A stretch of 64,000 bases of DNA from Brucella thiophenivorans (GTDB lineage Bacteria > Pseudomonadota > Alphaproteobacteria > Rhizobiales > Rhizobiaceae), in NCBI RefSeq assembly GCF_002252445.1, contig NZ_NNRJ01000015.1, positions 372,001 through 436,000 of the forward strand. Direction: 5' to 3'. The notes under the pieces are model-generated. The model did no database searches. It had not been told where the DNA came from and saw only the letters and a list, made by a program, of their open reading frames with translations. This document shows, in pieces, positions 1 to 64,000 of the stretch. The position numbers and the translations under genes are program-made. The first letter of the stretch is position 1, and each line of letters starts with the position of its first letter.

Positions 1-348
1 TTCATCGACGCGGGTTTGAATGCGGCTTTTCGGCCATCCCAAAAGCACAGGAACAGTGGCGATATTTTCGGCAACGGTTCGATGCGGAAAAAGTCCATGT
101 TGCTGGATGACATAGCCGATACGCCGCCGCAATTCATAGCCCGGCTCATCCATGATGCTTTTATTGTCGATGCGGATTTCGCCATCCGTCGGCTCGACCA
201 AGCGATTGACCATGCGCAACAAGGTCGTTTTTCCTGACCCGGATGTGCCGACAATCGCCGCAATACTGTGTGGCTTGACCGTGAAGCTGACGCTATCCAC
301 TGCCGCGCGCCCATTATATCGCTTGGTGATATGATCAAACTCTATCAT
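1..348 (-). CDS. Osmoprotectant ABC transporter, ATP-binding subunit (5' part only)
   Basis: The first 116 codons of an ABC ATPase run off the left edge. The protein begins MIEFDHITKRYNGRAAV, has a Walker A motif GTSGSGKTT near residue 40 and a Q-loop near residue 85 followed by GLFPHRTVAENI, a segment typical of the glycine betaine/proline/choline (OpuCA, YehX) branch. It should energise import of a compatible solute from the cytoplasmic face. The start ATG overlaps the stop codon of the upstream permease gene, so the two are translationally coupled. The Walker B and regulatory C-terminal parts lie outside the window. The family call is firm; the substrate is inferred from the neighbours. 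Confidence 0.9.
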   Translation of the reverse strand, partial: MIEFDHITKRYNGRAAVDSVSFTVKPHSIAAIVGTSGSGKTTLLRMVNRLVEPTDGEIRIDNKSIMDEPGYELRRRIGYVIQQHGLFPHRTVAENIATVPVLLGWPKSRIQTRVDE

Positions 349-1538
349 GCGGATCTGCCTTTCTGGGACATTTCTATGATGGCATCAAGAATAACACCCG
401 CAGCAAAGGCCAGCAGAACGGTGGGCAGTGCACCCAAAAGCACCAGATCCATGGCATTCTGGCCAATGCCCTGAAAGACAAAGACGCCAAAACCGCCGCC
501 GCCGATCAGGGCGGCAATTGTTGTCAGCCCGATATTCTGTACCATTACGATACGAATGCCGGTGAGAATGACCGGAAAGGCCAGAGGCATTTCGGTTTTA
601 AAAAGCCGTTGCAACTGCGTCATGCCCATGCCGCGTGCAGCATCGGTTATAGGTGCAGGCACATTTCCAAGTCCTGTGACCGTATTGGCAACAATCGGCA
701 GCAGTGAATAGAGAAACAGCGCCACAAAAGCGGGTGCTGCACCAATGCCGCGAATGCCAAGATTTGCCGCCCATGGAAACTGCATCGCAAACCAGCCAAG
801 CGGTGCGATCAGTAGCCCGAAAAGCGCCATGGATGGGATCGTCTGAACGATGTTGAGACTATTGAGAACCAGGGCGCGCAGTTTTGGTATGCGATGGCAG
901 ATGAGGCCCAACGGAATGCCAAGCAGAGTTGCGGCAATCAGTGACCCCAACGCCAGTTCAACATGCCGCCGTGCTTCGTTCCAGAAATTGTCCGCACGGC
1001 TTTGATATTCCTTCATGAAAGAAATATTGTCCCAAAGCTGAGACGCTAACAGCAACCACAAAAGCATCATTGCAATTAACAAGAGCCCGATGCGTAAAAG
1101 CGGGCGCACCTGCAAGCGCACAAGACTGTCGGCGACATAAAGCGCACTCATGAAAATCAGCAGCCAGAAACCCGAAGCGGGCGACACGCGGGCATAGCTG
1201 TTGCCGTCTGGCGAGAGGTGGGAGGCCGCATATCCAAGCGCAACAAGCAAAAGCCCCAGCGAAAAACTGCTCGCCGCAAGCCTAACTATCCGATGATGGA
1301 CAAAAAGCGCAATCAGCAGACTTGCAATCATGATAATCAGAAGCAGTGAGGCCATTGAAACCGGCAAGGCATCGAACAGGAAGCGCGGCTCTCCCTGCAC
1401 GATGCGGTTTTGCCGAAACGTCGCAAAAGGCAGCAGCAATCCAAGCAGGCCCAGCACTGTGAAAACCAGACCAAGCCTGTCAAACAGGCGCGCTTTAGAA
1501 AGGGCTGGCTGGCGATGATTTGCAATAATGTCTGACAA
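345..1538 (-). CDS. Osmoprotectant ABC transporter permease (YehY-like)
   Basis: A 397-residue polytopic membrane protein. The C-terminal half carries the binding-protein-dependent permease domain, with the EAA-type loop around DAARGMGMTQLQRLFKTEMP. The N-terminal half adds about five further hydrophobic segments. This two-part layout is that of E. coli YehY rather than the shorter OpuCB/ProW permeases. The start is TTG because there is no ATG nearby; it lies 20 bases after the binding-protein gene, so this is one operon read leftwards (binding protein, permease, ATPase). Expected role: inner-membrane channel for betaine-like solutes, possibly low affinity like the Yeh system. Substrate not determined from sequence. 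Confidence 0.88.
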   Translation of the reverse strand: MSDIIANHRQPALSKARLFDRLGLVFTVLGLLGLLLPFATFRQNRIVQGEPRFLFDALPVSMASLLLIIMIASLLIALFVHHRIVRLAASSFSLGLLLVALGYAASHLSPDGNSYARVSPASGFWLLIFMSALYVADSLVRLQVRPLLRIGLLLIAMMLLWLLLASQLWDNISFMKEYQSRADNFWNEARRHVELALGSLIAATLLGIPLGLICHRIPKLRALVLNSLNIVQTIPSMALFGLLIAPLGWFAMQFPWAANLGIRGIGAAPAFVALFLYSLLPIVANTVTGLGNVPAPITDAARGMGMTQLQRLFKTEMPLAFPVILTGIRIVMVQNIGLTTIAALIGGGGFGVFVFQGIGQNAMDLVLLGALPTVLLAFAAGVILDAIIEMSQKGRSA

Positions 1539-1558
1539 GAATTCGCTGCCCTGTCAGC

Positions 1559-2488
1559 TTACTTGATGAAGCCGTTCTTTTTGAGAAAGTCGTCCGCAAC
1601 TGCCTTCGCAGGTTCGCCGCCAAGCTGCACACGACTGTTTAAGTCCTGAAGCGTTGTCAGGTCGAGCCTCTCAAAGACCGGTTTTAGCAATTCCTCGATT
1701 TTTGGGTTCTTCTTGAGCACTTCCTCACGAATGATGGGGGCTGGCTGATAGACCGGCTGCACATGTTTGTCGTCTTCTAGAACCACCAAACCAGAAGGTG
1801 CAATGCCGCCATCCGTGCCATAGACCATGGCTGCATTCGCCCCGCTTGTCTGATTGGCTGCTGCTGCTATTGTTGCAGCCGTATCACCGCCGGAAAGCGT
1901 GATGAGCTGATCGGGTTTCAGCGTGAAGGCATAGGCCGTCTGAAATGCAGGCAAGGCCGCAGCCGAATTTACAAATTCGGACGATGCAGCCAACACGATC
2001 TTGCCGCCATCGGCAGCGTATTTTCCGAAATCGCTGAGATTCACCAGTCTGTTTTCGTCAGCAATATCCTTGCGGATAGCGATGCCCCAAGTGTTATTGG
2101 CAGGCGAGGGCGTTAGCCAGACGATCTTGTTGGCGTCATAATCGAGCTTTTTTGCCGTTTCATAAGCCTTGGCTGGATCTTTCCAGAGAGGATCATCGGC
2201 CTTGTTGAAAAAGAACGCCGCATTGCCGGTATATTCGGGATAAATGTCGATTTCACCTGCCGTTATGGCCTGACGAACAACAGGTGTTGCGCCAAGCTGG
2301 ATGCGATCGGTGGTCTCGATATTATTGGCGTTGAGCACGGCAATGATAATATTGCCAAGCACGCCGCCTTCGGTGTCGATCTTGGATGAGACGACAACTT
2401 GTGCCTGCGCCATGCTTGCAAAAGCGCTTGTACCGGCGAAAAGGACGAGTGCGAAAGCAGTCCCCTTCACAAAGCTCTGATAAGACAT
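1559..2488 (-). CDS. Osmoprotectant ABC transporter substrate-binding protein (OsmF/YehZ-like)
   Basis: A 309-residue periplasmic binding protein. Residues 1-29 form a signal peptide (hydrophobic stretch ending AQAQ). The mature part shows the OpuAC-type fold, including SSKIDTEGGVLGNIIIAVL and EIDIYPEYTGNAAFFF, the latter typical of quaternary-amine binding proteins. It is the first gene of the leftward operon with the permease and ATPase. A GGAAGAG ribosome site precedes the ATG. It would deliver glycine betaine, choline or a related solute; its position near sarcosine oxidase genes fits betaine catabolism, but that link is inference. Confidence 0.88.
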   Translation of the reverse strand: MSYQSFVKGTAFALVLFAGTSAFASMAQAQVVVSSKIDTEGGVLGNIIIAVLNANNIETTDRIQLGATPVVRQAITAGEIDIYPEYTGNAAFFFNKADDPLWKDPAKAYETAKKLDYDANKIVWLTPSPANNTWGIAIRKDIADENRLVNLSDFGKYAADGGKIVLAASSEFVNSAAALPAFQTAYAFTLKPDQLITLSGGDTAATIAAAANQTSGANAAMVYGTDGGIAPSGLVVLEDDKHVQPVYQPAPIIREEVLKKNPKIEELLKPVFERLDLTTLQDLNSRVQLGGEPAKAVADDFLKKNGFIK

Positions 2489-2568
2489 GTTTCTCTTCCC
2501 ACTGCGCTGATTTTCTTCTGTTGAGATAAATAAGGCGCGCGGGCAAAAAGAAAAGTTAGTTAAACTCT

Positions 2569-2596
2569 CCCTCCTGACAGCAAGCTGGCAGGAGGG
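2569..2596 (-). terminator. Hairpin after the glutamate dehydrogenase-family gene
   Basis: CCCTCCTG pairs with CAGGAGGG, and an inner CAGC/GCTG pair is separated from it by one mismatch. It lies 19 bases beyond the stop of the dehydrogenase gene on the minus strand. The T-run is weak, so termination is likely but not certain. Confidence 0.6.
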
Positions 2597-2615
2597 ATTT
2601 CGTCAAGGCAGAGGA

Positions 2616-3881
2616 TCAGGCCGCAAAATCGTTTTGCGTACCGTGTGCTTCGATGGCCTGTGCCAGCCGCTCAAGCGCATGCACGTAAGCAGCCGTACGG
2701 ACACTGACGCCATGTTGCTTGGCGTGGTTCCAGATGGCGCGGCCTTCTCGTTCCATAATGGTCTTGAGGCGTTCATGGATTTCTTCGAGCGTCCAGTAAT
2801 AGCCCTGACGGTTCTGTACCCATTCGAAATACGAAACTGTCACGCCACCAGCATTTGCCAAAATATCTGGCAGGATGATGACGCCCTTTTCAGCCAGAAT
2901 TTTGTCGGCCTCAGCGGTCACGGGACCATTCGCAAGTTCCACAATCAGCTTGGCCTTGATCGAACCGGCATTGTCGGCGTGGATCATGTTTTCCATGGCG
3001 CTTGGTACCAGAACATCACAATCAACCGCGACCAGTTCGCTCGCTGTAACGGCTTCGTGACCGTTGCGACCTGCGGTGGAGACGACCGACTTGTTCGCAT
3101 TCTTGGCTTCAAGCAGAATGTCGAGATCAAGTCCGTCAGCGCAGTAGACAGCGCCTGATGAATCCGAAACGGCAACGATTTTATGCCCATCGCTGGCCAT
3201 AAGCTTGGCGATGAACTGACCAGCATTGCCAAAACCCTGAACTGCGACACGAAGCGTTGAGGCAAGTCCCAAATCGTCCGACAGGTGACGCACAAGATAA
3301 AAACCGCCGCGTGCGGTCGCATCGTTACGGCCGAGCGAGCCGCCGAGTGCCAGTGGCTTGCCAGTGATAACTGCCGGTGATGACTGGCCCACGATCTGCG
3401 AATACTCATCTGCCATCCAGCCCATAATCATGGAGTTGGTATAGACATCCGGTGCTGGAATATCGCGATCCGGGCCGATAATGCCGGAGAAAGCCTGAAT
3501 ATAGGCACGCGAAAGACGCTCAAGCTCGGCCTTGGAAAGCTGGCGCGGGTCAACCTGAATTGCACCCTTGCCACCGCCATAAGGCAGGTTCATCACGGCG
3601 CATTTAAACGTCATCCAGAATGCGAGCGTCTCGACTTCCTCAGCGGTTGATTCCGGGTGGTAGCGGATTCCGCCCTTGGTTGGACCGCGGGTGTCGTCGT
3701 AGCGGCAGCGCCATGCAAGAAAGGATTTACGCGAACCATCGTCCATACGGATCATAAGCCGCACTTTCATGGTCTCACGGGCATATTTCAGTTTTTCGAT
3801 AACATCCGGATCAATGTTGATGTGGCTTGCTGCTTCATCAAGACGAACGAGTGCACTTTCAAGTAGATTTTCCCTAGTCAC
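2616..3881 (-). CDS. gdhA: Glu/Leu/Phe/Val dehydrogenase family protein
   Basis: A 421-residue NAD(P)-dependent amino-acid dehydrogenase, the usual length for the hexameric GdhA/RocG class. The dimerisation/catalytic domain holds MPYGGGKGAI (glycine-rich motif with the catalytic lysine region near residue 100). The Rossmann domain holds VAVQGFGNAGQ near residue 215, and the C-terminal helix contains NAGGVTVSYFEWVQN. It interconverts glutamate with 2-oxoglutarate and ammonia, or acts on a related amino acid. The start is GTG with an AAGGTG ribosome site five bases upstream. It stands alone on the minus strand, divergent from the sox operon; a perfect inverted repeat at 3967-3989 lies in its upstream region. 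Gene symbol by family only. Confidence 0.88.
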   Translation of the reverse strand: MTRENLLESALVRLDEAASHINIDPDVIEKLKYARETMKVRLMIRMDDGSRKSFLAWRCRYDDTRGPTKGGIRYHPESTAEEVETLAFWMTFKCAVMNLPYGGGKGAIQVDPRQLSKAELERLSRAYIQAFSGIIGPDRDIPAPDVYTNSMIMGWMADEYSQIVGQSSPAVITGKPLALGGSLGRNDATARGGFYLVRHLSDDLGLASTLRVAVQGFGNAGQFIAKLMASDGHKIVAVSDSSGAVYCADGLDLDILLEAKNANKSVVSTAGRNGHEAVTASELVAVDCDVLVPSAMENMIHADNAGSIKAKLIVELANGPVTAEADKILAEKGVIILPDILANAGGVTVSYFEWVQNRQGYYWTLEEIHERLKTIMEREGRAIWNHAKQHGVSVRTAAYVHALERLAQAIEAHGTQNDFAA

Positions 3882-4234
3882 GAAATCACCTTTCTTGCGC
3901 TTAAGTGTTTTTAAATGCGATTTTGCGCAAGTCTGCGTAGCTCCTCACGCAATAAAAGAAAAGGGGATAGGACAACATTATTGTCCTATTAGCTGGGAAT
4001 CTTTTTGAGGGTTTCTAATGTATGTCCACTTATGAACTGCAGGGATTTAGTTTCGTCGCAATCTTCACACTGGCCGCATATTGGCCCCATGTCGCGAAAT
4101 GGTGTCGATGTCGTATTTGTGACGTGTTTTGACGCAAGCCTGCTGTCGATATCCGGTTCTAAATAATACAAATGGAATCTATGGCTTTGTAAGTGTGGCG
4201 TTGCTGCACGCAGACGCGCAAATGGTGGTTAGTG
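3882..4234. promoter_or_regulatory. Divergent intergenic region with a perfect inverted repeat at 3967-3989
   Basis: This 353-base gap separates the leftward dehydrogenase gene from the rightward sox operon. It holds the palindrome ATAGGACAA-N5-TTGTCCTAT (3967-3989; 9-bp arms, no mismatch), 86 bases upstream of the dehydrogenase start. The size and symmetry are those of an operator for a dimeric repressor or activator. I see no convincing gene in the rest. The promoters of both flanking units must lie here, but no clear -35/-10 pair stands out. Confidence 0.55.
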
Positions 4235-5488
4235 ATGTCCCGCTTTTCTCTGGCTTCAGTCGTTAAGAATGCTTTTTCCGGCAATAAGAACTGGGAGCCG
4301 CAATGGCCCGATTCAGAGCCGAAGGCTGAATATGACGTTATTATCGTCGGGGCTGGTGGTCATGGTCTTGGCGCTGCTTATTATCTTGCAAAAGAGCATG
4401 GCATTACCAATGTCGCGGTGATTGAAAAGGGCTGGTTGGGTGGCGGCAATACGGGGCGCAACACCACGATTATCCGCTCCAATTATCTTTATGATGAAAG
4501 CGCCCATCTCTACGAACATTCCATGAAGCTGTGGGAGGGGCTCAGTCAGGACCTCAACTACAATGTCATGTTCTCGCAGCGCGGCGTGATGATGCTGGCG
4601 CATACGGTGCATGACGTGCAGAGCTTCAAGCGCCATATCCATGCTAATCGCCTCAATGGCATCGACAACGAATGGCTGACGAAAGAAGAGGCCAAAGAGT
4701 ATTGCCCGCCGCTCGATATTTCACCCAATGCCCGCTATCCGGTGGTGGGTGCAAGTTTGCAGCGGCGCGGCGGTGTAGCCCGTCACGACGCGGTTGCATG
4801 GGGCTATGCGCGCGGTGCGACTGAACGCGGCGTCGACATTATCCAGAATTGTCCGGTTACAGCCATTCGTCGGGATGCTTCGGGGCGTGTAACGGGTGTG
4901 GAAACCCCGCGCGGTTTCATCAAAGCAAAGAAGGTAGCGGTTTCTGCTGCAGGGAGCACGTCGATTGTGATGGACACAGCAGGCGTGCGCATGCCGCTTG
5001 AAAGCTATCCGCTACAGGCGCTGGTATCAGAACCGGTCAAGCCGATCTTTCCATGCGTAGTCATGTCCAATACCGTTCATGCCTATATCAGCCAGTCTGA
5101 TAAGGGCGAGTTGGTGATTGGTTCCGGCACCGACCAATATGTATCTTACAGCCAGCGCGGCGGTCTGCCGTTAATTGAGCATACGCTGGCTGCAATCTGC
5201 GAAGTGTTCCCGATCTTCACCCGCATGCGCATGCTGCGTAAATGGGGTGGCATTGTTGACGTTACGCCGGATCGTTCGCCGATCATCGGCAAGACGCCGG
5301 TTCCAGGTCTTTATGTAAATTGCGGCTGGGGAACTGGCGGCTTCAAGGCAACGCCGGGGTCGGCCAATGTCTTTGCACATACAATTGCCCGCGACGAACC
5401 ACACTGGATCAACGCACCGTTCACGCTTGAACGCTTCACCACCGGTCGTTTGATCGATGAAGCTGCTGCGGCTGCCGTGGCTCACTAA
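4235..5488 (+). CDS. soxB: Sarcosine oxidase beta subunit
   Basis: A 417-residue flavoprotein, the usual length for SoxB of heterotetrameric sarcosine oxidase. The FAD-binding Rossmann motif [19 protein letters not shown] is at residues 34-52. [14 protein letters not shown] follows near residue 180, where His184 is the likely counterpart of the histidine that carries covalent [17 protein letters not shown] near the end completes the DAO fold. With SoxD, SoxA and SoxG it oxidises sarcosine to glycine in the cytoplasm, passing the one-carbon unit to tetrahydrofolate. The ATG at 4235 is preferred over an upstream in-frame ATG at 4193 because MSRFSL is the conserved N-terminus. First gene of the operon. 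Confidence 0.95.
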
Positions 5489-5508
5489 GGAAATAGGGGA
5501 ACCATCAA

Positions 5509-5814
5509 ATGCTTCTTATCCGTTGCCCTTATTGCGAAATGGAACGTCCTGAGCTGGAGTTTGCCTATGCAGGCGAAGCCCATATTGCGCGTCCCGCCGT
5601 TCCTTCGACGCTCTCCGATGATGAATGGCGCGATTTCCTGTTCACGCGCTCCAATCCACGCGGCACCCATTATGAACGCTGGCGGCATATCAATGGCTGT
5701 GGCCGCTTCTTCAATGCGGTGCGCGACACGGTGAGCGACAAGTTTGTCACCACCTACAAGGCCGGTGAGCCCCGTCCTGCTTTGGCAGAAACTCCGGCTG
5801 CGGAGACGAAATAA
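5509..5814 (+). CDS. soxD: Sarcosine oxidase delta subunit
   Basis: A 101-residue zinc-binding subunit. The ligands are visible: Cys6 and Cys9 in IRCPYCEME, and His60 and Cys64 in WRHINGCGR. SoxD is a structural subunit of the tetrameric enzyme. It follows soxB by 20 bases, and its stop codon overlaps the soxA start by one base (TAATG), so soxD and soxA are translationally coupled. The length is normal for the family. Confidence 0.95.
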   Translation: MLLIRCPYCEMERPELEFAYAGEAHIARPAVPSTLSDDEWRDFLFTRSNPRGTHYERWRHINGCGRFFNAVRDTVSDKFVTTYKAGEPRPALAETPAAETK

Positions 5815-8813
5815 TGACCGATATGCGTTTGACGAATAAAGGCCGCGTCAACAAGGCCAAATCTGTCCGCTTCTCCTTTAACGGCAAGAGCTATCAGGGT
5901 TTTGAAGGCGACACACTTGCCTCTGCGCTGATTGCTAATGGCGAACATCTTGTTGCACGTTCGTTCAAATATCACCGCCCGCGCGGCATTCTTTCCGCAG
6001 GTTCGGAAGAACCCAATGCGTTGATGGATGTTTCTCGTGGTGGCGCTCGCAAGGAACCAAACACTCGCGCAACCGTTCTTGAACTCTATGACGGCCTGAA
6101 GGCTGAAAGTCAGAACCATTGGCCATCGCTCAAGCACGATGTTGGCGCGATCAATGATGCATTCTACATGTTCTTCTCGGCGGGCTTTTACTACAAGACC
6201 TTCATGTGGCCGAAGAGCTTCTGGAACAAGGTTTATGAGCCTTTTATCCGGGGTGCTGCTGGTCTTGGCAAATCGCCATCCGAACCAGATCCCGACACCT
6301 ATGCCAGCCGCTATGCGTTCTGCGATGTGCTGATTGCCGGTGGTGGACCTGCCGGTCTGGCAGCAGCGTTAGAAGCTGCAAAGAGCGGCGCAAAAGTCAT
6401 CCTCGTTGACGAGCAGGCTGAGTTCGGCGGTTCGCTTTTGTCGGAACCAGAGCCGGTCATCAATGGCCGCGCAAGCTGGGATTGGCTCAATGAAACCTTA
6501 GCTGCCCTTAAAGCCAATCCGAATGTTACGCTTTTGCCGCGCACAACCGCCATTGGCTATTATCATCAGAATATGCTTGGTCTGTGCGAGCGTCTGACCG
6601 ATCATCAGGCAAAACCCGCCACAAATGCGCCGCGTGAGCGCATGTGGCGCGTGCGTGCAAAACAGGTTGTTCTCGCACAGGGATCTATTGAAAAGCCGCT
6701 TATCTTTGCAGGCAATGACCGCCCTGGCGTGATGCTGGCATCGAGCGCACGTACCTATCTCAATCGCTATGGCGTGAAGGTTGGCAACAAGGCCGTTGTT
6801 GTGACTTCGCATGACAGTGCCTGGCTTGCGGCTTTTGATCTCGCCGTTGCGGGTGTGAAGGTACCGGCTATCATTGATGTGCGTGAGCAAGTTGCTGACA
6901 GCCTTATCAATCGCGCAAAAATGCTTGGTATTGAAACACTGACCGGCTGGACGGTGAGTGATACGGGCGGTCGTCATCGTGTGTCGTCGGTGCGGGCCAA
7001 TCCGGTCAGGAATGGATCGGTTGGTGCTGCACGTACCATTGCCTGTGATGTCGTGCTGATGTCCGGCGGTTGGACGCCAAGCGTGCACCTCTTCTCTCAT
7101 ACCAAGGGACAACTGCTCTGGGATGAAGCTCGTCAGGCCTATCTGCCAGGTGAACGCACCGAAGAAAGCCGCTGCGCCGGTGCAGGCAATGGCAATTTTG
7201 ATTTGCAGGCCGCTTTACGCGAAGGTGCGCAAGCAGGTGCGTCTGCCGCAAATGATGCAGGCCATAAGACCAAGGCATCCGAATATGCGGTTGCCGGTGA
7301 TTTTATCTGCGATGGTGTGAGCGTTCGCGAACTGCCAACGGATCGTGATCCGGGCAAGGCAAAGGCTTTCATCGATTTTCAGAATGATGTGACTGCCAAG
7401 GACATTCGTCTGGCCGTGCGTGAAGGCTTCCGCTCCATCGAACATATTAAGCGCTATACCACCAACGGCATGGCAACCGATCAGGGCAAGACCTCCAATA
7501 TCAACGGTCTGGCTGTAGCATCCAATGCGCTGAGCCGTCCGGCTCCGCAGGTGGGCCTCACCACCTTCCGTCCGCCTTATACGCCGACGACCTTTGGTGC
7601 TTTCTGCGGTTACAATCGCGGAAAACTGTTTGATGTCACGCGCAAGACGCCAATTGATAGCTGGGCCGAACAGCATGGCGCGGCATTCGAGCCGGTCTCG
7701 CTGTGGCGTCGCGCATGGTACTTCCCAAAGACTGGCGAAGACATGCATCAGGCCGTGGCGCGCGAGTGCAAAGCGACACGTCAGTCGCTTGGCATGTTCG
7801 ATGCGTCAACGCTTGGCAAGATCGAAGTGGTCGGCCCGGATGCCGCCGAATTCATGAACCGCATGTACACCAATCCATGGACCAAGCTTGGTGTTGGCCG
7901 CTGCCGTTATGGTTTGTTGCTGGGTGAAGATGGCTTTATTCGTGATGACGGTGTGGTCGGTCGTCTGACGCAGGACCGCTTCCATGTGACGACCACAACC
8001 GCCGGTGCCGCGCGTGTTCTCAATATGATGGAAGATTATCTCCAGACCGAATGGCCTGAGCTGAAAGTCTCGCTCACCTCGACCACTGAGCAATGGGCGG
8101 TGGTTGCGATTAATGGTCCGAATGCGCGTAAGCTTATTGAGCCGATGGTCGAAGGGCTGGATATTTCCGACGAAGCGTTCCCGCATATGTCGGTTGCAGA
8201 ATGCAAATTCCTCGGCGTTCCAGCGCGTCTGTTCCGCATGAGCTTCACCGGCGAACTGGGCTACGAAATCAACGTGCCTGCCCGTTTTGGCCTATCACTC
8301 TGGAAGGCGCTTTACGAAGCTGGTCAGAAATACGACATCACGCCTTATGGCACAGAAACCATGCACGTTCTGCGCGCGGAAAAAGGCTATATCATCGTCG
8401 GTCAGGATACTGACGGCACGATCACGCCGGATGATGCAAGTCTTGGTTGGGCCGTTGGCAAGCAGAAGCCGGATTTTGTCGGCAAACGTTCGCTGTCGCG
8501 CCCAGATATTCTGAAATCTGATCGCAAGCATCTGGTCGGTCTTCTCACCAAAGACCCGAAATTGGTTCTGGAAGAAGGCGCACAGATCGTTGCCGATCCA
8601 AAACAGGCTATACCGATGACCATGATCGGTCATGTGACATCGTCTTACTGGAGTGAGGCGTTGGGTCGTTCCATTGCGATGGCCGTGGTTTCGGGCGGTA
8701 AGGATCGGATGGGCGAAACCATGTATATGCCAATGCCGGATGGCAGCGTGCACGAGGCGGTTATTTCGGGCATGGCTTTCTATGATCCCGAAGGAAAGAA
8801 ACTGAACGGATAA
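5814..8813 (+). CDS. soxA: Sarcosine oxidase alpha subunit
   Basis: A 999-residue subunit with the family layout: an N-terminal ferredoxin-like fold (about 1-100, with FKYHRPRGILSAGSEEPNA), an NAD-binding dehydrogenase module with the glycine-rich motif VLIAGGGPAGLAAALEA near residue 175, and a C-terminal aminomethyltransferase (GcvT-like, folate-binding) half from about residue 610. It takes electrons and the methylene group through an internal channel to make 5,10-methylene-tetrahydrofolate. Full length, no frame problem. A large palindromic repeat begins two bases after its stop and separates it from soxG. Confidence 0.95.
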   Translation: MTDMRLTNKGRVNKAKSVRFSFNGKSYQGFEGDTLASALIANGEHLVARSFKYHRPRGILSAGSEEPNALMDVSRGGARKEPNTRATVLELYDGLKAESQNHWPSLKHDVGAINDAFYMFFSAGFYYKTFMWPKSFWNKVYEPFIRGAAGLGKSPSEPDPDTYASRYAFCDVLIAGGGPAGLAAALEAAKSGAKVILVDEQAEFGGSLLSEPEPVINGRASWDWLNETLAALKANPNVTLLPRTTAIGYYHQNMLGLCERLTDHQAKPATNAPRERMWRVRAKQVVLAQGSIEKPLIFAGNDRPGVMLASSARTYLNRYGVKVGNKAVVVTSHDSAWLAAFDLAVAGVKVPAIIDVREQVADSLINRAKMLGIETLTGWTVSDTGGRHRVSSVRANPVRNGSVGAARTIACDVVLMSGGWTPSVHLFSHTKGQLLWDEARQAYLPGERTEESRCAGAGNGNFDLQAALREGAQAGASAANDAGHKTKASEYAVAGDFICDGVSVRELPTDRDPGKAKAFIDFQNDVTAKDIRLAVREGFRSIEHIKRYTTNGMATDQGKTSNINGLAVASNALSRPAPQVGLTTFRPPYTPTTFGAFCGYNRGKLFDVTRKTPIDSWAEQHGAAFEPVSLWRRAWYFPKTGEDMHQAVARECKATRQSLGMFDASTLGKIEVVGPDAAEFMNRMYTNPWTKLGVGRCRYGLLLGEDGFIRDDGVVGRLTQDRFHVTTTTAGAARVLNMMEDYLQTEWPELKVSLTSTTEQWAVVAINGPNARKLIEPMVEGLDISDEAFPHMSVAECKFLGVPARLFRMSFTGELGYEINVPARFGLSLWKALYEAGQKYDITPYGTETMHVLRAEKGYIIVGQDTDGTITPDDASLGWAVGKQKPDFVGKRSLSRPDILKSDRKHLVGLLTKDPKLVLEEGAQIVADPKQAIPMTMIGHVTSSYWSEALGRSIAMAVVSGGKDRMGETMYMPMPDGSVHEAVISGMAFYDPEGKKLNG

Positions 8814-8815
8814 TA

Positions 8816-8954
8816 CTACAGCTGCATTCTTCGTGATGCCGGGCTGTAAAGAGCAATTTGTCTGTGTTCCGGTGCTCTCGTACTTTAAGTACGCTCCGCT
8901 CCGGTACTCGAAAATCACTCTTTTCGTCACGGCCTGACGAATTTGCAACTGTAG
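8816..8954. repeat. Large intergenic palindromic repeat, copy 1
   Basis: An imperfect inverted repeat of about 139 bases between soxA and soxG, bounded by CTACAG and CTGTAG and centred on CGTACTTTAAGTACG. The core CCGGTGCTC...GTAC...TTAAGTAC...CTCCGCTCCGG recurs at 21938-22081. It begins two bases after the soxA stop codon. It probably forms a long RNA hairpin in the sox transcript and is a dispersed repeat of Rhizobiales type; the family name is not claimed. Confidence 0.85.
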
Positions 8955-8970
8955 TGATAAGGATTTAACC

Positions 8971-9513
8971 ATGCTTGTTGAGACAAAACCTTATTCGAAC
9001 CGCAAGGTCGTCATTCCCAGCCGTCTGGCAATCCACGCAGCCGATGATGCGGCCCGCTTTATCCTGCGCATTGCGCCGGAAAAGCTTAACGTGGCTGAAA
9101 AAGCTTTGGGTGCAAAAATTCCGACAAAGATCGGCGATCTGATCCGCACCGGCGATATTGCGGTTGCCTGCATTGGACCGGATGAATGGTATATCTGGGC
9201 TGATGAAAGCGACGGTGATGCTGTTACGCAGGCTTTCGCCACGCTTTATGAGACCGAACCGCATAGCCTGACGGAAGTGAGCCATCGCGAAACCGGCATT
9301 GATATTACCGGCCCTAAAGCGGAGTGGCTGCTCAATGCTGCTTCCCCGCTTGATCTTTCTGAGATGAGCTTTCCGGGTGCTGCCCGCACGATTTTCGATC
9401 ATGCTCAGATCATTCTTATAAAATGGGATGCCGACCATTATCGCATTGAAGTGTGGAATTCCTTTGCCGATCACGTCTGGACCTTGCTTGAACTGGCAAG
9501 TCAGGAAGTCTAA
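8971..9513 (+). CDS. soxG: Sarcosine oxidase gamma subunit
   Basis: A 180-residue protein with the SoxG/GcvT-like fold: residues about 90-130 read TEVSHRETGIDITGPKAEWL, typical of the family, and the C-terminal segment YRIEVWNSFADHVWTLLELA closes the domain. It completes the tetrameric sarcosine oxidase. It lies 157 bases after soxA, much further than the other sox gaps, because of the palindromic repeat. A strong terminator follows at 9545-9573, so it is the last gene of the operon. Confidence 0.92.
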   Translation: MLVETKPYSNRKVVIPSRLAIHAADDAARFILRIAPEKLNVAEKALGAKIPTKIGDLIRTGDIAVACIGPDEWYIWADESDGDAVTQAFATLYETEPHSLTEVSHRETGIDITGPKAEWLLNAASPLDLSEMSFPGAARTIFDHAQIILIKWDADHYRIEVWNSFADHVWTLLELASQEV

Positions 9514-9544
9514 CGCTTAATCTGATTAATCGCTTATTCCGTTC

Positions 9545-9573
9545 AAAACGCTGCCCCGCTGGGCGGCGTTTTT
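9545..9573 (+). terminator. Rho-independent terminator of the sox operon
   Basis: AAAACGCTGCCC pairs with GGGCGGCGTTTT across a four-base loop (one T.G pair) and is followed by a T-run. It lies 31 bases after the soxG stop. Confidence 0.85.
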
Positions 9574-9614
9574 GCATCCCGCCTCCAATTTCAGTATTGC
9601 CTTCTATAAATCCA

Positions 9615-9637
9615 TATGTGAAGACTATATTCACATA
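9615..9637. promoter_or_regulatory. Perfect inverted repeat upstream of the CoA-transferase gene (candidate operator)
   Basis: TATGTGAA-N7-TTCACATA: 8-bp arms without mismatch, 28 bases before the start of the CaiB/BaiF gene. A related TTGTG...CACAA palindrome lies in the IclR/sugar-transporter promoter region at 13812-13844, so both could be sites of the same cluster regulator. The link is inference. Confidence 0.5.
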
Positions 9638-9664
9638 AGAAATTCATGAGGAGGGGATTTCCCG

Positions 9665-10822
9665 ATGTCGGAAAGTGAACTGCCGCTGAGCGGGCTTGTC
9701 GTTGTCGATATGAGCCAGTTTCTGTCGGGGCCTTATTGCTCGTTGCGTCTGCTGGATCTGGGCGCACGCGTCATCAAGATTGAACGGCCTGATGGTGGTG
9801 ATCTCTCGCGCAGGCTCTATCTGAGCGATACGGAAATCGGCGGCGATTCCACGATTTTTCATGCGATCAATCGTGGCAAGGATAGCCTTGCCATTGATCT
9901 GAAAAATCCCGACGATCTCAACGCGTTGAAGAAACTTCTGACGCAGGCTGATGTGCTTATTCAGAATTTTCGCCCCGGCGTTATCAAGCGTCTAGGCCTT
10001 GATTATGAGGCGGCTAAAGCCATCAATCCGCGTCTCGTCTATGCATCGATCAGCGGTTATGGCGAAGAGGGTCCGTGGGTCGGGCGTCCGGGACAGGATT
10101 TGCTGGCGCAGGCGCGTTCCGGCCTGATGTGGCTCAATGGCGACGAAGGGCAGGGGCCGGTGCCATTTGGTCTGGCGGTTGCCGATATGCTGGCAGGGGC
10201 TGCGGCAGCGCAGGGCATTCTCGCAGCACTTGTTCGCCGCGGCATCACCAACAAAGGTTCGCATGTCGAAACCAGCCTTCTCGAAGCGCTGGTTGATTTC
10301 CAGTTTGAAGTGCTGACCACCCACCTTAACGATGGTCGCCGTCTGCCGAAGCGTTCTGAGTTCCGTAGTGCCCACGCCTATCTCGCAGCACCTTATGGTG
10401 TCTATCCGGCAGCGGACGGTTATCTCGCTATTGCCATGATGCCGATTGCGAAACTGGCACCACTGCTCGAAACAGAGACACTTGCGCCTTTCATTGACGA
10501 TCCGAAGATCGCATTCGCCAAGCGCGATGAAATCAAGCGCCTGATTGCAGCACGTATTGCCGAAAAAACCGTCGATGAATGGCTCGCAATTCTTGAGCCT
10601 GCCGATATCTGGTGCGCACGTGTTCTTAATTGGGAAGAACTGCTTGCAAGCGAAGGTTTTTCGACCCTCGACATGCTCCAGACCGTCACGCGTGAGGATG
10701 ATGTTTCCATCACCACCACACGTTCCCCGCTGCGTATTAACGGGCAGCGCCCGAAAGTCGCGAAAGCAGCACCGCGCATTGGCGAGAACAGCAAGGAAAT
10801 TCGCGAGGAGTTCGGTCTATGA
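9665..10822 (+). CDS. CaiB/BaiF family CoA-transferase
   Basis: A 385-residue class III CoA-transferase, at the usual length. It begins SGLVVVDMSQFLSGPYCS and has RVIKIERPDGGDLSR, IDLKNPDDL, QNFRPGVIKRLGLDYEA and YASISGYGEEGP, the string of motifs that defines the family. The catalytic Asp is expected in the segment GQDLLAQARSG. It moves CoA between carboxylic acids in the cytoplasm; the acids are not known. A GAGGAGG ribosome site precedes the ATG. The next gene overlaps its end by four bases (ATGA). It is the first gene of the rightward pair before the sugar cluster. Confidence 0.9.
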   Translation: MSESELPLSGLVVVDMSQFLSGPYCSLRLLDLGARVIKIERPDGGDLSRRLYLSDTEIGGDSTIFHAINRGKDSLAIDLKNPDDLNALKKLLTQADVLIQNFRPGVIKRLGLDYEAAKAINPRLVYASISGYGEEGPWVGRPGQDLLAQARSGLMWLNGDEGQGPVPFGLAVADMLAGAAAAQGILAALVRRGITNKGSHVETSLLEALVDFQFEVLTTHLNDGRRLPKRSEFRSAHAYLAAPYGVYPAADGYLAIAMMPIAKLAPLLETETLAPFIDDPKIAFAKRDEIKRLIAARIAEKTVDEWLAILEPADIWCARVLNWEELLASEGFSTLDMLQTVTREDDVSITTTRSPLRINGQRPKVAKAAPRIGENSKEIREEFGL

Positions 10823-11943
10823 GCACGATCAAGCTGAAAGGCATGACCTGGAGCCACCCGCGCGGCTATGACCCGATGGTTGCAGCTGCTCAACAATGGT
10901 TGCAGGATAAGGGCGTCGAGATCGAATGGCAAAAGCGTTCCCTACAGGATTTTGAGACCTTTCCGGTCGAGGAGCTGGCGCGTAATTTCGATATGATCGT
11001 GATCGATCATCCGCATGTGGGCCAGATCACCAAGGAAAATTGCCTTGTTCCGCTCGATGTCGCTGGACGCGAAACAGACCTTGCCGCGCTCGCAGAAGGT
11101 TCGGTTGGGCAGTCCTTCCCGAGCTATAATTGGCAGGGGCGGCAATGGGCGTTTCCGCTGGATGCGGCAACGCAAGTGCAGGCGTGGCGTCCTGATCTGA
11201 TGGACAAGCCCGCAACGTCGTGGGGCCAAGTGCTGCGGCTTGCACGCTCTGGAAAAGTGCTGTTGCCACTGCGTTCGCCACATTCGCTGATGAGTTTTTA
11301 CACACTTGTCGCCAATGCCGGAACACCTTGCGCGGTTGAGGGCGAGCTGATCTCTGTCGAGGATGGTGCAAAGGCTTTCGAGAAGTTGCGTGAGCTTGCT
11401 TCACTGGTTGCGCCCGAATGTTTCGGAATGGATCCGATTGCTGTGTTTGAGGAAATGGCGAAGCCTGATTCCGAGATAGCCTGTTCCCCGTTGATCTACG
11501 GCTATGTCAATTATGCCATGCCGGGCTTCCGCGATCGCCTGATCCGCTTTGCCGATATTCCATCGGGAGCGGCGGGCGTTGCGGGTTCCGCATTGGGCGG
11601 CACCGGCATTGCAGTTTCCGCCTTCAGCAAGCATCCTGAAGCGGCAATCGATTTTGCTTACTGGGTTGCGAGCGGTGACGTACAGAAAGGGCTTTATGCG
11701 GCCTCCAACGGGCAGCCGGGACATGCGGATGCATGGGAAGACGATACCGTAAACAACGTCACCTCGGGCTTCTATCGCGATACGCGCGCAACGCTTGAAG
11801 GTGCATGGGTGCGTCCGCGTCATGATGGCTATATGCCGTTTCAAGAAGCAGCATCCGAACGGATCAACAGGGGCTTGCTGGACAAGGAGAAGGCGGAAGT
11901 CGTCGTCGCCGATCTCAATCGGCTTTTCCGCGAAAGCTTTTAA
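10819..11943 (+). CDS. Solute-binding-protein-like protein without signal peptide
   Basis: 374 residues with the fold of type 1 ABC binding proteins, shown by DMIVIDHPHVGQIT near residue 57, YNWQGRQWAFPLDAATQ near 100 and GGTGIAVSAFSKHPEAAIDFAYWV near 255. The N-terminus MSTIKLKGMTWSHPRGYDPM is charged and enters the first strand directly; there is no hydrophobic leader or lipobox and no in-frame start further upstream. It therefore probably stays in the cytoplasm. It overlaps the CoA-transferase gene by four bases and has no permease beside it. A sensor or partner of that enzyme is one possibility; function unknown. Confidence 0.75.
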   Translation: MSTIKLKGMTWSHPRGYDPMVAAAQQWLQDKGVEIEWQKRSLQDFETFPVEELARNFDMIVIDHPHVGQITKENCLVPLDVAGRETDLAALAEGSVGQSFPSYNWQGRQWAFPLDAATQVQAWRPDLMDKPATSWGQVLRLARSGKVLLPLRSPHSLMSFYTLVANAGTPCAVEGELISVEDGAKAFEKLRELASLVAPECFGMDPIAVFEEMAKPDSEIACSPLIYGYVNYAMPGFRDRLIRFADIPSGAAGVAGSALGGTGIAVSAFSKHPEAAIDFAYWVASGDVQKGLYAASNGQPGHADAWEDDTVNNVTSGFYRDTRATLEGAWVRPRHDGYMPFQEAASERINRGLLDKEKAEVVVADLNRLFRESF

Positions 11944-11946
11944 TGG

Positions 11947-11989
11947 GAGCGCATCCCGAAAAGTGTGAAGCCGTTTTCGGGATGCGCTC
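11947..11989. repeat. Short palindromic repeat (GCGCATCCCGAAAA family), copy 1
   Basis: GAGCGCATCCCGAAAA and its exact complement TTTTCGGGATGCGCTC flank 11 bases, starting three bases after the stop of the binding-protein-like gene. Related but less perfect copies lie at 15278-15320, 47537-47582 and 58324-58365. It may stop transcription or protect the mRNA end. Confidence 0.85.
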
Positions 11990-12030
11990 AAAAAATGTTT
12001 GGCTGGCGAGAAACTCGCCAGCCTTTAGGT

Positions 12031-12879
12031 TTAAATCTTCCAGATGCGCTGCGCATTGTCCGCAAGGAGCAGCGCCTTTTCGTCTTCGCTGCATCCTTTG
12101 AGCAGCGCATGGGTTGTCGCAACCCAAGTGGAAAGCCCGGCATCGACATTGCTGGCCAATGTGCAAACCGGCCAATCACTGCCCCAGACAACGCGTTCCC
12201 AGCCGAATGACTGAATGACATGCTCCACATAGGGGCGTAGGGTCTCTACCGTCCAGCTTTCAGCGTTGGCATAGGCGACCACACCAGAAATCTTGGCAAC
12301 CACATTGTCGCGCTGCGCAATCTTGGTAATGCCCTTCTGCCAGCCGTCAAAAGCGCTTGATTTGATGTCAGGCACACCGCAATGATCGAGGACGAATTGT
12401 AAGTCTGGCGCAAGGTCAGCAAGCGCTATGGCTTTATCGATTTGATGCGGCAAAGTGCAGAGATCAAATGTCAGGCCGGTACCTTCCAAGCGCCTGATAT
12501 TTTCGCGGAACAAAGGCTTTTCCGACAAATCGTCAGGCACGACATGCAACACGCGGCGAAAGCCTTTGACGAAAGGATTGCGGCGGCTCTGTTCAAGATA
12601 TTCGGCAAATCCCGGCTCTTCCGGGCGGCAGGATGCGATTGCGCCCCTGATGAAGCCATTATTGGCTATGGAAATATCCTGAATGTGATTGGTTTCAGCC
12701 GCAATATCAGCGATTAAAACATCTACTTCCATGTGGAGGGCGGTTTTAATTCCGCAACGCTCGGCTTGTTGTTTATACGTTTCGAACAGGAAATCGCGGT
12801 CGAGCGCCGGGACGTCACCCAGCCATGGATAGGTAAGGGCTGCCTTGTCGATCAGATGCAGATGGGTATCGATAATCAT
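12031..12879 (-). CDS. Amidohydrolase, probable L-fuconolactonase
   Basis: A 282-residue TIM-barrel amidohydrolase of the COG3618 type. The metal-site start MIIDTHLHLIDKAALTYPWL is at the N-terminus, followed by LQFVLDHCGVPDI near residue 165 and VVWGSDWPVC near 230 with the final metal Asp. Relatives open sugar lactones. In this cluster it fits hydrolysis of L-fucono-1,5-lactone (or 1,4-lactone) to L-fuconate. A strong AAGGAGGAG ribosome site precedes the ATG. It lies 66 bases after the IclR gene on the same strand, so the two may share a transcript. Lactonase role by family and context. Confidence 0.82.
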   Translation of the reverse strand: MIIDTHLHLIDKAALTYPWLGDVPALDRDFLFETYKQQAERCGIKTALHMEVDVLIADIAAETNHIQDISIANNGFIRGAIASCRPEEPGFAEYLEQSRRNPFVKGFRRVLHVVPDDLSEKPLFRENIRRLEGTGLTFDLCTLPHQIDKAIALADLAPDLQFVLDHCGVPDIKSSAFDGWQKGITKIAQRDNVVAKISGVVAYANAESWTVETLRPYVEHVIQSFGWERVVWGSDWPVCTLASNVDAGLSTWVATTHALLKGCSEDEKALLLADNAQRIWKI

Positions 12880-12945
12880 GAAAACTCCTCCTTCTTTATC
12901 TTTTCAAAAAAGAATTAAGTTTTCAAATACGAATTTTATATAATT

Positions 12946-13740
12946 CTAGTCGATGGTGCCAATATCCGATCCAACCAGCTTTGAGAGGTCTTTGACGGTC
13001 TTTTGTAGCAGGTTGATTGTCTGTGTGATGTCAGGTGCAGAGGTTGAGTTGACAAGGGTCACATAAGGACAGGTTAGTGCCGCGATGCAGGAACCTTCAG
13101 GACCGAGAATCGGTGCGGAGAGGTTGTAAACGCCAGCCACCTGCGCGCTGGGCATCATTTCATAGCCGCGTTCGCGAATCTGATCGAGGCGCTCATAGAA
13201 GCTCTCATCAAGGTGCGCGCTTTCGCTTCCTTTCACATATTCGGCAATCATCATCTTGCGTTCTTCTGGTGAGCGGAAGGCGAGAAGAACATGACCGGAA
13301 CCTGTATCAAACAGGCTGATATGTGAACCGACGCGGATCGAAATTCCCCAGTAATCCGGGGCTTCCTGCTGTGCAATAACCACGACGGAGCCGCGATCAA
13401 ACACTGCAAGCTGGTTGGCCTGTTTCGAACGATCGGCGAGTTCGCGCATGAAGGGCGTGGCGAACGACGCCAGCCTGCGGACCGGCGCATGAAGATGCGC
13501 AAGGCCGAACAGCTTGAGCGTTAGCGAATAACGGTCGCCTTCGAGCTTGGTCACGTACCCGCGCTTCACCAGACGATCCAGCATCCGGTAAAATTCGTTG
13601 GGGCTGCGGTCTAGATATTTGGCAATCTCGGCCTGACTCAATCCGCCATCGACGCTTGCCAGCAATTCGAGAATATCCAGCCCTTTGTCCAGTGCGGGTG
13701 CGCGGTAGCGATCGTCTGTTTCCAAGTCTCTTCCTCTCAT
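12946..13740 (-). CDS. IclR family transcriptional regulator
   Basis: 264 residues: an N-terminal winged helix-turn-helix (about 15-75, containing LDILELLASVDGGLSQAEIAKYLDRS) and a C-terminal effector-binding domain with SIRVGSHISLFDTGSGHVLLAF and YNLSAPILGPEGSCIAALTCP. IclR proteins bind DNA as dimers or tetramers and respond to small catabolic ligands. It is transcribed away from the sugar transporter operon and towards the lactonase gene, so it is the likely local regulator of this island. The 153-base gap in front of it holds a TTGTG...CACAA palindrome at 13812-13844. Confidence 0.9.
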   Translation of the reverse strand: MRGRDLETDDRYRAPALDKGLDILELLASVDGGLSQAEIAKYLDRSPNEFYRMLDRLVKRGYVTKLEGDRYSLTLKLFGLAHLHAPVRRLASFATPFMRELADRSKQANQLAVFDRGSVVVIAQQEAPDYWGISIRVGSHISLFDTGSGHVLLAFRSPEERKMMIAEYVKGSESAHLDESFYERLDQIRERGYEMMPSAQVAGVYNLSAPILGPEGSCIAALTCPYVTLVNSTSAPDITQTINLLQKTVKDLSKLVGSDIGTID

Positions 13741-13803
13741 GAATAACTTGCTTCATATACGAATATATCGCGCTATGAAAGATCGGATTGCATCGAAAGC
13801 GCC

Positions 13804-13844
13804 TTGACCGGTTGTGAATATTATGTTTGCATATAAATACACAA
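13804..13844 (+). promoter_or_regulatory. Candidate promoter and operator of the sugar transporter operon
   Basis: A -35-like TTGACC at 13804 is followed at suitable spacing by AT-rich sequence (TTGCATATAAAT). An imperfect inverted repeat, TTGTGAATATTATG facing CATATAAATACACAA (13812-13844), overlaps it. The layout suits control by the divergent IclR protein. The exact -10 cannot be decided by eye. Confidence 0.45.
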
Positions 13845-13893
13845 TTTACAATTGGGTGTGGACACGGGAGATGTCCGCCATGAGGAGGAAAGC

Positions 13894-15213
13894 ATGAGGA
13901 ATTTTACAACGTCCGTGCTGGCAGGTTCTGTTCTGCTTGCGCTGGGTATGGTTTCTGCGGGGGCAGCGGACCTTCCGGGTAAATTTGAAGGCGTTACCAT
14001 CAACGCCAAGCTCATTGGCGGCCAGCAATATGAAGCGCTGTATTCTCGCATTGCTGAATGGGAAAAAGCGACCGGTGCCAAGGTCAATATCCTGTCCAAG
14101 AAGAATCACTTCGAACTGGACAAGGAAATCAAATCGGACATCGCATCACGTTCGATCAATTGGTGCGTTGGGTCCAATCACTCGTCTTTCGCGCCGCAAT
14201 ATCCTGATCTTTATGCCGACCTGAACGGCCTGCTGCCAAAAGAAGAAATCGAAGGCTTTGTGCCGTCCGTTATCAAAGCTTCGACGCTCAATGATAAGCT
14301 GATCATGCTGCCGCGTGCGCAGTACGACGTCTCGGCGATGTACTATCAGAAGAGCCTCTACGAAGACGACGCCAAGAAGACAGAATTCAAGGCAAAATAC
14401 GGCTACGATCTCGCACCGCCTAAAACATGGAAAGAAGTTTCCGATCAGGCTGTGTTCTTTGCCGATCCGCCAAATTTCTACGGCACGCAGTTTGCGGGCA
14501 AGGAAGAAGCCATCAATGGCCGCTTCTATGAAATGCTGGTCGCTGAAGGCGGCGAATATCTGGATGGCGAAGGCAAGCCAGCATTTAATTCAGAAGCCGG
14601 TGTGCGTGCGCTAGATTGGTTCGTAAACGTCTACAAGGCGAAGGCCGTTCCTGCTGGCACCACCAATTATCTCTGGGATGAACTTGGCGCAGGTTTTGCG
14701 TCCGGCACCATTGCTCTCAATCTGGATTGGCCGGGCTGGGCGACTTACTTCAACGATCCAAAGTCGTCGAAGGTTGCTGGCAATGTCGGTGTGACCGTTG
14801 CACCGGAAGGTTCTTCTGGCAAGCGTACTGGCTGGTCGGGTCATCACGGTTTCTCGGTTACTGAATCCTGTGACAACAAGGATGCAGCCGCATCGCTCGT
14901 CTGGTTCCTGACCAATGAAGATTCGCAGAAGCAGGAATCGTCGGCTGGCACATTGCCAACCCGTACCGCTGTCTGGGATTACGTGATCGAACAGGCCGCT
15001 GCCGATCCATATAAAAAGGAAGTGCTTTCGGTGTTCCAGGAAACGGCAAAGACCGCTTTTCCTGTTCCGCAGACACCATCATGGATCGAGATTTCCAACG
15101 CTGTTTATCCTGAGCTTCAGGCTGCAATTCTTGGTGACAAGACCTCACAGCAGGCTCTCGACGATGCAGCCAAGAAGGCAACGCAGATCCTTGAGGACGC
15201 TGGGGAACTCTAA
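13894..15213 (+). CDS. Sugar ABC transporter substrate-binding protein
   Basis: A 439-residue family 1 extracellular binding protein with a signal peptide (about residues 1-23, ending SAGAA). The segment FEGVTINAKLIGGQQYEALYSRIAEWEKATG is typical of sugar binding proteins of CUT1 importers, and DWPGWATYFNDP lies in the binding cleft region. An upstream in-frame start at 13852 was rejected because ATG 13894 has a GAGGAGG site and gives the signal peptide directly. It is the first gene of the importer; a hairpin and a repeat in the 145-base gap to the first permease may raise its level relative to the permeases. Substrate probably a 6-deoxy or pentose sugar, by context. Confidence 0.88.
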   Translation: MRNFTTSVLAGSVLLALGMVSAGAADLPGKFEGVTINAKLIGGQQYEALYSRIAEWEKATGAKVNILSKKNHFELDKEIKSDIASRSINWCVGSNHSSFAPQYPDLYADLNGLLPKEEIEGFVPSVIKASTLNDKLIMLPRAQYDVSAMYYQKSLYEDDAKKTEFKAKYGYDLAPPKTWKEVSDQAVFFADPPNFYGTQFAGKEEAINGRFYEMLVAEGGEYLDGEGKPAFNSEAGVRALDWFVNVYKAKAVPAGTTNYLWDELGAGFASGTIALNLDWPGWATYFNDPKSSKVAGNVGVTVAPEGSSGKRTGWSGHHGFSVTESCDNKDAAASLVWFLTNEDSQKQESSAGTLPTRTAVWDYVIEQAAADPYKKEVLSVFQETAKTAFPVPQTPSWIEISNAVYPELQAAILGDKTSQQALDDAAKKATQILEDAGEL

Positions 15214-15244
15214 TTTCGCCTTGTGATTTTAAACCTGTGACTTC

Positions 15245-15272
15245 ATGGCCCGCTCTGAACGGGGCGGGCCAT
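15245..15272 (+). terminator. Intercistronic hairpin after the binding-protein gene
   Basis: ATGGCCCGC pairs exactly with GCGGGCCAT over a 10-base loop, 31 bases after the stop. There is no long T-run. Such hairpins often trim or stabilise transcripts between a binding protein and its permeases. Confidence 0.6.
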
Positions 15273-15277
15273 TTCAA

Positions 15278-15320
15278 GTGCATCCCAAAAAGCGCGTAGC
15301 GATTTTCGGATAGGATGCGC
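15278..15320. repeat. Degenerate GCGCATCCC-family palindrome, copy 2
   Basis: GTGCATCCCAAAAAG and ATTTTCGGATAGGATGCGC form an imperfect inverted repeat resembling the perfect copy at 11947-11989. Confidence 0.65.
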
Positions 15321-15358
15321 GTGTGCCTTGATGCGCTTACAATCGCTTCGGAAGAACA

Positions 15359-16252
15359 ATGTTTAAACGAATTTCCCCGCCGGTTTTGCTTTTGCTTCCG
15401 GCCTTCATCATTCTCGCAGCGGTGGTTCTGTTTCCCCTTGCGCTTTCGCTTTATTCAAGCTTCACGCCATTCCGGCTGACGCGTCCCGACAGCCTGTTCA
15501 ACTTCATCGGACTGCGCAATTATCAGCGCATCATGACCGACTGGGTGTTCTGGGCTGCATTCATTCGCACGGTGATCTTTCTCACCATCGCGCTCAATCT
15601 GGAAATGCTGCTAGGACTTGGCCTGGCACTGCTCATCAACAAGGCCACCCACGGCCAGCGCGTTTTACGCACGCTGATGATGTTCCCGATGATGTTTTCG
15701 CCGGTTCTGGTCGGCTTCCAGTTCAAATTCATGTTCAACGACAATATCGGTCTTGTGAACAATGCGCTGCAATCGCTGGGTATAACCGACACTGCAATTC
15801 CATGGCTGATCGACGGCAATCTGGCACTGTTTGCCATTCTGATGGCAGAGGTCTGGATGTCGACCTCGGTGTTTGCGATCCTCATTCTGGGCGGTCTTCT
15901 GTCGATGCCGCAAGATCCGGTGGAAGCGGCGCGCGTTGATGGCTGTACCCCTTGGCAGACCTTCCGCTATGTCATCTGGCCTTATCTGATGCCGTTCGCC
16001 TTCATCGCTATGACCATTCGTTCGCTCGATGTGGCACGCGCTTATGACATCGTGAAGATCATGACTGATGGTGGTCCGGCACGTCGAACCGAGCTGATCT
16101 GGACGCTTGTTGGGCGAACAGCATATTCGGATGCGCAGATGGGGCTTGCTAACGCTATGGCCTATGTCGCGATCCTGCTTTCGATCATCTTCACCGTAAT
16201 GTTCTTCCGCAAGCTTGCAGCCGCACGTGCGCAAATCGGAGCGGAGTGGTAA
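15359..16252 (+). CDS. Sugar ABC transporter permease (first)
   Basis: A 297-residue inner-membrane protein with six hydrophobic segments and the CUT1 MalF-type EAA loop DPVEAARVDGCTPWQTFRYVIWP near residue 195. It pairs with the next permease to form the sugar channel. Its stop lies two bases before the ATG of the second permease, so the two are tightly coupled. Confidence 0.92.
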   Translation: MFKRISPPVLLLLPAFIILAAVVLFPLALSLYSSFTPFRLTRPDSLFNFIGLRNYQRIMTDWVFWAAFIRTVIFLTIALNLEMLLGLGLALLINKATHGQRVLRTLMMFPMMFSPVLVGFQFKFMFNDNIGLVNNALQSLGITDTAIPWLIDGNLALFAILMAEVWMSTSVFAILILGGLLSMPQDPVEAARVDGCTPWQTFRYVIWPYLMPFAFIAMTIRSLDVARAYDIVKIMTDGGPARRTELIWTLVGRTAYSDAQMGLANAMAYVAILLSIIFTVMFFRKLAAARAQIGAEW

Positions 16253-16254
16253 TC

Positions 16255-17133
16255 ATGGCATCAACAACACTCTCTAATGATCAGCATCGCCTGCTGCGTC
16301 GCGTCAAGAAAGTCGCCTATCTGATTGGCCTGTTTCTCGCGATGACGATCATCTGCCTGCCCGGTCTGTGGATCGTGCTGTCCTCGCTGCGCCCGCCGGT
16401 TGAAATCATGGCAAAGCCGCCTGTCTGGATTCCGCAGGAAATCACGCTTGATGCTTATTATGCGATGTTCTCTGGTGCTGGCGGCGGCGGTATTCCGGTC
16501 TGGGACTATTTCCGTAACTCGCTGATTATCTCGGTTACATCCACGATCATTGCTTTGGTTGTCGGCGTTTCGGGTGGCTATGCTTTTGCGCGTTTCCGCT
16601 TCTGGGGCAAATCGACAACCTTCTTGGGTCTGATGCTGACGCGCTCGGTGCCGGGCATTGCGCTTTCGCTGCCGCTTTTCATGCTTTATTCGCGCATTGG
16701 CATCATCGACACGCATTTTGGCTTGATCATCACTTATGTGGCGCTCAACGTGCCTTTCACCATCTGGCTGATTGATGGTTTCTTCCGTCAGGTGCCAAAA
16801 GATCTGGCCGAAGCAGCGCAGATCGACGGCTGCACACGCTGGCAGGCTTTCTGGCAGGTGGAATTTCCACTGGCCGGTCCCGGCATTGCGACCGCTGGCA
16901 TCTTCGCCTTTCTCACTTCATGGAACGAATATGCGCTGGCTTCCCAGCTCACCCGCTCCATCAATTCCAAGACCCTTCCTGTCGGTCTTCTCGATTACAC
17001 CGCTGAATTCACCATTGACTGGCGTGGCATGTGTGCGCTCGCAGTCGTGATGATTATTCCGGCGCTGACCCTCACATTCATCGTTCAGAAGCATCTTGTT
17101 GCTGGTCTGACGTTCGGCGCGGTTAAAGGTTGA
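16255..17133 (+). CDS. Sugar ABC transporter permease (second, MalG type)
   Basis: A 292-residue membrane protein with the EAA loop DLAEAAQIDGCTRWQAFWQVEFP near residue 185 and the C-terminal MalG-like end. The ATG at 16255 is chosen; a GTG nine bases earlier would overlap the previous gene. Seven bases separate its stop from the ATPase gene. Confidence 0.92.
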   Translation: MASTTLSNDQHRLLRRVKKVAYLIGLFLAMTIICLPGLWIVLSSLRPPVEIMAKPPVWIPQEITLDAYYAMFSGAGGGGIPVWDYFRNSLIISVTSTIIALVVGVSGGYAFARFRFWGKSTTFLGLMLTRSVPGIALSLPLFMLYSRIGIIDTHFGLIITYVALNVPFTIWLIDGFFRQVPKDLAEAAQIDGCTRWQAFWQVEFPLAGPGIATAGIFAFLTSWNEYALASQLTRSINSKTLPVGLLDYTAEFTIDWRGMCALAVVMIIPALTLTFIVQKHLVAGLTFGAVKG

Positions 17134-17140
17134 TATTACA

Positions 17141-18232
17141 ATGGCTCAGCTTTCCATTAAAAATCTCGTCAAGCGCTATGGCACAATCGAAGTCGTGCAT
17201 GGCATCAATCTCGAAATCGCCGACAAGGAATTTGTAGCGCTCGTCGGTCCGTCGGGCTGTGGGAAGTCCACGACGCTGCGCATGATTGCAGGTCTTGAAA
17301 GCATCTCAGATGGTGCGCTCGAAATCGGCGGCAAGGTTGTCAATGATCTACCGCCGCGTGATCGCAATATCTCGATGGTGTTCCAGTCCTATGCGCTCTA
17401 TCCGCATATGTCGGTGCGTGAGAATATGGGTTTCTCGCTCAAAATCGCCAAGCAGCCGCAAGCGGAAATCGACCGCCGTGTGAATGAAGCCTCCGCCATT
17501 CTTGGTCTTGAAGCGCTGATGGACCGTCGTCCGGCACAGCTTTCCGGCGGTCAGCGCCAGCGTGTCGCCATGGGCCGTGCCATCGTGCGCAATCCGGAAG
17601 TGTTTCTGTTCGACGAACCGCTTTCCAACCTCGATGCGAAGCTGCGCACGCAGATGCGCACCGAGATCAAAAAGCTTCATGCCAAGGTGCAGTCGACTGT
17701 CGTTTACGTGACGCATGATCAGGTTGAGGCCATGACGCTGGCTGACCGCATCGTCATCATGCGCGATGGTCATATCGAGCAGGTTGGCACCCCGGACGAA
17801 GTGTTCAAGCGCCCGGATACGCAGTTTGTTGCAGGCTTTATCGGCTCGCCACCTATGAATATGGCGGAAGCAACTGTGCAAGGTGCGGAACTGGTTTTTG
17901 CCAATGGGGACTGTCTTCCAGTACCGCAGCAGTTCAAAGCCAAGGTCAGCGAAGGCGCGAAAGTAACATTTGGTCTGCGTCCAGATGATCTTTTTCCGAA
18001 AGGCCACGGGCTTTCTTCGGGAGATGCTATTCATGAAGGCGAATTGCGCGTTTCGATCACCGAACCGCTTGGCAATGAAACGCTGGTCTTTGCCGAATTC
18101 GCTGGCAAGGAATGGGTTGCGCGTATGTTGAACCCGCGTCATCTGCATCCGGGTGAAGCTGTTGTGATGCAATTTGATCTGTCGCAGGCGCATCTGTTTG
18201 ACGCGGTAAGCGGCAAGAGCTTGGCGGTTTAA
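17141..18232 (+). CDS. Sugar ABC transporter ATP-binding protein (UgpC/MsmK type)
   Basis: A 363-residue ATPase with Walker A GPSGCGKST near residue 37, signature [15 protein letters not shown] near 133, Walker B VFLFDEPLSNLDAKLR and the switch His in VTHDQVEAMTLADRI. The extra C-terminal TOBE/OB domain (from about 240) is typical of CUT1 sugar importers and is often a regulatory site. It powers the two permeases upstream. The next gene starts two bases after its stop. Confidence 0.93.
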   Translation: MAQLSIKNLVKRYGTIEVVHGINLEIADKEFVALVGPSGCGKSTTLRMIAGLESISDGALEIGGKVVNDLPPRDRNISMVFQSYALYPHMSVRENMGFSLKIAKQPQAEIDRRVNEASAILGLEALMDRRPAQLSGGQRQRVAMGRAIVRNPEVFLFDEPLSNLDAKLRTQMRTEIKKLHAKVQSTVVYVTHDQVEAMTLADRIVIMRDGHIEQVGTPDEVFKRPDTQFVAGFIGSPPMNMAEATVQGAELVFANGDCLPVPQQFKAKVSEGAKVTFGLRPDDLFPKGHGLSSGDAIHEGELRVSITEPLGNETLVFAEFAGKEWVARMLNPRHLHPGEAVVMQFDLSQAHLFDAVSGKSLAV

Positions 18233-18234
18233 AC

Positions 18235-19353
18235 ATGGCACGCATTGAAAAAGTCGAACTGCGCATGGTTGACCTTCCGCCGAAGGTCAAGCGCACCGAT
18301 GCGATCCAGAGCTTTGTCAGTCAGGAAACGCCAATCGTCACCATCACGGATAGCGATGGTGCGGTCGGAACGGGCTATAGCTACACTATCGGTACAGGTG
18401 GTTCGTCCGTCATGCGATTGTTGAACGACCATCTGGTGCCGCTGATCCTCGATGAGGATGCGGATCGCATCGAAGCGATCTGGCGCAAGCTCGAATTTGC
18501 GACCCACGCCACAACCATCGGTGCGATTACAGCGCTAGCACTTGCGGCGATTGACACAGCCCTTTGGGACTTGCGTGCGAAAAAGCAGAAGTTGCCGCTT
18601 TGGAAACTCGCAGGCGGTGCCAAGGACCGTTGCCCGCTATACACGACCGAGGGCGGCTGGCTGCATATCGAAAAAGAAGCGCTCGTCGAGGATGCACTGC
18701 AAGCCAAGGCCAAGGGCTTTTCCGGCTCTAAGGTGAAAATCGGCAAGCCGCATGGCTCGGAAGATCATGCGCGTCTGGCCGCCGTTCGTGCAGCAGTCGG
18801 TGACGGCTTTGAAATCATGACCGATTGCAATCAGGGCTTTAGCGTTGATGAGGCTATCCGCCGTGCAGAACGTCTGAAAGAGCTTGATCTGGCATGGATT
18901 GAAGAACCGCTTCCAGCGGATGATCTTGATGGCCATATCCGCCTGACGCGCTCGACACCGACGCCGATTGCGGTGGGTGAATCGATCTATTCGATCCGTC
19001 ATTTCCGCGAATATATGCAGAAGGGTGCTTGCTCCATCGTGCAGGTCGATGTGGCGCGCATCGGCGGCATCACACCATGGCTGAAAGTGGCACATGCGGC
19101 GGAAGCCTTCGATATTCCTGTCTGCCCGCACTTCCTGATGGAGCTGCATGTGAGCCTCGCCTGCGCGGTGCAGAATGGCCGTTATGTCGAATATATCCCG
19201 CAGCTCGATGAACTGACGACCAAGGGCATGGAAATCCGTGACGGCCACGCCATTGCTCCATCGGAGCCGGGCATTGGTATTTCGTGGGATTGGGATGCCG
19301 TGCGCGCGCGTTCGGTTTCCGAATTCACCCGCGAGATCGTGAGCGCGTCATGA
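18235..19353 (+). CDS. Mandelate racemase/muconate lactonizing enzyme family protein
   Basis: A 372-residue member of the enolase superfamily. Visible features are KVKIG (catalytic KxK region, near residue 165), the metal ligands in MTDCNQGF and WIEEPL and AVGES, and the C-terminal CPHFLMELH with the acid/base His. Such enzymes dehydrate or epimerise sugar acids. It is the second enolase-superfamily enzyme in the cluster besides the L-fuconate dehydratase at 22985, so it may serve a second sugar acid of the same importer. The mutarotase gene overlaps its end by four bases. Confidence 0.88.
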   Translation: MARIEKVELRMVDLPPKVKRTDAIQSFVSQETPIVTITDSDGAVGTGYSYTIGTGGSSVMRLLNDHLVPLILDEDADRIEAIWRKLEFATHATTIGAITALALAAIDTALWDLRAKKQKLPLWKLAGGAKDRCPLYTTEGGWLHIEKEALVEDALQAKAKGFSGSKVKIGKPHGSEDHARLAAVRAAVGDGFEIMTDCNQGFSVDEAIRRAERLKELDLAWIEEPLPADDLDGHIRLTRSTPTPIAVGESIYSIRHFREYMQKGACSIVQVDVARIGGITPWLKVAHAAEAFDIPVCPHFLMELHVSLACAVQNGRYVEYIPQLDELTTKGMEIRDGHAIAPSEPGIGISWDWDAVRARSVSEFTREIVSAS

Positions 19354-19682
19354 GTGAACGCATGGGGATGGTGATCGGGCTGAAGCCTGAGAAGATCGCG
19401 GACTATAAAAAGCTGCACGCGAGCGTGTGGCCGGAGATTCTCGCGCTTATTTCAGAATGCAACATCACCAATTATACGATCTTTCTCAAAGAGCCAGAAA
19501 ACTTGCTGTTTGGCACATGGGACTATGTTGGCACCGACTTTGAAGCCGACATGAAGAAAATGGCCGATAATCCGAAAAATCAGGAGTGGTGGTCGGTCTG
19601 CATGCCATGCCAGAAGCCGCTTGAAACCCGCAAAGAGGGCGAGTGGTGGGCAATGATGGAGGAGGTTTTCCATCATGACTGA
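19350..19682 (+). CDS. L-rhamnose/L-fucose mutarotase family protein
   Basis: A 110-residue protein of the RhaM (YiiL) family: MGMVIGLKPEKIADYKKLHA with the catalytic His, NYTIFLKEPENLLFG and the C-terminal EWWSVCMPCQKPLE and GEWWAMMEEVFH. It speeds exchange between the alpha and beta anomers of a 6-deoxy sugar before dehydrogenation. It starts inside the stop of the previous gene (ATGA) and overlaps the next gene by eight bases, so the three are coupled. The presence of this family is one of the best clues to a 6-deoxyhexose substrate. Confidence 0.9.
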   Translation: MSERMGMVIGLKPEKIADYKKLHASVWPEILALISECNITNYTIFLKEPENLLFGTWDYVGTDFEADMKKMADNPKNQEWWSVCMPCQKPLETRKEGEWWAMMEEVFHHD

Positions 19683-20754
19683 CACTTTCGATCCAAAAAC
19701 CCTGCGCCAGTGGTGGCCGAAGCCCACGCAGCCGAAGCCTATCGTGATTTTTGGTGCAGGCAGCATTGTTGATGATGCGCATCTGCCAGCCTATAAGCTG
19801 GGTGGTTTTCCGGTTGCGGGCATTTTTGATCCCAATTTCGAAAAGGCATCAGCGCTTGCTGACAAACGGGGCGTGAAGGCTTTTGGAAGCATTGAAGAAG
19901 CGTTGGCTATCGAAGGTGCGATCTTCGATTTGGCAACACCGCCGTCAGCCCATGCTTCTATCCTGTCGCAATTGCCGGAACGCGCACCCGCCCTCATCCA
20001 GAAGCCGATGGGCAGCGACCTCGATGCAGCCACGGAAATCCTGAAAGTCTGTCGTGCGCGTAATCTCAAAGCGGCGGTGAATTTCCAGCTGCGCTTCGCG
20101 CCGATGATGCTTGCTCTTTACGATGCCGTCGATAAGGGCTTGCTTGGCGAAGTGGTGGATTTCGATGCATGGCTGGCGCTTGCGACCCCATGGGGTCTGT
20201 GGCCGTTCCTGAAAGGTCTGCCGCGTATAGAGATCGCCATGCATTCGATCCATTATCTGGATTTCGTGCGTGGACTGCTTGGCAATCCGCAAGGCGTTCA
20301 CGCCAAGACCATTGGCCATCCGAACCATGAAGTCGCACAGACCCGCACGGCTGCGATTCTGGACTATGGCAACCGCGTGCGTTGTGCGCTGTCGATCAAT
20401 CATGACCATGATTTCGGCCGCAAGTTTCAGGCCTGCGAGTTCCGCATTTGCGGGACTGAGGGTGCGGCCTATGTGAAACTCGGCGTCAATCTCGACTATC
20501 CGCATGGTGAACCGGATGAGCTCTGGATCAAGCCAAAGGGCGACGACGACTGGGTGCAGGTCGCACTTGAAGGCGGGTGGTTCCCGGATGCATTCTTAAA
20601 CCGCATGGCGCAGTTGCAGCGTTTCGCAACCGGCGAAGATGCCGAGCTTATTGGCTCTGTCGAAGATGCCTGGCACACCATGGCACTGGTCGAAGCGGCC
20701 TATCAATCAAGTAGCGCGCCTGCCACGCCGCTTGCTGCAAAACCGGAGTTTTGA
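19675..20754 (+). CDS. Gfo/Idh/MocA family oxidoreductase, candidate sugar dehydrogenase
   Basis: 359 residues with an N-terminal NAD(P)-binding fold ([18 protein letters not shown] near residue 23) and the C-terminal alpha/beta domain of the family. The usual EKP motif reads QKP here ([11 protein letters not shown], near residue 105), which keeps the catalytic Lys. No other sugar-1-dehydrogenase is visible in the cluster, so this is the best candidate for oxidising the sugar (for example L-fucose) to its lactone, the substrate of the amidohydrolase at 12031. The role is inference; the family is clear. Confidence 0.82.
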
Positions 20755-20756
20755 TC

Positions 20757-21203
20757 ATGTCTGAACAGACAATCTATTTTGAAGATTATGAACTTGAGGC
20801 TCAGCGCGTAACCTATGGCCGCACGATCACTGAAACAGATTTCGTGGTTCATGCCGGACATACGGGCGATTTCTTCCCGCATCATATGGATGTTGAATTT
20901 GCAAAGACATTGCCGGGTGGCCAGCGCATTGCGCATGGCACAATGGTTTTCGCGATTGGCGTTGGCCTGACAGCCACGCTCATCAATCCGGTCGCTTTTT
21001 CTTATGGCTATGACCGCTTGCGTTTTATACGTCCGGTGCATATCGGCGATACGATCCGCACGCGTGTGACGATCAGTGCCAAGGAAGACGACCCGAAGAG
21101 GGCAAATATGGGCCGCGTGAATGAGCGGTGCGAAGTGCTTAATCAGCGGGATGAAGTGGTGCTGGCATGCGACCACATCCTGCTTGTTGAACGGAAGGCA
21201 TGA
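20757..21203 (+). CDS. MaoC family dehydratase
   Basis: A 148-residue hot-dog-fold protein. Residues about 30-65 hold [20 protein letters not shown] and [19 protein letters not shown], the hydratase 2 motif region with the conserved Asp and His. Such proteins hydrate or dehydrate enoyl-CoA or related substrates. It starts two bases after the preceding gene's stop with a GGAG site. The non-phosphorylating fucose route has no step for it. With the CoA-transferase at 9665 it suggests a CoA-linked branch. Confidence 0.85.
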
Positions 21204-21940
21204 CTATGACGATACGATTTGATGGAAAAACCGCGCTGATTACGGCGGCGGCGCAGGGCATTGGCCGCGCAAGTGCTTTGGCTTTCGCAGAAGCGGGTGC
21301 CAAGGTCTATGCGACCGACATCAACGAGAACGCACTCAAGGAACTCGAAGGTATTTCGGGCATCACCACCCGCAAGCTTAACGTGCTAGATGATGCAGGC
21401 GTCAAGGCACTGGTCACTGAAATTGGTCAGGTCGATATCTTGTTCAATTGCGCAGGCGTTGTCCATGGCGGCTCGATTTTGGAAATGAAAGACGAAGACC
21501 TCGACTTCGCCGTCAATCTCAACGTCAAGGCGATGATCCGCACTATTCAGGCCGTGCTGCCGGGCATGCTGGAGCGCAAAGATGGTGCCATCGTCAACAT
21601 GGCATCCGTTGCTTCGAGCGTTAAAGGTGTTCCGAACCGCTTTGCTTATGGTGTAACGAAAGCTGCTGTCATTGGTCTTACCAAAGCCGTTGCTGCCGAT
21701 TATGTCGGTCAGGGCATTCGCTGCAACGCCATCTGCCCCGGCACGGTTGAAAGCCCGTCGCTGCAGGATCGCCTGCGCGCGCAGGGCGATTATGAAAAGC
21801 AGCGCGCAGCTTTCATCGCCCGTCAGCCAATTGGCCGTATTGGACAGCCGGAAGAAATTGCCGATCTCGCGGTCTATCTCGCGGGTGCGACCTATACCAC
21901 GGGTCAGGCGTATAACATTGATGGTGGCTGGACGATTTAG
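21200..21940 (+). CDS. SDR family oxidoreductase, probable 2-keto-3-deoxy-L-fuconate dehydrogenase
   Basis: A 246-residue classical short-chain dehydrogenase: cofactor motif [11 protein letters not shown] near residue 16, NCAGVVHGG near 85, catalytic Ser in [12 protein letters not shown] and [16 protein letters not shown] with the Tyr and Lys, and the C-terminal [12 protein letters not shown]. Its position beside the FAH-family hydrolase and fuconate dehydratase fits NAD-dependent oxidation of 2-keto-3-deoxy-L-fuconate to the 2,4-diketo acid. The start at 21200 overlaps the MaoC stop. A palindromic repeat begins on its stop codon. Confidence 0.85.
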
Positions 21941-22081
21941 AGCTATCGCTATTCAGGCTCTGGCGGCCTGCAAACGGCATTTTCTGCGCTTCCGGTGCTC
22001 ATGTACCTTTAAGTACACTCCGCTCCGGTTCTCGAAAAACACCATTTTCGGCACGCCATAACCAGAATTTCGACAGCTCTA
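21938..22081. repeat. Large intergenic palindromic repeat, copy 2
   Basis: An imperfect inverted repeat of about 144 bases bounded by TAGAGCT and AGCTCTA and centred on GTACCTTTAAGTAC. Its core matches the copy at 8816-8954. It begins on the TAG stop of the SDR gene and ends 44 bases before the next start. Confidence 0.85.
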
Positions 22082-22125
22082 GGCATCCGACTACCACCAA
22101 TTCTATCCCCACAAGGAGTAAACTC

Positions 22126-22971
22126 ATGAAATTTCTTCGCTATGGCGAAACCGGACAGGAAAAGCCGGGCCTTCTCGATGCCGATGGCAATATCCGCGAT
22201 TTGTCTGCCCATGTAAGCGATCTGTCGGGCGCAGTTCTCAGCCCTGAAACCCTTGCAAAGCTTGGCTCGCTTGATGTGAATGCATTGCCAAAAGTCGAAG
22301 GCAATCCACGTCTTGGACCATGCGTTGCAGGCACTGGCAAGTTTATCTGCATCGGTTTGAACTATGCCGATCACGCGGCTGAATCCGGCATGGCTGTGCC
22401 GCCAGAACCCGTTATCTTCATGAAGGCAACATCCGCTATCGTCGGCCCGAATGACGATCTGCTGATCCCGCGCGGCTCCGAAAAGACTGACTGGGAAGTC
22501 GAGCTTGGCATCGTCATTGGCAAGACCGCGAAATATGTCTCGGAAGAAGATGCGCTTGACTATGTCGCGGGCTATTGCACGCTGCATGACGTCTCGGAAC
22601 GCGCTTTCCAGATCGAACGCGCTGGTCAGTGGACCAAGGGCAAATCCTGCGACACATTTGGTCCTACCGGCCCATGGCTGGTGACAAAGGACGAAGTTGC
22701 CGATCCGCAGAATCTTGGCATGTGGCTCAAGGTCAATGGCGAAACTATGCAGGACGGCTCGACCAAGACCATGGTCTATGGCGTTCGTCATCTGGTTTCT
22801 TATTTATCGCAGTTTATGTCGTTGCAGCCGGGTGACATCATTTCCACTGGCACACCTCCGGGCGTTGGCATGGGCATGAAGCCACCGCGTTATCTCAAGG
22901 CTGGCGACGTTGTCGAACTCGGCATCGAAGGCCTCGGCACGCAGAAGCAGAACGTGCGCGCAGATATTTGA
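22126..22971 (+). CDS. FAH family hydrolase, probable 2,4-diketo-3-deoxy-L-fuconate hydrolase
   Basis: A 281-residue fumarylacetoacetate-hydrolase fold protein: FICIGLNYADHAAESG near residue 72, PVIFMKATSAIVGPND near 92, DWEVELGIVIGK with the metal Glu residues near 125, and GDIISTGTPPGVGMGM near 245. It would cleave the 2,4-diketo acid to pyruvate and L-lactate, the last step of the non-phosphorylating L-fucose route. A clear AAGGAG ribosome site precedes the ATG. The dehydratase gene follows after 13 bases. Substrate from context. Confidence 0.87.
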   Translation: MKFLRYGETGQEKPGLLDADGNIRDLSAHVSDLSGAVLSPETLAKLGSLDVNALPKVEGNPRLGPCVAGTGKFICIGLNYADHAAESGMAVPPEPVIFMKATSAIVGPNDDLLIPRGSEKTDWEVELGIVIGKTAKYVSEEDALDYVAGYCTLHDVSERAFQIERAGQWTKGKSCDTFGPTGPWLVTKDEVADPQNLGMWLKVNGETMQDGSTKTMVYGVRHLVSYLSQFMSLQPGDIISTGTPPGVGMGMKPPRYLKAGDVVELGIEGLGTQKQNVRADI

Positions 22972-22984
22972 ATTGAGATAAATC

Positions 22985-24262
22985 ATGACCAAAATTACTG
23001 ATCTGCGCGTTTTCGATCTGCGCTTCCCGACTTCGCAAAGTCTGGACGGATCGGATGCGATGAACCCGGACCCGGATTACTCGGCCGCCTATGTCATCCT
23101 CGATACGGATGACGAGGCGCTGAAAGGCCACGGTCTGACTTTTACCATCGGTCGCGGTAATGACATATGCTGTCAGGCCATTCTTGCCATGCGCCATCTG
23201 GTGGTCGGCGTCGATCTCGATGTGGTCCGTTCGGCTCCGGGCAAATTCTGGCGGCATCTGACAAGCGATAGCCAGTTGCGCTGGATCGGCCCTGAAAAGG
23301 GCGCGATGCATCTTGCAACAGGTGCTGTGGTCAATGCTTTCTGGGATCTGTTGGCAAAGCAATCCGGCAAGCCAGTCTGGCGTCTGGTGTCGGAAATGTC
23401 GGCAGAAGAAATCGCCGATATTGTCGATTATCGCTACATCACGGACGTGCTAACCCGCGACGAAGCAGTCGAAATTCTGCGCAAAGCAGAAAGTGGCAAG
23501 GCAGAGCGCATCGCTCAGCTCGAAGCAACCGGCTATCCTTGCTATACGACCTCTGCTGGCTGGCTCGGTTATGGCGATGAAAAACTGCGTCGTCTCTGTC
23601 AGGAAGCGATTGACGAAGGTTTCAACCACATCAAGATGAAAGTTGGCCGCGATCTGGAAGATGATATTCGTCGTCTCACCATCGCGCGTGAAGTCATCGG
23701 CCCTGATCGTTATCTGATGATTGATGCCAATCAGGTCTGGGAAGTTAATCAGGCAATTGAGTGGGTCAACAAGCTCGCTTTCTCCAAGCCTTTCTTCATT
23801 GAAGAACCAACCAGCCCAGATGATGTTGCAGGCCATCGCAAGATCCGCCAAGCCATTGGCGATGTGAAGGTTGCGACTGGCGAAATGTGCCAGAACCGCA
23901 TCATGTTCAAGCAGTTCATCGCAGAAGGCGCGGTTGACATCGTTCAGATCGATTCATGCCGCATGGGTGGTCTCAACGAAGTTCTGGCTGTGCTGCTGAT
24001 AGCTGCCAAGTATAACAAGCCGGTCTGGCCACATGCGGGCGGCGTTGGTCTGTGTGAATATGTGCAGCATCTCTCGATGATCGATTATGTTGCCGTTTCA
24101 GGCACCATGGACGGTCGTGTGATCGAATATGTCGATCATCTGCACGAGCATTTCATCGAGCCATGCATCATCAAGGACGCGGCCTATATGCCGCCGTCGC
24201 TGCCCGGCTTCTCCATCGAAATGAAAACACAATCAATTACGGAATATACGTTCAAGGGCTGA
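22985..24262 (+). CDS. L-fuconate dehydratase
   Basis: A 425-residue enolase-superfamily enzyme of the L-fuconate dehydratase (FucD/ENOSF1) type. The N-terminus has LRFPTSQSLDGSDAMNPDPDY, a signature of the family, and GHGLTFTIGRGND. The KxK pair lies in HIKMKVGRD near residue 215, the metal ligands in LMIDANQVW, FIEEPTSPDD and TGEMCQNR, and the catalytic His in WPHAGGVGLCEYVQH. It converts L-fuconate to 2-keto-3-deoxy-L-fuconate. Last gene of the rightward operon; a strong terminator follows. Confidence 0.93.
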   Translation: MTKITDLRVFDLRFPTSQSLDGSDAMNPDPDYSAAYVILDTDDEALKGHGLTFTIGRGNDICCQAILAMRHLVVGVDLDVVRSAPGKFWRHLTSDSQLRWIGPEKGAMHLATGAVVNAFWDLLAKQSGKPVWRLVSEMSAEEIADIVDYRYITDVLTRDEAVEILRKAESGKAERIAQLEATGYPCYTTSAGWLGYGDEKLRRLCQEAIDEGFNHIKMKVGRDLEDDIRRLTIAREVIGPDRYLMIDANQVWEVNQAIEWVNKLAFSKPFFIEEPTSPDDVAGHRKIRQAIGDVKVATGEMCQNRIMFKQFIAEGAVDIVQIDSCRMGGLNEVLAVLLIAAKYNKPVWPHAGGVGLCEYVQHLSMIDYVAVSGTMDGRVIEYVDHLHEHFIEPCIIKDAAYMPPSLPGFSIEMKTQSITEYTFKG

Positions 24263-24282
24263 TGGAACCTGATGTGAACTCG

Positions 24283-24325
24283 AAGCCGCGCTGCCGAAAT
24301 TATCTTTCGCAGCGCGGCTTTTTAT
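24283..24325 (+). terminator. Rho-independent terminator of the sugar catabolism operon
   Basis: AAGCCGCGCTGC pairs exactly with GCAGCGCGGCTT (12 bp), GAAA/TTTC extends it inside, and TTTTTATT follows. It is 20 bases after the dehydratase stop. Confidence 0.92.
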
Positions 24326-24386
24326 TATTGATCACTTAAGAATAGTCTGTTCCTGTGGGAACCATTAATTTGGAAAAGGGGTCGTG

Positions 24387-24860
24387 ATGAAAAAGGCAAT
24401 TTTGGCGCTGGGTGCTTCCATTCTTCTGGCAGCAACATCTTCCGGGTCGGCACAGGTCAGTGCGGAAGTTGGTGTGCTTTCGTGTGATGTATCGGCTGGT
24501 ATTGGCTTGATCATCGAGCAGAAGCAGAAGGTCAGCTGCACGCTGTCGAATGGCAATGGCCTGTCGCAGCAGTATAATGGCTCGATTGACCAGTATGGTC
24601 TGGAACTCGGCGAAACCACTGGTGGCCAGATGACATGGACAGTTCTCGCTGCGACCACCACTATGGAGCCTGGTGCGCTTGCTGGCACTTATGCTGGTGC
24701 GGAAGCTGATGCAAGCCTTGGCCTTGGTGCAGGCGTACAGGTGCTGGTTGGCGGAACAGGTCAGGCTTTCACATTGCAGCCGCTTGCCGTTGATACCGAA
24801 AAGGGCACGGCTCTTTCCGCTGGCGTTGAGACGCTGACGCTGGAATTTGTTCAGCCGTAA
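24387..24860 (+). CDS. DUF992 domain-containing exported protein
   Basis: 157 residues with a signal peptide (residues 1-23, ending SGSAQ) and the DUF992 pattern: VGVLSCDVSAGIGLIIEQKQ, CTLSNGNG, IDQYGLELG and YAGAEADASLGLGAGVQVLVGG. These small proteins are found mainly in Rhizobiales and are thought to be periplasmic or outer-membrane associated; no function is known. ATG 24387 is chosen over an overlapping GTG at 24384. It has its own transcription unit between two terminators. Confidence 0.88.
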   Translation: MKKAILALGASILLAATSSGSAQVSAEVGVLSCDVSAGIGLIIEQKQKVSCTLSNGNGLSQQYNGSIDQYGLELGETTGGQMTWTVLAATTTMEPGALAGTYAGAEADASLGLGAGVQVLVGGTGQAFTLQPLAVDTEKGTALSAGVETLTLEFVQP

Positions 24861-24876
24861 CAGTGATTTGAGTTTA

Positions 24877-24908
24877 AAAAAGTGCGTCTGATTCCAGGCG
24901 CGCTTTTT
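24877..24908. terminator. Bidirectional terminator between the DUF992 gene and the cyclase gene
   Basis: AAAAAGTGCGTCTG pairs with CAGGCGCGCTTTTT (14 bp, two T.G pairs) over a four-base loop. It serves the rightward DUF992 gene and overlaps the last codon of the leftward cyclase gene. Confidence 0.85.
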
Positions 24909-25890
24909 ACTTCTGCTCGCCGGTGGAGATAAGATTCTTACCGCGACGCTTGGCATCATAAAGCAGAGCATCTGCAGCATAAATTGCCCCAGCCACATCT
25001 GTGGGTGCTGCTGTAAATGAAACGAGGCCCATTGAGAAACTTACACAGAAGCCTGCGCGTGAGACCTCATCATCAAGCATAGCCTTAATCTGCTGTGCTT
25101 CGGCAAGATCACTTTCCTTTGTACCGCCGAGCCGCAGGACGATGAATTCATCGCCGCCGGGGCGTGCACTGACCTCATCGGGGCGATTACGCCCCACAAG
25201 TGTCTCGCCAATCAACCGCAACAATTCATCGCCCGCTGCGTGTCCACGTTCATCATTGACTTGTTTAAAGCGATCAACGTCAAAATAGAGCAGCGAGAAG
25301 GGCAGGCCATGATTGCGCAGCGCTATAATGGCCTTCTCGATTTCAAGCTCAATGCCGGTGCGATTGGCAATCCCGGTTAAACCGTCGACAAGTGCTAGTT
25401 TACGCGCTTCGCGCATGTGGCGGCGCATGTTGAGAATCTCGACCGCCGTGCTGGCGAGGCTTGCAAGCTTTGCCTTCTCTTCAAGAGTGCAGAGCCTTGT
25501 TTTGGTATCGAGTGCGCAGATGGCGCCCAATGTTGAGCCATCTGGTGCAACCAGCGGAGCTCCAAGATAAAAACGAACGCCTGGATCACCCTTGACGAAA
25601 GGATTGGTTGCAAACCGATCATCGGAAGTCGCGTCTTCAATCAGAAAAGGATCTGTGCTTTCAATGGTATGGGAGCAGAACGTATTTTCGTTCGGCAAAT
25701 CTCCGAACACGCAACCCGCCATGCCGATATGATGCGTGACATGTTCGTCGACGAGCGATACCGCAGCCATCGGAACGCCAAACGTCGACAAGACGAGATT
25801 GCAGAGCGCATCCCGTGTGCGATCCTGTCCCATCTCTATGGTGTTGTAGGAAGTGAGAACAGCGAGCCGATGTTTGTCGTGTAGAAGCAT
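24907..25890 (-). CDS. GAF-GGDEF diguanylate cyclase
   Basis: 327 residues. The N-terminal half (about 1-150) is a GAF sensor domain with VSLVDEHVTHHIGMAG, FCSHTI and RFYLGAPLVAPDGSTLGAICALD. The C-terminal half has LVDGLTGIANRTGIE, LLYFDVDRFKQVND and the active-site motif RPGGDEFIVL, so it should make cyclic di-GMP. An RxxD inhibitory site is not obvious in front of the motif. No membrane segment, so it is a cytoplasmic sensor of an unknown ligand or redox state. Transcribed alone. Confidence 0.93.
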   Translation of the reverse strand: MLLHDKHRLAVLTSYNTIEMGQDRTRDALCNLVLSTFGVPMAAVSLVDEHVTHHIGMAGCVFGDLPNENTFCSHTIESTDPFLIEDATSDDRFATNPFVKGDPGVRFYLGAPLVAPDGSTLGAICALDTKTRLCTLEEKAKLASLASTAVEILNMRRHMREARKLALVDGLTGIANRTGIELEIEKAIIALRNHGLPFSLLYFDVDRFKQVNDERGHAAGDELLRLIGETLVGRNRPDEVSARPGGDEFIVLRLGGTKESDLAEAQQIKAMLDDEVSRAGFCVSFSMGLVSFTAAPTDVAGAIYAADALLYDAKRRGKNLISTGEQK

Positions 25891-26023
25891 GGGCCTTATT
25901 AAGCAAATTGGATTGTCTCAATCAACTATCAAATGCGGCTGATTTGAACATGTGAAGATGGGATGGAAACGCGACCCTTTCAAAGGCCAGACTTCAAGAA
26001 AGGGGCTATAATTGTGAGAAAAG

Positions 26024-26099
26024 TGGTGCCCGGAGACGGATTTGAACCGCCGACACGCGGATTTTCAATCCGCTGCTCTACCAACTGAGCTATCCGGGC
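26024..26099 (-). tRNA. tRNA-Phe (GAA)
   Basis: A complete cloverleaf on the minus strand: acceptor GCCCGGA/TCCGGGC, D-arm TAGCTCAGTTGGTAGAGC, anticodon GAA within TTGAAAA flanked by GCGGA/TCCGC, T-arm GGCGGTTCAAATCCGTC, discriminator A and encoded CCA. Confidence 0.97.
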
Positions 26100-26157
26100 A
26101 TCCTGTCAGTGATTTCTCACTGTGTGGCGGTGTTGGTGTCCGCCGGAAGTGGGTGGG

Positions 26158-26185
26158 TTATAGCATTAAATTTCGCGCTGTCCAG
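26158..26185 (-). promoter_or_regulatory. Candidate tRNA-Phe promoter
   Basis: On the minus strand CTGGAC (26185-26180) and CTATAA (26163-26158) are 16 bases apart, about 60 bases before the mature tRNA. This fits a sigma-70-type promoter in alphaproteobacteria. The rest of the gap to yacG shows no gene. Confidence 0.5.
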
Positions 26186-26266
26186 CACCCTATCGCAATT
26201 TTTACAAGATTTCTTATAAACTTGCTAAAGCACCGATTTTGCAGAGAAAATCATGGTGCAACAAAC

Positions 26267-26482
26267 TCAGTTGTCGTTTTCTTCCTCTTCCTCAATCGTT
26301 TTTCCGGCAATGACATAGCTTCCCGAAAGCCAGCGGTTGAGATCGATACTTTTGCAGCGTGGTGAACAGAACGGATAAGTGTCGCGAGCAGACGCCTTAC
26401 CGCATTCCGGGCAGGGGCGAACGGGACGCAATAGCGTAACGCGCGCGCCCTCTGCTGTCGATATGTCTTTTTTGTCGCTCAT
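26267..26482 (-). CDS. yacG: DNA gyrase inhibitor YacG (zinc-binding)
   Basis: A 71-residue zinc-finger protein: [33 protein letters not shown] holds all four zinc-ligand cysteines of the family. In E. coli the homologue binds GyrB and inhibits supercoiling. The ATG at 26482 starts MSDKK, seven bases after the maf stop; an in-frame start at 26518 would overlap maf. Last gene of the conserved leftward block. The acidic C-terminus (EEEEEND) is normal. Confidence 0.92.
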
Positions 26483-26489
26483 AGATATT

Positions 26490-27116
26490 TCAGACTTTGC
26501 CACTTTGCCAGTTATCATAAACCGGATAATTGCCGTCAGCCAGCAAGCTTACAACTTCCTGTAAAGGAAGGCCTACGACATTGGTGTAGGAGCCGACCAG
26601 TTTAACAACGAAGCTGCCGGCGAGCCCCTGAATGGCATAGCCACCCGCCTTGCCTCGCCACTCGCCCGAAGAGAGATAGGCATCAATTTGCTTGGCCGTC
26701 AGGCGTTCAAAACGCAGGCGCGTTTCAACAAGCGTCTGGCGCAGATTGCCATTGGGCAAAACGAGGCAGACGCCTGTGAAAACCTTGTGCGTACGCCCCG
26801 ACAAAAGACGCAGGCATTCCCGCGCTTCGTCGGTGATTTCTGCCTTGGGCAGAACCCGTCGTCCCACGGCAACAACCGTGTCAGCCGCCAGAACAAAAGC
26901 ATTGGCGAAGGCTTCATCACCCTGCAATTGTTGCTGCGCAGCCTTGGCCTTTTCCCGCGCAAGACGTCGCGCCAGAGAACGCGGATGCTCCGCGCGCTGA
27001 GGCGTCTCGTCAATATCAGCCGGCTGGATATGATCTGGCTCAATGCCGACCTGCCCCAGAAGCTCGATCCTGCGGGGAGAGCCGGAGGCAAGAACCAGCT
27101 TATGTTGCGCGTTCAT
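26490..27116 (-). CDS. maf: Maf family nucleotide pyrophosphatase
   Basis: A 208-residue protein with the Maf signature [16 protein letters not shown] at the N-terminus, [14 protein letters not shown] with catalytic Asp, [13 protein letters not shown] and [10 protein letters not shown]. Maf proteins hydrolyse non-canonical or modified nucleoside triphosphates. ATG 27116 gives MNAQHKL; a TTG two codons upstream is less likely. It lies between infA and yacG, as in other Rhizobiales. Confidence 0.93.
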
Positions 27117-27149
27117 AGACAACGGTTTTCCTGCGTGTGCGTGATTGGC

Positions 27150-27368
27150 TTACTTGAAGCGGTAGGTAATACGACCCTTGGTCAGGTCATATGGGGTCAT
27201 TTCGACCAGAACCTTATCGCCTGCGAGAACACGGATGCGGTTTTTGCGCATACGGCCAGCAGTGTGAGCAATGATTTCATGTTCGTTTTCGAGCTTAACG
27301 CGGAACATTGCATTTGGCAGCAGTTCCGTAACAACACCCGGAAACTCTAGGACTTCTTCTTTCGCCAT
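27150..27368 (-). CDS. infA: Translation initiation factor IF-1
   Basis: 72 residues, the standard bacterial length: the S1/OB-fold sequence [45 protein letters not shown] and [20 protein letters not shown]. It assists IF-2 and IF-3 at the ribosomal A site. A 123-base gap separates it from the phosphatase gene, so it may have its own promoter. Confidence 0.97.
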
Positions 27369-27491
27369 GCGATACCTTTAACTTTCTTTGACAGATTGGC
27401 CCAAAACCGGGCCGCAGCTTTAAATTTGGCCGGAACCTATATGATTAGACTGCATTTGTGAACAACCGAATTGGATTAGGCTTGAGGGCTG

Positions 27492-27962
27492 TTAATTCGG
27501 GGCTAATCTCCGTGTGATTTGCCCTTTTAAGCGATCCCGCACATCACGATAAGCATTCATAATCTGCTCGCGACTTCCCGTTACAAGGGTCGGGTCAGGG
27601 GTCGGCCAATATTCCACATTCACCGAAAACCCGCGCATGCGTTCAAGCACTGTATGATGGGCCAGCGGGGTAAGTGTAATGATGAGATCGAAATAGCCGT
27701 CCGCTAGTTCTTCCAGCTCACGCGGTTGTCGGTTGTCGAGCGATAGGCCTTCCTCAACCAGAACTGCATCTACAAACGGGTCACGCTCCCCGCGCTGAAC
27801 ACCCGCAGATGCAATATACATATTGGATGGAAGCAGCTTTCTTGCAAGCAATTCGGCAATTGGCGAGCGAATGGAGTTTTTACCGCAAACAAAAAGTATA
27901 GAACTTGGGCTTTTGACGGCCTCACTCTCATTGGTTTGGGCAATCGCATCCTGTGCGCTCAT
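27492..27962 (-). CDS. Low-molecular-weight protein tyrosine phosphatase family protein
   Basis: 156 residues. ILFVCGKNSIRSPIAE carries the CX5R phosphate loop near residue 26, and YWPTPDPT carries the general acid Asp. It could be a tyrosine phosphatase or an arsenate-reductase-like enzyme; the sequence does not decide. It follows the UPF0262 gene by six bases and precedes infA, a typical rhizobial order, so it is probably co-transcribed with hisD. Confidence 0.88.
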   Translation of the reverse strand: MSAQDAIAQTNESEAVKSPSSILFVCGKNSIRSPIAELLARKLLPSNMYIASAGVQRGERDPFVDAVLVEEGLSLDNRQPRELEELADGYFDLIITLTPLAHHTVLERMRGFSVNVEYWPTPDPTLVTGSREQIMNAYRDVRDRLKGQITRRLAPN

Positions 27963-27968
27963 CTATGA

Positions 27969-28451
27969 TCAGCCCCGCCAGTGCAGCACGCAGACGAGCG
28001 TGAAAAGCCGCCGAGCGGTTGTAAAATCGACTTCAATTTTACCGTTCAGCCGTGTTTGCAAAACTTGTGAACCTTCATTGTGCAACCCGCGCCGACCCAT
28101 ATCGATGGCTTCAATCTTGCTTGGGGTCGCTGAGCGGATCGCTTCATAATAGCTTTCGCAAACCATGAAATAGTCGCGCACCACGCGACGAAGGGGAGTG
28201 AGCGACAAAATGTGAGTCGCAACAACGTCGCCGCTTTCCCGCATGATGGAAAAAATCAAACGTGATTCCATCAAAGAGAGTTTGAGCTTGTAAGGCCCAC
28301 CCATATCGTCCCCGACCGGGTGAAACGCATTTTCCTCAATGAGATCGAAAATTGCGACTGCGCGTTCATGCTCGACATCAGGCGTCGAGCGGCCGATGGA
28401 CTCATCAAGCTCGACGTCAATAAGGCGGGCATTAGGAACGCCAGCAGTCAT
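27969..28451 (-). CDS. UPF0262 family protein
   Basis: 160 residues, recognised by [29 protein letters not shown] and [20 protein letters not shown]. The family is confined to alphaproteobacteria and has no known function. No signal peptide or membrane segment is visible. It sits six bases after hisD and six before the phosphatase gene. Confidence 0.9.
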
Positions 28452-28457
28452 GGTGCC

Positions 28458-29750
28458 TCATAGATTAAGCCGAATGGCGACAGATTGTGCGTGAGCGTCG
28501 AGGCCTTCGGCACGGGCAATTTCGATCGCCGCTGGGCCGAGTGCACGCAATTGTTCCGGGCCGAGTTTGAGCAGCGACGTGCGCTTCATATAATCGAGCA
28601 CCGAGAGACCGGACGAGAATCGGGCCGAGCGAGCGGTCGGCAAAACGTGGTTACAGCCGCCGACATAATCCCCGATCACTTCCGGCGTATAAGCGCCAAT
28701 GAAGATGGAACCAGCATTGCGAATCTTGGGTAAAAGCGCGTCCGGATCGGCGGTTGCGATTTCGAGATGCTCTGCGGCGATGCGGTTGGCGAGCGGAATG
28801 GCGGCGTCAAAATCTTCAACCAGAATGATCGCGCCAAAATCGCGCCAGCTGGCGCTCGCCGTTTCTGCGCGCGGCAGGGTTTTGAGCTGACGTTCAACGG
28901 CTTCTTCAACAGCCTTTGCAAAAGGTGCGTCATTGGTCATGAGGATCGACTGCGCAGCCGTATCGTGTTCGGCCTGAGCCAGAATATCCGCAGCCAGCCA
29001 GTCCGGATTGTTGTCCTTATCGGCAATCACCAGCACTTCCGAAGGACCGGCAATCATATCAATGCCGACCGTGCCGAAAACGATGCGCTTGGCAGCGGCA
29101 ACATAGGCATTGCCGGGGCCGACGATCTTCGCGACCGGTTCGATGGTTTCAGTGCCATAGGCAAGTGCCGCAACAGCCTGTGCGCCACCAACCCGGTAGA
29201 TCTCCGTAACGCCCGCAAGGCGCGCTGCCACCAGAACCAGCGGGTTAAGCTTGCCATCTGGCGACGGCACCACCATGACAATCCGCTCAACGCCAGCGAC
29301 CTTGGCAGGCACCGCATTCATCAGCACCGAGCTTGGATAGCTTGCGGTGCCGCCCGGCACATAAAGGCCGACAGCCTCTATTGCCGTCCAGCGTGAACCG
29401 AGTTCAACGCCGAGCGCATCGGTGTAAAGATCATCTTTCGGCAACTGTCGCGCATGATGTTTTTCAATGCGCTCATGCGCGAGCTTGAGCGCTTCAATCG
29501 TCGAGGCAGGTGCCTCCTCAAAAGCCGCATCGATTTCCGCTTCGGTCACCCGAATACCGGTTTTGTTAAGATCGATGCGGTCAAAACGGAGCGAATATTC
29601 AATCAGTGCCGCATCGCCTTCTCGGCGCACACGATCAACGATTTCGCGGGCAGCGCGATCCACGTCTTCCGAGACTTCGCGCTTGCCGGTCAGGAAAGCT
29701 GCAAAATTCTGTTCAAAATCGGGGTCGGTTTGTCTGAGCGTCGTGACCAC
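28458..29750 (-). CDS. hisD: Histidinol dehydrogenase
   Basis: 430 residues, full length. Motifs include GLYVPGGTASYPSSVLMN near residue 127, GPGNAYVAAAKRIVFG near 210, IDMIAGPSEVLVIAD and the zinc/catalytic segment AEHLEI and YVGGCNHVLPT. It carries out the last two oxidations of histidine synthesis. The start is GTG (MVTTLRQTD). It lies 68 bases after the DUF2948 gene and is probably in one operon with it, UPF0262 and the phosphatase gene. Confidence 0.97.
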   Translation of the reverse strand: MVTTLRQTDPDFEQNFAAFLTGKREVSEDVDRAAREIVDRVRREGDAALIEYSLRFDRIDLNKTGIRVTEAEIDAAFEEAPASTIEALKLAHERIEKHHARQLPKDDLYTDALGVELGSRWTAIEAVGLYVPGGTASYPSSVLMNAVPAKVAGVERIVMVVPSPDGKLNPLVLVAARLAGVTEIYRVGGAQAVAALAYGTETIEPVAKIVGPGNAYVAAAKRIVFGTVGIDMIAGPSEVLVIADKDNNPDWLAADILAQAEHDTAAQSILMTNDAPFAKAVEEAVERQLKTLPRAETASASWRDFGAIILVEDFDAAIPLANRIAAEHLEIATADPDALLPKIRNAGSIFIGAYTPEVIGDYVGGCNHVLPTARSARFSSGLSVLDYMKRTSLLKLGPEQLRALGPAAIEIARAEGLDAHAQSVAIRLNL

Positions 29751-29818
29751 GCTGGTATTCCTTTAATTTTCAGTCTGGGCGGTGCCCGTCAAGTATGTGT
29801 AGCGGTTTTGAGCAGCAA

Positions 29819-30259
29819 TCAGGCTTCGTGTTTTGGCAACGAAGCTGTTTCCCAGGCAGGCCCCAGATCTGTCAGCTGTGCTTCAATGCATTCTACATCC
29901 AGACGGATAGCCGCATTTGCCGAGAAAGTCAGTTCCAATGTTCCGGCTGGTGCTTCGCCGGGAACAAAGCGGATGGCGAGCAGCGAAAGAACTTCTTCCG
30001 TCTTCTGCCGGTCGATGCCGCTGCCTTTGACTGCGGTGACGCGATTGAAATGCAAAGTGGTGCGGCGACGCTGATATTGCGGCTTGCGGAACAGTTTGGG
30101 CTTCGACTCTTCCCACGCGAAGCGATTGGCTGTGAGAACGAAGCGCTTATCTGCTGCCAGATATTGCAAGTCTGATACTTTCAAAACTGCATCTTGAAGA
30201 TGGGCGGATAAGACCTGCAAATCTTCTTCATCCAGTGCCACAAGCTTCAACATTTCCAT
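29819..30259 (-). CDS. DUF2948 family protein
   Basis: 146 residues: MLKLVALDEEDLQVLSAHLQDAVLKVSDL, RFVLTANRFAWEE, RRRTTLHFNRV and LTFSANAAIRLDVECIEAQLTDLG are typical of DUF2948. The protein is cytoplasmic and its function unknown; the gene is kept directly upstream of hisD in Rhizobiales. Either of two ATG codons, six bases apart (30259 or 30253), may be used. Confidence 0.88.
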   Translation of the reverse strand: MEMLKLVALDEEDLQVLSAHLQDAVLKVSDLQYLAADKRFVLTANRFAWEESKPKLFRKPQYQRRRTTLHFNRVTAVKGSGIDRQKTEEVLSLLAIRFVPGEAPAGTLELTFSANAAIRLDVECIEAQLTDLGPAWETASLPKHEA

Positions 30260-30323
30260 ATCTGTTATTGTTCCCTGCTATTTTCAGATGACGCGTCAGC
30301 AACTTTACATGCCAGAACAAAAA

Positions 30324-30351
30324 AATCGACAGGCTTTTCAGCCTGTTGATT
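30324..30351 (-). terminator. Hairpin downstream of murA (second)
   Basis: AATCGACAGGCT pairs with AGCCTGTTGATT (one mismatch-like G.T). On the minus strand the 3' arm is followed by TTTTT. It is the more distal of two hairpins after murA. Confidence 0.65.
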
Positions 30352-30370
30352 AATAAGTACGAAATGAAAG

Positions 30371-30404
30371 AAAAGCCGGAATGCGTTTGGCAAATCCGGC
30401 TTTT
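30371..30404 (-). terminator. murA terminator
   Basis: AAAAGCCGGA pairs exactly with TCCGGCTTTT over a 14-base loop, six bases after the murA stop on the minus strand; TTTTC ends it. Confidence 0.8.
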
Positions 30405-30409
30405 AGATT

Positions 30410-31702
30410 TTAACCGCTGATGCGCTCGACATTGGCTCCGCAACGCGAGAGCTTTTCTTCCAGACGCTCAAAACCGCGATCAAGGTGATAAACGCGATTA
30501 ACGATGGTTTCGCCTTCGGCAGCAAGGCCCGCGATGACCAACGAAACGGATGCACGCAGATCGGTTGCCATGACCTGCGCACCTTTGAGGCGCTCTACGC
30601 CTTCAACGGTTGCAGTCTGGCCGGACAGCGAAATCTTCGCACCAAGACGTGCCAGTTCCTGCACATGCATGAAGCGATTTTCGAAAATCGTTTCAGTGAT
30701 ATGCGATGTGCCTTTGGCCATCGTCATCAGGCCCATGAACTGTGCCTGAAGATCGGTTGGGAAACCGGGGAATGGATCGGTGGTAACATCAACCGGGTGA
30801 ATGCCGTGTCCATTACGAACAACACGCAGGCCGCTATTGGTTTCGGTGATTTCTGCACCGGCCTGACGCAGCGTGTCGAGTGCTGCGGTCAACTGGCTTG
30901 CTTCCGCACCTTCGAGCAGAACATCGCCGCCGGTCATCGCAACAACCATCGCATAAGTGCCGGTTTCGATACGGTCAGGGATAACGCGAACGCGTGCGCC
31001 TGAGAGACTTGTCACACCCTGAATATGGATTGTATCGGTGCCCGCACCGGTGATTTTTGCACCCATGGCGTTCAGGCAGTCGGCAAGATTGACCACTTCC
31101 GGTTCGCGCGCTGGGTTCTCGATAATGGTTTCGCCATTGGCAAGCACCGCTGCCATCAGCATCACATGCGTGGCGCCAACCGAAACTTTCGGGAAGCGAT
31201 AGCGCGTGCCGACGAGACCGCCTTTAGGTGCGCGTGCTTTGGCATAGCCGTTTTCAATGTCGATCTGGGCGCCAAGTGCCTGAAGGCACTCAAGCAGCAA
31301 ATCAACCGGACGCGTGCCGATTGCGCAGCCGCCTGGCAGCGATACGGTGGCTTCACCCATACGCGCCAGAAGCGGTCCTATCACCCAGAAGCTCGCGCGC
31401 ATCTTGGAAACCAGCTCATACGGAGCAACGGTATCGACAATCGTACGGGCCGTGAAATGAATGGTGCGCGAATAAGCACCATTCTGATGTTCCCGGCGGC
31501 CATTCACTGAATAATCAACGCCGTGATTACCCAAAATACGGATCAACTGCTCAACATCGGCGAGATGCGGCACGTTTTCCAGCGTCAGCGTATCGTCGGT
31601 GAGAAGCGAGGCAATCATCAAAGGCAGCGCTGCATTTTTCGCGCCTGAGATAGGAATAACGCCGTTTAGCTTGTTGCCGCCGACGATTTTGATGCGATCC
31701 AT
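30410..31702 (-). CDS. murA: UDP-N-acetylglucosamine 1-carboxyvinyltransferase
   Basis: 430 residues. [29 protein letters not shown] is the N-terminus, including the conserved Lys-Asn pair; [16 protein letters not shown] carries the catalytic Cys that fosfomycin modifies; [13 protein letters not shown] carries the conserved Asp. It catalyses the first committed step of peptidoglycan synthesis in the cytoplasm. The ATG at 31702 gives the usual length; the longer reading frame (to 31786) has no support. Confidence 0.97.
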
Positions 31703-31974
31703 ACTTGTTTCACCTTCTGGGCCGAAGCCATTGCCCGGTATTCGAGTTTTGCAAATTCCGCGGCCTTGATGCCTGCGACGTTGCATTATGAAATGACTGT
31801 CCTTGCGGCGAAATTACGTCGATCACGAATCATAGTCGTTCAACAACGCCATCAAGAATTGAACTGTGCTTTTAACGCAGCCGCTCCTTATCTTCAAGGA
31901 AGGCTTTGCAACATGCTTATCTGCTTAAAAAGCCTTATGAAACACGTAGGACGCGCTCCCAAAATCCCTTACTT

Positions 31975-32154
31975 TTAATCATTTTTCTCTTTGCCGGCTG
32001 TGATCCCGTCATCGCGTTCATCGGCATCGCCTGCACGTCGTGAGCGCGACTGCACTTTGCGCCGCATGAGATTCGCACGCAATTGTTCTGCACGCCGCTT
32101 TTCACGAGGATCGGGCTGGTTCTGTTTGTCGTTTTCGATCGTTTTTTCGCTCAT
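31975..32154 (-). CDS. Small highly charged conserved-looking protein (59 aa)
   Basis: A 59-residue open frame starting ATG at 32154 (MSEKTIENDKQNQPDPREKR) and ending TAA at 31975. Over half of the residues are charged; RAEQLRANLMRRKVQSRSRR is a basic amphipathic stretch, with acidic tails on both sides. I recall similar short proteins in Brucella and Ochrobactrum annotated only as hypothetical. No domain recognised. It is isolated, leftward, between murA and tRNA-Thr. Confidence 0.65.
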   Translation of the reverse strand: MSEKTIENDKQNQPDPREKRRAEQLRANLMRRKVQSRSRRAGDADERDDGITAGKEKND

Positions 32155-32301
32155 GACTTCTTTGTACTACGGTAAAAAGCCCACGAAAAGCGGGTTTCGT
32201 CTTGTATGTCCAATGATTTCCACATTAAGTGAAAAGAAATGCAATTGCTTGCTTGCGGTTTGCGTAATGATGTGGCAGAAGTCCGCCGCGTTCAAGAGAA
32301 T

Positions 32302-32376
32302 GCTGCGGTAGCTCAGTGGTAGAGCACTCCATTGGTAATGGAGAGGTCGAGAGTTCAATCCTCTCTCGCAGCACCA
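32302..32376 (+). tRNA. tRNA-Thr (GGT)
   Basis: A complete cloverleaf: acceptor GCTGCGG/TCGCAGC (one G.T), D-arm TAGCTCAGTGGTAGAGC, anticodon GGT within TTGGTAA flanked by CTCCA/TGGAG, T-arm GAGAGTTCAATCCTCTC, discriminator A and encoded CCA. It forms the left border of the apparently foreign segment to 34825. Confidence 0.97.
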
Positions 32377-32454
32377 TTCTATCTTCTTGAATTGGTGGAA
32401 ATTCCTGAAAAATAAAGACTTTTGACGGCCTGCTGGTAAACAGAGGTGGTCCAC

Positions 32455-32739
32455 ATGAATTTTTATGCTTTTTCTTTAAAAGTACCTAAAGACTGGAACC
32501 TATTATTTCCAGGCAACTCGCTCTCGTTGATTTTGAAAGAGAAGGCTAGGGGCAAGATTGTCGTTTGGTCGGTCAACGAGAAACCCAAATCCAAAACGAT
32601 AGGGGGGGCGTGGTTAGCCTCTCCGGCTACGAAAAATCTGCACAAACTAAGGTCTGTAATAGGGGAGCCGACGCTGCTTTATCAAATTTCTGGTAAGCTG
32701 GAGTTGTTGCCACCGGCTATTAATGGCCGGTGGCCGTGA
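32455..32739 (+). CDS. Hypothetical small protein next to tRNA-Thr
   Basis: 94 residues from ATG 32455 (MNFYAFSLKVPKDWNLL), with an AGAGGTGG ribosome site seven bases upstream. I recognise no family. The protein is basic, with short hydrophobic strands (LSLILKEKARGKIVVWSV) that suggest a beta-rich fold. Base and codon use look more AT-rich than the neighbours. It begins 78 bases after tRNA-Thr, a usual entry point for integrating elements. A hairpin covers its last codons. Confidence 0.45.
   Translation: MNFYAFSLKVPKDWNLLFPGNSLSLILKEKARGKIVVWSVNEKPKSKTIGGAWLASPATKNLHKLRSVIGEPTLLYQISGKLELLPPAINGRWP
32710..32733. terminator. Hairpin between the two small genes
   Basis: CCACCGGC pairs exactly with GCCGGTGG over eight bases, at the converging ends of the genes at 32455 and 32744. 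It has no T-run, so a weak terminator at most. Confidence 0.4.
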
Positions 32740-32743
32740 TTTA

Positions 32744-32830
32744 TCAGCGGCGTCTGAGAATGAGAAAGTAAATCAGGATAACTGCGACAAGTGGGACGCC
32801 AAAAAGCCACATAACACCAGCTGTAAGCAT
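32744..32830 (-). CDS. 28-residue single-pass membrane protein
   Basis: An ATG at 32830 with AAGGAG seven bases upstream opens a 28-residue frame, MLTAGVMWLFGVPLVAVILI then YFLILRRR. It is one hydrophobic helix followed by three arginines, the layout of a small inner-membrane protein with its C-terminus in the cytoplasm. It could be a regulatory small protein or a type I toxin-like peptide; no antisense RNA was identified. The 265 bases between it and the next gene (32831-33095) show no further gene. Confidence 0.6.
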   Translation of the reverse strand: MLTAGVMWLFGVPLVAVILIYFLILRRR

Positions 32831-33095
32831 AATGATCTCCTTGTTAATCAATAACAAAACGGGCTCTATGCTGTTTTGTTCCGCAGGTTGAGATCATTTT
32901 GAATGCCAGGCAGAGTTTTCAATCGTTATGACAACTGATGAAAATCCAAAATTCAATGAAGCTGGCGGGCCGAAGCCGAAAAAACTCAGAACTACACCTA
33001 CGCTATAGCCCTCTATTAAGGCGTGATGCAAAGGATAAGCGGGGGGCGAGATGCGACCTTGCATTTTCGCGAGGGTCAAAGCCCCCAGCTTGTCT

Positions 33096-34106
33096 TTACG
33101 AAGGACGTTGCAGCAAAAATTCCTCCAGTTTCGCGAGCGTTGAACTCAACCCGACGAGATGATCCTCTTGTGCGATGCCTTCCGGCACATCCCGCGCAAT
33201 GATCGAGACTTCAGTCGCATCGCCGACGGGACGTAGATGCGTCGTCATCATCATCGTCCCGGAATACGCGGGATCGTCGGATTGAAAAGCAATAGCCTCG
33301 GTCACTTCGCGATGCGGATCGAGGCGGACGAAGCGACTTTCGAATATATCCGAGCCGTCACCGGACTTACCCGGCTGGTCGAGATTGTCATAGCGAAGCG
33401 CCATGCGAAACCGCCCGCCTTCGCGGCGATCTAGTTCCAGCACCTCCGCCGCCATGCCGTCCGGCGCCCGCCACAATACCATAGCTTCGGGATGGACGAG
33501 GGCGGCATAGACCACATCGGCCGGAGCCTCGACAAGGCGAAGAGCGCTGTCCACTCTGTCGGGACGTGCATCGTAGCGGGCAAAGATGCCGCCCGTCTTC
33601 AACGTGCGGGCTTCCAGCAGTTTCAGATTCTGGCCTCTGCCCGACTTGAACAGCGGCGAGCCACGGCCAAGGGTCAACGGGGCCAGACAGATTCGGCATT
33701 CGTCCACCAGACCGTGCATCAGCAGCGTGTCCAGCAGGTCGGCGCTGCCAAACACATAGATGTTCTTGCCGGCCGTCGCCTTCTCTCGCCGCACGAAACT
33801 TACGACATCGGTATCCATGACCGCTGCATTGCGCCATGTCGTCTCTTCCACGCGGCGCGATGCGACCCGCTTGGGCATGCCGTTCATGGCTTCGGCTATG
33901 GCGCCGCTGGCCCTTTCCCAGTGGTCCTTCATGCCGTCATAGGTCTTTCGACCGAAAAGAAGCATGTCCATGTCTGCGAGCTGATCGAGCGAGATGGCTT
34001 CGAGCTCGTCCCCCCACACCGACTGATGGAAATCGAGATCCCAAGGTCGCGAACCTTGGAAGTGACCGTCGAGGCTCATCAGGTTCCAGGCAATCAGCTT
34101 GCGCAT
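33096..34106 (-). CDS. Fusion of a RibD-C/dihydrofolate-reductase-like domain with an SRPBCC (AHSA1-like) domain
   Basis: 336 residues with two domains. Residues 1-180 (MRKLIAWNLMSLDGHFQGS, MLLFGRKTYDGM, IYVFGSADLLDTLLMHGLVDE) are the RibD-C reductase fold found in many YyaP/YwjB-like proteins. Residues about 185-336 (RLVEAPADVVYAALVHPEAM, GGRFRMAL, TMMMTTHLRPVGDATEVSI) are a START-like SRPBCC domain that binds hydrophobic ligands. Both families also exist alone. The gene is divergent from an HxlR regulator across a short palindromic spacer and looks GC-richer than its surroundings, which suggests transfer. Substrate unknown. Confidence 0.87.
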   Translation of the reverse strand: MRKLIAWNLMSLDGHFQGSRPWDLDFHQSVWGDELEAISLDQLADMDMLLFGRKTYDGMKDHWERASGAIAEAMNGMPKRVASRRVEETTWRNAAVMDTDVVSFVRREKATAGKNIYVFGSADLLDTLLMHGLVDECRICLAPLTLGRGSPLFKSGRGQNLKLLEARTLKTGGIFARYDARPDRVDSALRLVEAPADVVYAALVHPEAMVLWRAPDGMAAEVLELDRREGGRFRMALRYDNLDQPGKSGDGSDIFESRFVRLDPHREVTEAIAFQSDDPAYSGTMMMTTHLRPVGDATEVSIIARDVPEGIAQEDHLVGLSSTLAKLEEFLLQRPS

Positions 34107-34123
34107 TCCATCCTCCGACTGGC

Positions 34124-34169
34124 TGCATATTGCAACTGGGAGCCTGACTTAACTGATTGCATAATGCAA
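34124..34169. promoter_or_regulatory. Two TTGCA-N3-TGCA palindromes between the fusion gene and the HxlR gene
   Basis: TGCATATTGCAA (34124-34135) and TTGCATAATGCAA (34157-34169) share the pattern TTGCA-N3-TGCA when read on suitable strands. They lie in the divergent control region, about three helical turns apart, as expected for an HxlR dimer acting on both promoters. The second overlaps an alternative start codon of the HxlR gene. Confidence 0.6.
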
Positions 34170-34190
34170 GCAAACGATAAAGGCATGCGA

Positions 34191-34694
34191 ATGCGCGAAC
34201 AGAAGTCAGGCTGTCCCATCAACCAGGCGATGGAGGTCGTCGGCGACCGGTGGAGCCTCATCATCCTGCGCGACATGATGTTCGGCGGACATCGGCACTA
34301 CCGGGCCCTGCTGGAAAACTCGCTCGAAGGGATCGCCTCCAACATTCTTGCCGCCCGCCTCAGGCGGCTGGTCGAACTGAGGCTGGTGACGCGCAACGAC
34401 GATGGTCACCACAAGCAGAAGGTTCGTTACAGCATGACGGAGAAGGCCATTGAACTCCTTCCCGTCGTGGTGGCGGTCGGCGCTTGGGGCCGGAAATTCT
34501 GCCAGACGACGCCTGAACTGGCCATTCGTGCCCGGCTTTTGGAAGAAGGTGGCCCGGAGATGTGGGCAGCCTTCATGGATGAACTCCGGGATGTCCATTT
34601 GGGTCAGGAAAGACAGGGAGAGACGACGGCCGTCATTGCCGCATTGACCGATGCCTATAAGGCGACTGTCGAGAAAAGCAGCCACCCCGGCTGA
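34191..34694 (+). CDS. HxlR family transcriptional regulator
   Basis: 167 residues with the HxlR winged helix: SGCPINQAMEVVGDRWSLIILRDMMFG, LRRLVELRLVTRND and KVRYSMTEKAIELLPVV. The N-terminal Cys is the one that serves as redox sensor in some members. Start codons at 34164, 34185 and 34191 are all in frame; 34191 is chosen because AAAGG lies seven bases before it and because 34164 falls inside a palindrome. It probably controls the divergent fusion gene. Confidence 0.88.
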   Translation: MREQKSGCPINQAMEVVGDRWSLIILRDMMFGGHRHYRALLENSLEGIASNILAARLRRLVELRLVTRNDDGHHKQKVRYSMTEKAIELLPVVVAVGAWGRKFCQTTPELAIRARLLEEGGPEMWAAFMDELRDVHLGQERQGETTAVIAALTDAYKATVEKSSHPG

Positions 34695-34825
34695 AGCCCT
34701 CTGAACGTCACCCTCAGCGCTCATCCGCATCGGGGTATAGCGTAGAATCGGCGGCTTATTATCTCATCCGGTGGGATGCGGTGATCGGCGGCAGTATCGC
34801 GGTATAGAGGGCAACCGGCGGTGTT

Positions 34826-34915
34826 TGGCGGAGAGAGCGGGATTCGAACCCGCGATACGGTTCCCCGTATACACACTTTCCAGGCGTGCGCCTTCAACCA
34901 CTCGGCCACCTCTCC
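34826..34915 (-). tRNA. tRNA-Ser (GGA)
   Basis: A minus-strand class II tRNA: acceptor GGAGAGG/TCTCTCC (one G.T), D-arm GCCGAGTGGTTGAAGGC, anticodon GGA within CTGGAAA, a long variable arm (GTGTATACGGGGAACCGTATC), T-arm GCGGGTTCGAATCCCGC, discriminator G and encoded CCA. Confidence 0.97.
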
Positions 34916-35285
34916 GTCTGTTTTGCTGTCTTGAAATCCGTAAATACGGTAAGAACTCCTGCAAAGACGACACCGCTTAAATTCAGGCTTTGGTTAATTG
35001 CCAAAAGCAGATGCTGCGGCGGGCAATATAGCCAGAATACGCATATGTTCAACTGCTATTTGCCAGTTTTTGCGTTAAATTCCATTCGGCTGTGTGCAAA
35101 CCGTTAGAAATACATTAAGTCATTGTTTTTTAATGATATGTTTTTTCACGAAATTATATTCCAGCCGACATTATGTCCAAAATTGGGGCTATGATACCAT
35201 CCAGTGGGTAATCATGCAGAGATTGACTGACATAGAGCGTACAATTTTGCATGATGTTTTTGGATGAAATCGAAGGCAGAGAATC
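34916..35285. other. AT-rich intergenic region without a recognised gene
   Basis: 370 bases between tRNA-Ser and the small membrane protein gene. It should contain the leftward tRNA-Ser promoter and the rightward promoter of the 35286 gene. I see no convincing open frame, RNA structure or repeat here. Confidence 0.5.
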
Positions 35286-35609
35286 GTGTTCAGTTTTGTT
35301 TTTCGTTGTTTCTCGGTTGTGTTTTTGGCGCTGGCCGTCATTTTCGCTATTCTGGATGGTGCACGCTCAGTTGGAGCTTCAGAATTTGTCACGAAGCCAC
35401 TTCTGGATATTTGGGCGCGTGGCGCACCGGAGTCCTTGGGGGATGTAGAAACGTTCGCGACGCACTATATAGGGACGACAGCTTGGGACAGGGCCTTTGT
35501 TCCTATGCTTGAGCAACCGGGTTGGCTCGTGTTCGGCGTTCTCGCACTTCTGTTTTATCTGGCTGGTTATCGTCGCAAAAAGCCTTATGGCAGTTTTAGT
35601 GCGCGTTAG
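35286..35609 (+). CDS. Small membrane protein of unknown function
   Basis: 107 residues from a GTG start with GAAGG nine bases upstream. Residues 5-27 ([19 protein letters not shown]) form one membrane helix and residues about 79-94 ([16 protein letters not shown]) a second, with a soluble loop of about 50 residues between ([18 protein letters not shown]). The C-terminus is basic (RRKKPYG), which places both ends in the cytoplasm. Similar hypothetical proteins occur in Rhizobiales by my recollection. It precedes msrA by 55 bases. Confidence 0.7.
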
Positions 35610-35664
35610 TTCCCTTGCTCAGTTGTGTGTGGCTCGCATATTTGTGCTCTTCAGGAGGTGTTCA

Positions 35665-36321
35665 ATGAGTTTCCTAGACAGCTATCGAAAGAAGGTTGAA
35701 ATGCCGTCGCAGCAAGCGGCTTTGCCGGGTCGCAGCGATCCGCTGCCAACTGCATCTAAGCATTTCGTTTCAGGCTATTCGCTGAAAGGTCCATGGCCGG
35801 AAGGTTTTAAACAGATCATGTTCGGCATGGGCTGCTTCTGGGGCGCTGAGCGGCTTTTCTGGCAGGTGCCGGGTGTTTATGTGACTGCTGTGGGGTATGC
35901 GGGCGGGATCACGCCCAATCCGACCTATGAAGAAACCTGCACGGGTCTCACAGGGCATGCCGAGGTGGTGTTGGTCGTTTATGATCCGAAGGTTGTTAGT
36001 CTTGATGAATTGCTGACGCTCTTCTGGGAAGAGCATGATCCGACACAGGGTATGCGACAGGGCAATGATATAGGCACAACCTATCGTTCGGTGATTTATA
36101 CATTTGATGCTGCGGATCGTGAAGCGGTTGAAAAGAGCAGGGATGCTTATCAGGCGGCACTGGCGTCGCGTGGTCTGGGTCCGGTCACGACGGAAATTGC
36201 TGATGCTCCGGCGTTTTATTACGCGGAAGATTATCACCAGCAGTATCTGGCCAAGAATCCGCATGGCTATTGCGGTTTGCGCGGAACAGGTGTGAGCTGC
36301 CCAATACCGGTGGCATCATAA
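35665..36321 (+). CDS. msrA: Peptide-methionine (S)-S-oxide reductase
   Basis: 218 residues. [19 protein letters not shown] contains the catalytic Cys of Msr[23 protein letters not shown] the substrate loop, and the C-terminal [14 protein letters not shown] the resolving cysteines. It repairs oxidised methionine. ATG 35665 is chosen because AGGAGGTG lies just upstream and the length is standard for the long rhizobial MsrA; the reading frame extends further back without support. Confidence 0.96.
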
Positions 36322-36328
36322 GAAGCAA

Positions 36329-36358
36329 AAAATCGCGCGGTTAGCCCCGCGCGATTTT
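36329..36358. terminator. Bidirectional terminator between msrA and the acetyltransferase gene
   Basis: AAAATCGCGCGG pairs exactly with CCGCGCGATTTT over a six-base loop, followed by TT on the plus strand and A-rich sequence (T-run on the minus strand) on the other side. It overlaps the last codons of the leftward gene. Confidence 0.88.
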
Positions 36359-36805
36359 CTTATTTAAGATCAGCATGCCTTCATTCTCGCCGGTCAGTTC
36401 TTCAAAATCACCCCATGCCATTTTGCGGTAAAGATCAGGCTTGTAGGTGTAGAGATAAGCCTCGCTATAACCGAGATCATGAGCAGCCGTTTCAATCGCT
36501 GTCATGAGCGCTGTCGCAATGCCCCGCCCACGAAACTCTGGAGCAACCAACACACTCGCAACCCATGGTTTGAGATGTGGGTGGCTGTCGAGGTCGCTGT
36601 GAATCAGAAGAACAAAGCCTGCCAACTCACCATTCCAAAGCGCGGCACGCGCTGCCTGACCATCACTTGAATGGATAATATCCTGTAAGGCTGAGGCGAC
36701 TTCTTCTTCAGTTGCGCCCGCTGCCTGTCCCCATTCGGCGTGGTTCCATTTTGCGCAAATTACTGCGAGATCTTTTCGATGTTCGAGAGTGATAATTTCA
36801 ATCAT
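36341..36805 (-). CDS. GNAT family N-acetyltransferase
   Basis: 154 residues with the acetyl-CoA site VASVLVAPEFRGRGIATALMTAI near residue 90 (RGRGIA is the Q/RxxGxG/A motif) and the final segment SEAYLYTYKPDLYRKMAW. The substrate is not clear from sequence. It follows slyX by four bases on the same strand and is probably co-transcribed with it. Confidence 0.9.
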   Translation of the reverse strand: MIEIITLEHRKDLAVICAKWNHAEWGQAAGATEEEVASALQDIIHSSDGQAARAALWNGELAGFVLLIHSDLDSHPHLKPWVASVLVAPEFRGRGIATALMTAIETAAHDLGYSEAYLYTYKPDLYRKMAWGDFEELTGENEGMLILNKKIARG

Positions 36806-36809
36806 TGTA

Positions 36810-37016
36810 TTACCAGTGCGGTGGCTTCGTGATGGGAATTTCGGGTGCGGTTTGCCCTTCCAGCGTCAGAAAACGATCTGTCAGGGCCGAATGTTTTTTG
36901 TCGAGACGGTCTATCGTTTTCCATTGCTCCGCAATGACGGCAGAAAGCTCTTCAATCGTCTGTTCCTGTTGAGCAACCCGGATTTCAAGTTCTGTTAGGC
37001 GGGCTTCGGTAGACAT
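36810..37016 (-). CDS. slyX: SlyX family protein
   Basis: 68 residues: a coiled-coil RLTELEIRVAQQEQTIEELSAVI and LDKKHSALTDRFLTLE followed by the family's proline-rich end ending PPHW. Function unknown in all species. First gene of a two-gene leftward unit. Confidence 0.9.
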   Translation of the reverse strand: MSTEARLTELEIRVAQQEQTIEELSAVIAEQWKTIDRLDKKHSALTDRFLTLEGQTAPEIPITKPPHW

Positions 37017-37055
37017 GGGCGATGTTCCATACCAGTTGATATTGAAAAGACAAAA

Positions 37056-37106
37056 AATCCGCGTTGGCTGCTCAATACCGATTATCGAGTGGCCAATACG
37101 CGGATT
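37056..37106 (-). terminator. upp terminator
   Basis: AATCCGCGT...GGC and its complement GCC...ACGCGGATT form a long interrupted stem that on the minus strand ends in TTTTTT, 30 bases after the upp stop. Confidence 0.82.
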
Positions 37107-37135
37107 ACTATATTGCTTATCGTAAGGTTTGAAAC

Positions 37136-37762
37136 TTACTTCGTGCCGTACATGCGGTCGCCAGCATCGCCGAGGCCCGGAATGATGTAGCCTTTATCAT
37201 CAATGCGCTCATCGATCGAAGCTGTGAAAACATCTACATCCGGGTGGGCGCTCGTGAAGCGCTCAATACCTTCAGGTGCTGCGAGCAGGCAGAGGAATTT
37301 GATATTGGTTGCGCCGCGTTCCTTGAGCTTGTCGATTGCAGCAATAGCGGAATGGCCGGTGGCAAGCATCGGATCGACCACAATGATGAGGCGATTGACG
37401 ATGTCTTCCGGCGCCTTGAAGTAATATTCGATGGGCTGCAGCGTATCGTGATCGCGATAAAGGCCGATATGCGCCACGCGTGCTGCGGGAACCAGATCCA
37501 GCATGCCTTCAAGAAGACCGTTACCTGCGCGCAGGATAGAAGCGAAAACCAGCTTCTTTCCTTCCAGCGTTGGCGCTTCCATCGGCATCATCGGCGTTTC
37601 GATATGCATGGTGGTCAGTTCAAGATCACGTGTCACTTCATAGCAAAGCAGCAGCGATATTTCTTTCAGCAAACGCCGGAAGCTGGCGGTTGATGTTTCG
37701 CGCTTGCGCATGATGGTAAGCTTGTGCTGGACAAGCGGATGGCTGACGACAATAACGCCCAT
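37136..37762 (-). CDS. upp: Uracil phosphoribosyltransferase
   Basis: 208 residues. [19 protein letters not shown] is the N-terminus, [14 protein letters not shown] and the PRPP-binding [16 protein letters not shown] follow, and [17 protein letters not shown] is the uracil-binding end. It salvages uracil to UMP. ATG 37762 gives the standard length. The 280 bases between it and ubiE (37763-38042) hold the two divergent promoters; only a short ATCTCA-N2-TGAGAT palindrome stands out there. Confidence 0.96.
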
Positions 37763-38042
37763 GTTCTTTCCACTTTTCTTGTTATCTTTTTTGACTTTAA
37801 CGGCGGATGGTGCCGGAGAAAACAAATGATGCGCGAGGCGCACAGTTTTCTATGTCTTTGACCATTTTAGACAGTTTCGCAAGTCTGGTGGATTGAATTT
37901 GCCACGTGAATCTCATCTGAGATCACAAAAGGGGTATCGGCCTGCGGTCTGTGCTTGTATCGTCCAGCACAAGCTTTATATGCATCAGGCAAACGGAAAA
38001 CGGAGATCGGCTTCGTTTCGCACATGAACCGGCAGGATAGTT

Positions 38043-38834
38043 ATGAGCCAGCAAAACGGCAATGCGCACCGCGTGGGCGCACAAGGTGGCATGGAACATT
38101 CATTCGGCTTCAAATCGGTCGATGAAGATGTCAAGCAAGGGCTGGTCAACGACGTTTTCCATAAGGTTGCGAAGCGCTACGATGTGATGAACGATGTCAT
38201 GTCTGCTGGTATGCACCGCGTCTGGAAAGATGCGATGATCGCCTGGCTGGCACCTTCCAAACGTCCCGGCTACACATCGCTCGATGTTGCTGGCGGAACG
38301 GGAGACATTGCTTTCCGTATCGTTGAAGCGTCAGGCCGTCAGGCACATGTAACAATTCTCGACATTAACGGCTCAATGCTGGGCGTTGGTCGCGAGCGGG
38401 CGATCAAGAAGGGCCTTGCCGATAATCTCGAATTCGTCGAAGCCAGTGCGGAAGAGCTGCCCTTCGAAGATGCAAGCTTCGATGCCTACACGATTTCATT
38501 TGGCATCCGTAACGTGCCGCATATCGATATGGCGCTTTCAGAAGCCTATCGCGTGTTAAAGCCCGGCGGCCGTTTTATGTGCCTCGAATTTTCCGAAGTC
38601 GAAATGCCATTGCTGGATAAGATTTACGACCAGTGGTCATTTCAGGCAATCCCGCGCATCGGCAAGATGATTACGGGTGATGCCGATTCCTACAGCTATC
38701 TGGTAGAATCCATTCGCAAATTTCCAAAGCAGGAAGACTTTGCTCGTATGATCCGCAACGCTGGTTTTGAGCGGGTCAGTTATCGCAATTTCACCGGCGG
38801 AATTGCCGCACTTCATTCCGGCTGGAAGCTTTGA
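38043..38834 (+). CDS. ubiE: Ubiquinone/menaquinone methyltransferase UbiE
   Basis: 263 residues with the SAM-binding motif [14 protein letters not shown] near residue 82, the UbiE/COQ5 signatures [18 protein letters not shown] and [24 protein letters not shown], and the C-terminal [15 protein letters not shown]. It C-methylates the quinone ring in ubiquinone synthesis. Seven bases separate it from ubiB. Confidence 0.97.
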
Positions 38835-38841
38835 GACTGAC

Positions 38842-40425
38842 ATGAGCAATATTTCTGCGGCGCTGAGGTTGATGCGTGCTGGCTGGATCATGGCGCGCGA
38901 AGGCGTGTTGAGTTCACTGCCGGTTGATGATGATGCCGGTTTGCCCGCATTGGGACACAAGGTTGCCAAGCTGCTCGCGCGTAAGCGTGTGAAAGATGCA
39001 CCTCGTTCGGAGCGTATTTCGCGCGCGATGAATAAGCTTGGTCCATCCTATGTGAAGCTTGGCCAGTTTCTGGCAACCCGCCCCGATATTGTCGGCAATG
39101 ATGTCGCTGCTGATCTTGAATTGTTGCAGGATCGGCTTGATTTTTTCCCACAGGCGGAAGCGGTTTCTGCCATTGAAGGTTCTCTGGGTCGCAAGATCGA
39201 TGATCTTTATGTGAGCTTTGATGCGCCGATTGCGGCAGCATCGATGGCGCAGGTGCATCCGGCCCATGTGATGAAGGATGGAGCGCCGCACAAGGTCGCG
39301 GTCAAGGTTATCCGCCCGGGCGTGCGCCAGCGCTTTGCGCGCGATCTGGAAAGCTTTTTCATGGTTGCCCGTATGCAGGAGCGCCATGTTCCTTTCACGC
39401 GCCGTCTGCGTCCTGTCGAAATGGTGAAAACGCTGCATCAGACCACGCGCATCGAGATGGATTTGCGCCTTGAAGCGGCAGCGCTTTCCGAGATCGCAGA
39501 AAATATCAAGGATGATGCTGGTTTCCGCGTTCCAAATGTGGATTGGGAGCGCACAGGCCGCGATGTACTCACATTGGAGTGGATCGACGGCATCAAGATG
39601 TCTGACATCGATGGATTGCGTGCGGCCGGTCTTGATCTTAAAAAGCTTTCAGAAACGCTGATCCAGTCGTTTCTGCGCCATACGCTGCGCGATGGTTTTT
39701 TCCATGCTGATATGCATCCGGGTAATTTGTTTGTCGATCCGCAAGGCATGATAGTAGCTGTGGATTTCGGCATTACCGGGCGGCTCAACAAGCAGCAGCG
39801 GCGGTTTCTGGCTGAAATTCTTTACGGCTTCATTACCCGCGATTATATGCGGGTTGCGGAAGTGCACTTTGAAGCAGGTTATGTGCCGCACACGCATGAT
39901 GTGGCGAGCTTTGCGCAGGCTATCCGCGCCATTGGCGAGCCTATCCATGGTCAGCCTGCCGAAACCATTTCTATGGCCAAGCTTCTGACACTTCTGTTTG
40001 AAGTGACCGAGCTTTTCGACATGGAAACACGGCCGGAGCTTCTGATGCTTCAGAAGACTATGGTTGTGGTGGAAGGCGTTTCGCGCACGCTCGATCCGCA
40101 TTTCAATATGTGGAAAGCGGCAGAACCTGTCGTTGGTGATTGGATCAGAAAGAATCTTGGACCGCAGGGCATGTTGATCGATGCAAAAGATGGTGTCTAT
40201 TCGCTGCTGCATTTGACCCGCAAAACGCCGGAACTTGTAGCACGCGTGGAGCGCCTATCTGTGGCGCTTGATGAGATGGCGGTCAATGGATTGCGCTTTG
40301 ATGAAGCGACTGCTGAAGCCATTGGCCGTGCGGAAGCGCGGCATTCGCGCTGGGGTCGCATTGCGCAGATCGTGATTGCAATTTCATCGGCTGCGATTGC
40401 AATCAAGCTCTATATCGAGCTTTAA
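38842..40425 (+). CDS. ubiB: Ubiquinone biosynthesis kinase-like protein UbiB
   Basis: 527 residues of the ADCK/UbiB family. The KxGQ motif is in SYVKLGQFLATRPDI near residue 72, the alanine-rich loop in APIAAASMAQVHPA, and HADMHPGNLFVD and VDFGITGRL form the atypical kinase core. The hydrophobic C-terminus (IAQIVIAISSAAIAIKLYIEL) anchors it in the inner membrane. It supports late ubiquinone synthesis. ATG 38842 is the first after ubiE. Confidence 0.95.
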   Translation: MSNISAALRLMRAGWIMAREGVLSSLPVDDDAGLPALGHKVAKLLARKRVKDAPRSERISRAMNKLGPSYVKLGQFLATRPDIVGNDVAADLELLQDRLDFFPQAEAVSAIEGSLGRKIDDLYVSFDAPIAAASMAQVHPAHVMKDGAPHKVAVKVIRPGVRQRFARDLESFFMVARMQERHVPFTRRLRPVEMVKTLHQTTRIEMDLRLEAAALSEIAENIKDDAGFRVPNVDWERTGRDVLTLEWIDGIKMSDIDGLRAAGLDLKKLSETLIQSFLRHTLRDGFFHADMHPGNLFVDPQGMIVAVDFGITGRLNKQQRRFLAEILYGFITRDYMRVAEVHFEAGYVPHTHDVASFAQAIRAIGEPIHGQPAETISMAKLLTLLFEVTELFDMETRPELLMLQKTMVVVEGVSRTLDPHFNMWKAAEPVVGDWIRKNLGPQGMLIDAKDGVYSLLHLTRKTPELVARVERLSVALDEMAVNGLRFDEATAEAIGRAEARHSRWGRIAQIVIAISSAAIAIKLYIEL

Positions 40426-40465
40426 TTCAACTGTTTGTTGATTAATCAATAAAAGAGTGATTTCA

Positions 40466-40498
40466 TTGATTGCACCGATAATGATCTGGTGCAATCAA
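40466..40498. promoter_or_regulatory. Perfect 11-bp inverted repeat directly before coaBC
   Basis: TTGATTGCACC (40466-40476), 11 spacer bases, and the exact complement GGTGCAATCAA (40488-40498), ending on the base before the ATG. The half-sites are 22 bases apart centre to centre, two turns of the helix, which would suit a ribbon-helix-helix protein bound on one face. It also covers the ribosome-binding region, so folding of the RNA could act on translation. Confidence 0.8.
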
Positions 40499-41869
40499 AT
40501 GGCTAGTATTACAATTCGCAATCTTGATGATGCCGCAAAAGAGCGGCTGCGTGTGAGGGCCGCTCGCAACGGGCGCTCTATGGAAGAAGAAGCGCGGCTT
40601 CTGCTTGGCGGTTTGGACGAGGTAAAGCCTGTAAGTCAGGCTGCGCCGGTTGCTGGTTCACTGCGCGATATGCGCATTCTTCTGATTATCAGTGGCGGGA
40701 TTGCGGCTTACAAAGCGCCTGATCTCATTCGTCGTCTCCGTGAACGTGGCGCGCATGTGCGTCCCTTGATGACGGCAGCAGCGCAGCAGTTTGTCACAGC
40801 CCTGACCATCGGTGCGGTGTCAGCCGATCATGTTTACACTGATCTTTTCTCACGCCAGGACGAGCAGGATGTCGGGCATATCCGCCTTGCGCGTGATGCT
40901 GATCTGATTGTCGTGGCACCAGCCACCGCAGGCCTGATGGCAAAAATTGCAAACGGCATTGCAGATGATCTGGCAAGTGCTGTGTTGCTTGCGCGCAAAG
41001 TTCCGGTGCTACTTGCGCCCGCTATGAACCCCGCCATGTGGGACAATCCAGCAACGAAGCGCAATCGACTGACTTTGCAAAATGACGGTGTTCACTTTAT
41101 AGGCCCCGAAAAAGGCGAGATGGCAGAAAGTGGCGAGGCGGGTTTGGGCCGCATGAGCGAGCCATTGGCAATTGTTGCTGCCGTTGAAAATCTGCTGGTC
41201 TCGCACGCAAGACCACTTTCAGGCAAGGTCATCGTCATGACGTCCGGGCCGACCCATGAGCCGATTGATCCGGTGCGCTATATCGCCAATCGCTCGTCGG
41301 GCAAGCAGGGGCATGCAATCGCTGCCGCACTGGCAAAGCTCGGCGCTAAAGTGCATCTGGTTTCAGGGCCTGTTACGATCCCAGACCCGCAAGGCGTAAA
41401 CGTTATCCATGTTGAAACGGCGCGCGAGATGCAGGCCGCAGTCGAGCGTTATTTACCTGCCGATGCAGCAGTGATGGTCGCAGCCGTTGCCGATTGGCGC
41501 ACGGCCAATGCTGCCGAGCAGAAAATCAAAAAGCAGCCGGGTGAGGGAGCACCAACGCTCAGTATGGTGGAAAATCCCGATATTTTGGCCGGCGTTGGCC
41601 ACAGCGACAAGCGCCCACACCTTGTGGTGGGCTTTGCTGCCGAAACGCAGGACGTACTTGCCAATGCCGGGCGCAAGCTTGAAAAAAAGGGTGCGGACTG
41701 GATCGTCGCCAACGATGTTTCGGGTGATGTGATGGGCGGAGATCGCAACCGCGTGCGCATCTTAAGCCACGCCGGTATTGAAGAATGGCCGGAGATGAGC
41801 AAGGAACAGGTGGCGGAAAAGCTCGCGGAAAAGTTAGCGGTGACATTGCTGGATCTCAACAAAGCATAG
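40499..41869 (+). CDS. coaBC: Bifunctional CoaBC with an N-terminal FitA-like ribbon-helix-helix domain
   Basis: 456 residues. Residues 1-40 (MASITIRNLDDAAKERLRVR, then AARNGRSMEEEARLLL) match FitA/StbC ribbon-helix-helix antitoxins. A linker (41-57) leads to CoaC (58-240: ISGGIAAYKAP, His127 in GHIRLARDADL, PAMNPAMW) and CoaB (from 241: TSGPTHEPIDPVRYIANRSSGK, AAVADWR, KIKKQ, FAAET, ANDV). It makes 4'-phosphopantetheine in two steps. Where E. coli CoaC has Cys158, the aligned residue is Ser211 in AESGEAGLGRM. An internal ATG at 40670 would give a normal CoaBC but lacks a ribosome site. Confidence 0.93.
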   Translation: MASITIRNLDDAAKERLRVRAARNGRSMEEEARLLLGGLDEVKPVSQAAPVAGSLRDMRILLIISGGIAAYKAPDLIRRLRERGAHVRPLMTAAAQQFVTALTIGAVSADHVYTDLFSRQDEQDVGHIRLARDADLIVVAPATAGLMAKIANGIADDLASAVLLARKVPVLLAPAMNPAMWDNPATKRNRLTLQNDGVHFIGPEKGEMAESGEAGLGRMSEPLAIVAAVENLLVSHARPLSGKVIVMTSGPTHEPIDPVRYIANRSSGKQGHAIAAALAKLGAKVHLVSGPVTIPDPQGVNVIHVETAREMQAAVERYLPADAAVMVAAVADWRTANAAEQKIKKQPGEGAPTLSMVENPDILAGVGHSDKRPHLVVGFAAETQDVLANAGRKLEKKGADWIVANDVSGDVMGGDRNRVRILSHAGIEEWPEMSKEQVAEKLAEKLAVTLLDLNKA

Positions 41870-41994
41870 GTAGTCTTCATTAAACATACGAACACTGAGT
41901 TGGAGTTTTAAAGGGCTGTAATCTGTATCACACTCTTTCATCTTTATATTTGGCCCTTTTTTTGAAGAAGCCGGATAGCATTGGGGGTGATCAG

Positions 41995-43614
41995 ATGAAG
42001 TATGCTGCTGTTCCGGCCTTCTGGCTCTTCTTACAAGTTGGCGCAATGGCCTCAACCCAGACACCTGATCAACTATATGGCCCGCTGTTTGAAGCGGTTC
42101 AAATGCAGCGGGTGTTTAAGGACTCGAAAAGCTTTGCCGATGCGATTCCACTGGATGACCCTGCAAAGATTGTCGCGCTTTATAATGTACAGTCCAAATT
42201 GCTGAACTTTGACCTGAAAGATTTTGTTTCAAAGTATTTCGCGCTCATGCCAGATGCACATATGACGTATGTGAGTGTTGCTGGCGAAAATGTTTGCACT
42301 CATATCGACAAGTTATGGGATGTGCTGCGACGTGAACCCAGTGCGGATAAAAAGTCTAGTTCCTTGCTCCCTTTGCGCTATCCTTATGTTGTGCCGGGTG
42401 GACGTTTCAGTGAGATCTACTATTGGGATAGCTATTTCACGATGCAGGGCCTGATTGCCAGCGGCAGAGTCGATCTGGCTCAATCACTGGTGCGTAATCT
42501 GGCTGATCTTGCCACACGTTACGGCCATGTCCCCAATGGCAATCGCAGCTATTATCTGAGCCGTTCGCAGCCACCATTTTTAGCCGCCATGGTTGAGCTG
42601 CTGGTATCGGTAAAGGGCAAAGCGCAATATAAAGATTATCTTGCCGCTCTTGAAGCGGAATATGCCTATTGGATGGAAGGTGCGGAAAATCTGCGTCCGG
42701 GAGAGACCGCCCGCAATGTCGTTAAGATGCCGGATGGTGCGGTGCTGAACAGGTATTGGGATGACAGGGATATGCCGCGTCAAGAATCCTATTTTGAAGA
42801 TGTCATAACGGCGCAACGGTCAAAGCGTGCAGCGCAAGAAGTCTATCGCAACTTGCGTGCCGGTGCTGAAAGCGGTTGGGATTTTTCATCGCGTTGGCTT
42901 AAGGATCCTCAGGACTTATCCTCTATAAGAACTATGGACATTGTGCCTGTCGATCTCAATACCTTAATTTATCAGTTAGAAAAAACGCTTGAGACCACTT
43001 ACGGGCTTGATGGAGCCAGCGTTAAGTCTGCTCGCATGCATGAACGAGCGAAAGCCCGACAAAAAGCCATAAACGATTATCTCTGGAATGACTTAGATGG
43101 TTTTTATGTCGATTACTGGCTTGATGAAGCACAGCAGTCCCGACAGTTGACCGCTGCAACCGTATACCCACTTTATTTCCGTCTTTCCACAACGCAGCAG
43201 GCTGATAAAATTGATGCGGCCGTCAGGGAAAAACTATTAAAAGAGCATGGCCTGTCGACGACGATGCTGCAAACCGGACAACAGTGGGATGCGCCTAATG
43301 CCTGGGCGCCTCTACAATGGCTCGCCGCGCAGGGCTTTGCTAAATATGGCCATGAGCAGCTTGCCAAGGATATTACGAAGCGTTGGTCTTCGGCAGTTAT
43401 CGCCACCTATCAGGCGACGGGCAAACTCACTGAAAAATACAATGTAAATGCTGCAGGCAAGGAAAGTCAGGCGGGCGAATACCCGACACAGGACGGCTTC
43501 GGCTGGACCAACGGGGTCTTGCGCGCTTTTTTGGCGCAAGACCCGTCTCTAGCTGGTGATGAGCCTGCCTGTCTTAGCAAATTTAAGCTTTCTCGCGGAC
43601 CTGATAATCCTTAA
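41995..43614 (+). CDS. treA: Periplasmic trehalase
   Basis: 539 residues, glycoside hydrolase 37. An N-terminal signal-like hydrophobic stretch (AAVPAFWLFLQVGAMAS) indicates export. Signature 1 is PGGRFSEIYYWDSYF near residue 138 and signature 2 is QQWDAPNAWAPLQW near 438. It splits trehalose to glucose in the periplasm. ATG 41995 has GGGGGTG six bases upstream; a TTG at 41950 gives no clear leader. Its last 32 bases overlap the end of the convergent prfC gene. Confidence 0.93.
   Translation: MKYAAVPAFWLFLQVGAMASTQTPDQLYGPLFEAVQMQRVFKDSKSFADAIPLDDPAKIVALYNVQSKLLNFDLKDFVSKYFALMPDAHMTYVSVAGENVCTHIDKLWDVLRREPSADKKSSSLLPLRYPYVVPGGRFSEIYYWDSYFTMQGLIASGRVDLAQSLVRNLADLATRYGHVPNGNRSYYLSRSQPPFLAAMVELLVSVKGKAQYKDYLAALEAEYAYWMEGAENLRPGETARNVVKMPDGAVLNRYWDDRDMPRQESYFEDVITAQRSKRAAQEVYRNLRAGAESGWDFSSRWLKDPQDLSSIRTMDIVPVDLNTLIYQLEKTLETTYGLDGASVKSARMHERAKARQKAINDYLWNDLDGFYVDYWLDEAQQSRQLTAATVYPLYFRLSTTQQADKIDAAVREKLLKEHGLSTTMLQTGQQWDAPNAWAPLQWLAAQGFAKYGHEQLAKDITKRWSSAVIATYQATGKLTEKYNVNAAGKESQAGEYPTQDGFGWTNGVLRAFLAQDPSLAGDEPACLSKFKLSRGPDNP
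43512..43546. other. Strong hairpin inside the 3' end of treA
   Basis: GGGTCTTGCGC (43514-43524) pairs exactly with GCGCAAGACCC (43534-43544), and ACGGG/CCCGT extends it past one bulged base. It lies within treA codons and 37 bases beyond the prfC stop on the opposite strand. It could end prfC transcripts, though it lacks a T-run outside the stem. Confidence 0.6.
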
Positions 43615-45163
43615 TCGTGGCAAAGCGGATGGCCTTCCAGCGCTCGGCTTCATAGTTGAGCGAGAAGCCATTTTGCGCGAGGAACACCGGATCATTGTCG
43701 AGATCATGCGCAATATCTGCACGATGGGAGGCGATGAAACGATCAAGCTCTGCGGGTTCGTCTGCCGTAATCCAGCGGCAAATCGAGAAGCGCGACATTT
43801 CAAAGCCTACGGGCAGCGAATATTCGATTTTGAGACGTTCGGTCAGAACGTCGATCTGCAGCGCGCCGACCACGCCGACAATCGCCGGAGAACCATCGTC
43901 TGGTACAAACAACTGCACCACACCTTCTTCCGCCATCTGTTGCAATGCTTCACGCAGCTTCTTGGCTTTCATCGCATCGTCAAGACGAACACGACGCAGG
44001 ATTTCGGGCGCAAAATTTGGTACACCACGGAACAGAATTTCTTCGCCCTCGGTCAGCGTATCGCCAATGCGGAGCGTTCCGTGGTTTGGAATGCCGACAA
44101 CATCACCTGCAAAAGCTTCATCGGCGATCTGGCGTGAACGCGCAAAAAAGAACTGCGGCGCAGACAGGCTCATAGGCTTTCCGGTGCGAACCAGCTTTGC
44201 CTTCATGCCTCGCGAAAGCTTACCCGAGCAGACGCGTAGGAAGGCTATACGGTCGCGGTGGTTCGGGTCCATATTAGCCTGAATCTTGAACACGAAGCCG
44301 GTCATTTTTTCTTCGGTCGCGCCGACCATGCGGGTATCGGCCTTCTGGTCGCGTGGCGATGGGCCAAAATCGCAGAAGGCTTCAATCAGGTCACGAACGC
44401 CGTAATTCTTAAGCGCAGAGCCGAAATAAACCGGCGTCATATGGCCTTCCTGAAAGGATGCGAGGTCGAATGGACGGCAAACACCCTGCGCCAATTCGAG
44501 ACTGTCGATCCACGCCTGACGCTCATTTTCCGGCAGCAGCTTGGCTGCTTCTTCCGGACCGCTGACTTTAGTTGGCTGCTCTTCGGCATCCTTCTGGCGC
44601 ACAGTGTTGTTGCGCAGATCATAGGTGCCAGCAAAGCTTTTTCCCGAACCAATCGGCCATGTGATGGGTGCTGTATCGAGTGCCAGCTTTTCCTCAATCT
44701 CGTCGAGGATTTCGAGCGGGTCGCGGGCTTCTCGGTCCATCTTGTTGATGAAAGTCACGATTGGAATATCGCGCATGCGGCAGACTTCGAAGAGTTTGAG
44801 CGTGCGTGGCTCGATACCTTTGGCGGCATCGATGACCATGACGGCGCTATCGACCGCAGTCAGCGTGCGATAGGTATCGTCCGCGAAGTCTTCGTGGCCC
44901 GGCGTGTCGAGCAGGTTGAAGATGCAATCTTTGTATTCAAACGTCATCACCGAAGTGACCACTGAGATGCCGCGATCGCGTTCGATATTCATCCAGTCAG
45001 AACGCGTCTGAATGCGATCTTTCTTGGCCTTCACTTCACCGGCAAGCTGGATAGCACCGCCGAAAAGCAGCAGCTTTTCGGTGAGCGTAGTTTTACCGGC
45101 ATCCGGGTGCGCGATAATCGCGAAGGTACGGCGCTTTGAAACAGGATGGTCTTGAGCGGACAT
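43583..45163 (-). CDS. prfC: Peptide chain release factor 3
   Basis: 526 residues. GTPase motifs are AIIAHPDAGKTTLTEKLL (G1), DRGISVV (G2), LLDTPGHEDFADDTY (G3) and FINKMDRE (G4); the elongation-factor-like domains follow, with a typical RF3 C-terminus. It recycles RF1/RF2 after termination. ATG 45163 (MSAQDHPVSKRR) is preferred to an upstream TTG. Confidence 0.96.
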   Translation of the reverse strand: MSAQDHPVSKRRTFAIIAHPDAGKTTLTEKLLLFGGAIQLAGEVKAKKDRIQTRSDWMNIERDRGISVVTSVMTFEYKDCIFNLLDTPGHEDFADDTYRTLTAVDSAVMVIDAAKGIEPRTLKLFEVCRMRDIPIVTFINKMDREARDPLEILDEIEEKLALDTAPITWPIGSGKSFAGTYDLRNNTVRQKDAEEQPTKVSGPEEAAKLLPENERQAWIDSLELAQGVCRPFDLASFQEGHMTPVYFGSALKNYGVRDLIEAFCDFGPSPRDQKADTRMVGATEEKMTGFVFKIQANMDPNHRDRIAFLRVCSGKLSRGMKAKLVRTGKPMSLSAPQFFFARSRQIADEAFAGDVVGIPNHGTLRIGDTLTEGEEILFRGVPNFAPEILRRVRLDDAMKAKKLREALQQMAEEGVVQLFVPDDGSPAIVGVVGALQIDVLTERLKIEYSLPVGFEMSRFSICRWITADEPAELDRFIASHRADIAHDLDNDPVFLAQNGFSLNYEAERWKAIRFATIKDYQVREKA

Positions 45164-45268
45164 ATAAAGAAACTCGTAATTGCGAAGTGATGGGCTGCGC
45201 AAAACACGCGCCGCGAAGATCTTGCGCTGCATCTAGCAGTCATTGGCTAAAAGGTCGAGTTGAAATGA

Positions 45269-45295
45269 AAAAGCGGCGTGATGCACGCCGCTTTT
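45269..45295 (-). terminator. Terminator after the HdeD-like gene
   Basis: AAAAGCGGCGTG pairs exactly with CACGCCGCTTTT over three bases; on the minus strand a T-run follows. It lies about 20 bases after the stop of the gene at 45316. Confidence 0.9.
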
Positions 45296-45315
45296 CAAGA
45301 TTTATAACTTAGATG

Positions 45316-45876
45316 TTAGCGCTTGATACCAAGGCCAAATGCGATAAACGCCCACCCCTGAAAGATCAGATCAATAGCAAGGAACAGGCCAAGAATGAAC
45401 AGGCTGTTGACCGGCCACTGGAATGCAATGACGAGACCGGCCAGTGCTGTGACAAGACCGGCAGCCACGATCCAGCCCCAACCGGCGGCTGGTCGGGATT
45501 TGAAGCCAAGCCAGATACGGAACAGCCCCGCGCCAAGAAGAGCTGCTGCAAGAAGGAAAGTCAGAACGCCTGCCGCCAAAATTGGATTGACGAAAGCAAC
45601 GATACCGGCTGCTGCATAAAGCAGACCGCTCAAAAGCCAGAAAAAGAAGCTGCCCCATGTTTTCACACCGAATGCGTGGATAATTTCAATCACCCCCGCA
45701 ACCAGCATCATGATGCCGACATAGTAGACCGAAACGACTGTCGCCAGAACAAGATTGCCAAAGGCGATGCCGCCAAGAATAATCAGTGCGACGCCAAGAG
45801 CGACGAACCAGCCCCATTTATGGGAGATTTCTGTTGGCAGGTTTGCCGGATTGAAATTACTTTGCGTTGTTGCCAT
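45316..45876 (-). CDS. HdeD family (DUF308) membrane protein
   Basis: 186 residues with six predicted membrane helices in three repeated pairs: GWFVALGVALIILGGIAFGNL, VSVYYVGIMMLVAGVIEIIHAF, SFFFWLLSGLLYAAAGIVAF and others, the pattern of HdeD/DUF308. E. coli HdeD is linked to acid resistance at high cell density; the role here is unknown. ATG 45876 has a GAGGGA ribosome site. Confidence 0.9.
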   Translation of the reverse strand: MATTQSNFNPANLPTEISHKWGWFVALGVALIILGGIAFGNLVLATVVSVYYVGIMMLVAGVIEIIHAFGVKTWGSFFFWLLSGLLYAAAGIVAFVNPILAAGVLTFLLAAALLGAGLFRIWLGFKSRPAAGWGWIVAAGLVTALAGLVIAFQWPVNSLFILGLFLAIDLIFQGWAFIAFGLGIKR

Positions 45877-46021
45877 GAGATGTCCCTCTGATTTCAAGTC
45901 CCGGAGCTAATATAAAGTAAATCGGTGTTTTGACCAGAGAGATGAAAAGAGATTGAGTTGATCGGCAGTTAGATTATATCTCTTGGCTGTTGCGTTGGTT
46001 TTTTTGGGGTAAGGTCGGTTC

Positions 46022-47482
46022 ATGTTTGATATTCTTTCGCACTATTGGCCGCATATCCTCGCAGCATTATCTATTATCCTGGGAGCAATCGCAGCCATCC
46101 ATGCAACCATGACCAAAGACGAGGTGCGCACAGCACTTGGCTGGGTCGGCGTGATTGTGCTTTCGCCAATCGTGGGAGCGGTGGTTTATGGTCTCGCTGG
46201 TGTTAACCGGATCAGACGCAACACGCTTAGTCATCAGCGCGAAAATCTCGGCAATATAGCGCTCTATCATCTGTCTCATTTCGACACGACCAATGATCGG
46301 GTGCGCGCAGCCTTTGGCCGACAGTTTGGCGCGATGAAAATCCTTGGCGACACTGTCAGCCTTTATGATTTTACCAGCGGCAACAATATCCAAATGCTGC
46401 AAACGGGCGACGAAGCCTATGATCAAATGCTGGAAGCCATTGGCAAGGCCGAGCGCAGCATCATGCTCGAAACTTATATTTTTGATCGTGACGCGATTGG
46501 CCAGCAATTTGCCGATGCTTTGGAAAATGCGATCAAACGTGGCGTTGAAGTCCGTGTGCTGGTCGATGCTGTGGGCGCGCGTTATTCTATTCCAAGCATT
46601 GTCGGTCTGCTCAAGGAAAAAGGTATTGCTGTCGATGTGTTCAACGGCAATATCATCATGGGACTGCGGCTGCCTTATGCAAACCTGCGCACCCACCGAA
46701 AAATCCTGATCATCGACGGCAAGCTTGCCTTTACCGGCGGAATGAATATCCGCGGCGCTTTTGTAAAAGCAATTGCTGGCGATGCGGTTGCATTCGACAC
46801 GCATTTTCGCGTCGAAGGTCCGGCAATTGCCGATCTGTTTCATGTGGCATCCGAGGACTGGCGCTTTGCAACGGGCGAGTTGCTGACGGGTGACGCGTGG
46901 AGCATTGCGGCACCCAAAGACCCGCCCGGAACGGGCAAGTTGATCCGCGTTGTGGGTTCGGGACCGGACAAGAATATCGAAACCAATCATCGCATGATGA
47001 TGGGCGCGTTTTCGGTGGCGCAGGAGCATATCTTGATCATGTCGCCTTATCTTTTGCCGGATCGCGAATTGATCAGTGCGCTGGTCACAGCCGCACGACG
47101 CGGCGTATCAGTCGATGTGGTTGTACCGGGCGTCAATAATCTCAAGCTGGTGGATCGCGCCATGCGTGCGCAGTTCGATCAGTTGTTAAAAGGCGGTTGC
47201 CGCATCTGGCGCGCAGGCGGGGCTTTCAATCACTCCAAGCTAATGACCATCGATGGTGCATGGTCCTATGTCGGTTCATCCAATCTTGATGCGCGTTCGC
47301 TTCGGCTGAACTTCGAAATCGACATGGAAATTCTTGATCGGGACGTCGCACTTCAGGTCGAGGAACGCATCGGCAAGGTGATTGAAACCAGCCGTGAAGT
47401 GAACCTCACTCGTCTTAAAAACCGCCCATTCTACGAGCGGCTGATTGATCGGATTATCTGGCTGGGCTCTCCGTACCTTTAG
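46022..47482 (+). CDS. cls: Cardiolipin synthase (phospholipase D family)
   Basis: 486 residues. Two N-terminal membrane helices (residues about 7-26 and 35-57) anchor it, and two HKD motifs follow: THRKILIIDGKLAFTGGMNI near residue 225 and NHSKLMTIDGAWSYVGSSNL near 405. It joins two phosphatidylglycerol molecules to give cardiolipin. A palindromic repeat starts on its stop codon. Confidence 0.95.
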   Translation: MFDILSHYWPHILAALSIILGAIAAIHATMTKDEVRTALGWVGVIVLSPIVGAVVYGLAGVNRIRRNTLSHQRENLGNIALYHLSHFDTTNDRVRAAFGRQFGAMKILGDTVSLYDFTSGNNIQMLQTGDEAYDQMLEAIGKAERSIMLETYIFDRDAIGQQFADALENAIKRGVEVRVLVDAVGARYSIPSIVGLLKEKGIAVDVFNGNIIMGLRLPYANLRTHRKILIIDGKLAFTGGMNIRGAFVKAIAGDAVAFDTHFRVEGPAIADLFHVASEDWRFATGELLTGDAWSIAAPKDPPGTGKLIRVVGSGPDKNIETNHRMMMGAFSVAQEHILIMSPYLLPDRELISALVTAARRGVSVDVVVPGVNNLKLVDRAMRAQFDQLLKGGCRIWRAGGAFNHSKLMTIDGAWSYVGSSNLDARSLRLNFEIDMEILDRDVALQVEERIGKVIETSREVNLTRLKNRPFYERLIDRIIWLGSPYL

Positions 47483-47520
47483 AGCATTTCTGGATTAGAT
47501 TGAATCCTTGGAAATGCTCT
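47481..47520. repeat. AGAGCATTTC palindrome at the cls stop
   Basis: AGAGCATTTC and GAAATGCTCT are exact complements, with an inner GGATT/AATCC pair. It begins inside the cls stop codon and is followed by another palindrome at 47537-47582. Confidence 0.8.
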
Positions 47521-47536
47521 ATCTATTGGTTTTCAC

Positions 47537-47582
47537 GCGCATCCTTTTCCGAAAACCGTTTCACACCTTTCGGGATGCGCTC
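47537..47582. repeat. GCGCATCC-family palindrome, copy 3
   Basis: GCGCATCCTTTTCCGAAAACC and its near-complement ending TTTCGGGATGCGC. It is the same family as 11947-11989 and 58324-58365, in the opposite orientation to the latter. It lies between the converging ends of cls and the nuclease-family gene. Confidence 0.8.
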
Positions 47583-48490
47583 TAGCCAACTGAACTTGAG
47601 TTGCTGGTCAGCAGCGACGGATTAACTTGTTCCAGAAGCTGTGCGGCAGTTTTGAGATCAAGATGCGCCTTGATCGGCAGATGATCGGACGCCATGCGTG
47701 CAAGCGGCGTGTTGTGCACCTCCACAGCCGTCACCAGATTATGCGGTGTGCCAAGCACCCGATCCAGTGCAAAGACCGGAAAGCGGGACGGAAAGCTCGG
47801 TACGGCGGTCGCAACATGATCGAACATCGGCATGAGCGACGCGAGCGACGAGCGCTTGCCAATACGCCATTCATTAAGATCGCCAATCAAAAGCGTTGGC
47901 AACGTGTCGGCTTCCTGCAAGGCGGACAGAATGCTTTCGGCCTGTTGTTCGCGGGAACGCTTCAAAAGCCCAAAATGAGCTGCGATCACCCGCAACGGGC
48001 CAGATGCAAATTGCAGATCGGCAACGAGTGCACCGCGTGGCTCTACCCCCGGCAATGAAAGTTGGCGGACATTGCGTACTACGCCTTCGCGAAACAGCAG
48101 CACATTGCCGTGCCAGCCATGGCCTTTGGGCATGGTTGCGGTGATCGGCACCGGCACGAGGCCGTGGCGCTTTTCGAGCAGGCCAAGATCAAGCAGACCG
48201 GAACGCTCACCAAAACGCTTGTCTGCTTCCTGCAATGCAATCACATCGGCATCGATTTCACTGATCACATCGGCGGTACGCTGCGGATCAAAAACCTTAT
48301 CGACGCCAATGCATTTATGCACATTATAGGACGCGATGGTGATGTCACCTTCAGCGATATTGGCATGAAGCGGTCGGTAGCCGGGCCGGTTACGAATCGC
48401 GGTCAGTATTTTCTTGGAGATGCGACCTGGGCTTTTTTTCTTCTGCACCCTTTTCCTGCCTCGTTGGTTGCCGGTGTTCGATGAATGCAT
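47582..48490 (-). CDS. Endonuclease/exonuclease/phosphatase family protein
   Basis: 302 residues. EEP-fold active-site motifs are visible: ASYNVHKCIGVD near residue 53, VIALQEADKRF, LLIGDLNEWR with Asp and Asn, and MASDHLPIKAHL near the C-terminus. Members include nucleases, phosphatases and phospholipases; the substrate cannot be decided here. The N-terminus is very basic (RGRKRVQKKKSPGRISKK), without a clear signal peptide. It converges on cls, a frequent partner in alphaproteobacteria. Confidence 0.88.
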   Translation of the reverse strand: MHSSNTGNQRGRKRVQKKKSPGRISKKILTAIRNRPGYRPLHANIAEGDITIASYNVHKCIGVDKVFDPQRTADVISEIDADVIALQEADKRFGERSGLLDLGLLEKRHGLVPVPITATMPKGHGWHGNVLLFREGVVRNVRQLSLPGVEPRGALVADLQFASGPLRVIAAHFGLLKRSREQQAESILSALQEADTLPTLLIGDLNEWRIGKRSSLASLMPMFDHVATAVPSFPSRFPVFALDRVLGTPHNLVTAVEVHNTPLARMASDHLPIKAHLDLKTAAQLLEQVNPSLLTSNSSSVG

Positions 48491-48529
48491 ATAAATAGGG
48501 CATTTTGCAGTTTGAACAGTGTTTACGCT

Positions 48530-49933
48530 CTATCTTGTTATGAAACGGATGATGCGATCTGTCAGGCCGGTGTATGGCGGTTTAATCAGGTCAGTTGATG
48601 CTGGCCTATATTTAGTTAGAATCGGAATGGCTTTTGAGAATGTCAGAAAGCCATCATGGCCGTGATAATGTCCCATGCCGCTATGCCCGACACCGCCAAA
48701 AGGCAGATCACCACAGGCGAAATGATAAAGCGTGTCATTGATGCAGACGCCGCCGGCAACCACATGAGCGAGTATGGTTTCGATTTCAGCCGTGTTGTCG
48801 CTGAAACAATAAAGCGCCAGCGGACGCTCATGTTTCAACACAATTTCAATGGCTTCATCCGTTGAGCGATAACTTATGATTGGTAGCAGTGGGCCGAAAA
48901 TTTCCTCATTCATAATTGCGCTGTCTGGCGTTGGCTCAAGAATGACTGCGAGTGCCATTAATCGTGCATGGCTTTGTGGGGGCGATGCCTCCATGAGGGG
49001 AATCACGGCTTCACTTTTATCTTTGGCATTATCAAGCAGCCCTGAAAGACGCGCATATTGCATGTCATTGATAATCGTTGTTCGGTCATTAGCGGCGGAA
49101 TTCCCCGAATAGCGCTTTCGCGTTTCTTCACGCAACAACCCCACAAATTCATCGCGCCTGCTTTGATGGATCAGTACATAATCGGGTGCTATGCAGGTTT
49201 GGCCTGCATTGAAATATTTACCTGTGGCAATGGATGCGGCTGCGCGCTTGAGATTTGCGCTTTCACCAATGATGGCTGGCGATTTTCCACCAAGCTCTAA
49301 TGTTACCGGCGTGAGATTTTCTGCCGCGGCCTTCATGATCTTGCGGCCAACGGCGGTTGATCCGGTGAAAAACAGACGATCGAAGGGCAGCGTTGAAAAT
49401 GCTGCCGAAAGGCTGGCATCGCCAAGAATGACGGTGGCCCGATCATCCGGAAACACATCGGCAATCAGCTTGCGGAGGAACTCGGAAGTTTGCGGCGTGT
49501 GCTCGGAGGGCTTGAGAATGACGTGATTTCCGGCAGCAATGGCTGCCACAAGCGGAGCAAGTGCGAGATTGACCGGATAATTCCACGGCGAAATAATACC
49601 CACCACGCCAAGCGGCACAAAGCGAAGTTCTGCTTTGGCAGGCCAGAGCTTCCAGCCCGCCTTGCGGCGCTGCGGTTTCATCCAGCGCTTGAGATGATGC
49701 AGCGTGTCGTCAATCTCGGAGAAAACAACGCTTGCTTCACCCAGCAACGTTTCATGGATAGAGCGGTTGCCGAAATCTGCATTGATGGCCTGTGCCATTT
49801 CATCAAGCCGCTCGTGGAGAAGCTTGCGCAACAAACGCAGATCATCGACGCGCTGTTCATAGGCAGGTCGATGGTCGATCCAGCTTTGTCGCACGCGCTG
49901 AAAGGTGGTGTGTAGCTGAGGATCAGCGCTCAT
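48530..49933 (-). CDS. Coniferyl-aldehyde-dehydrogenase-like aldehyde dehydrogenase
   Basis: 467 residues of the aldehyde dehydrogenase superfamily. It has PWNYPVNLALAPLVAAIAAGN (cofactor site), VTLELGGKSPAII with the general-base Glu and YFNAGQTCIAPDYVLI with the catalytic Cys. The class, with HFACGDLPFGGVGHSGMG, is that of coniferyl aldehyde dehydrogenase (CalB). It oxidises an aldehyde to an acid, substrate uncertain. ATG 49933 (MSADPQ) lies inside the end of the yhhN-like gene, so the two are coupled. Confidence 0.9.
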   Translation of the reverse strand: MSADPQLHTTFQRVRQSWIDHRPAYEQRVDDLRLLRKLLHERLDEMAQAINADFGNRSIHETLLGEASVVFSEIDDTLHHLKRWMKPQRRKAGWKLWPAKAELRFVPLGVVGIISPWNYPVNLALAPLVAAIAAGNHVILKPSEHTPQTSEFLRKLIADVFPDDRATVILGDASLSAAFSTLPFDRLFFTGSTAVGRKIMKAAAENLTPVTLELGGKSPAIIGESANLKRAAASIATGKYFNAGQTCIAPDYVLIHQSRRDEFVGLLREETRKRYSGNSAANDRTTIINDMQYARLSGLLDNAKDKSEAVIPLMEASPPQSHARLMALAVILEPTPDSAIMNEEIFGPLLPIISYRSTDEAIEIVLKHERPLALYCFSDNTAEIETILAHVVAGGVCINDTLYHFACGDLPFGGVGHSGMGHYHGHDGFLTFSKAIPILTKYRPASTDLIKPPYTGLTDRIIRFITR

Positions 49934-50642
49934 AGGCAAAGTTCTCTGTTGAGCGGGCAAAAAGGAATTGCGCGGCATAATAAGTGCCAAGAACCCAAAG
50001 TCCGGCAAGCGGAATGGGCGTGTGAAAACGATTAAAGGCAAGCAATGTGTCGCTCACCATAAAGAACAGCCCACCAGCCGCAGCAAGCCAAGCACTATAA
50101 TGCCGAATGGTTTCGGGCGCGATTGAAATTGCACGACTGAAAGCCTGCGCTGCCATAATGCCAATTGCGCTCGCATAAATCACAACCGGAATTTTCATCG
50201 CATTTGGCACGCTTGACCACAGGCCGGCAATGATAGCAATTGCGAGGACGGCAAACACCACGAAAACAATTTTGTTTTCTGCAAAGTGCGTCTTGCTGCA
50301 CAGCGCATAAGTATAAATGCAATGGGTGATAAGAAAGCAGATCAACCCGGCAAGAAAATAATCGCCGGGAAGCATAAGAAAAAAATCACCAGCTGCGGCA
50401 ACTGCCAGACCAATGGCAATCGCAAAGCCATAGGTCTTTGAGATCAGGCGAGGGGCATTGAGGATTGCGCAAAGCAGAAGCAATGTGGCTGCAGGCTTGG
50501 TGAGATAATGCAGATAGCGCCAGAAGCTACTATCGCCATTCTGGCTCAACAAGCTGCTTAAAACAGCACAGATCGCACATATCAGAAAAAGCCGGTAAAA
50601 CACGCCTTGTCGTCCAAAATCCATGAGACTTTTGTGGCGCAT
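49923..50642 (-). CDS. YhhN family membrane protein (lysoplasmalogenase-like)
   Basis: 239 residues with about eight hydrophobic segments and the family pattern KPAATLLLLCAIL, AAAGDFFLMLPGDYFLAGLICFLITHCIYTYAL and AAGGLFFMVSDTLLAFNRF, the last two with conserved Asp residues. Animal relatives cleave the vinyl-ether bond of lysoplasmalogens; bacterial activity is uncertain. A GGGGGAGAGAG leader precedes the ATG. First gene of the pair with the aldehyde dehydrogenase. Confidence 0.9.
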   Translation of the reverse strand: MRHKSLMDFGRQGVFYRLFLICAICAVLSSLLSQNGDSSFWRYLHYLTKPAATLLLLCAILNAPRLISKTYGFAIAIGLAVAAAGDFFLMLPGDYFLAGLICFLITHCIYTYALCSKTHFAENKIVFVVFAVLAIAIIAGLWSSVPNAMKIPVVIYASAIGIMAAQAFSRAISIAPETIRHYSAWLAAAGGLFFMVSDTLLAFNRFHTPIPLAGLWVLGTYYAAQFLFARSTENFAYER

Positions 50643-50680
50643 TCTCTCTCCCCCTTTTGCGTCATCCCAGGCTAATTTGA

Positions 50681-50863
50681 CTATTGTTCTATATGCCTTT
50701 GCTCGTCTGCCTTCTCGGTTTTCCGACGGCGTTTGCGACCGATCCGTTCTGCGCGCGTCGATAGCTCTGCATTGCCTTCCAGATCAGATTGCATAATGAG
50801 CTCATGTTGTTTCAGCCAACGGATCATTGCGCCGAATTCAAGATCATAGGCGGGCTGGTTCAT
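50681..50863 (-). CDS. Small hypothetical protein (60 aa)
   Basis: 60 residues starting MNQPAYDLEFGAMIRWLKQH. The N-terminal half resembles an amphipathic helix with aromatic residues and the C-terminal half is strongly basic (RAERIGRKRRRKTEK). It could bind nucleic acid. No family recognised. It lies 38 bases before the yhhN-like gene on the same strand and may belong to its transcript. Confidence 0.5.
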   Translation of the reverse strand: MNQPAYDLEFGAMIRWLKQHELIMQSDLEGNAELSTRAERIGRKRRRKTEKADEQRHIEQ

Positions 50864-50984
50864 TGGAGCTGTTCCTCAAATCAGGTTTTGCAGGCGAAGG
50901 ATGCGCGGAGTTGATGCGTGTGGCAAGGCCCAAAGCTTTGCGGGGCGCTTAAGGATGATTGGTTAACTTCTTATTAACCATTCG

Positions 50985-51075
50985 CTATCACTATAGCACC
51001 ATAACTGTTGCGGTGACTGCGGATGTACCAGCACTGTCAACAGCGCGAAAAGGCCGGGAAATCCCGGCCTTTTTC
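50985..51075 (+). ncRNA. Possible small RNA ending in a strong terminator
   Basis: A rightward rho-independent terminator (51049-51074) has no protein gene in front of it on that strand. About 70 bases earlier lies AT-rich, promoter-like sequence (TTAACTTCTTATTAACC and CTATAGCA near 50960-50998). A short transcript of 80-100 bases is possible. It may instead be a stray element. No family match claimed. Confidence 0.3.
51049..51074 (+). terminator. Orphan rho-independent terminator
   Basis: AAAGGCCGGGA pairs exactly with TCCCGGCCTTT over two bases and is followed by TTC and ATTTT on the plus strand. No rightward gene precedes it. Confidence 0.85.
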
Positions 51076-51104
51076 ATTTTCCGCTGGATAAATTTTCGGC
51101 AACA

Positions 51105-51130
51105 AAAAAGCCCGCTTTCACGGGCTTTTT
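51105..51130 (-). terminator. tRNA-Leu terminator
   Basis: AAAAAGCCCG pairs exactly with CGGGCTTTTT over six bases. It lies 43 bases beyond tRNA-Leu in the minus-strand direction, and TTTTTTG follows. Confidence 0.9.
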
Positions 51131-51172
51131 GGGGTGCTTCTGGACCTTGGTAGTGGTCTGAAGACTTGGAAA

Positions 51173-51259
51173 TGGTGCCCAGAAGAGGACTCGAACCTCC
51201 ACGCCCTTGCGAGCGCCAGCACCTGAAGCTGGTGCGTCTACCAATTCCGCCATCTGGGC
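51173..51259 (-). tRNA. tRNA-Leu (CAG)
   Basis: A minus-strand class II tRNA: acceptor GCCCAGA/TCTGGGC, D-arm GGCGGAATTGGTAGACGC, anticodon CAG within CTTCAGG flanked by CCAG/CTGG, a variable arm, T-arm GGAGGTTCGAGTCCTCT, discriminator A and encoded CCA. Confidence 0.97.
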
Positions 51260-51269
51260 GACGAGGATC

Positions 51270-51298
51270 GATCTAAGGGGTGGGCCCGCCTCTGTCAA
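51270..51298 (-). promoter_or_regulatory. tRNA-Leu promoter
   Basis: On the minus strand TTGACA (51298-51293) and TAGATC (51275-51270) are separated by 17 bases. The match is strong and lies just upstream of the mature tRNA. Confidence 0.75.
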
Positions 51299-51412
51299 TC
51301 ATGATTTCGCACTTCAATCAGCTTTTTTTCACATCGCTGTAATTCACGCTGAAAAAGACCATAAAATGAAGATCGGGCGTGGGGCATTCAAGCCGCCGCG
51401 CCCGAAAAATTA

Positions 51413-52033
51413 TTATGCAGAAAGCACTTCCTTGGAAGCGACAGTCGAATCGGCATTAAGCTTGTAGATAATTGGAACGCCGGTGTTGAGTTCCTGCTTA
51501 AGAATCTCTTCCGGTGTCAGGCCATCAAGCGCCATGATCAGTGCGCGCAGTGAATTGCCGTGCGCTGCAACGAGAACAGTTTCGCCACGCAGAACATGTG
51601 GCTGGATGGTGTGAAGATAATAAGGCCAGACGCGTGCGCCGGTGTCCTTCAGGCTTTCGCCTCCTGGAGGAGGGACGTCGTATGAACGGCGCCAGATATG
51701 AACCTGTTCTTCCCCCCATTTGGCGCGCGCATCGTCTTTGTTGAGACCGGAAAGATCACCATAATCGCGTTCATTGAGTGCCTGATCGCGGATGGTTTCA
51801 AGGTCTGACTGGCCGAGTTCATCCAGAATATGCTGACACGTCACCTGCGCGCGCGACAGCACTGAAGTGTAGGCGAGGTCAAACTTAAGACCGGCAGCCT
51901 TCAAACGCTGGCCAGCCGCTTTGGCTTCAGCATGGCCCTGCTCGGTCAAGCCCGGATCGCGCCAGCCGGTGAAGAGGTTCTTAAGGTTCCATTCGCTTTG
52001 GCCATGGCGGACCAGGACGAGGGTACGAGACAT
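51413..52033 (-). CDS. gpmA: 2,3-bisphosphoglycerate-dependent phosphoglycerate mutase
   Basis: 206 residues. [27 protein letters not shown] gives the phosphohistidine motif RHG and the substrate loop, [13 protein letters not shown] the conserved Glu, and [12 protein letters not shown] the second active-site His. It interconverts 3- and 2-phosphoglycerate. ATG 52033 ([11 protein letters not shown]) is the family start. It follows dapB by 29 bases. Confidence 0.96.
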
Positions 52034-52062
52034 CGCAGCACTCCGTTGAGATAAAAGATCAG

Positions 52063-52887
52063 TTAGTCGTTGAGCCCAAGAACATCGAGCATGGAATAAA
52101 GGCCGGGCTTTTTGCCGTGCGCCCAAAGCGCCGCCTTCACGGCTCCACGCGCAAAAATAGTGCGGTCTTGCGCATGATGGGAAAGGGTAATGCGTTCGCC
52201 TTCACCTGCGAGGATTACCGAGTGATCACCGATGACTGATCCTCCGCGCAAAGTTGCAAAGCCGATTGTGCCTTCTTCACGCGGACCAGTATGACCATCA
52301 CGTACACGCACGCTTTTCTCAGCAAGATTGATCGAACGTCCCTCGGCTGCGGCTTCGCCCAAAAGAAGCGCTGTTCCTGACGGAGCATCGACCTTATGCT
52401 TGTGGTGCATTTCGAGCACTTCGATGTCGAAATCTTCGGGGCCGAGCGCCTGTGCGGCTTTCTTGATAAGGCCCGACAGCAAGTTAACGCCGAGGCTCAT
52501 ATTCCCGGATTTGACGATTGTTGCATGGCGTGCTGCGGCGCTCAGCTTTTCTTCCTCTTCGAAAGAAAGACCTGTGGTGCCGATGATATGAACGATACGT
52601 GCCTGTGCCGCGAGAGCCGCATAATTGAGTGTTGCCGACGGGGTGGTGAAATCGAGAACGCCATGCGCTTTTGCAAAAAGCGGCAACGGATCATCACTCA
52701 TAGCCACACCGAGATTACCAACACCCGCAACTTCGCCGGCATCCTTGCCGAGAAATGGCGAACCCGCACGCACAATTGCGCCCGTCAAATGTGCCCCTTC
52801 AATTGCGTGAATGGCACGGATAAGAGTCTGCCCCATGCGACCGCTTGCGCCCACAACAACAAGGTTCATTTCAGAAGTCTCAGTCAT
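52063..52887 (-). CDS. dapB: 4-hydroxy-tetrahydrodipicolinate reductase
   Basis: 274 residues (268 if the ATG at 52869 is used). [17 protein letters not shown] is the cofactor site, [15 protein letters not shown] the DapB signature with catalytic His and Lys, and [16 protein letters not shown] the C-terminal core. It works in lysine and diaminopimelate synthesis. ATG 52887 overlaps the exporter gene's stop and has GGAG upstream; the Brucella enzyme, from memory, begins at the equivalent of 52869. Confidence 0.95.
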
Positions 52888-54709
52888 TGGTCTTTTTCTC
52901 CGCACCCGCATTGCCGATAAGATTGTCATTTCTGCCGCCCTGAAGCTCATAGAAACGGGCATAGACTCCGTTTGGTATTTGAATCAGATCATCATGGCGA
53001 CCTTCTTCGATCACGTGGCCTGCTTCCATCACAACAATGCGGTCGGCATTGACGACGGTGGAAAGACGATGTGCAATCACGATAGTCGTGCGATTTTTCA
53101 TGACATGATGAAGCGCCTGCTGAACACGCTTTTCCGACTCGTTATCGAGCGCGGATGTCGCCTCATCAAGCAGAAGCACAGGCGCATCGCGAACAATGGC
53201 ACGGGCAATCGAGACGCGCTGGCGCTGGCCGCCTGAAAGTGTCACACCGTTTTCACCAACAGGAGTATCGTACCCCTGCGGCTGCTGCAAAATAAACTCA
53301 TGTGCATTGGCAAGCTTTGCCGCTTCAACGATTTCTTCCTGTGTCGCACCAGGGCGACCATAGCGGATATTATCGGCAATCGAGCCTTCAAACAGATAAG
53401 GCTGCTGCGAAACATACGCCACCGAATGGCGCAGCGAGTGCTTTGTCACCTTGGAAATATCCTGTGCGTCGAATAGGATTTTACCATCGGTGACATCGTA
53501 AAAACGCTGCACGAGATTGATGAGGGTGGATTTACCCGCTCCCGATGCGCCGACAATTGCGGTTGTCTGGCCTGCTTTGGCGGTGAAGCTCACGCCGTAC
53601 AGAACGGGTGCGACATCGCTGTAAGCAAAATGGACGTTCTGGAAATCAATCTCGCCTTTACCGGGCTTTAGAGGCAGGGCATCCGGCGCATCACCCTGAT
53701 TGGGCTCAATATCTAGCACTTCATAGATCATGCGGGCATTCACCAGCGCACGCTCAAGGCCGACTTGCAAACGTGCAAGACGTCGTGCCGGGTCATAGGC
53801 CAGTAGCAAGGCGGTGATGAAAGCAAACATCGAGCCGGGGGGCTGCTGATTGAGGATCGCATTATAGCCGCTATAGGCAAGCACACCGGCAATGGCAAAA
53901 CCTGCCAGAATTTCGGCAATGGGCGTGGTGCGTTCGGATACGCGGGCAATCTTATTACTGCGGTTTTCTGCCTGATCAATGAGAACGCTGATCTTGCCGC
54001 GCAACTGATCTTCCATCGTGAAGGCTTTCACAATGGCAACACCCTGCACGGTTTCCTGCATGGCTCCCAGAAGATGGGAGTTGAGATGAACGAGATCGCG
54101 GGTCACAGTACGGATGCGGCGCGAAATATAAGCAACCGCCAGAACGAGTGGCGGGCCAATGAGGAAAACCACAGTCGACATGAACGGATCGGTATAAAAC
54201 ATCATGCCGATGAGACCGATAAGCGCTACGAAATCGCGCGCAATCGAGGTGATCGTCATGTTGAGAAGATCGCGTATGCCGTTCACATTCTGGTTGATCT
54301 GTGCTGCAAGATGGCCCGATCGCGTATCATTATAAAAATCGAGACCAAGCTTGAGTAGATGATCGAAGATGCGCTTCTGATAGCGCGCAACGAGATTATT
54401 GCCGATCTTGGCAAGCTCGACGGCCTGAACATAACTTGAAAGTCCGCGCAGCACGAAAATGCCTAAGATCGCGCCGCAGATCACCCAGATAAGACCGATT
54501 TTCTGCTCATAGAAAATCTTGTCGATCATCGGCTTCATCATATAGGCCAGCGCGCCATTGGAAGCGCCGACGATGAGAGAAGCGGCAATCGCGATCGCAT
54601 AGCTTGCCTTATACTGGCTCGCATTCTCCGACATCATGCGACGAATGACGCGCGTGGCTTCGCTCGGATCGATCTTCTTCTTTTTCTTCTTGCGTAAGCT
54701 CAAGGGCAA
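52880..54709 (-). CDS. MsbA-type ABC exporter (permease-ATPase fusion)
   Basis: 609 residues: six membrane helices (residues about 35-330) followed by an ATPase domain with Walker [11 protein letters not shown], signature [15 protein letters not shown], Walker [13 protein letters not shown] and the H-loop in VIAHRLSTV. It is the lipid A/phospholipid flippase class; the actual cargo is uncertain. The frame has no ATG before MMSEN (54637); the TTG at 54709 is used here because it keeps the long basic N-terminus ([12 protein letters not shown]). Overlaps dapB by eight bases. Confidence 0.9.
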
Positions 54710-54786
54710 AGTGCTTTTTATCTGTCAGCCGCTGGCTGTCGTTGATCATGCATTTTCGCGTGTCTGTTTGGACAGGAAACGACAAA

Positions 54787-54814
54787 GGCTGCAATGGAAT
54801 ATTTCATTGCAGCC
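54787..54814 (-). terminator. Hairpin after glk
   Basis: GGCTGCAATG pairs exactly with CATTGCAGCC. On the minus strand it lies 54 bases after the glk stop and is followed by TTTG. Moderate terminator. Confidence 0.65.
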
Positions 54815-54867
54815 GCTTCTATAGCCTTATCTTTGTCGCTTGACCATGCCCGAGAGCGCTAACTGGC

Positions 54868-55887
54868 TTAGGCTTTGCGCCAGCGTCGGCCATGGGTGGA
54901 AACTTCAAAGCGGGTTGGCGTGCGGGCAAATGCCGAAAGTCCGCTGAGCGCTGCAAGAGGATGCACGACGACGCGAACGGGAATCTCACGCATGAAATGC
55001 GTATGCGGGGCCTTGTCTTCAAAGGCTCTACGGAACGATCCAGCCTGTAGCGCTGACAATATGCGCTGCGGAATACCACCCGAAAGATAAACGCCGCCAT
55101 GCGCTTTGAAAATAAGCGCGAGATCGCCTGCAATGCGCCCCAGATAGGTAACAAAAAGCTCAAGCGTTTCGACAGCCTGCGCGTTGCTGCCGTCAAGCCC
55201 TGCGGCGGTAATATCAGGCGGCGTGTCGAAAACCGGTGTTACTTTGTCTGCTGCACAGATTGCGAGGTAGAGATTGCGCAGACCGCGTCCGCACAGGATC
55301 TGCTCTGCTGCGACACGTCCTTCGATGGTTTCGATATGTGGAAAGACCTGATAATCGCGCTCGCTGCGCGGTCCAATATCAATGTGACCGCCTTCGCCGG
55401 GAACCGGAACCCACGCTTTAGATGTGCGCACCAGACCTGCAACGCCAAGCCCTGTGCCGGGTCCCAGCACCACGCGGGTGGCAATGACTTCTTCTTCGCT
55501 ACCGCCGATTTGATGCAGATATTCTTTTTCAATCGAAACGACAGCAAGGGCCTGAGCTTCGAAATCATTGAGGACGGTTACGTCTTCAAATCCGAGATTT
55601 GCGATGAGGTTTTTGGGACGAACAACCCAGTCACAATTGGTCAGATCAATCTCGTCACCATCAACAGGACCGGCAACGGCCAGAATAGCAGAGCGCGGGC
55701 GGATGGACGTATGATGGAGAACGGTCTGTTCGATTGCATCGTCAATCGTTGCATAATCAGCCGTTTGCACGACCGGAAACTCTTTTGGTTCTGAATGAGA
55801 ATCAATAAGCAGCGCAAAGCGTGCATTGGTGCCACCAATATCGCCGACAAGGACGGGGAAATTAAAACTCTGGTCAGCGTTGATCAT
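54868..55887 (-). CDS. glk: Glucokinase
   Basis: 339 residues of the bacterial Glk class: [16 protein letters not shown] (phosphate 1) near residue 13, [30 protein letters not shown] with the catalytic Asp, [14 protein letters not shown] and [11 protein letters not shown]. It phosphorylates glucose with ATP, which suits the nearby trehalase. It is followed by a hairpin at 54787. Confidence 0.95.
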
Positions 55888-55932
55888 GGTTTGCCTTGCT
55901 GCTTCGCTTATTCTTATTGTTTGCGGGATTAA

Positions 55933-56310
55933 TCAATCCAAGACGCGCACCAGCTTTTCAGCCGTCGCGGGATTGAGCGCCATCGGAATGTCATAGACGC
56001 TGCCAAGGCGCGTCAGGGCTTTGACATCTACATCATGCGGTAGGGGTGAGAGTGGATCGATAAAGAAAAAGAGTGATTGTACCGTGCCTTCTGCAATCAT
56101 CGCGCCGATCTGCTGATCGCCGCCGAGTGGACCGCTTTTCACACGATGAATATTGAGCGTCGGACAGGCTTCCTGAATAAGTCCGCCTGTCGTGCCGGTG
56201 GCAACAATATCATAATTCGACAATGCCGCTTCATGTGCTCGCGCAAAAGCCACCATCTCGTCTTTTTTCAGATCATGAGCGATCAATGCAATGCGCAGAC
56301 GTTCTGTCAT
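55933..56310 (-). CDS. mgsA: Methylglyoxal synthase
   Basis: 125 residues: [24 protein letters not shown] and the catalytic segment [37 protein letters not shown]. It turns dihydroxyacetone phosphate into methylglyoxal, a bypass of glycolysis when phosphate is short. It lies 45 bases before glk on the same strand. Confidence 0.95.
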
Positions 56311-56410
56311 GAGTTTGATAACCTTGTCATGAACTCTCTAAATCGGTTTAAACCTATAGCGAAGCCATAGGTCAGTGGAAAGTGGGTTTTCTCATTTATC
56401 AGACGTGCTG

Positions 56411-57355
56411 CTATTTTGCTCCATATATCACATCAGCGATTGAATCCGGCGATGGACCGTTGAGCACCGCAGCACAGGCCTTTGGCAAGTCGGAGACCAT
56501 GACCGGCTTTGGCTTCTTAGGCGGCTCTTTGGATGGCTTTGCTGGCTTCCACGGTTCGTCGGTAAACCACCATGCGAGCGACTTATCGCAGCCGTCGCCG
56601 CCGGTAACTTTCGGCTGTGGTGTGCAATCTGGCGATCCGGGCTGGCAATGCAGTCTTACATGGAAATGGTAGAAATGCCCCCAGTAAGGACGCACCTTAC
56701 CAAGCCAGCTGCGGTCTCCTGTTACAGTGTCGCAAAGCTGCTTCTTGATGCCGGGATGCACGAAAATACGCTCAACTTCCGGGTAGCTGGCCGCATGTTT
56801 GATCAGCGCTGTGCGCGCTGGCGTCCATTTCTTTGGATCGACATCAAGTGAATCGTTTTTCAGCATCGAGACAGCTGAAACACTTTCGCGCTCGGCGTCT
56901 GTGAAGCGCTTTTTTGGCATGGGGGTCAGCCAGATGTCGGCATCAAGCCCGACCTGATGCGAGGCATGGCCGGTTAGCATTGGACCGCCGCGCGGCTGCG
57001 AAATATCGCCAACCAGCAGCCCCGGCCAGCCGTCTTTTGCAGCATCGCGGGAAAGCTTTTCTAAGAGCCCGATTGTGCGCGGATGCCCCCAGTTGCGATT
57101 GCGGGAAAGCCGCATCACCTGCCAGTTGGGACCATCAATAGGGAGCGCAACACCACCGGAAAGACAACCCTTGGCGTAAAAGCCAATCGATTGCGGCTGT
57201 TGTGCGAGAACAGGAAGCTGCTTGCCTCCAAAGGCTTGTTTGGCAGGCATATCCTGAGCCAGCGCGCGCGGAACAAGGTCCGGGGCAATCATGGTTGCAA
57301 CGCAGGCTGCAAGCATAAGACGTGACCAGAATTTCGAAGTGGATTTCTTATCCAT
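56411..57355 (-). CDS. mepA: Penicillin-insensitive murein endopeptidase
   Basis: 314 residues with a signal peptide (residues 1-34, ending RALAQ). SHQVGLDADIWLTP holds the zinc ligands of the LAS-type peptidase, GHFYHFHVRLHC the third ligand and MRLSRNRNWGHP the conserved Arg/Trp region. It cleaves D-Ala-meso-DAP cross-links in the periplasm. The C-terminal tail has a lysine/proline-rich segment (KPAKPSKEPPKKPKPV). ATG 57355 gives the leader. Confidence 0.93.
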   Translation of the reverse strand: MDKKSTSKFWSRLMLAACVATMIAPDLVPRALAQDMPAKQAFGGKQLPVLAQQPQSIGFYAKGCLSGGVALPIDGPNWQVMRLSRNRNWGHPRTIGLLEKLSRDAAKDGWPGLLVGDISQPRGGPMLTGHASHQVGLDADIWLTPMPKKRFTDAERESVSAVSMLKNDSLDVDPKKWTPARTALIKHAASYPEVERIFVHPGIKKQLCDTVTGDRSWLGKVRPYWGHFYHFHVRLHCQPGSPDCTPQPKVTGGDGCDKSLAWWFTDEPWKPAKPSKEPPKKPKPVMVSDLPKACAAVLNGPSPDSIADVIYGAK

Positions 57356-57436
57356 CGGGCCGTTTCCCAAAAAGCCTATGCTCGAATCATTCGAGCTAAT
57401 GAGAAGAATTATGCTTTGCGTTCGCTCAAACGGCAA

Positions 57437-58306
57437 TCAGCGCCAAGTTTTCTCATGCCACATGGCGGAAAAGGCTGCTTGATAATCCGGATAGAGGAAC
57501 GTGTAGCCAAGGTCTTTTATGCGACGGTTTGAGACGCGTTTGTTCTCGCCGTAAAAGGATCGCGCCATTGGGTTCATGTCAGCTTCTACGAAGGGAACTT
57601 CCGGCGGTGGAGCAACGCCCATCAAACTTGCTGCATAGGTTACGACATCCTGCGGCGGAGCTGGTTCATTATCGGTGATGTTGAAAGCGCCGCCAGTATT
57701 TGTACCGGCAAGGAAGCGCAGACTTCCCGCAATGTCCTCGACATGGATGCGGTTGAAGACCTGATCTTCCTTGATGATGCGGCGTGCTGTGCCGCGCTCA
57801 AGATTGATGAAAGCATTGCGGCCCGGACCATAAATTCCCGACAGGCGCAAAAGAGCGACCGGCGTTCCATGGCGCTCGCTCAAAGCGGTCCATGCGTTCT
57901 CGGCTTCAACGCGCTCCAGCGAGCGGCGGGATACGGGCGCGCATTCAGCAGTCTCGTCAATCCAGTTGCCATCATGATTGCCATAGACGCCGACGGTGGA
58001 GAGATAACCAATCCAACGAATGGTGTTTCCGGGACGGCGAAGCGCCTCTTCGACGATTGCAAGCGATGGATCGCCGCTTTCGCGTGGCGAAATCGAGATA
58101 ACCACATGCGTTGAATTTGCGAGGCGGTCGATGAGTTCAGGTGTCGTCGTTTCACCATCGAAAATGATCGGCGCAATGCCTGCTTTTTCCAGCTTTGGAA
58201 AATTTTGTTCATCGCGGGTAGTGCCATCAATGCGCTCTGCCTCTCCGGTCATCAGGCGTGAAAAAGCCTGTGCAGAATAACCGGCTCCAAACAGAAAAAT
58301 GCGCAT
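57437..58306 (-). CDS. NAD-dependent epimerase/dehydratase-like SDR protein (YeeZ type)
   Basis: 289 residues: an N-terminal MRIFLFGAGYSAQAFSRLM with a shifted glycine motif, RWIGYLSTVGVYGNHDGNWIDE with the Ser/Tyr region and LLRLSGIYGPGRN. The pattern is that of E. coli YeeZ-like proteins, extended SDRs of unknown substrate. It lies 81 bases before mepA on the same strand. Confidence 0.88.
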   Translation of the reverse strand: MRIFLFGAGYSAQAFSRLMTGEAERIDGTTRDEQNFPKLEKAGIAPIIFDGETTTPELIDRLANSTHVVISISPRESGDPSLAIVEEALRRPGNTIRWIGYLSTVGVYGNHDGNWIDETAECAPVSRRSLERVEAENAWTALSERHGTPVALLRLSGIYGPGRNAFINLERGTARRIIKEDQVFNRIHVEDIAGSLRFLAGTNTGGAFNITDNEPAPPQDVVTYAASLMGVAPPPEVPFVEADMNPMARSFYGENKRVSNRRIKDLGYTFLYPDYQAAFSAMWHEKTWR

Positions 58307-58323
58307 TTTAGTGTTCCTCCAAA

Positions 58324-58365
58324 GCGCATCCCGAAAAGTGTGAACGGTTTTCGGAAAAGATGCGC
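58324..58365. repeat. GCGCATCCCGAAAA-family palindrome, copy 4
   Basis: GCGCATCCCGAAAAGTGTGA and its near-complement ending AAGATGCGC. It lies between queG and the SDR gene, in the promoter region of the latter. Confidence 0.8.
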
Positions 58366-58401
58366 GTTAAACCAAATGATTATAGCGCCGATCCGATAAA
58401 A

Positions 58402-59568
58402 TCAGATCGAAATGGGCTCTAATACCCATTCTTCACGCACCGTATCATCCTCTTCCGCTGAGGCCAGACGGTTTTTTAGAATTTTGAAATGTTCTTCCTC
58501 CGCGAGTTGCTTGAATGCCCAGACAGCCGCTCCGCGCACCACCGCGGCGGGATCTTCGAGCAGGCTTTCCACCTGCGGCACCAGCGTCTGGTCTTCCGAA
58601 TTACCTGTTGCGATCAATACATTGCGCAGAAAGCGGTCGCGTCCGATCCGCTTGACGGGCGAGCCGGAAAACAACGTGCGGAAGCTCGCATCATCAAGCG
58701 CAAGAAAATCTGCAAGTTTTGGCGCCTTGAGATCATCGCGCGCTTTCAGCTTTATCTCGCTGGTCGCTTGCGCAAACTTGTTCCACGGACAGACTGAAAG
58801 GCAATCGTCGCAACCATAGATGCGGTTGCCCATGGCTTTGCGAAACTCGTGCGGGATCGGGCCCTTGTTCTCAATTGTGAGATAAGAAATGCAACGTCCC
58901 GCATCGATTCGATAAGGCGAGGGGAAAGCTTTTGTCGGGCAGGCATCGAGACATGCACGGCAGGAGCCGCAATGATCGCGATCCGGTTCATCCGGCGGAA
59001 TTTCAGCCGTGGTGAAGATCGAGCCTAAGAACAGCCATGAGCCGAGTTCGCGGCTGACCAGATTGGTATGTTTGCCCTGCCAGCCAAGCCCTGCGGCCTG
59101 CGCCAGCGGCTTTTCCATCACGGGAGCCGTATCGACAAAAACCTTGACGTCTTGCCCCGCGCGCGCGGCAAAGCGGCTTGCCACATGCTTGAGCTTGCCC
59201 TTGATAATGTCGTGATAATCGCGGTTCTGTGCATAGACCGAGATTGCCGCGCGGTCTTTATGTTTGAGAATTTCGAGCGGATTGCTGTCCGGGCCGTAAT
59301 TCATGGCAAGTACCATGATTGACCGGACTTCCGGCCATAAAACGCTCGGATTGCCGCGGCGTTCTTCGGTTTCTTCCATCCAGAGCATATCGGCATGATG
59401 GCCGTCAGCAATGTATTGTCGCAGCCGCTGGGGCGCTTGCGGGATGGAATCAGGACCAGTGAAAGCCACGACATCGAAGCCGACAGCTTTCGCTTCTTCG
59501 ATCAGAAAGCGCTTGAGTTTGAGCGCTTTTTCCGCAGCTTTATTATTGTCAGAAATCGAGGTCGCCAT
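58402..59568 (-). CDS. queG: Epoxyqueuosine reductase
   Basis: 388 residues. Two ferredoxin-type cluster motifs are present: CGSCRACLDACPTKAF near residue 200 and CDDCLSVCPWNKFA near 250. The N-terminal cobalamin-binding domain contains DTAPVMEKPLAQAAGLGWQGKHTN, and a HEAT-like C-terminal domain binds tRNA. It does the last step of queuosine synthesis. ATG 59568 overlaps the GST gene end. Confidence 0.95.
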   Translation of the reverse strand: MATSISDNNKAAEKALKLKRFLIEEAKAVGFDVVAFTGPDSIPQAPQRLRQYIADGHHADMLWMEETEERRGNPSVLWPEVRSIMVLAMNYGPDSNPLEILKHKDRAAISVYAQNRDYHDIIKGKLKHVASRFAARAGQDVKVFVDTAPVMEKPLAQAAGLGWQGKHTNLVSRELGSWLFLGSIFTTAEIPPDEPDRDHCGSCRACLDACPTKAFPSPYRIDAGRCISYLTIENKGPIPHEFRKAMGNRIYGCDDCLSVCPWNKFAQATSEIKLKARDDLKAPKLADFLALDDASFRTLFSGSPVKRIGRDRFLRNVLIATGNSEDQTLVPQVESLLEDPAAVVRGAAVWAFKQLAEEEHFKILKNRLASAEEDDTVREEWVLEPISI

Positions 59569-60241
59569 AATGAGCCACTGGAGCCAGTCCGCGCACACGA
59601 TCAGCCAGGAGCGGACGGAAAGCAGGACGTGATTTCATGCGAGCATACCAGTCACGCGCAGCTTTTGTCTCGCCCCATTCGATTTCGCCGAGATAGTCGA
59701 GAACGGAAATAGATGCCGCCGCTGCCATATCCGCATAACTCGGATGACCACCGGCAAGCCAGTCGCGCGTTGCCGCAAGCCAGTCAATATAGCGCATATG
59801 CTGGCGAATATTGGTGCGTGCGGCACGAATGGCGGTTGAATCGGGCGCACTGCCACCCATTTCGTCGGCCATTTGAAGCTTGAAAACGCGTTCACGGGCG
59901 ATATGACGCGTCACTTCATTTTCGAGCTTGAGCAAAAACCAGTCGACCAGACGGCGCACTTCGGCGCGCTCCATCGGGCTTTCTGGCAGAAGACGACGAC
60001 TGCGCTTCAAGGCACCGCGCGTTTCATCGAGATATTCTGCAATGACGGTTGCGCCAACAACCGGCAGGTCACGTTCGGCCAACAGCACAGGGAGAGTGGC
60101 AGCCGGGTTGAGCGCAAGAAATTCCTTGCGGCGCGACCATGGACGTTCCTCGATCATTTCCGCTTCAACATCGTACTCGCCGAGAATAAGCCGCACATAG
60201 CGCGAGCCTGAAGACATAGGATGATGAAAAAGCGTAAGCAT
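59549..60241 (-). CDS. Glutathione S-transferase family protein
   Basis: 230 residues: an N-terminal thioredoxin-like domain (MLTLFHHPMSSGSRYVRLIL, LNPAATLPVLLAERDLPVVG, with the cis-Pro and the Glu/Ser pair before the second helix) and an all-helical C-terminal domain (HPSYADMAAAASISVLDYLG). Substrate unknown. It starts a leftward pair with queG. The 253 bases to uppP (60242-60494) hold the divergent promoters; I see no gene there. Confidence 0.9.
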   Translation of the reverse strand: MLTLFHHPMSSGSRYVRLILGEYDVEAEMIEERPWSRRKEFLALNPAATLPVLLAERDLPVVGATVIAEYLDETRGALKRSRRLLPESPMERAEVRRLVDWFLLKLENEVTRHIARERVFKLQMADEMGGSAPDSTAIRAARTNIRQHMRYIDWLAATRDWLAGGHPSYADMAAAASISVLDYLGEIEWGETKAARDWYARMKSRPAFRPLLADRVRGLAPVAHYGDLDF

Positions 60242-60494
60242 AATCGACGCGGTACTCTCGACTAAAAAAGCTCTGATTTAATTCCGGTAAGGAACTGTGG
60301 CTGGCATTTGCACCGGCAGCAGGTTATTTCTGCTATCGGGCGATTCAAGCCACCTCAACGGAATGTTTAGGTTGTAGGTGCTAAGCTTGGATGAGACAAG
60401 CAATCGCTGGAGGCACTAATTGTAGCACTTTCATGCTTAACAGCTCGTCAAGATGCGCCATTTTTATCCTGCCACCTTCTAAGGTACTGACTTC

Positions 60495-61301
60495 ATGGAA
60501 ATTTATAATCTTCTGGAAGCCGCTTTTCTCGGTCTGGTCGAAGGTTTGACGGAATTCATCCCCGTTTCGTCGACAGGCCATTTGCTGCTGATCGGCCATT
60601 TTCTAGGCTTTGAATCCAACGGCAAGACCTTTGAGGTGCTTATTCAGCTGGGTGCAATCCTCGCGATCTTGACGGTTTACTCGTCAAAACTCATTAAAAT
60701 TCTGACCGATTTTCCGCGTGATGCCCGGACGCGGCGATTTGTTTTCGGTATTCTGTTGGCATTTCTCCCCGCCGCCGTGATTGGCGCAATGGCGCATGGC
60801 TTTATCAAAAGCGTGTTGTTTGAAACCCCGATGCTGGTTTGCGTTATGCTGATCCTTGGTGGCTTCATTCTGCTCTGGGTCGATCAGCTCGATCTTAAGC
60901 CGCGCTATAATAATGTGATGGATTATCCATTGCCGATTTGCCTGGCGATTGGCTTTGTGCAGTGTCTTGCAATGATCCCCGGCGTATCGCGTTCAGGCTC
61001 GACGATTGTTGGCGCACTTTTGCTCGGAGCTGACAAGCGCTCTGCGGCAGAGTTTTCGTTCTTCCTCGCCATGCCAACTATGGCCGGTGCTTTCACCTAT
61101 GATCTTTATAAAAGCCATAGCTCGCTGTCGATGAATGACACAGCGCTGATCGTTGTCGGCTTTATCATGGCGTTCATCTCGGGCGTGTTTGTTGTGAAGC
61201 ATTTGCTTGATTATGTTTCGCGCCATGGTTTCAAGCTGTTTGCATGGTGGCGACTGATCGTTGGCTCACTTGGAATGGCCGCCCTTCTGATTTGGGGGTG
61301 A
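60495..61301 (+). CDS. uppP: Undecaprenyl-diphosphatase
   Basis: 268 residues with about eight membrane helices. [21 protein letters not shown] is the first catalytic motif near residue 16 and [21 protein letters not shown] the second near 160. It recycles the lipid carrier of cell-wall synthesis and gives bacitracin tolerance. Single gene with its own terminator. Confidence 0.96.
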
Positions 61302-61400
61302 GACGCGGTCCGCATAGCGGACAAAAGGCCAACGATTTGGCTTTTTGAGCGACGAACGCCCGGAGCCATAGCGAAGGGCAGGGCTATTTCGCACAAAAGA

Positions 61401-61422
61401 AAAGGGGCCTTTCGGCCCCTTT
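61401..61422. terminator. Bidirectional terminator between uppP and the NDUFA9-like gene
   Basis: AAAGGGGCC pairs exactly with GGCCCCTTT over four bases, with T-rich sequence on both outer sides. Confidence 0.92.
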
Positions 61423-61441
61423 ATTCATTTATATTTTCGTC

Positions 61442-62428
61442 TCAAGCAAATCCGGTCTTGGTGTACTGACCTGCAACGCGGTAGCGCCAGAGATAGGCTG
61501 GAAGAACGGCATCAACGGCTTCCGGCTTGATGCCTATGCCCTGCAATGTACGGCCTTCTTTGACGGCCTGATCCGACACAACATTGTCGGACTTGAGCAA
61601 AGTTACCTGATCATTGGTGAGCAGTGGATTTGGCAGCAGACCGAGAACCGACGCCTGAATGCGTGCAACCCAGAAAGGAATGGACAAGATAATGCGCTTG
61701 CGTGCGATGACGCTCAGCGTATCTTTCATCCAATGCTTGAATGGCTGTACGTCTGGTCCGCCCAGTTCATAAACTGTGCCTGCTGTCAGATTGCCATCGA
61801 CTGCGCGTGCAACGGCTTCGGCAACATCGCCGACATAAACCGGCTGGAGCTTGGTTTCGCCGCCACCTATAACCGGCAAGAACGGCGAAAAGCGAGCCAT
61901 ATTAGCAAAGCGGTTGAAGAATTGGTCTTCGTGACCAAAAATGATCGACGGACGCAGAATGACCGTATCGGGCAGGACCGAAAGTACGGCCTTTTCGCCT
62001 TCCGCTTTCGTGCGGGCGTAGTCGGATGCGGAGTTGGCATCGGCTGCGAGCGACGAAAGATGCGTGAGCTTAAGGCCTGCTGCCTTGGTGGCTTCGGCAA
62101 CGTTCTTTGCACCCAGCACCTGAACAGAATTGAAACGTTGCTTGCCGCCTTCTGCAAGAATGCCAACCAGGTTGATGACGTGATCGGCACCCATGATCGC
62201 GCGCTCGACCGATCCGCGATGACGAACATTGGCCTGAACCATCTGGATCTGGCCGACATTGCCGATCGGTGCCATGTAATAAGCGATTTCTGGCTTGCGC
62301 ACGGCAACGCGCACCCGATAGCCGCGCTTGGTGAGGCTTGCTACGACCGCGCGTCCAACAAAGCCAGAGCCGCCAAAAACGGTGACCAGTTTCGGCTTGT
62401 TGTGAACTTCGTTTGGTTCGGTCTTCAT
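61442..62428 (-). CDS. Complex I NDUFA9 subunit family / NAD(P)-binding protein
   Basis: 328 residues: VTVFGGSGFVGRAVVASLTKRGYRVRVAVR is an intact NAD(P) motif near residue 18, VINLVGILAEGGKQRF and YARTKAEGEKAV follow, and RPSIIFGHEDQFFNRFANMARF is typical of the NDUFA9/atypical SDR group. It probably associates with respiratory complex I or acts on quinones; not proven in bacteria. ATG 62428 is preferred to upstream in-frame starts. Confidence 0.9.
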   Translation of the reverse strand: MKTEPNEVHNKPKLVTVFGGSGFVGRAVVASLTKRGYRVRVAVRKPEIAYYMAPIGNVGQIQMVQANVRHRGSVERAIMGADHVINLVGILAEGGKQRFNSVQVLGAKNVAEATKAAGLKLTHLSSLAADANSASDYARTKAEGEKAVLSVLPDTVILRPSIIFGHEDQFFNRFANMARFSPFLPVIGGGETKLQPVYVGDVAEAVARAVDGNLTAGTVYELGGPDVQPFKHWMKDTLSVIARKRIILSIPFWVARIQASVLGLLPNPLLTNDQVTLLKSDNVVSDQAVKEGRTLQGIGIKPEAVDAVLPAYLWRYRVAGQYTKTGFA

Positions 62429-62622
62429 CCTGAACTCCTGCATGAAAGCCTGATTATGACGTTGCGCATGATGATTGCGGCATGTTTTCTGGCGCTGATT
62501 TATCGCCTTTTGGCAACAACGCAAAGGGGACTTGTTGTCACGACTGCGACAAAGGCCGCTTTTCCCGTATTAAACACGCAATACCGCTTTGAGATTTCGC
62601 GGCTTACTGGTAAATCGCGCGC

Positions 62623-64000
62623 ATGAGCACACCACTTGACCATATTCGCAATTTTTCGATCGTCGCCCATATCGACCACGGCAAATCGACGCTGGCCGAC
62701 CGCCTCATTCAATTGACGGGCGGGCTGGACACGCGTGAGATGAAGGACCAGGTCCTCGACTCGATGGATATCGAGCGCGAGCGCGGTATCACCATCAAAG
62801 CCCAGACCGTTCGTCTTAACTATAAGGCGAAGAACGGCGAGGACTATGTGCTGAACCTTATCGACACCCCCGGACACGTTGACTTCGCCTATGAAGTCTC
62901 GCGTTCGCTGGCTGCATGCGAAGGGTCGCTCTTGGTGGTGGATGCTTCACAGGGCGTTGAAGCGCAGACACTGGCCAATGTCTATCAGGCCATCGACAAC
63001 AATCACGATATTGTTGTGGTGCTGAACAAGGTTGATCTTCCGGCAGCCGAGCCTGAGCGCGTTCAGAACCAGATCGAAGAAGTGATCGGCATTGACGCGA
63101 GCAAGGCCGTGATGATCTCGGCCAAAACCGGCCTTGGTATCCCTGATGTGCTGGAAGCGATTGTTGAGCAGCTGCCGCCTCCAAAAGAGGGCGACCGCAC
63201 TGCGCCGCTGAAAGCCATGCTGGTCGACAGCTGGTATGATAGTTATTTGGGCGTTATTGTTCTGGTCCGCGTGATTGATGGCGTGCTGAAAAAAGGCCAG
63301 ACCATCCGCATGATGGGTACAGGCGCGAAATATCCAGTTGAACGCACTGGCGTGTTTACGCCGAAGATGGTTCAGATGGATGAACTCGGACCGGGTGAAC
63401 TCGGCTTTATTACAGCGTCTATTAAAGAAGTCGCTGATACGCGCGTTGGTGATACCATCACCGAAGATCGTCGCCCGACGGAAAAGCCTTTGACGGGCTT
63501 TAAGCCTGCGCAGCCAGTTGTGTTCTGCGGACTGTTTCCGGTTGATGCGGCGGACTTTGAAGATCTGCGCGCAGCCATGGGCAAGCTGCGCCTCAATGAT
63601 GCGTCGTTCTCCTTTGAAATGGAGACGTCGGCTGCACTTGGTTTCGGTTTCCGCTGCGGCTTCTTGGGGCTTCTGCATCTTGAAATCATTCAGGAACGTC
63701 TTGAGCGCGAGTTTGATCTCGATCTCATCACGACAGCGCCTTCGGTTGTCTATCGCCTGAACATGCAGGACGGCTCGCAGAAAGAGCTGCACAACCCGGC
63801 TGATATGCCGGATGTTGTGAAGATCGAAGCGATTGAAGAGCCGTGGATTCGCGCCACCATCATGACGCCAGATGATTATCTCGGCGCGATCATGAAGCTC
63901 TGTCAGGAGCGTCGCGGCCTCCAGATTGATCTGACCTATGTTGGCCCGCGTGCGATGATCACCTATGATCTGCCGCTCAACGAAGTCGTTTTCGATTTCT
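62623..64000 (+). CDS. lepA: Elongation factor 4 (5' part)
   Basis: The first 459 codons; the gene runs off the right edge. GTPase motifs are [47 protein letters not shown] and [15 protein letters not shown]. The LepA-specific [21 protein letters not shown] lies near residue 350. It back-translocates stalled ribosomes or helps initiation. ATG 62623 gives the standard start [16 protein letters not shown]. It is divergent from the NDUFA9-like gene. Confidence 0.97.

What the first reader, a model, noticed from the sequence alone, without database searches (positions are those of the whole stretch)
40466..41869. CoaBC fused to a FitA-like DNA-binding domain, with a perfect inverted repeat at its own start codon
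Seen: residues 1-40 of this CoaBC match the ribbon-helix-helix antitoxin pattern (TIRNLDDAAKERLRVRAARN, GRSMEEEARLLL), and residues 58 onward are an intact CoaBC. A perfect 11-bp inverted repeat, spaced by 11 bases, ends one base before the ATG. Known: FitA-type proteins bind inverted repeats in their own promoters. Inference: the CoA biosynthesis enzyme may bind its own control region and adjust its level, possibly in response to substrate or nucleotide. No FitB/VapC-type PIN toxin gene is adjacent, so the domain seems captured for regulation.
Basis: partly seen in the sequence, partly recalled or inferred. Interest (0 to 1): 0.85.

Follow-up and report, generated by a model that had tools for sequence, protein, structure and literature searches.

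The report
Vitamin-pathway enzyme wearing an antitoxin's DNA-binding domain
In many relatives of Brucella, an enzyme of coenzyme A synthesis carries a DNA-binding piece taken from a bacterial antitoxin, and where that piece is present the matching DNA sites stand in front of the enzyme's own gene, so the enzyme probably controls its own production.

Summary
Confirmed and extended. The window's CoaBC (40499-41869, +) has an N-terminal FitA-like ribbon-helix-helix domain (PF22513, 62 bits, cut-off 27) on a complete CoaBC. The perfect inverted repeat is real, but what is conserved is an array of 8-bp sites (TGATTGCA and close variants), often 9 bp apart (58 of 105 distances). Sites lie within 100 nt upstream in 58 of 58 fused loci and in 0 of 69 loci with neither RHH nor PIN. 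Domain and sites change together in 7 of 7 phylogenetically independent pairs. Free FitA-type antitoxins with the same recognition strand in unrelated bacteria have TGATTGCA in 43 of 48 promoters. Fusion: 40 of 145 family loci, 33 of 35 genomes of the genus. At the same junction 37 of 145 family loci hold an antitoxin plus PIN toxin or PIN remnant; one fusion (L061) keeps the antitoxin's tail. Best reading: an autogenous repressor-enzyme of the PutA kind made from a domesticated antitoxin. DNA binding and metabolite control are untested; the structure jobs never ran.

The parts
40499..40609 (+). FitA-like ribbon-helix-helix domain, residues 1-37 of the fusion protein (recognition strand MASITIRN)
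   Evidence: PF22513 62.4 bits, cut-off 27; invariant M1 T5 R7 R18 A22 S27 E29 R33 in 37 of the fused proteins; mean dN/dS 0.079
40610..40663 (+). variable linker, residues 38-55; no recognisable antitoxin toxin-binding tail
   Evidence: linkers of ten close relatives differ in sequence and length; of 58 fused proteins only L061 has a convincing match to 37 junction antitoxin tails, the window's has none
40664..41869 (+). CoaBC core (Flavoprotein/CoaC 40670-41191, DFP/CoaB 41216-41761) and stop codon
   Evidence: TIGR00521 419 bits residues 56-446; PF02441 residues 58-231, PF04127 residues 240-421
40458..40465 (+). operator-like site 1, TGATTTCA, starting 9 bp before site 2
   Evidence: the tandem TGATTKCA-N-TGATTGCA occurs once in the whole genome allowing one mismatch; same layout in L003
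40373..40405 (.). second pair TGATTGCA-N17-TGCAATCA inside the 3' end of ubiB; possible auxiliary operator, or a by-product of the coded residues
   Evidence: one of three such pairs (spacing 0-30) in the genome, two of them here; only partly kept in L003
38767..40425 (+). upstream gene of the ubiB/ABC1 family (ORF from TTG; true start not determined)
   Evidence: PF03109 ABC1 243 bits; ORF; the name ubiB is recalled. A similar protein end is read upstream of many related loci

Best explanation
The protein is a bifunctional CoaBC that is also its own repressor. Its first 37 residues are a FitA-type antitoxin RHH domain; RHH dimers insert the MASITIRN strands into the major groove of TGATTGCA-type 8-bp sites. 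In the window three such sites, a tandem pair 9 bp apart and an inverted third, lie in the last 41 bp before the start codon, so binding should block transcription into coaBC when enough CoaBC has accumulated. The domain came from an antitoxin of a FitA/PIN toxin-antitoxin module; such modules still sit at the same junction upstream of coaBC in many relatives. In the fusion the toxin and, with one known exception, the toxin-binding tail are gone, and the CoaBC oligomer (a dodecamer in mycobacteria) takes the place of the toxin as the scaffold that brings RHH dimers together. Shown by sequence: domain, intact enzyme, purifying selection, sites, co-occurrence, relation to free antitoxins. Inferred: DNA binding, repression, oligomer scaffold.
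For: Domain and enzyme. Sites TG[AC]T[AT][GT]CA within 100 nt: fused 58 of 58 loci (52 with two or more; 146 in all; mononucleotide-shuffle mean 1.2, maximum 5), loci with neither RHH nor PIN 0 of 69. One search classified 169 loci; 165 went into (dropped: L049, a duplicate of L023, two PIN-only, one RHH-only). Seven of 7 independent pairs on supported branches of the CoaBC tree go the same way, sign test p 0.016. Same-genus G016 lacks domain and sites together. Of 105 start-to-start distances between neighbouring sites 58 are 9 bp, in 45 of 58 fused loci; the next commonest value occurs 8 times. Free FitA-type antitoxins with a PIN gene downstream, collected by RHH sequence and not by sites, have TGATTGCA in 43 of 48 and any listed site in 47 of 48; fused genes recognised in the same sample 27 of 27. 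Residue 3 of the strand tracks the site: Ser3 with TGATTGCA in 94 of 103, other residues 5 of 40. It is the only FitA-like RHH found in the genome at E 0.001 (genome 98.5% complete), so no other such protein is known for these sites. RHH codons are under purifying selection. L061 keeps an antitoxin tail, 16 of 26 residues identical to L068's, E 2e-8. Precedent: trifunctional PutA (PMC5293562, abstract and passages).
Against: No experiment and no structure model. A sigma-70-type scan found no promoter in 40200-40700, and coaBC may be transcribed mainly from upstream of ubiB. The fusion is patchy (40 of 145 family loci; 15 label changes on the CoaBC tree) and at least one genome of the genus lacks it, so it is dispensable. 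The site motif was defined after seeing the first loci. Loci are related, and the residue-3 association could not be tested with phylogeny (2 usable pairs); among junction antitoxins alone it is not significant (p 0.12). Only 21 of 38 junction antitoxin promoters have a site of the stated form. Two Ser3 fusions, L061 and L076, have TGATTTCA but no TGATTGCA. On the RHH tree (38 columns) the fused label needs 6 changes and the junction-antitoxin label 5, where shuffles need 45 and 35: the two sets mostly do not mix, so the junction modules need not be the direct donors. Zero sites in the 69 loci is close to chance expectation (0.7); the signal lies in their presence among fused loci.
Confidence: 0.82

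Rival explanations
1. Metabolite-gated version: the protein is a trigger enzyme like PutA, in which CoA, acyl-CoA, CTP, 4'-phosphopantothenate or the FMN state of CoaBC loosens or tightens DNA binding, so that transcription follows the CoA supply. This adds to the best explanation rather than replacing it.
For: CoaBC of mycobacteria is regulated by CoA thioesters and is a dodecamer with CoaC at the core (PMC7794376, abstract and passages); PutA couples an N-terminal RHH domain to a flavoenzyme (PMC5293562, abstract and passages).
Against: Nothing in the sequence shows coupling: the stretch before the core varies from 57 to 100 residues, RHH included, which suits a flexible tether better than a conformational relay.
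Confidence: 0.3
2. Anti-addiction: the fused RHH domain still neutralises a FitB/VapC toxin, protecting the cell from incoming modules.
For: Antitoxin-PIN modules or remnants occur at this junction in 37 of 145 family loci; one genome (L143) has an antitoxin-PIN pair directly before a fusion gene; L061 keeps a toxin-binding tail. Four PIN genes exist in the window's genome; for one (L260) no antitoxin ORF of 55 aa or more was seen just upstream.
Against: VapB inhibits VapC through its C-terminal region, with a like arginine contact in FitAB (PMC3384007, passages); of 58 fused proteins only L061 matches antitoxin tails over more than 10 residues, and the window's linker has no match. It does not explain the conserved sites.
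Confidence: 0.05
3. The RHH domain serves only as an extra dimerisation module of the enzyme and the sites are relics.
For: RHH domains dimerise (recalled); the domain would add 12 copies per dodecamer (inference).
Against: Sites are present in 58 of 58 fused loci at varying distances from the start codon, and T5 and R7, which in RHH proteins face DNA (recalled), are invariant in the 37 sequences aligned.
Confidence: 0.03
4. Artefact: translation really starts at 40670 and the upstream codons are not expressed.
For: CoaBC alone is a complete protein; in G016 of the same genus the gene has only a short stretch before the core.
Against: Mean dN/dS 0.079 over codons 1-37 against 0.038 for the first 120 core codons; RHH open and in frame with the core in 58 loci.
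Confidence: 0.02
5. Another DNA-binding protein of the cell uses the sites.
For: Regulators often use inverted repeats (general knowledge).
Against: Sites come and go with the RHH domain (7 of 7 pairs) and no second FitA-like RHH was found in the genome.
Confidence: 0.05

Closest known systems
Trifunctional PutA (E. coli, Salmonella)
   Same: N-terminal RHH domain fused to a flavin enzyme of metabolism that represses its own gene (PMC5293562, abstract and passages).
   Different: Unrelated enzyme; PutA is catabolic and switches to the membrane, CoaBC is biosynthetic; the RHH here is of the FitA antitoxin family and the sites are those of FitA-type antitoxin promoters.
FitA/FitB (VapBC-type) toxin-antitoxin modules
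   Same: Same RHH family (PF22513), same sites in the own promoter (TGATTGCA in 43 of 48 free antitoxins), same chromosomal place in relatives.
   Different: No PIN toxin next to the window's gene, no toxin-binding tail, enzyme core attached.
Plain CoaBC (TIGR00521; M. smegmatis CoaBC, PDB 6TGV, PMC7794376 passages)
   Same: Residues 56-446 complete; KxKK motif kept (K342, K344, K345 invariant in 24 sequences).
   Different: Extra N-terminal DNA-binding domain and site array; none of 80 other matching genomes sampled across the class shows it in an open frame.
NadR, BirA (enzyme-repressors of cofactor pathways)
   Same: One protein handles a cofactor and represses its own pathway (recalled).
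   Different: Helix-turn-helix rather than RHH, and ligand control is established there (recalled), not here.

Membership tests
CoaBC (TIGR00521 equivalog) | Full-length match above cut-off over CoaC and CoaB | tested here: met
   419.4 bits against 219.7, residues 56-446
CoaBC (TIGR00521 equivalog) | Conserved stretches (KxKK of CoaB, seen in PMC7794376 passages; GHIRL and NPxMW of CoaC, recalled) | tested here: met
   invariant columns K342 K344 K345, G126-L130, N177 P178 M180 W181 in 24 fused sequences; enzyme activity not tested
FitA-like antitoxin (PF22513 family) | FitA-like RHH domain above the gathering score | tested here: met
   62.4 bits against 27
FitA-like antitoxin (PF22513 family) | RHH fold in three dimensions | not tested
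FitA-like antitoxin (as a toxin-antitoxin member) | Toxin-binding C-terminal tail after the RHH | tested here: not met
   the window's linker has no match to 37 junction antitoxin tails; of 58 fused proteins only L061 has a convincing one
FitA-like antitoxin (as a toxin-antitoxin member) | Adjacent PIN toxin gene | tested here: not met
   neighbours are an ABC1/UbiB-type gene and a trehalase; a PIN gene was found upstream in only 1 of 58 fused loci, L143
Autogenous RHH repressor-enzyme (PutA-like) | N-terminal RHH on a metabolic enzyme | tested here: met
Autogenous RHH repressor-enzyme (PutA-like) | Conserved candidate operators in the own control region | tested here: met
   58 of 58 loci; 7 of 7 independent pairs
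Autogenous RHH repressor-enzyme (PutA-like) | Protein binds those operators and represses | not testable with these tools
   needs gel shift and reporter assays
Autogenous RHH repressor-enzyme (PutA-like) | Ligand or redox state switches DNA binding | not testable with these tools
   no sequence sign either way

The most novel reading that the evidence does not exclude
A chromosomal toxin-antitoxin module was domesticated into a metabolite-sensing trigger enzyme: the antitoxin's RHH domain was fused to CoaBC after toxin loss, the CoaBC dodecamer replaced the PIN toxin as the scaffold that holds several RHH dimers on an operator array, and CoA or acyl-CoA binding to CoaBC gates repression, giving transcriptional feedback on coenzyme A synthesis by one of the pathway's own enzymes.
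Probability: 0.25. Interest if true: 0.9.

Novelty: new variant of a known kind. Interest (0 to 1): 0.77.

Why it matters
If true, a core metabolic enzyme took over an antitoxin domain as its own repressor domain, and the possible stages (intact module, PIN remnants, fusion with tail, fusion beside a module, clean loss) are still visible among living relatives. It makes transcriptional control of coenzyme A synthesis directly testable; my literature searches (open-licence papers only, and seen only as cut listings) turned up no control of this kind. It also hints at a recognition code for the FitA family, with residue 3 tracking the site sequence.

Tried and rejected
Regulon elsewhere: the pair TGATTGCA-N0-30-TGCAATCA occurs three times in the genome, two of them at ubiB-coaBC; near the third (C73:4580, L255) the only ORF of 70 aa or more within about 200 bases is a 123-aa one that ends before the site, so no CoA regulon was found. 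Promoter scan: nothing. A tree of the 38-column RHH domain has too little resolution to date or count the fusions (6 label changes for the fused set, at least 2 forced by well-supported branches); it speaks against a simple 'local module fused in place' story for the bulk of the fusions. Independent-pair test of residue 3 against site: 2 pairs, no conclusion. A paper on S. meliloti VapBC10 was checked for a link to coaBC: no occurrence of coaBC, ubiB or dfp (term search and passages of PMC10945364). A survey of toxin-antitoxin systems mentions antitoxin fusions; 'pantothen' and 'Dfp' do not occur in it (term search and passages of PMC2701414). The first comparison of tails left out the two shortest extensions, the window's among them; one search repeated it with all 58. 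Among loci labelled TA, L141 and L153 have only PIN remnants and L156's antitoxin is cut by the stretch fetched.

Full report
What is there. The ORF 40499-41869 encodes 456 residues. Residues 2-36 are a FitA-like ribbon-helix-helix domain (PF22513, 62.4 bits, cut-off 27), residues 58-231 the CoaC flavoprotein domain and 240-421 the CoaB domain; TIGR00521 covers residues 56-446 at 419 bits. The nearest solved chains to the first 57 residues are gonococcal FitA (2h1o, 2bsq; E about 3e-4). The neighbours are an ABC1/UbiB-type gene upstream and a trehalase downstream. Shuffling the 73-bp intergenic stretch 20,000 times (single bases) gave such a perfect repeat 15 times.

Is the N-terminal domain really translated and kept? 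In ten close relatives (the window and nine loci) codons 1-37 have a mean dN/dS of 0.079 (42 usable pairs) against 0.038 in the first 120 codons of the core (45 pairs), while the linker varies in sequence and length. Across the 37 fused proteins aligned, M1, T5, R7, R18, A22, S27, E29 and R33 are invariant. A start at 40670 is therefore very unlikely.

How widespread. In the family of the window 149 of 151 genomes have a CoaBC match; I examined the gene and its upstream DNA in 145 of these (not examined: G005, G031, G077, G130). Of the 145, 40 are fused (one of them with a PIN gene in front), 37 have an RHH ORF and a PIN ORF or PIN remnant upstream of coaBC, 2 have only a PIN remnant, 1 only an RHH ORF, 65 neither. 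The PIN and RHH ORFs were found with profiles built from a few of these loci, so very divergent ones may be missed. In the genus 33 of 35 genomes match from residue 1; G016 lacks the domain cleanly and G545 is an incomplete genome whose match starts at residue 55. In the order (397 genomes; the list of matches was cut, so these are lower bounds) 16 of 18 genomes of family f35 and one of f16 (G407) are fused; of the other two f35 genomes one lacks it (G225) and one was not examined (G458). Across the class (115 genomes) none of the 80 other matching genomes shows it in an open frame; G635 aligns from residue 7 only across two stops. Named carriers among the loci are Brucella/Ochrobactrum, Phyllobacterium, Nitratireductor, Pseudohoeflea and Bartonella. 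The window's genus is Brucella in the broad sense, judged from G119 of the same genus, whose contig length equals that of Brucella pseudintermedia CCUG 34735.

The sites. Upstream of fused genes the commonest 8-mer is TGATTGCA (51 of 58 loci within 100 nt). With the wider form TG[AC]T[AT][GT]CA, 58 of 58 fused loci have at least one site and 52 have two or more (146 sites; single-base-shuffle mean 1.2, maximum 5); 21 of 38 antitoxin promoters at the same junction have one; 0 of 69 loci with neither RHH nor PIN do (0.7 expected by shuffling, so that zero is not informative alone). The motif was chosen after seeing the first loci. Of 105 distances between neighbouring sites, 58 are exactly 9 bp, in 45 of 58 loci; the next commonest value occurs 8 times. 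In the window the layout is TGATTTCA, 9 bp on TGATTGCA, 23 bp on TGCAATCA, which ends one base before the ATG. The tandem is unique in the genome even with one mismatch, as is the full 11-bp repeat. A further pair lies in the 3' end of ubiB.

Do sites and domain belong together? On the CoaBC tree (162 rows, FastTree), 7 independent pairs on well-supported branches differ in the domain; the sites go the same way in 7 of 7 (p 0.016). One FitA-like RHH was found in the genome, this one. The best independent evidence: 80 public loci were collected by RHH sequence alone (the best 80 of 569, themselves a capped list); 48 of them are short antitoxins with a PIN gene downstream, in Pseudomonas and in metagenome bins named Gemmatimonadetes, Acidobacteria and others, and 43 of these 48 have TGATTGCA within 110 nt upstream (47 of 48 with any listed site); 27 of 27 recognised fused genes of the same set have it. 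Five loci fell in neither class by my script; by their letters three are cut or short CoaBC fusions and two are antitoxins; 2 of the 5 have TGATTGCA. Residue 3 of the recognition strand goes with the site: Ser3 94 of 103, other residues 5 of 40; among antitoxins at this junction, Thr3 goes with TGACTGCA/TGACAGCA/TGCTAGCA in 19 of 22 and with TGATTGCA in 1 of 22. Within the junction antitoxins alone the Ser3 test is not significant (2 of 5 against 3 of 33, p 0.12), two of the three Ser3 exceptions lacking the usual Arg7. On a tree only 2 pairs were usable.

Where the domain came from. At the ubiB-coaBC junction many relatives carry FitA-like antitoxin plus PIN genes (Pfam confirmed on examples: PF22513 and PF01850), two kinds of PIN, some tandem antitoxins (L014, L098, L109), PIN remnants (L141, L153, L102, L106) and one lone RHH ORF (L163). 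L143 has an antitoxin-PIN pair followed by a site array and a fused gene. L061, a fused protein, keeps the tail SLYKRVRASVEPLGGIELDLPPRGDM, matching the tail of the antitoxin of L068 (61.5% over 26, E 2e-8); of the other 57 fused proteins two have hits of 7-10 residues and 55 none. So the domain is an antitoxin domain and possible stages of such a fusion exist. But on the RHH tree, poor as it is, the fused label needs only 6 changes and the junction antitoxins 5, so the two sets mostly stay apart, and the fused label changes 15 times on the CoaBC tree. One or few old fusions with many losses, transfer, or several fusions remain possible.

Mechanism. Shown: domain, enzyme, sites, selection, co-occurrence. 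From papers: FitA binds DNA by its RHH fold within a FitA-FitB complex (PMC3920265, passages); M. smegmatis CoaBC is a dodecamer with CoaC trimers at the vertices and CoaB dimers at the edges, regulated by CoA thioesters (PMC7794376, abstract and passages); PutA is an RHH-flavoenzyme autorepressor (PMC5293562, abstract and passages). That the gonococcal FitA operator has TGATAGCA half-sites is recalled, not seen in a call; the same 8-mer is common in the f35 promoters. Inferred: RHH-CoaBC binds its array and represses coaBC, with the enzyme oligomer as scaffold. Metabolite control is a guess.

Novelty. No paper in the library holds CoaBC with ribbon-helix-helix, CoaBC with Bradyrhizobium and antitoxin, pantothenate with ribbon-helix-helix and autoregulat-, or antitoxin, ribbon-helix-helix, 'fused to' and 'metabolic enzyme' together. 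The listings for coaBC with operator/repressor terms (15 of 2,320 shown), for the CoaBC dodecamer (3 papers) and for VapC, antitoxin, Rhizobium and phosphopantothenoylcysteine (12 of 29 shown) named nothing of the kind. Only open-licence papers are searched. The principle (an RHH enzyme repressing its own gene) is known from PutA; the enzyme, the antitoxin origin and the family of sites make this a new variant.

Changes made on checking against the calls: the tail comparison was repeated with all 58 fused proteins, because the first run had left out the window's own; the neighbouring genes were checked by family search; the number of site distances was recounted.

Noticed in passing
L014, L020, L024, L025, L053, L056, L059, L062, L063, L065, L068, L070 and others, upstream of coaBC: The ubiB-coaBC junction is a frequent home of FitA/PIN toxin-antitoxin modules or their remnants in the family (37 of 145 loci), with two PIN subtypes and decaying copies.
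   Followed up: partly
L143, -658 to +1446 relative to its fusion start: An antitoxin (cut by the stretch fetched)-PIN module and an RHH-CoaBC fusion with its own site array stand next to each other.
   Followed up: partly
RHH residue 3 in fused and free FitA-like proteins: Ser3 goes with TGATTGCA, Thr3 with TGACTGCA/TGACAGCA/TGCTAGCA: a possible recognition code of the FitA family.
   Followed up: partly
window 40373-40405: A second inverted TGATTGCA pair lies inside the 3' end of ubiB; it could be an auxiliary operator or a by-product of the coded residues.
   Followed up: no
L260 (G000:C46:388354-388737): A weak PIN match in the window's genome has no antitoxin ORF of 55 aa or more just upstream.
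   Followed up: no
L004 (G016) against L002/L003: A genome of the same genus lacks both the RHH domain and the sites; its coaBC core is open and 87% identical to the window's.
   Followed up: partly
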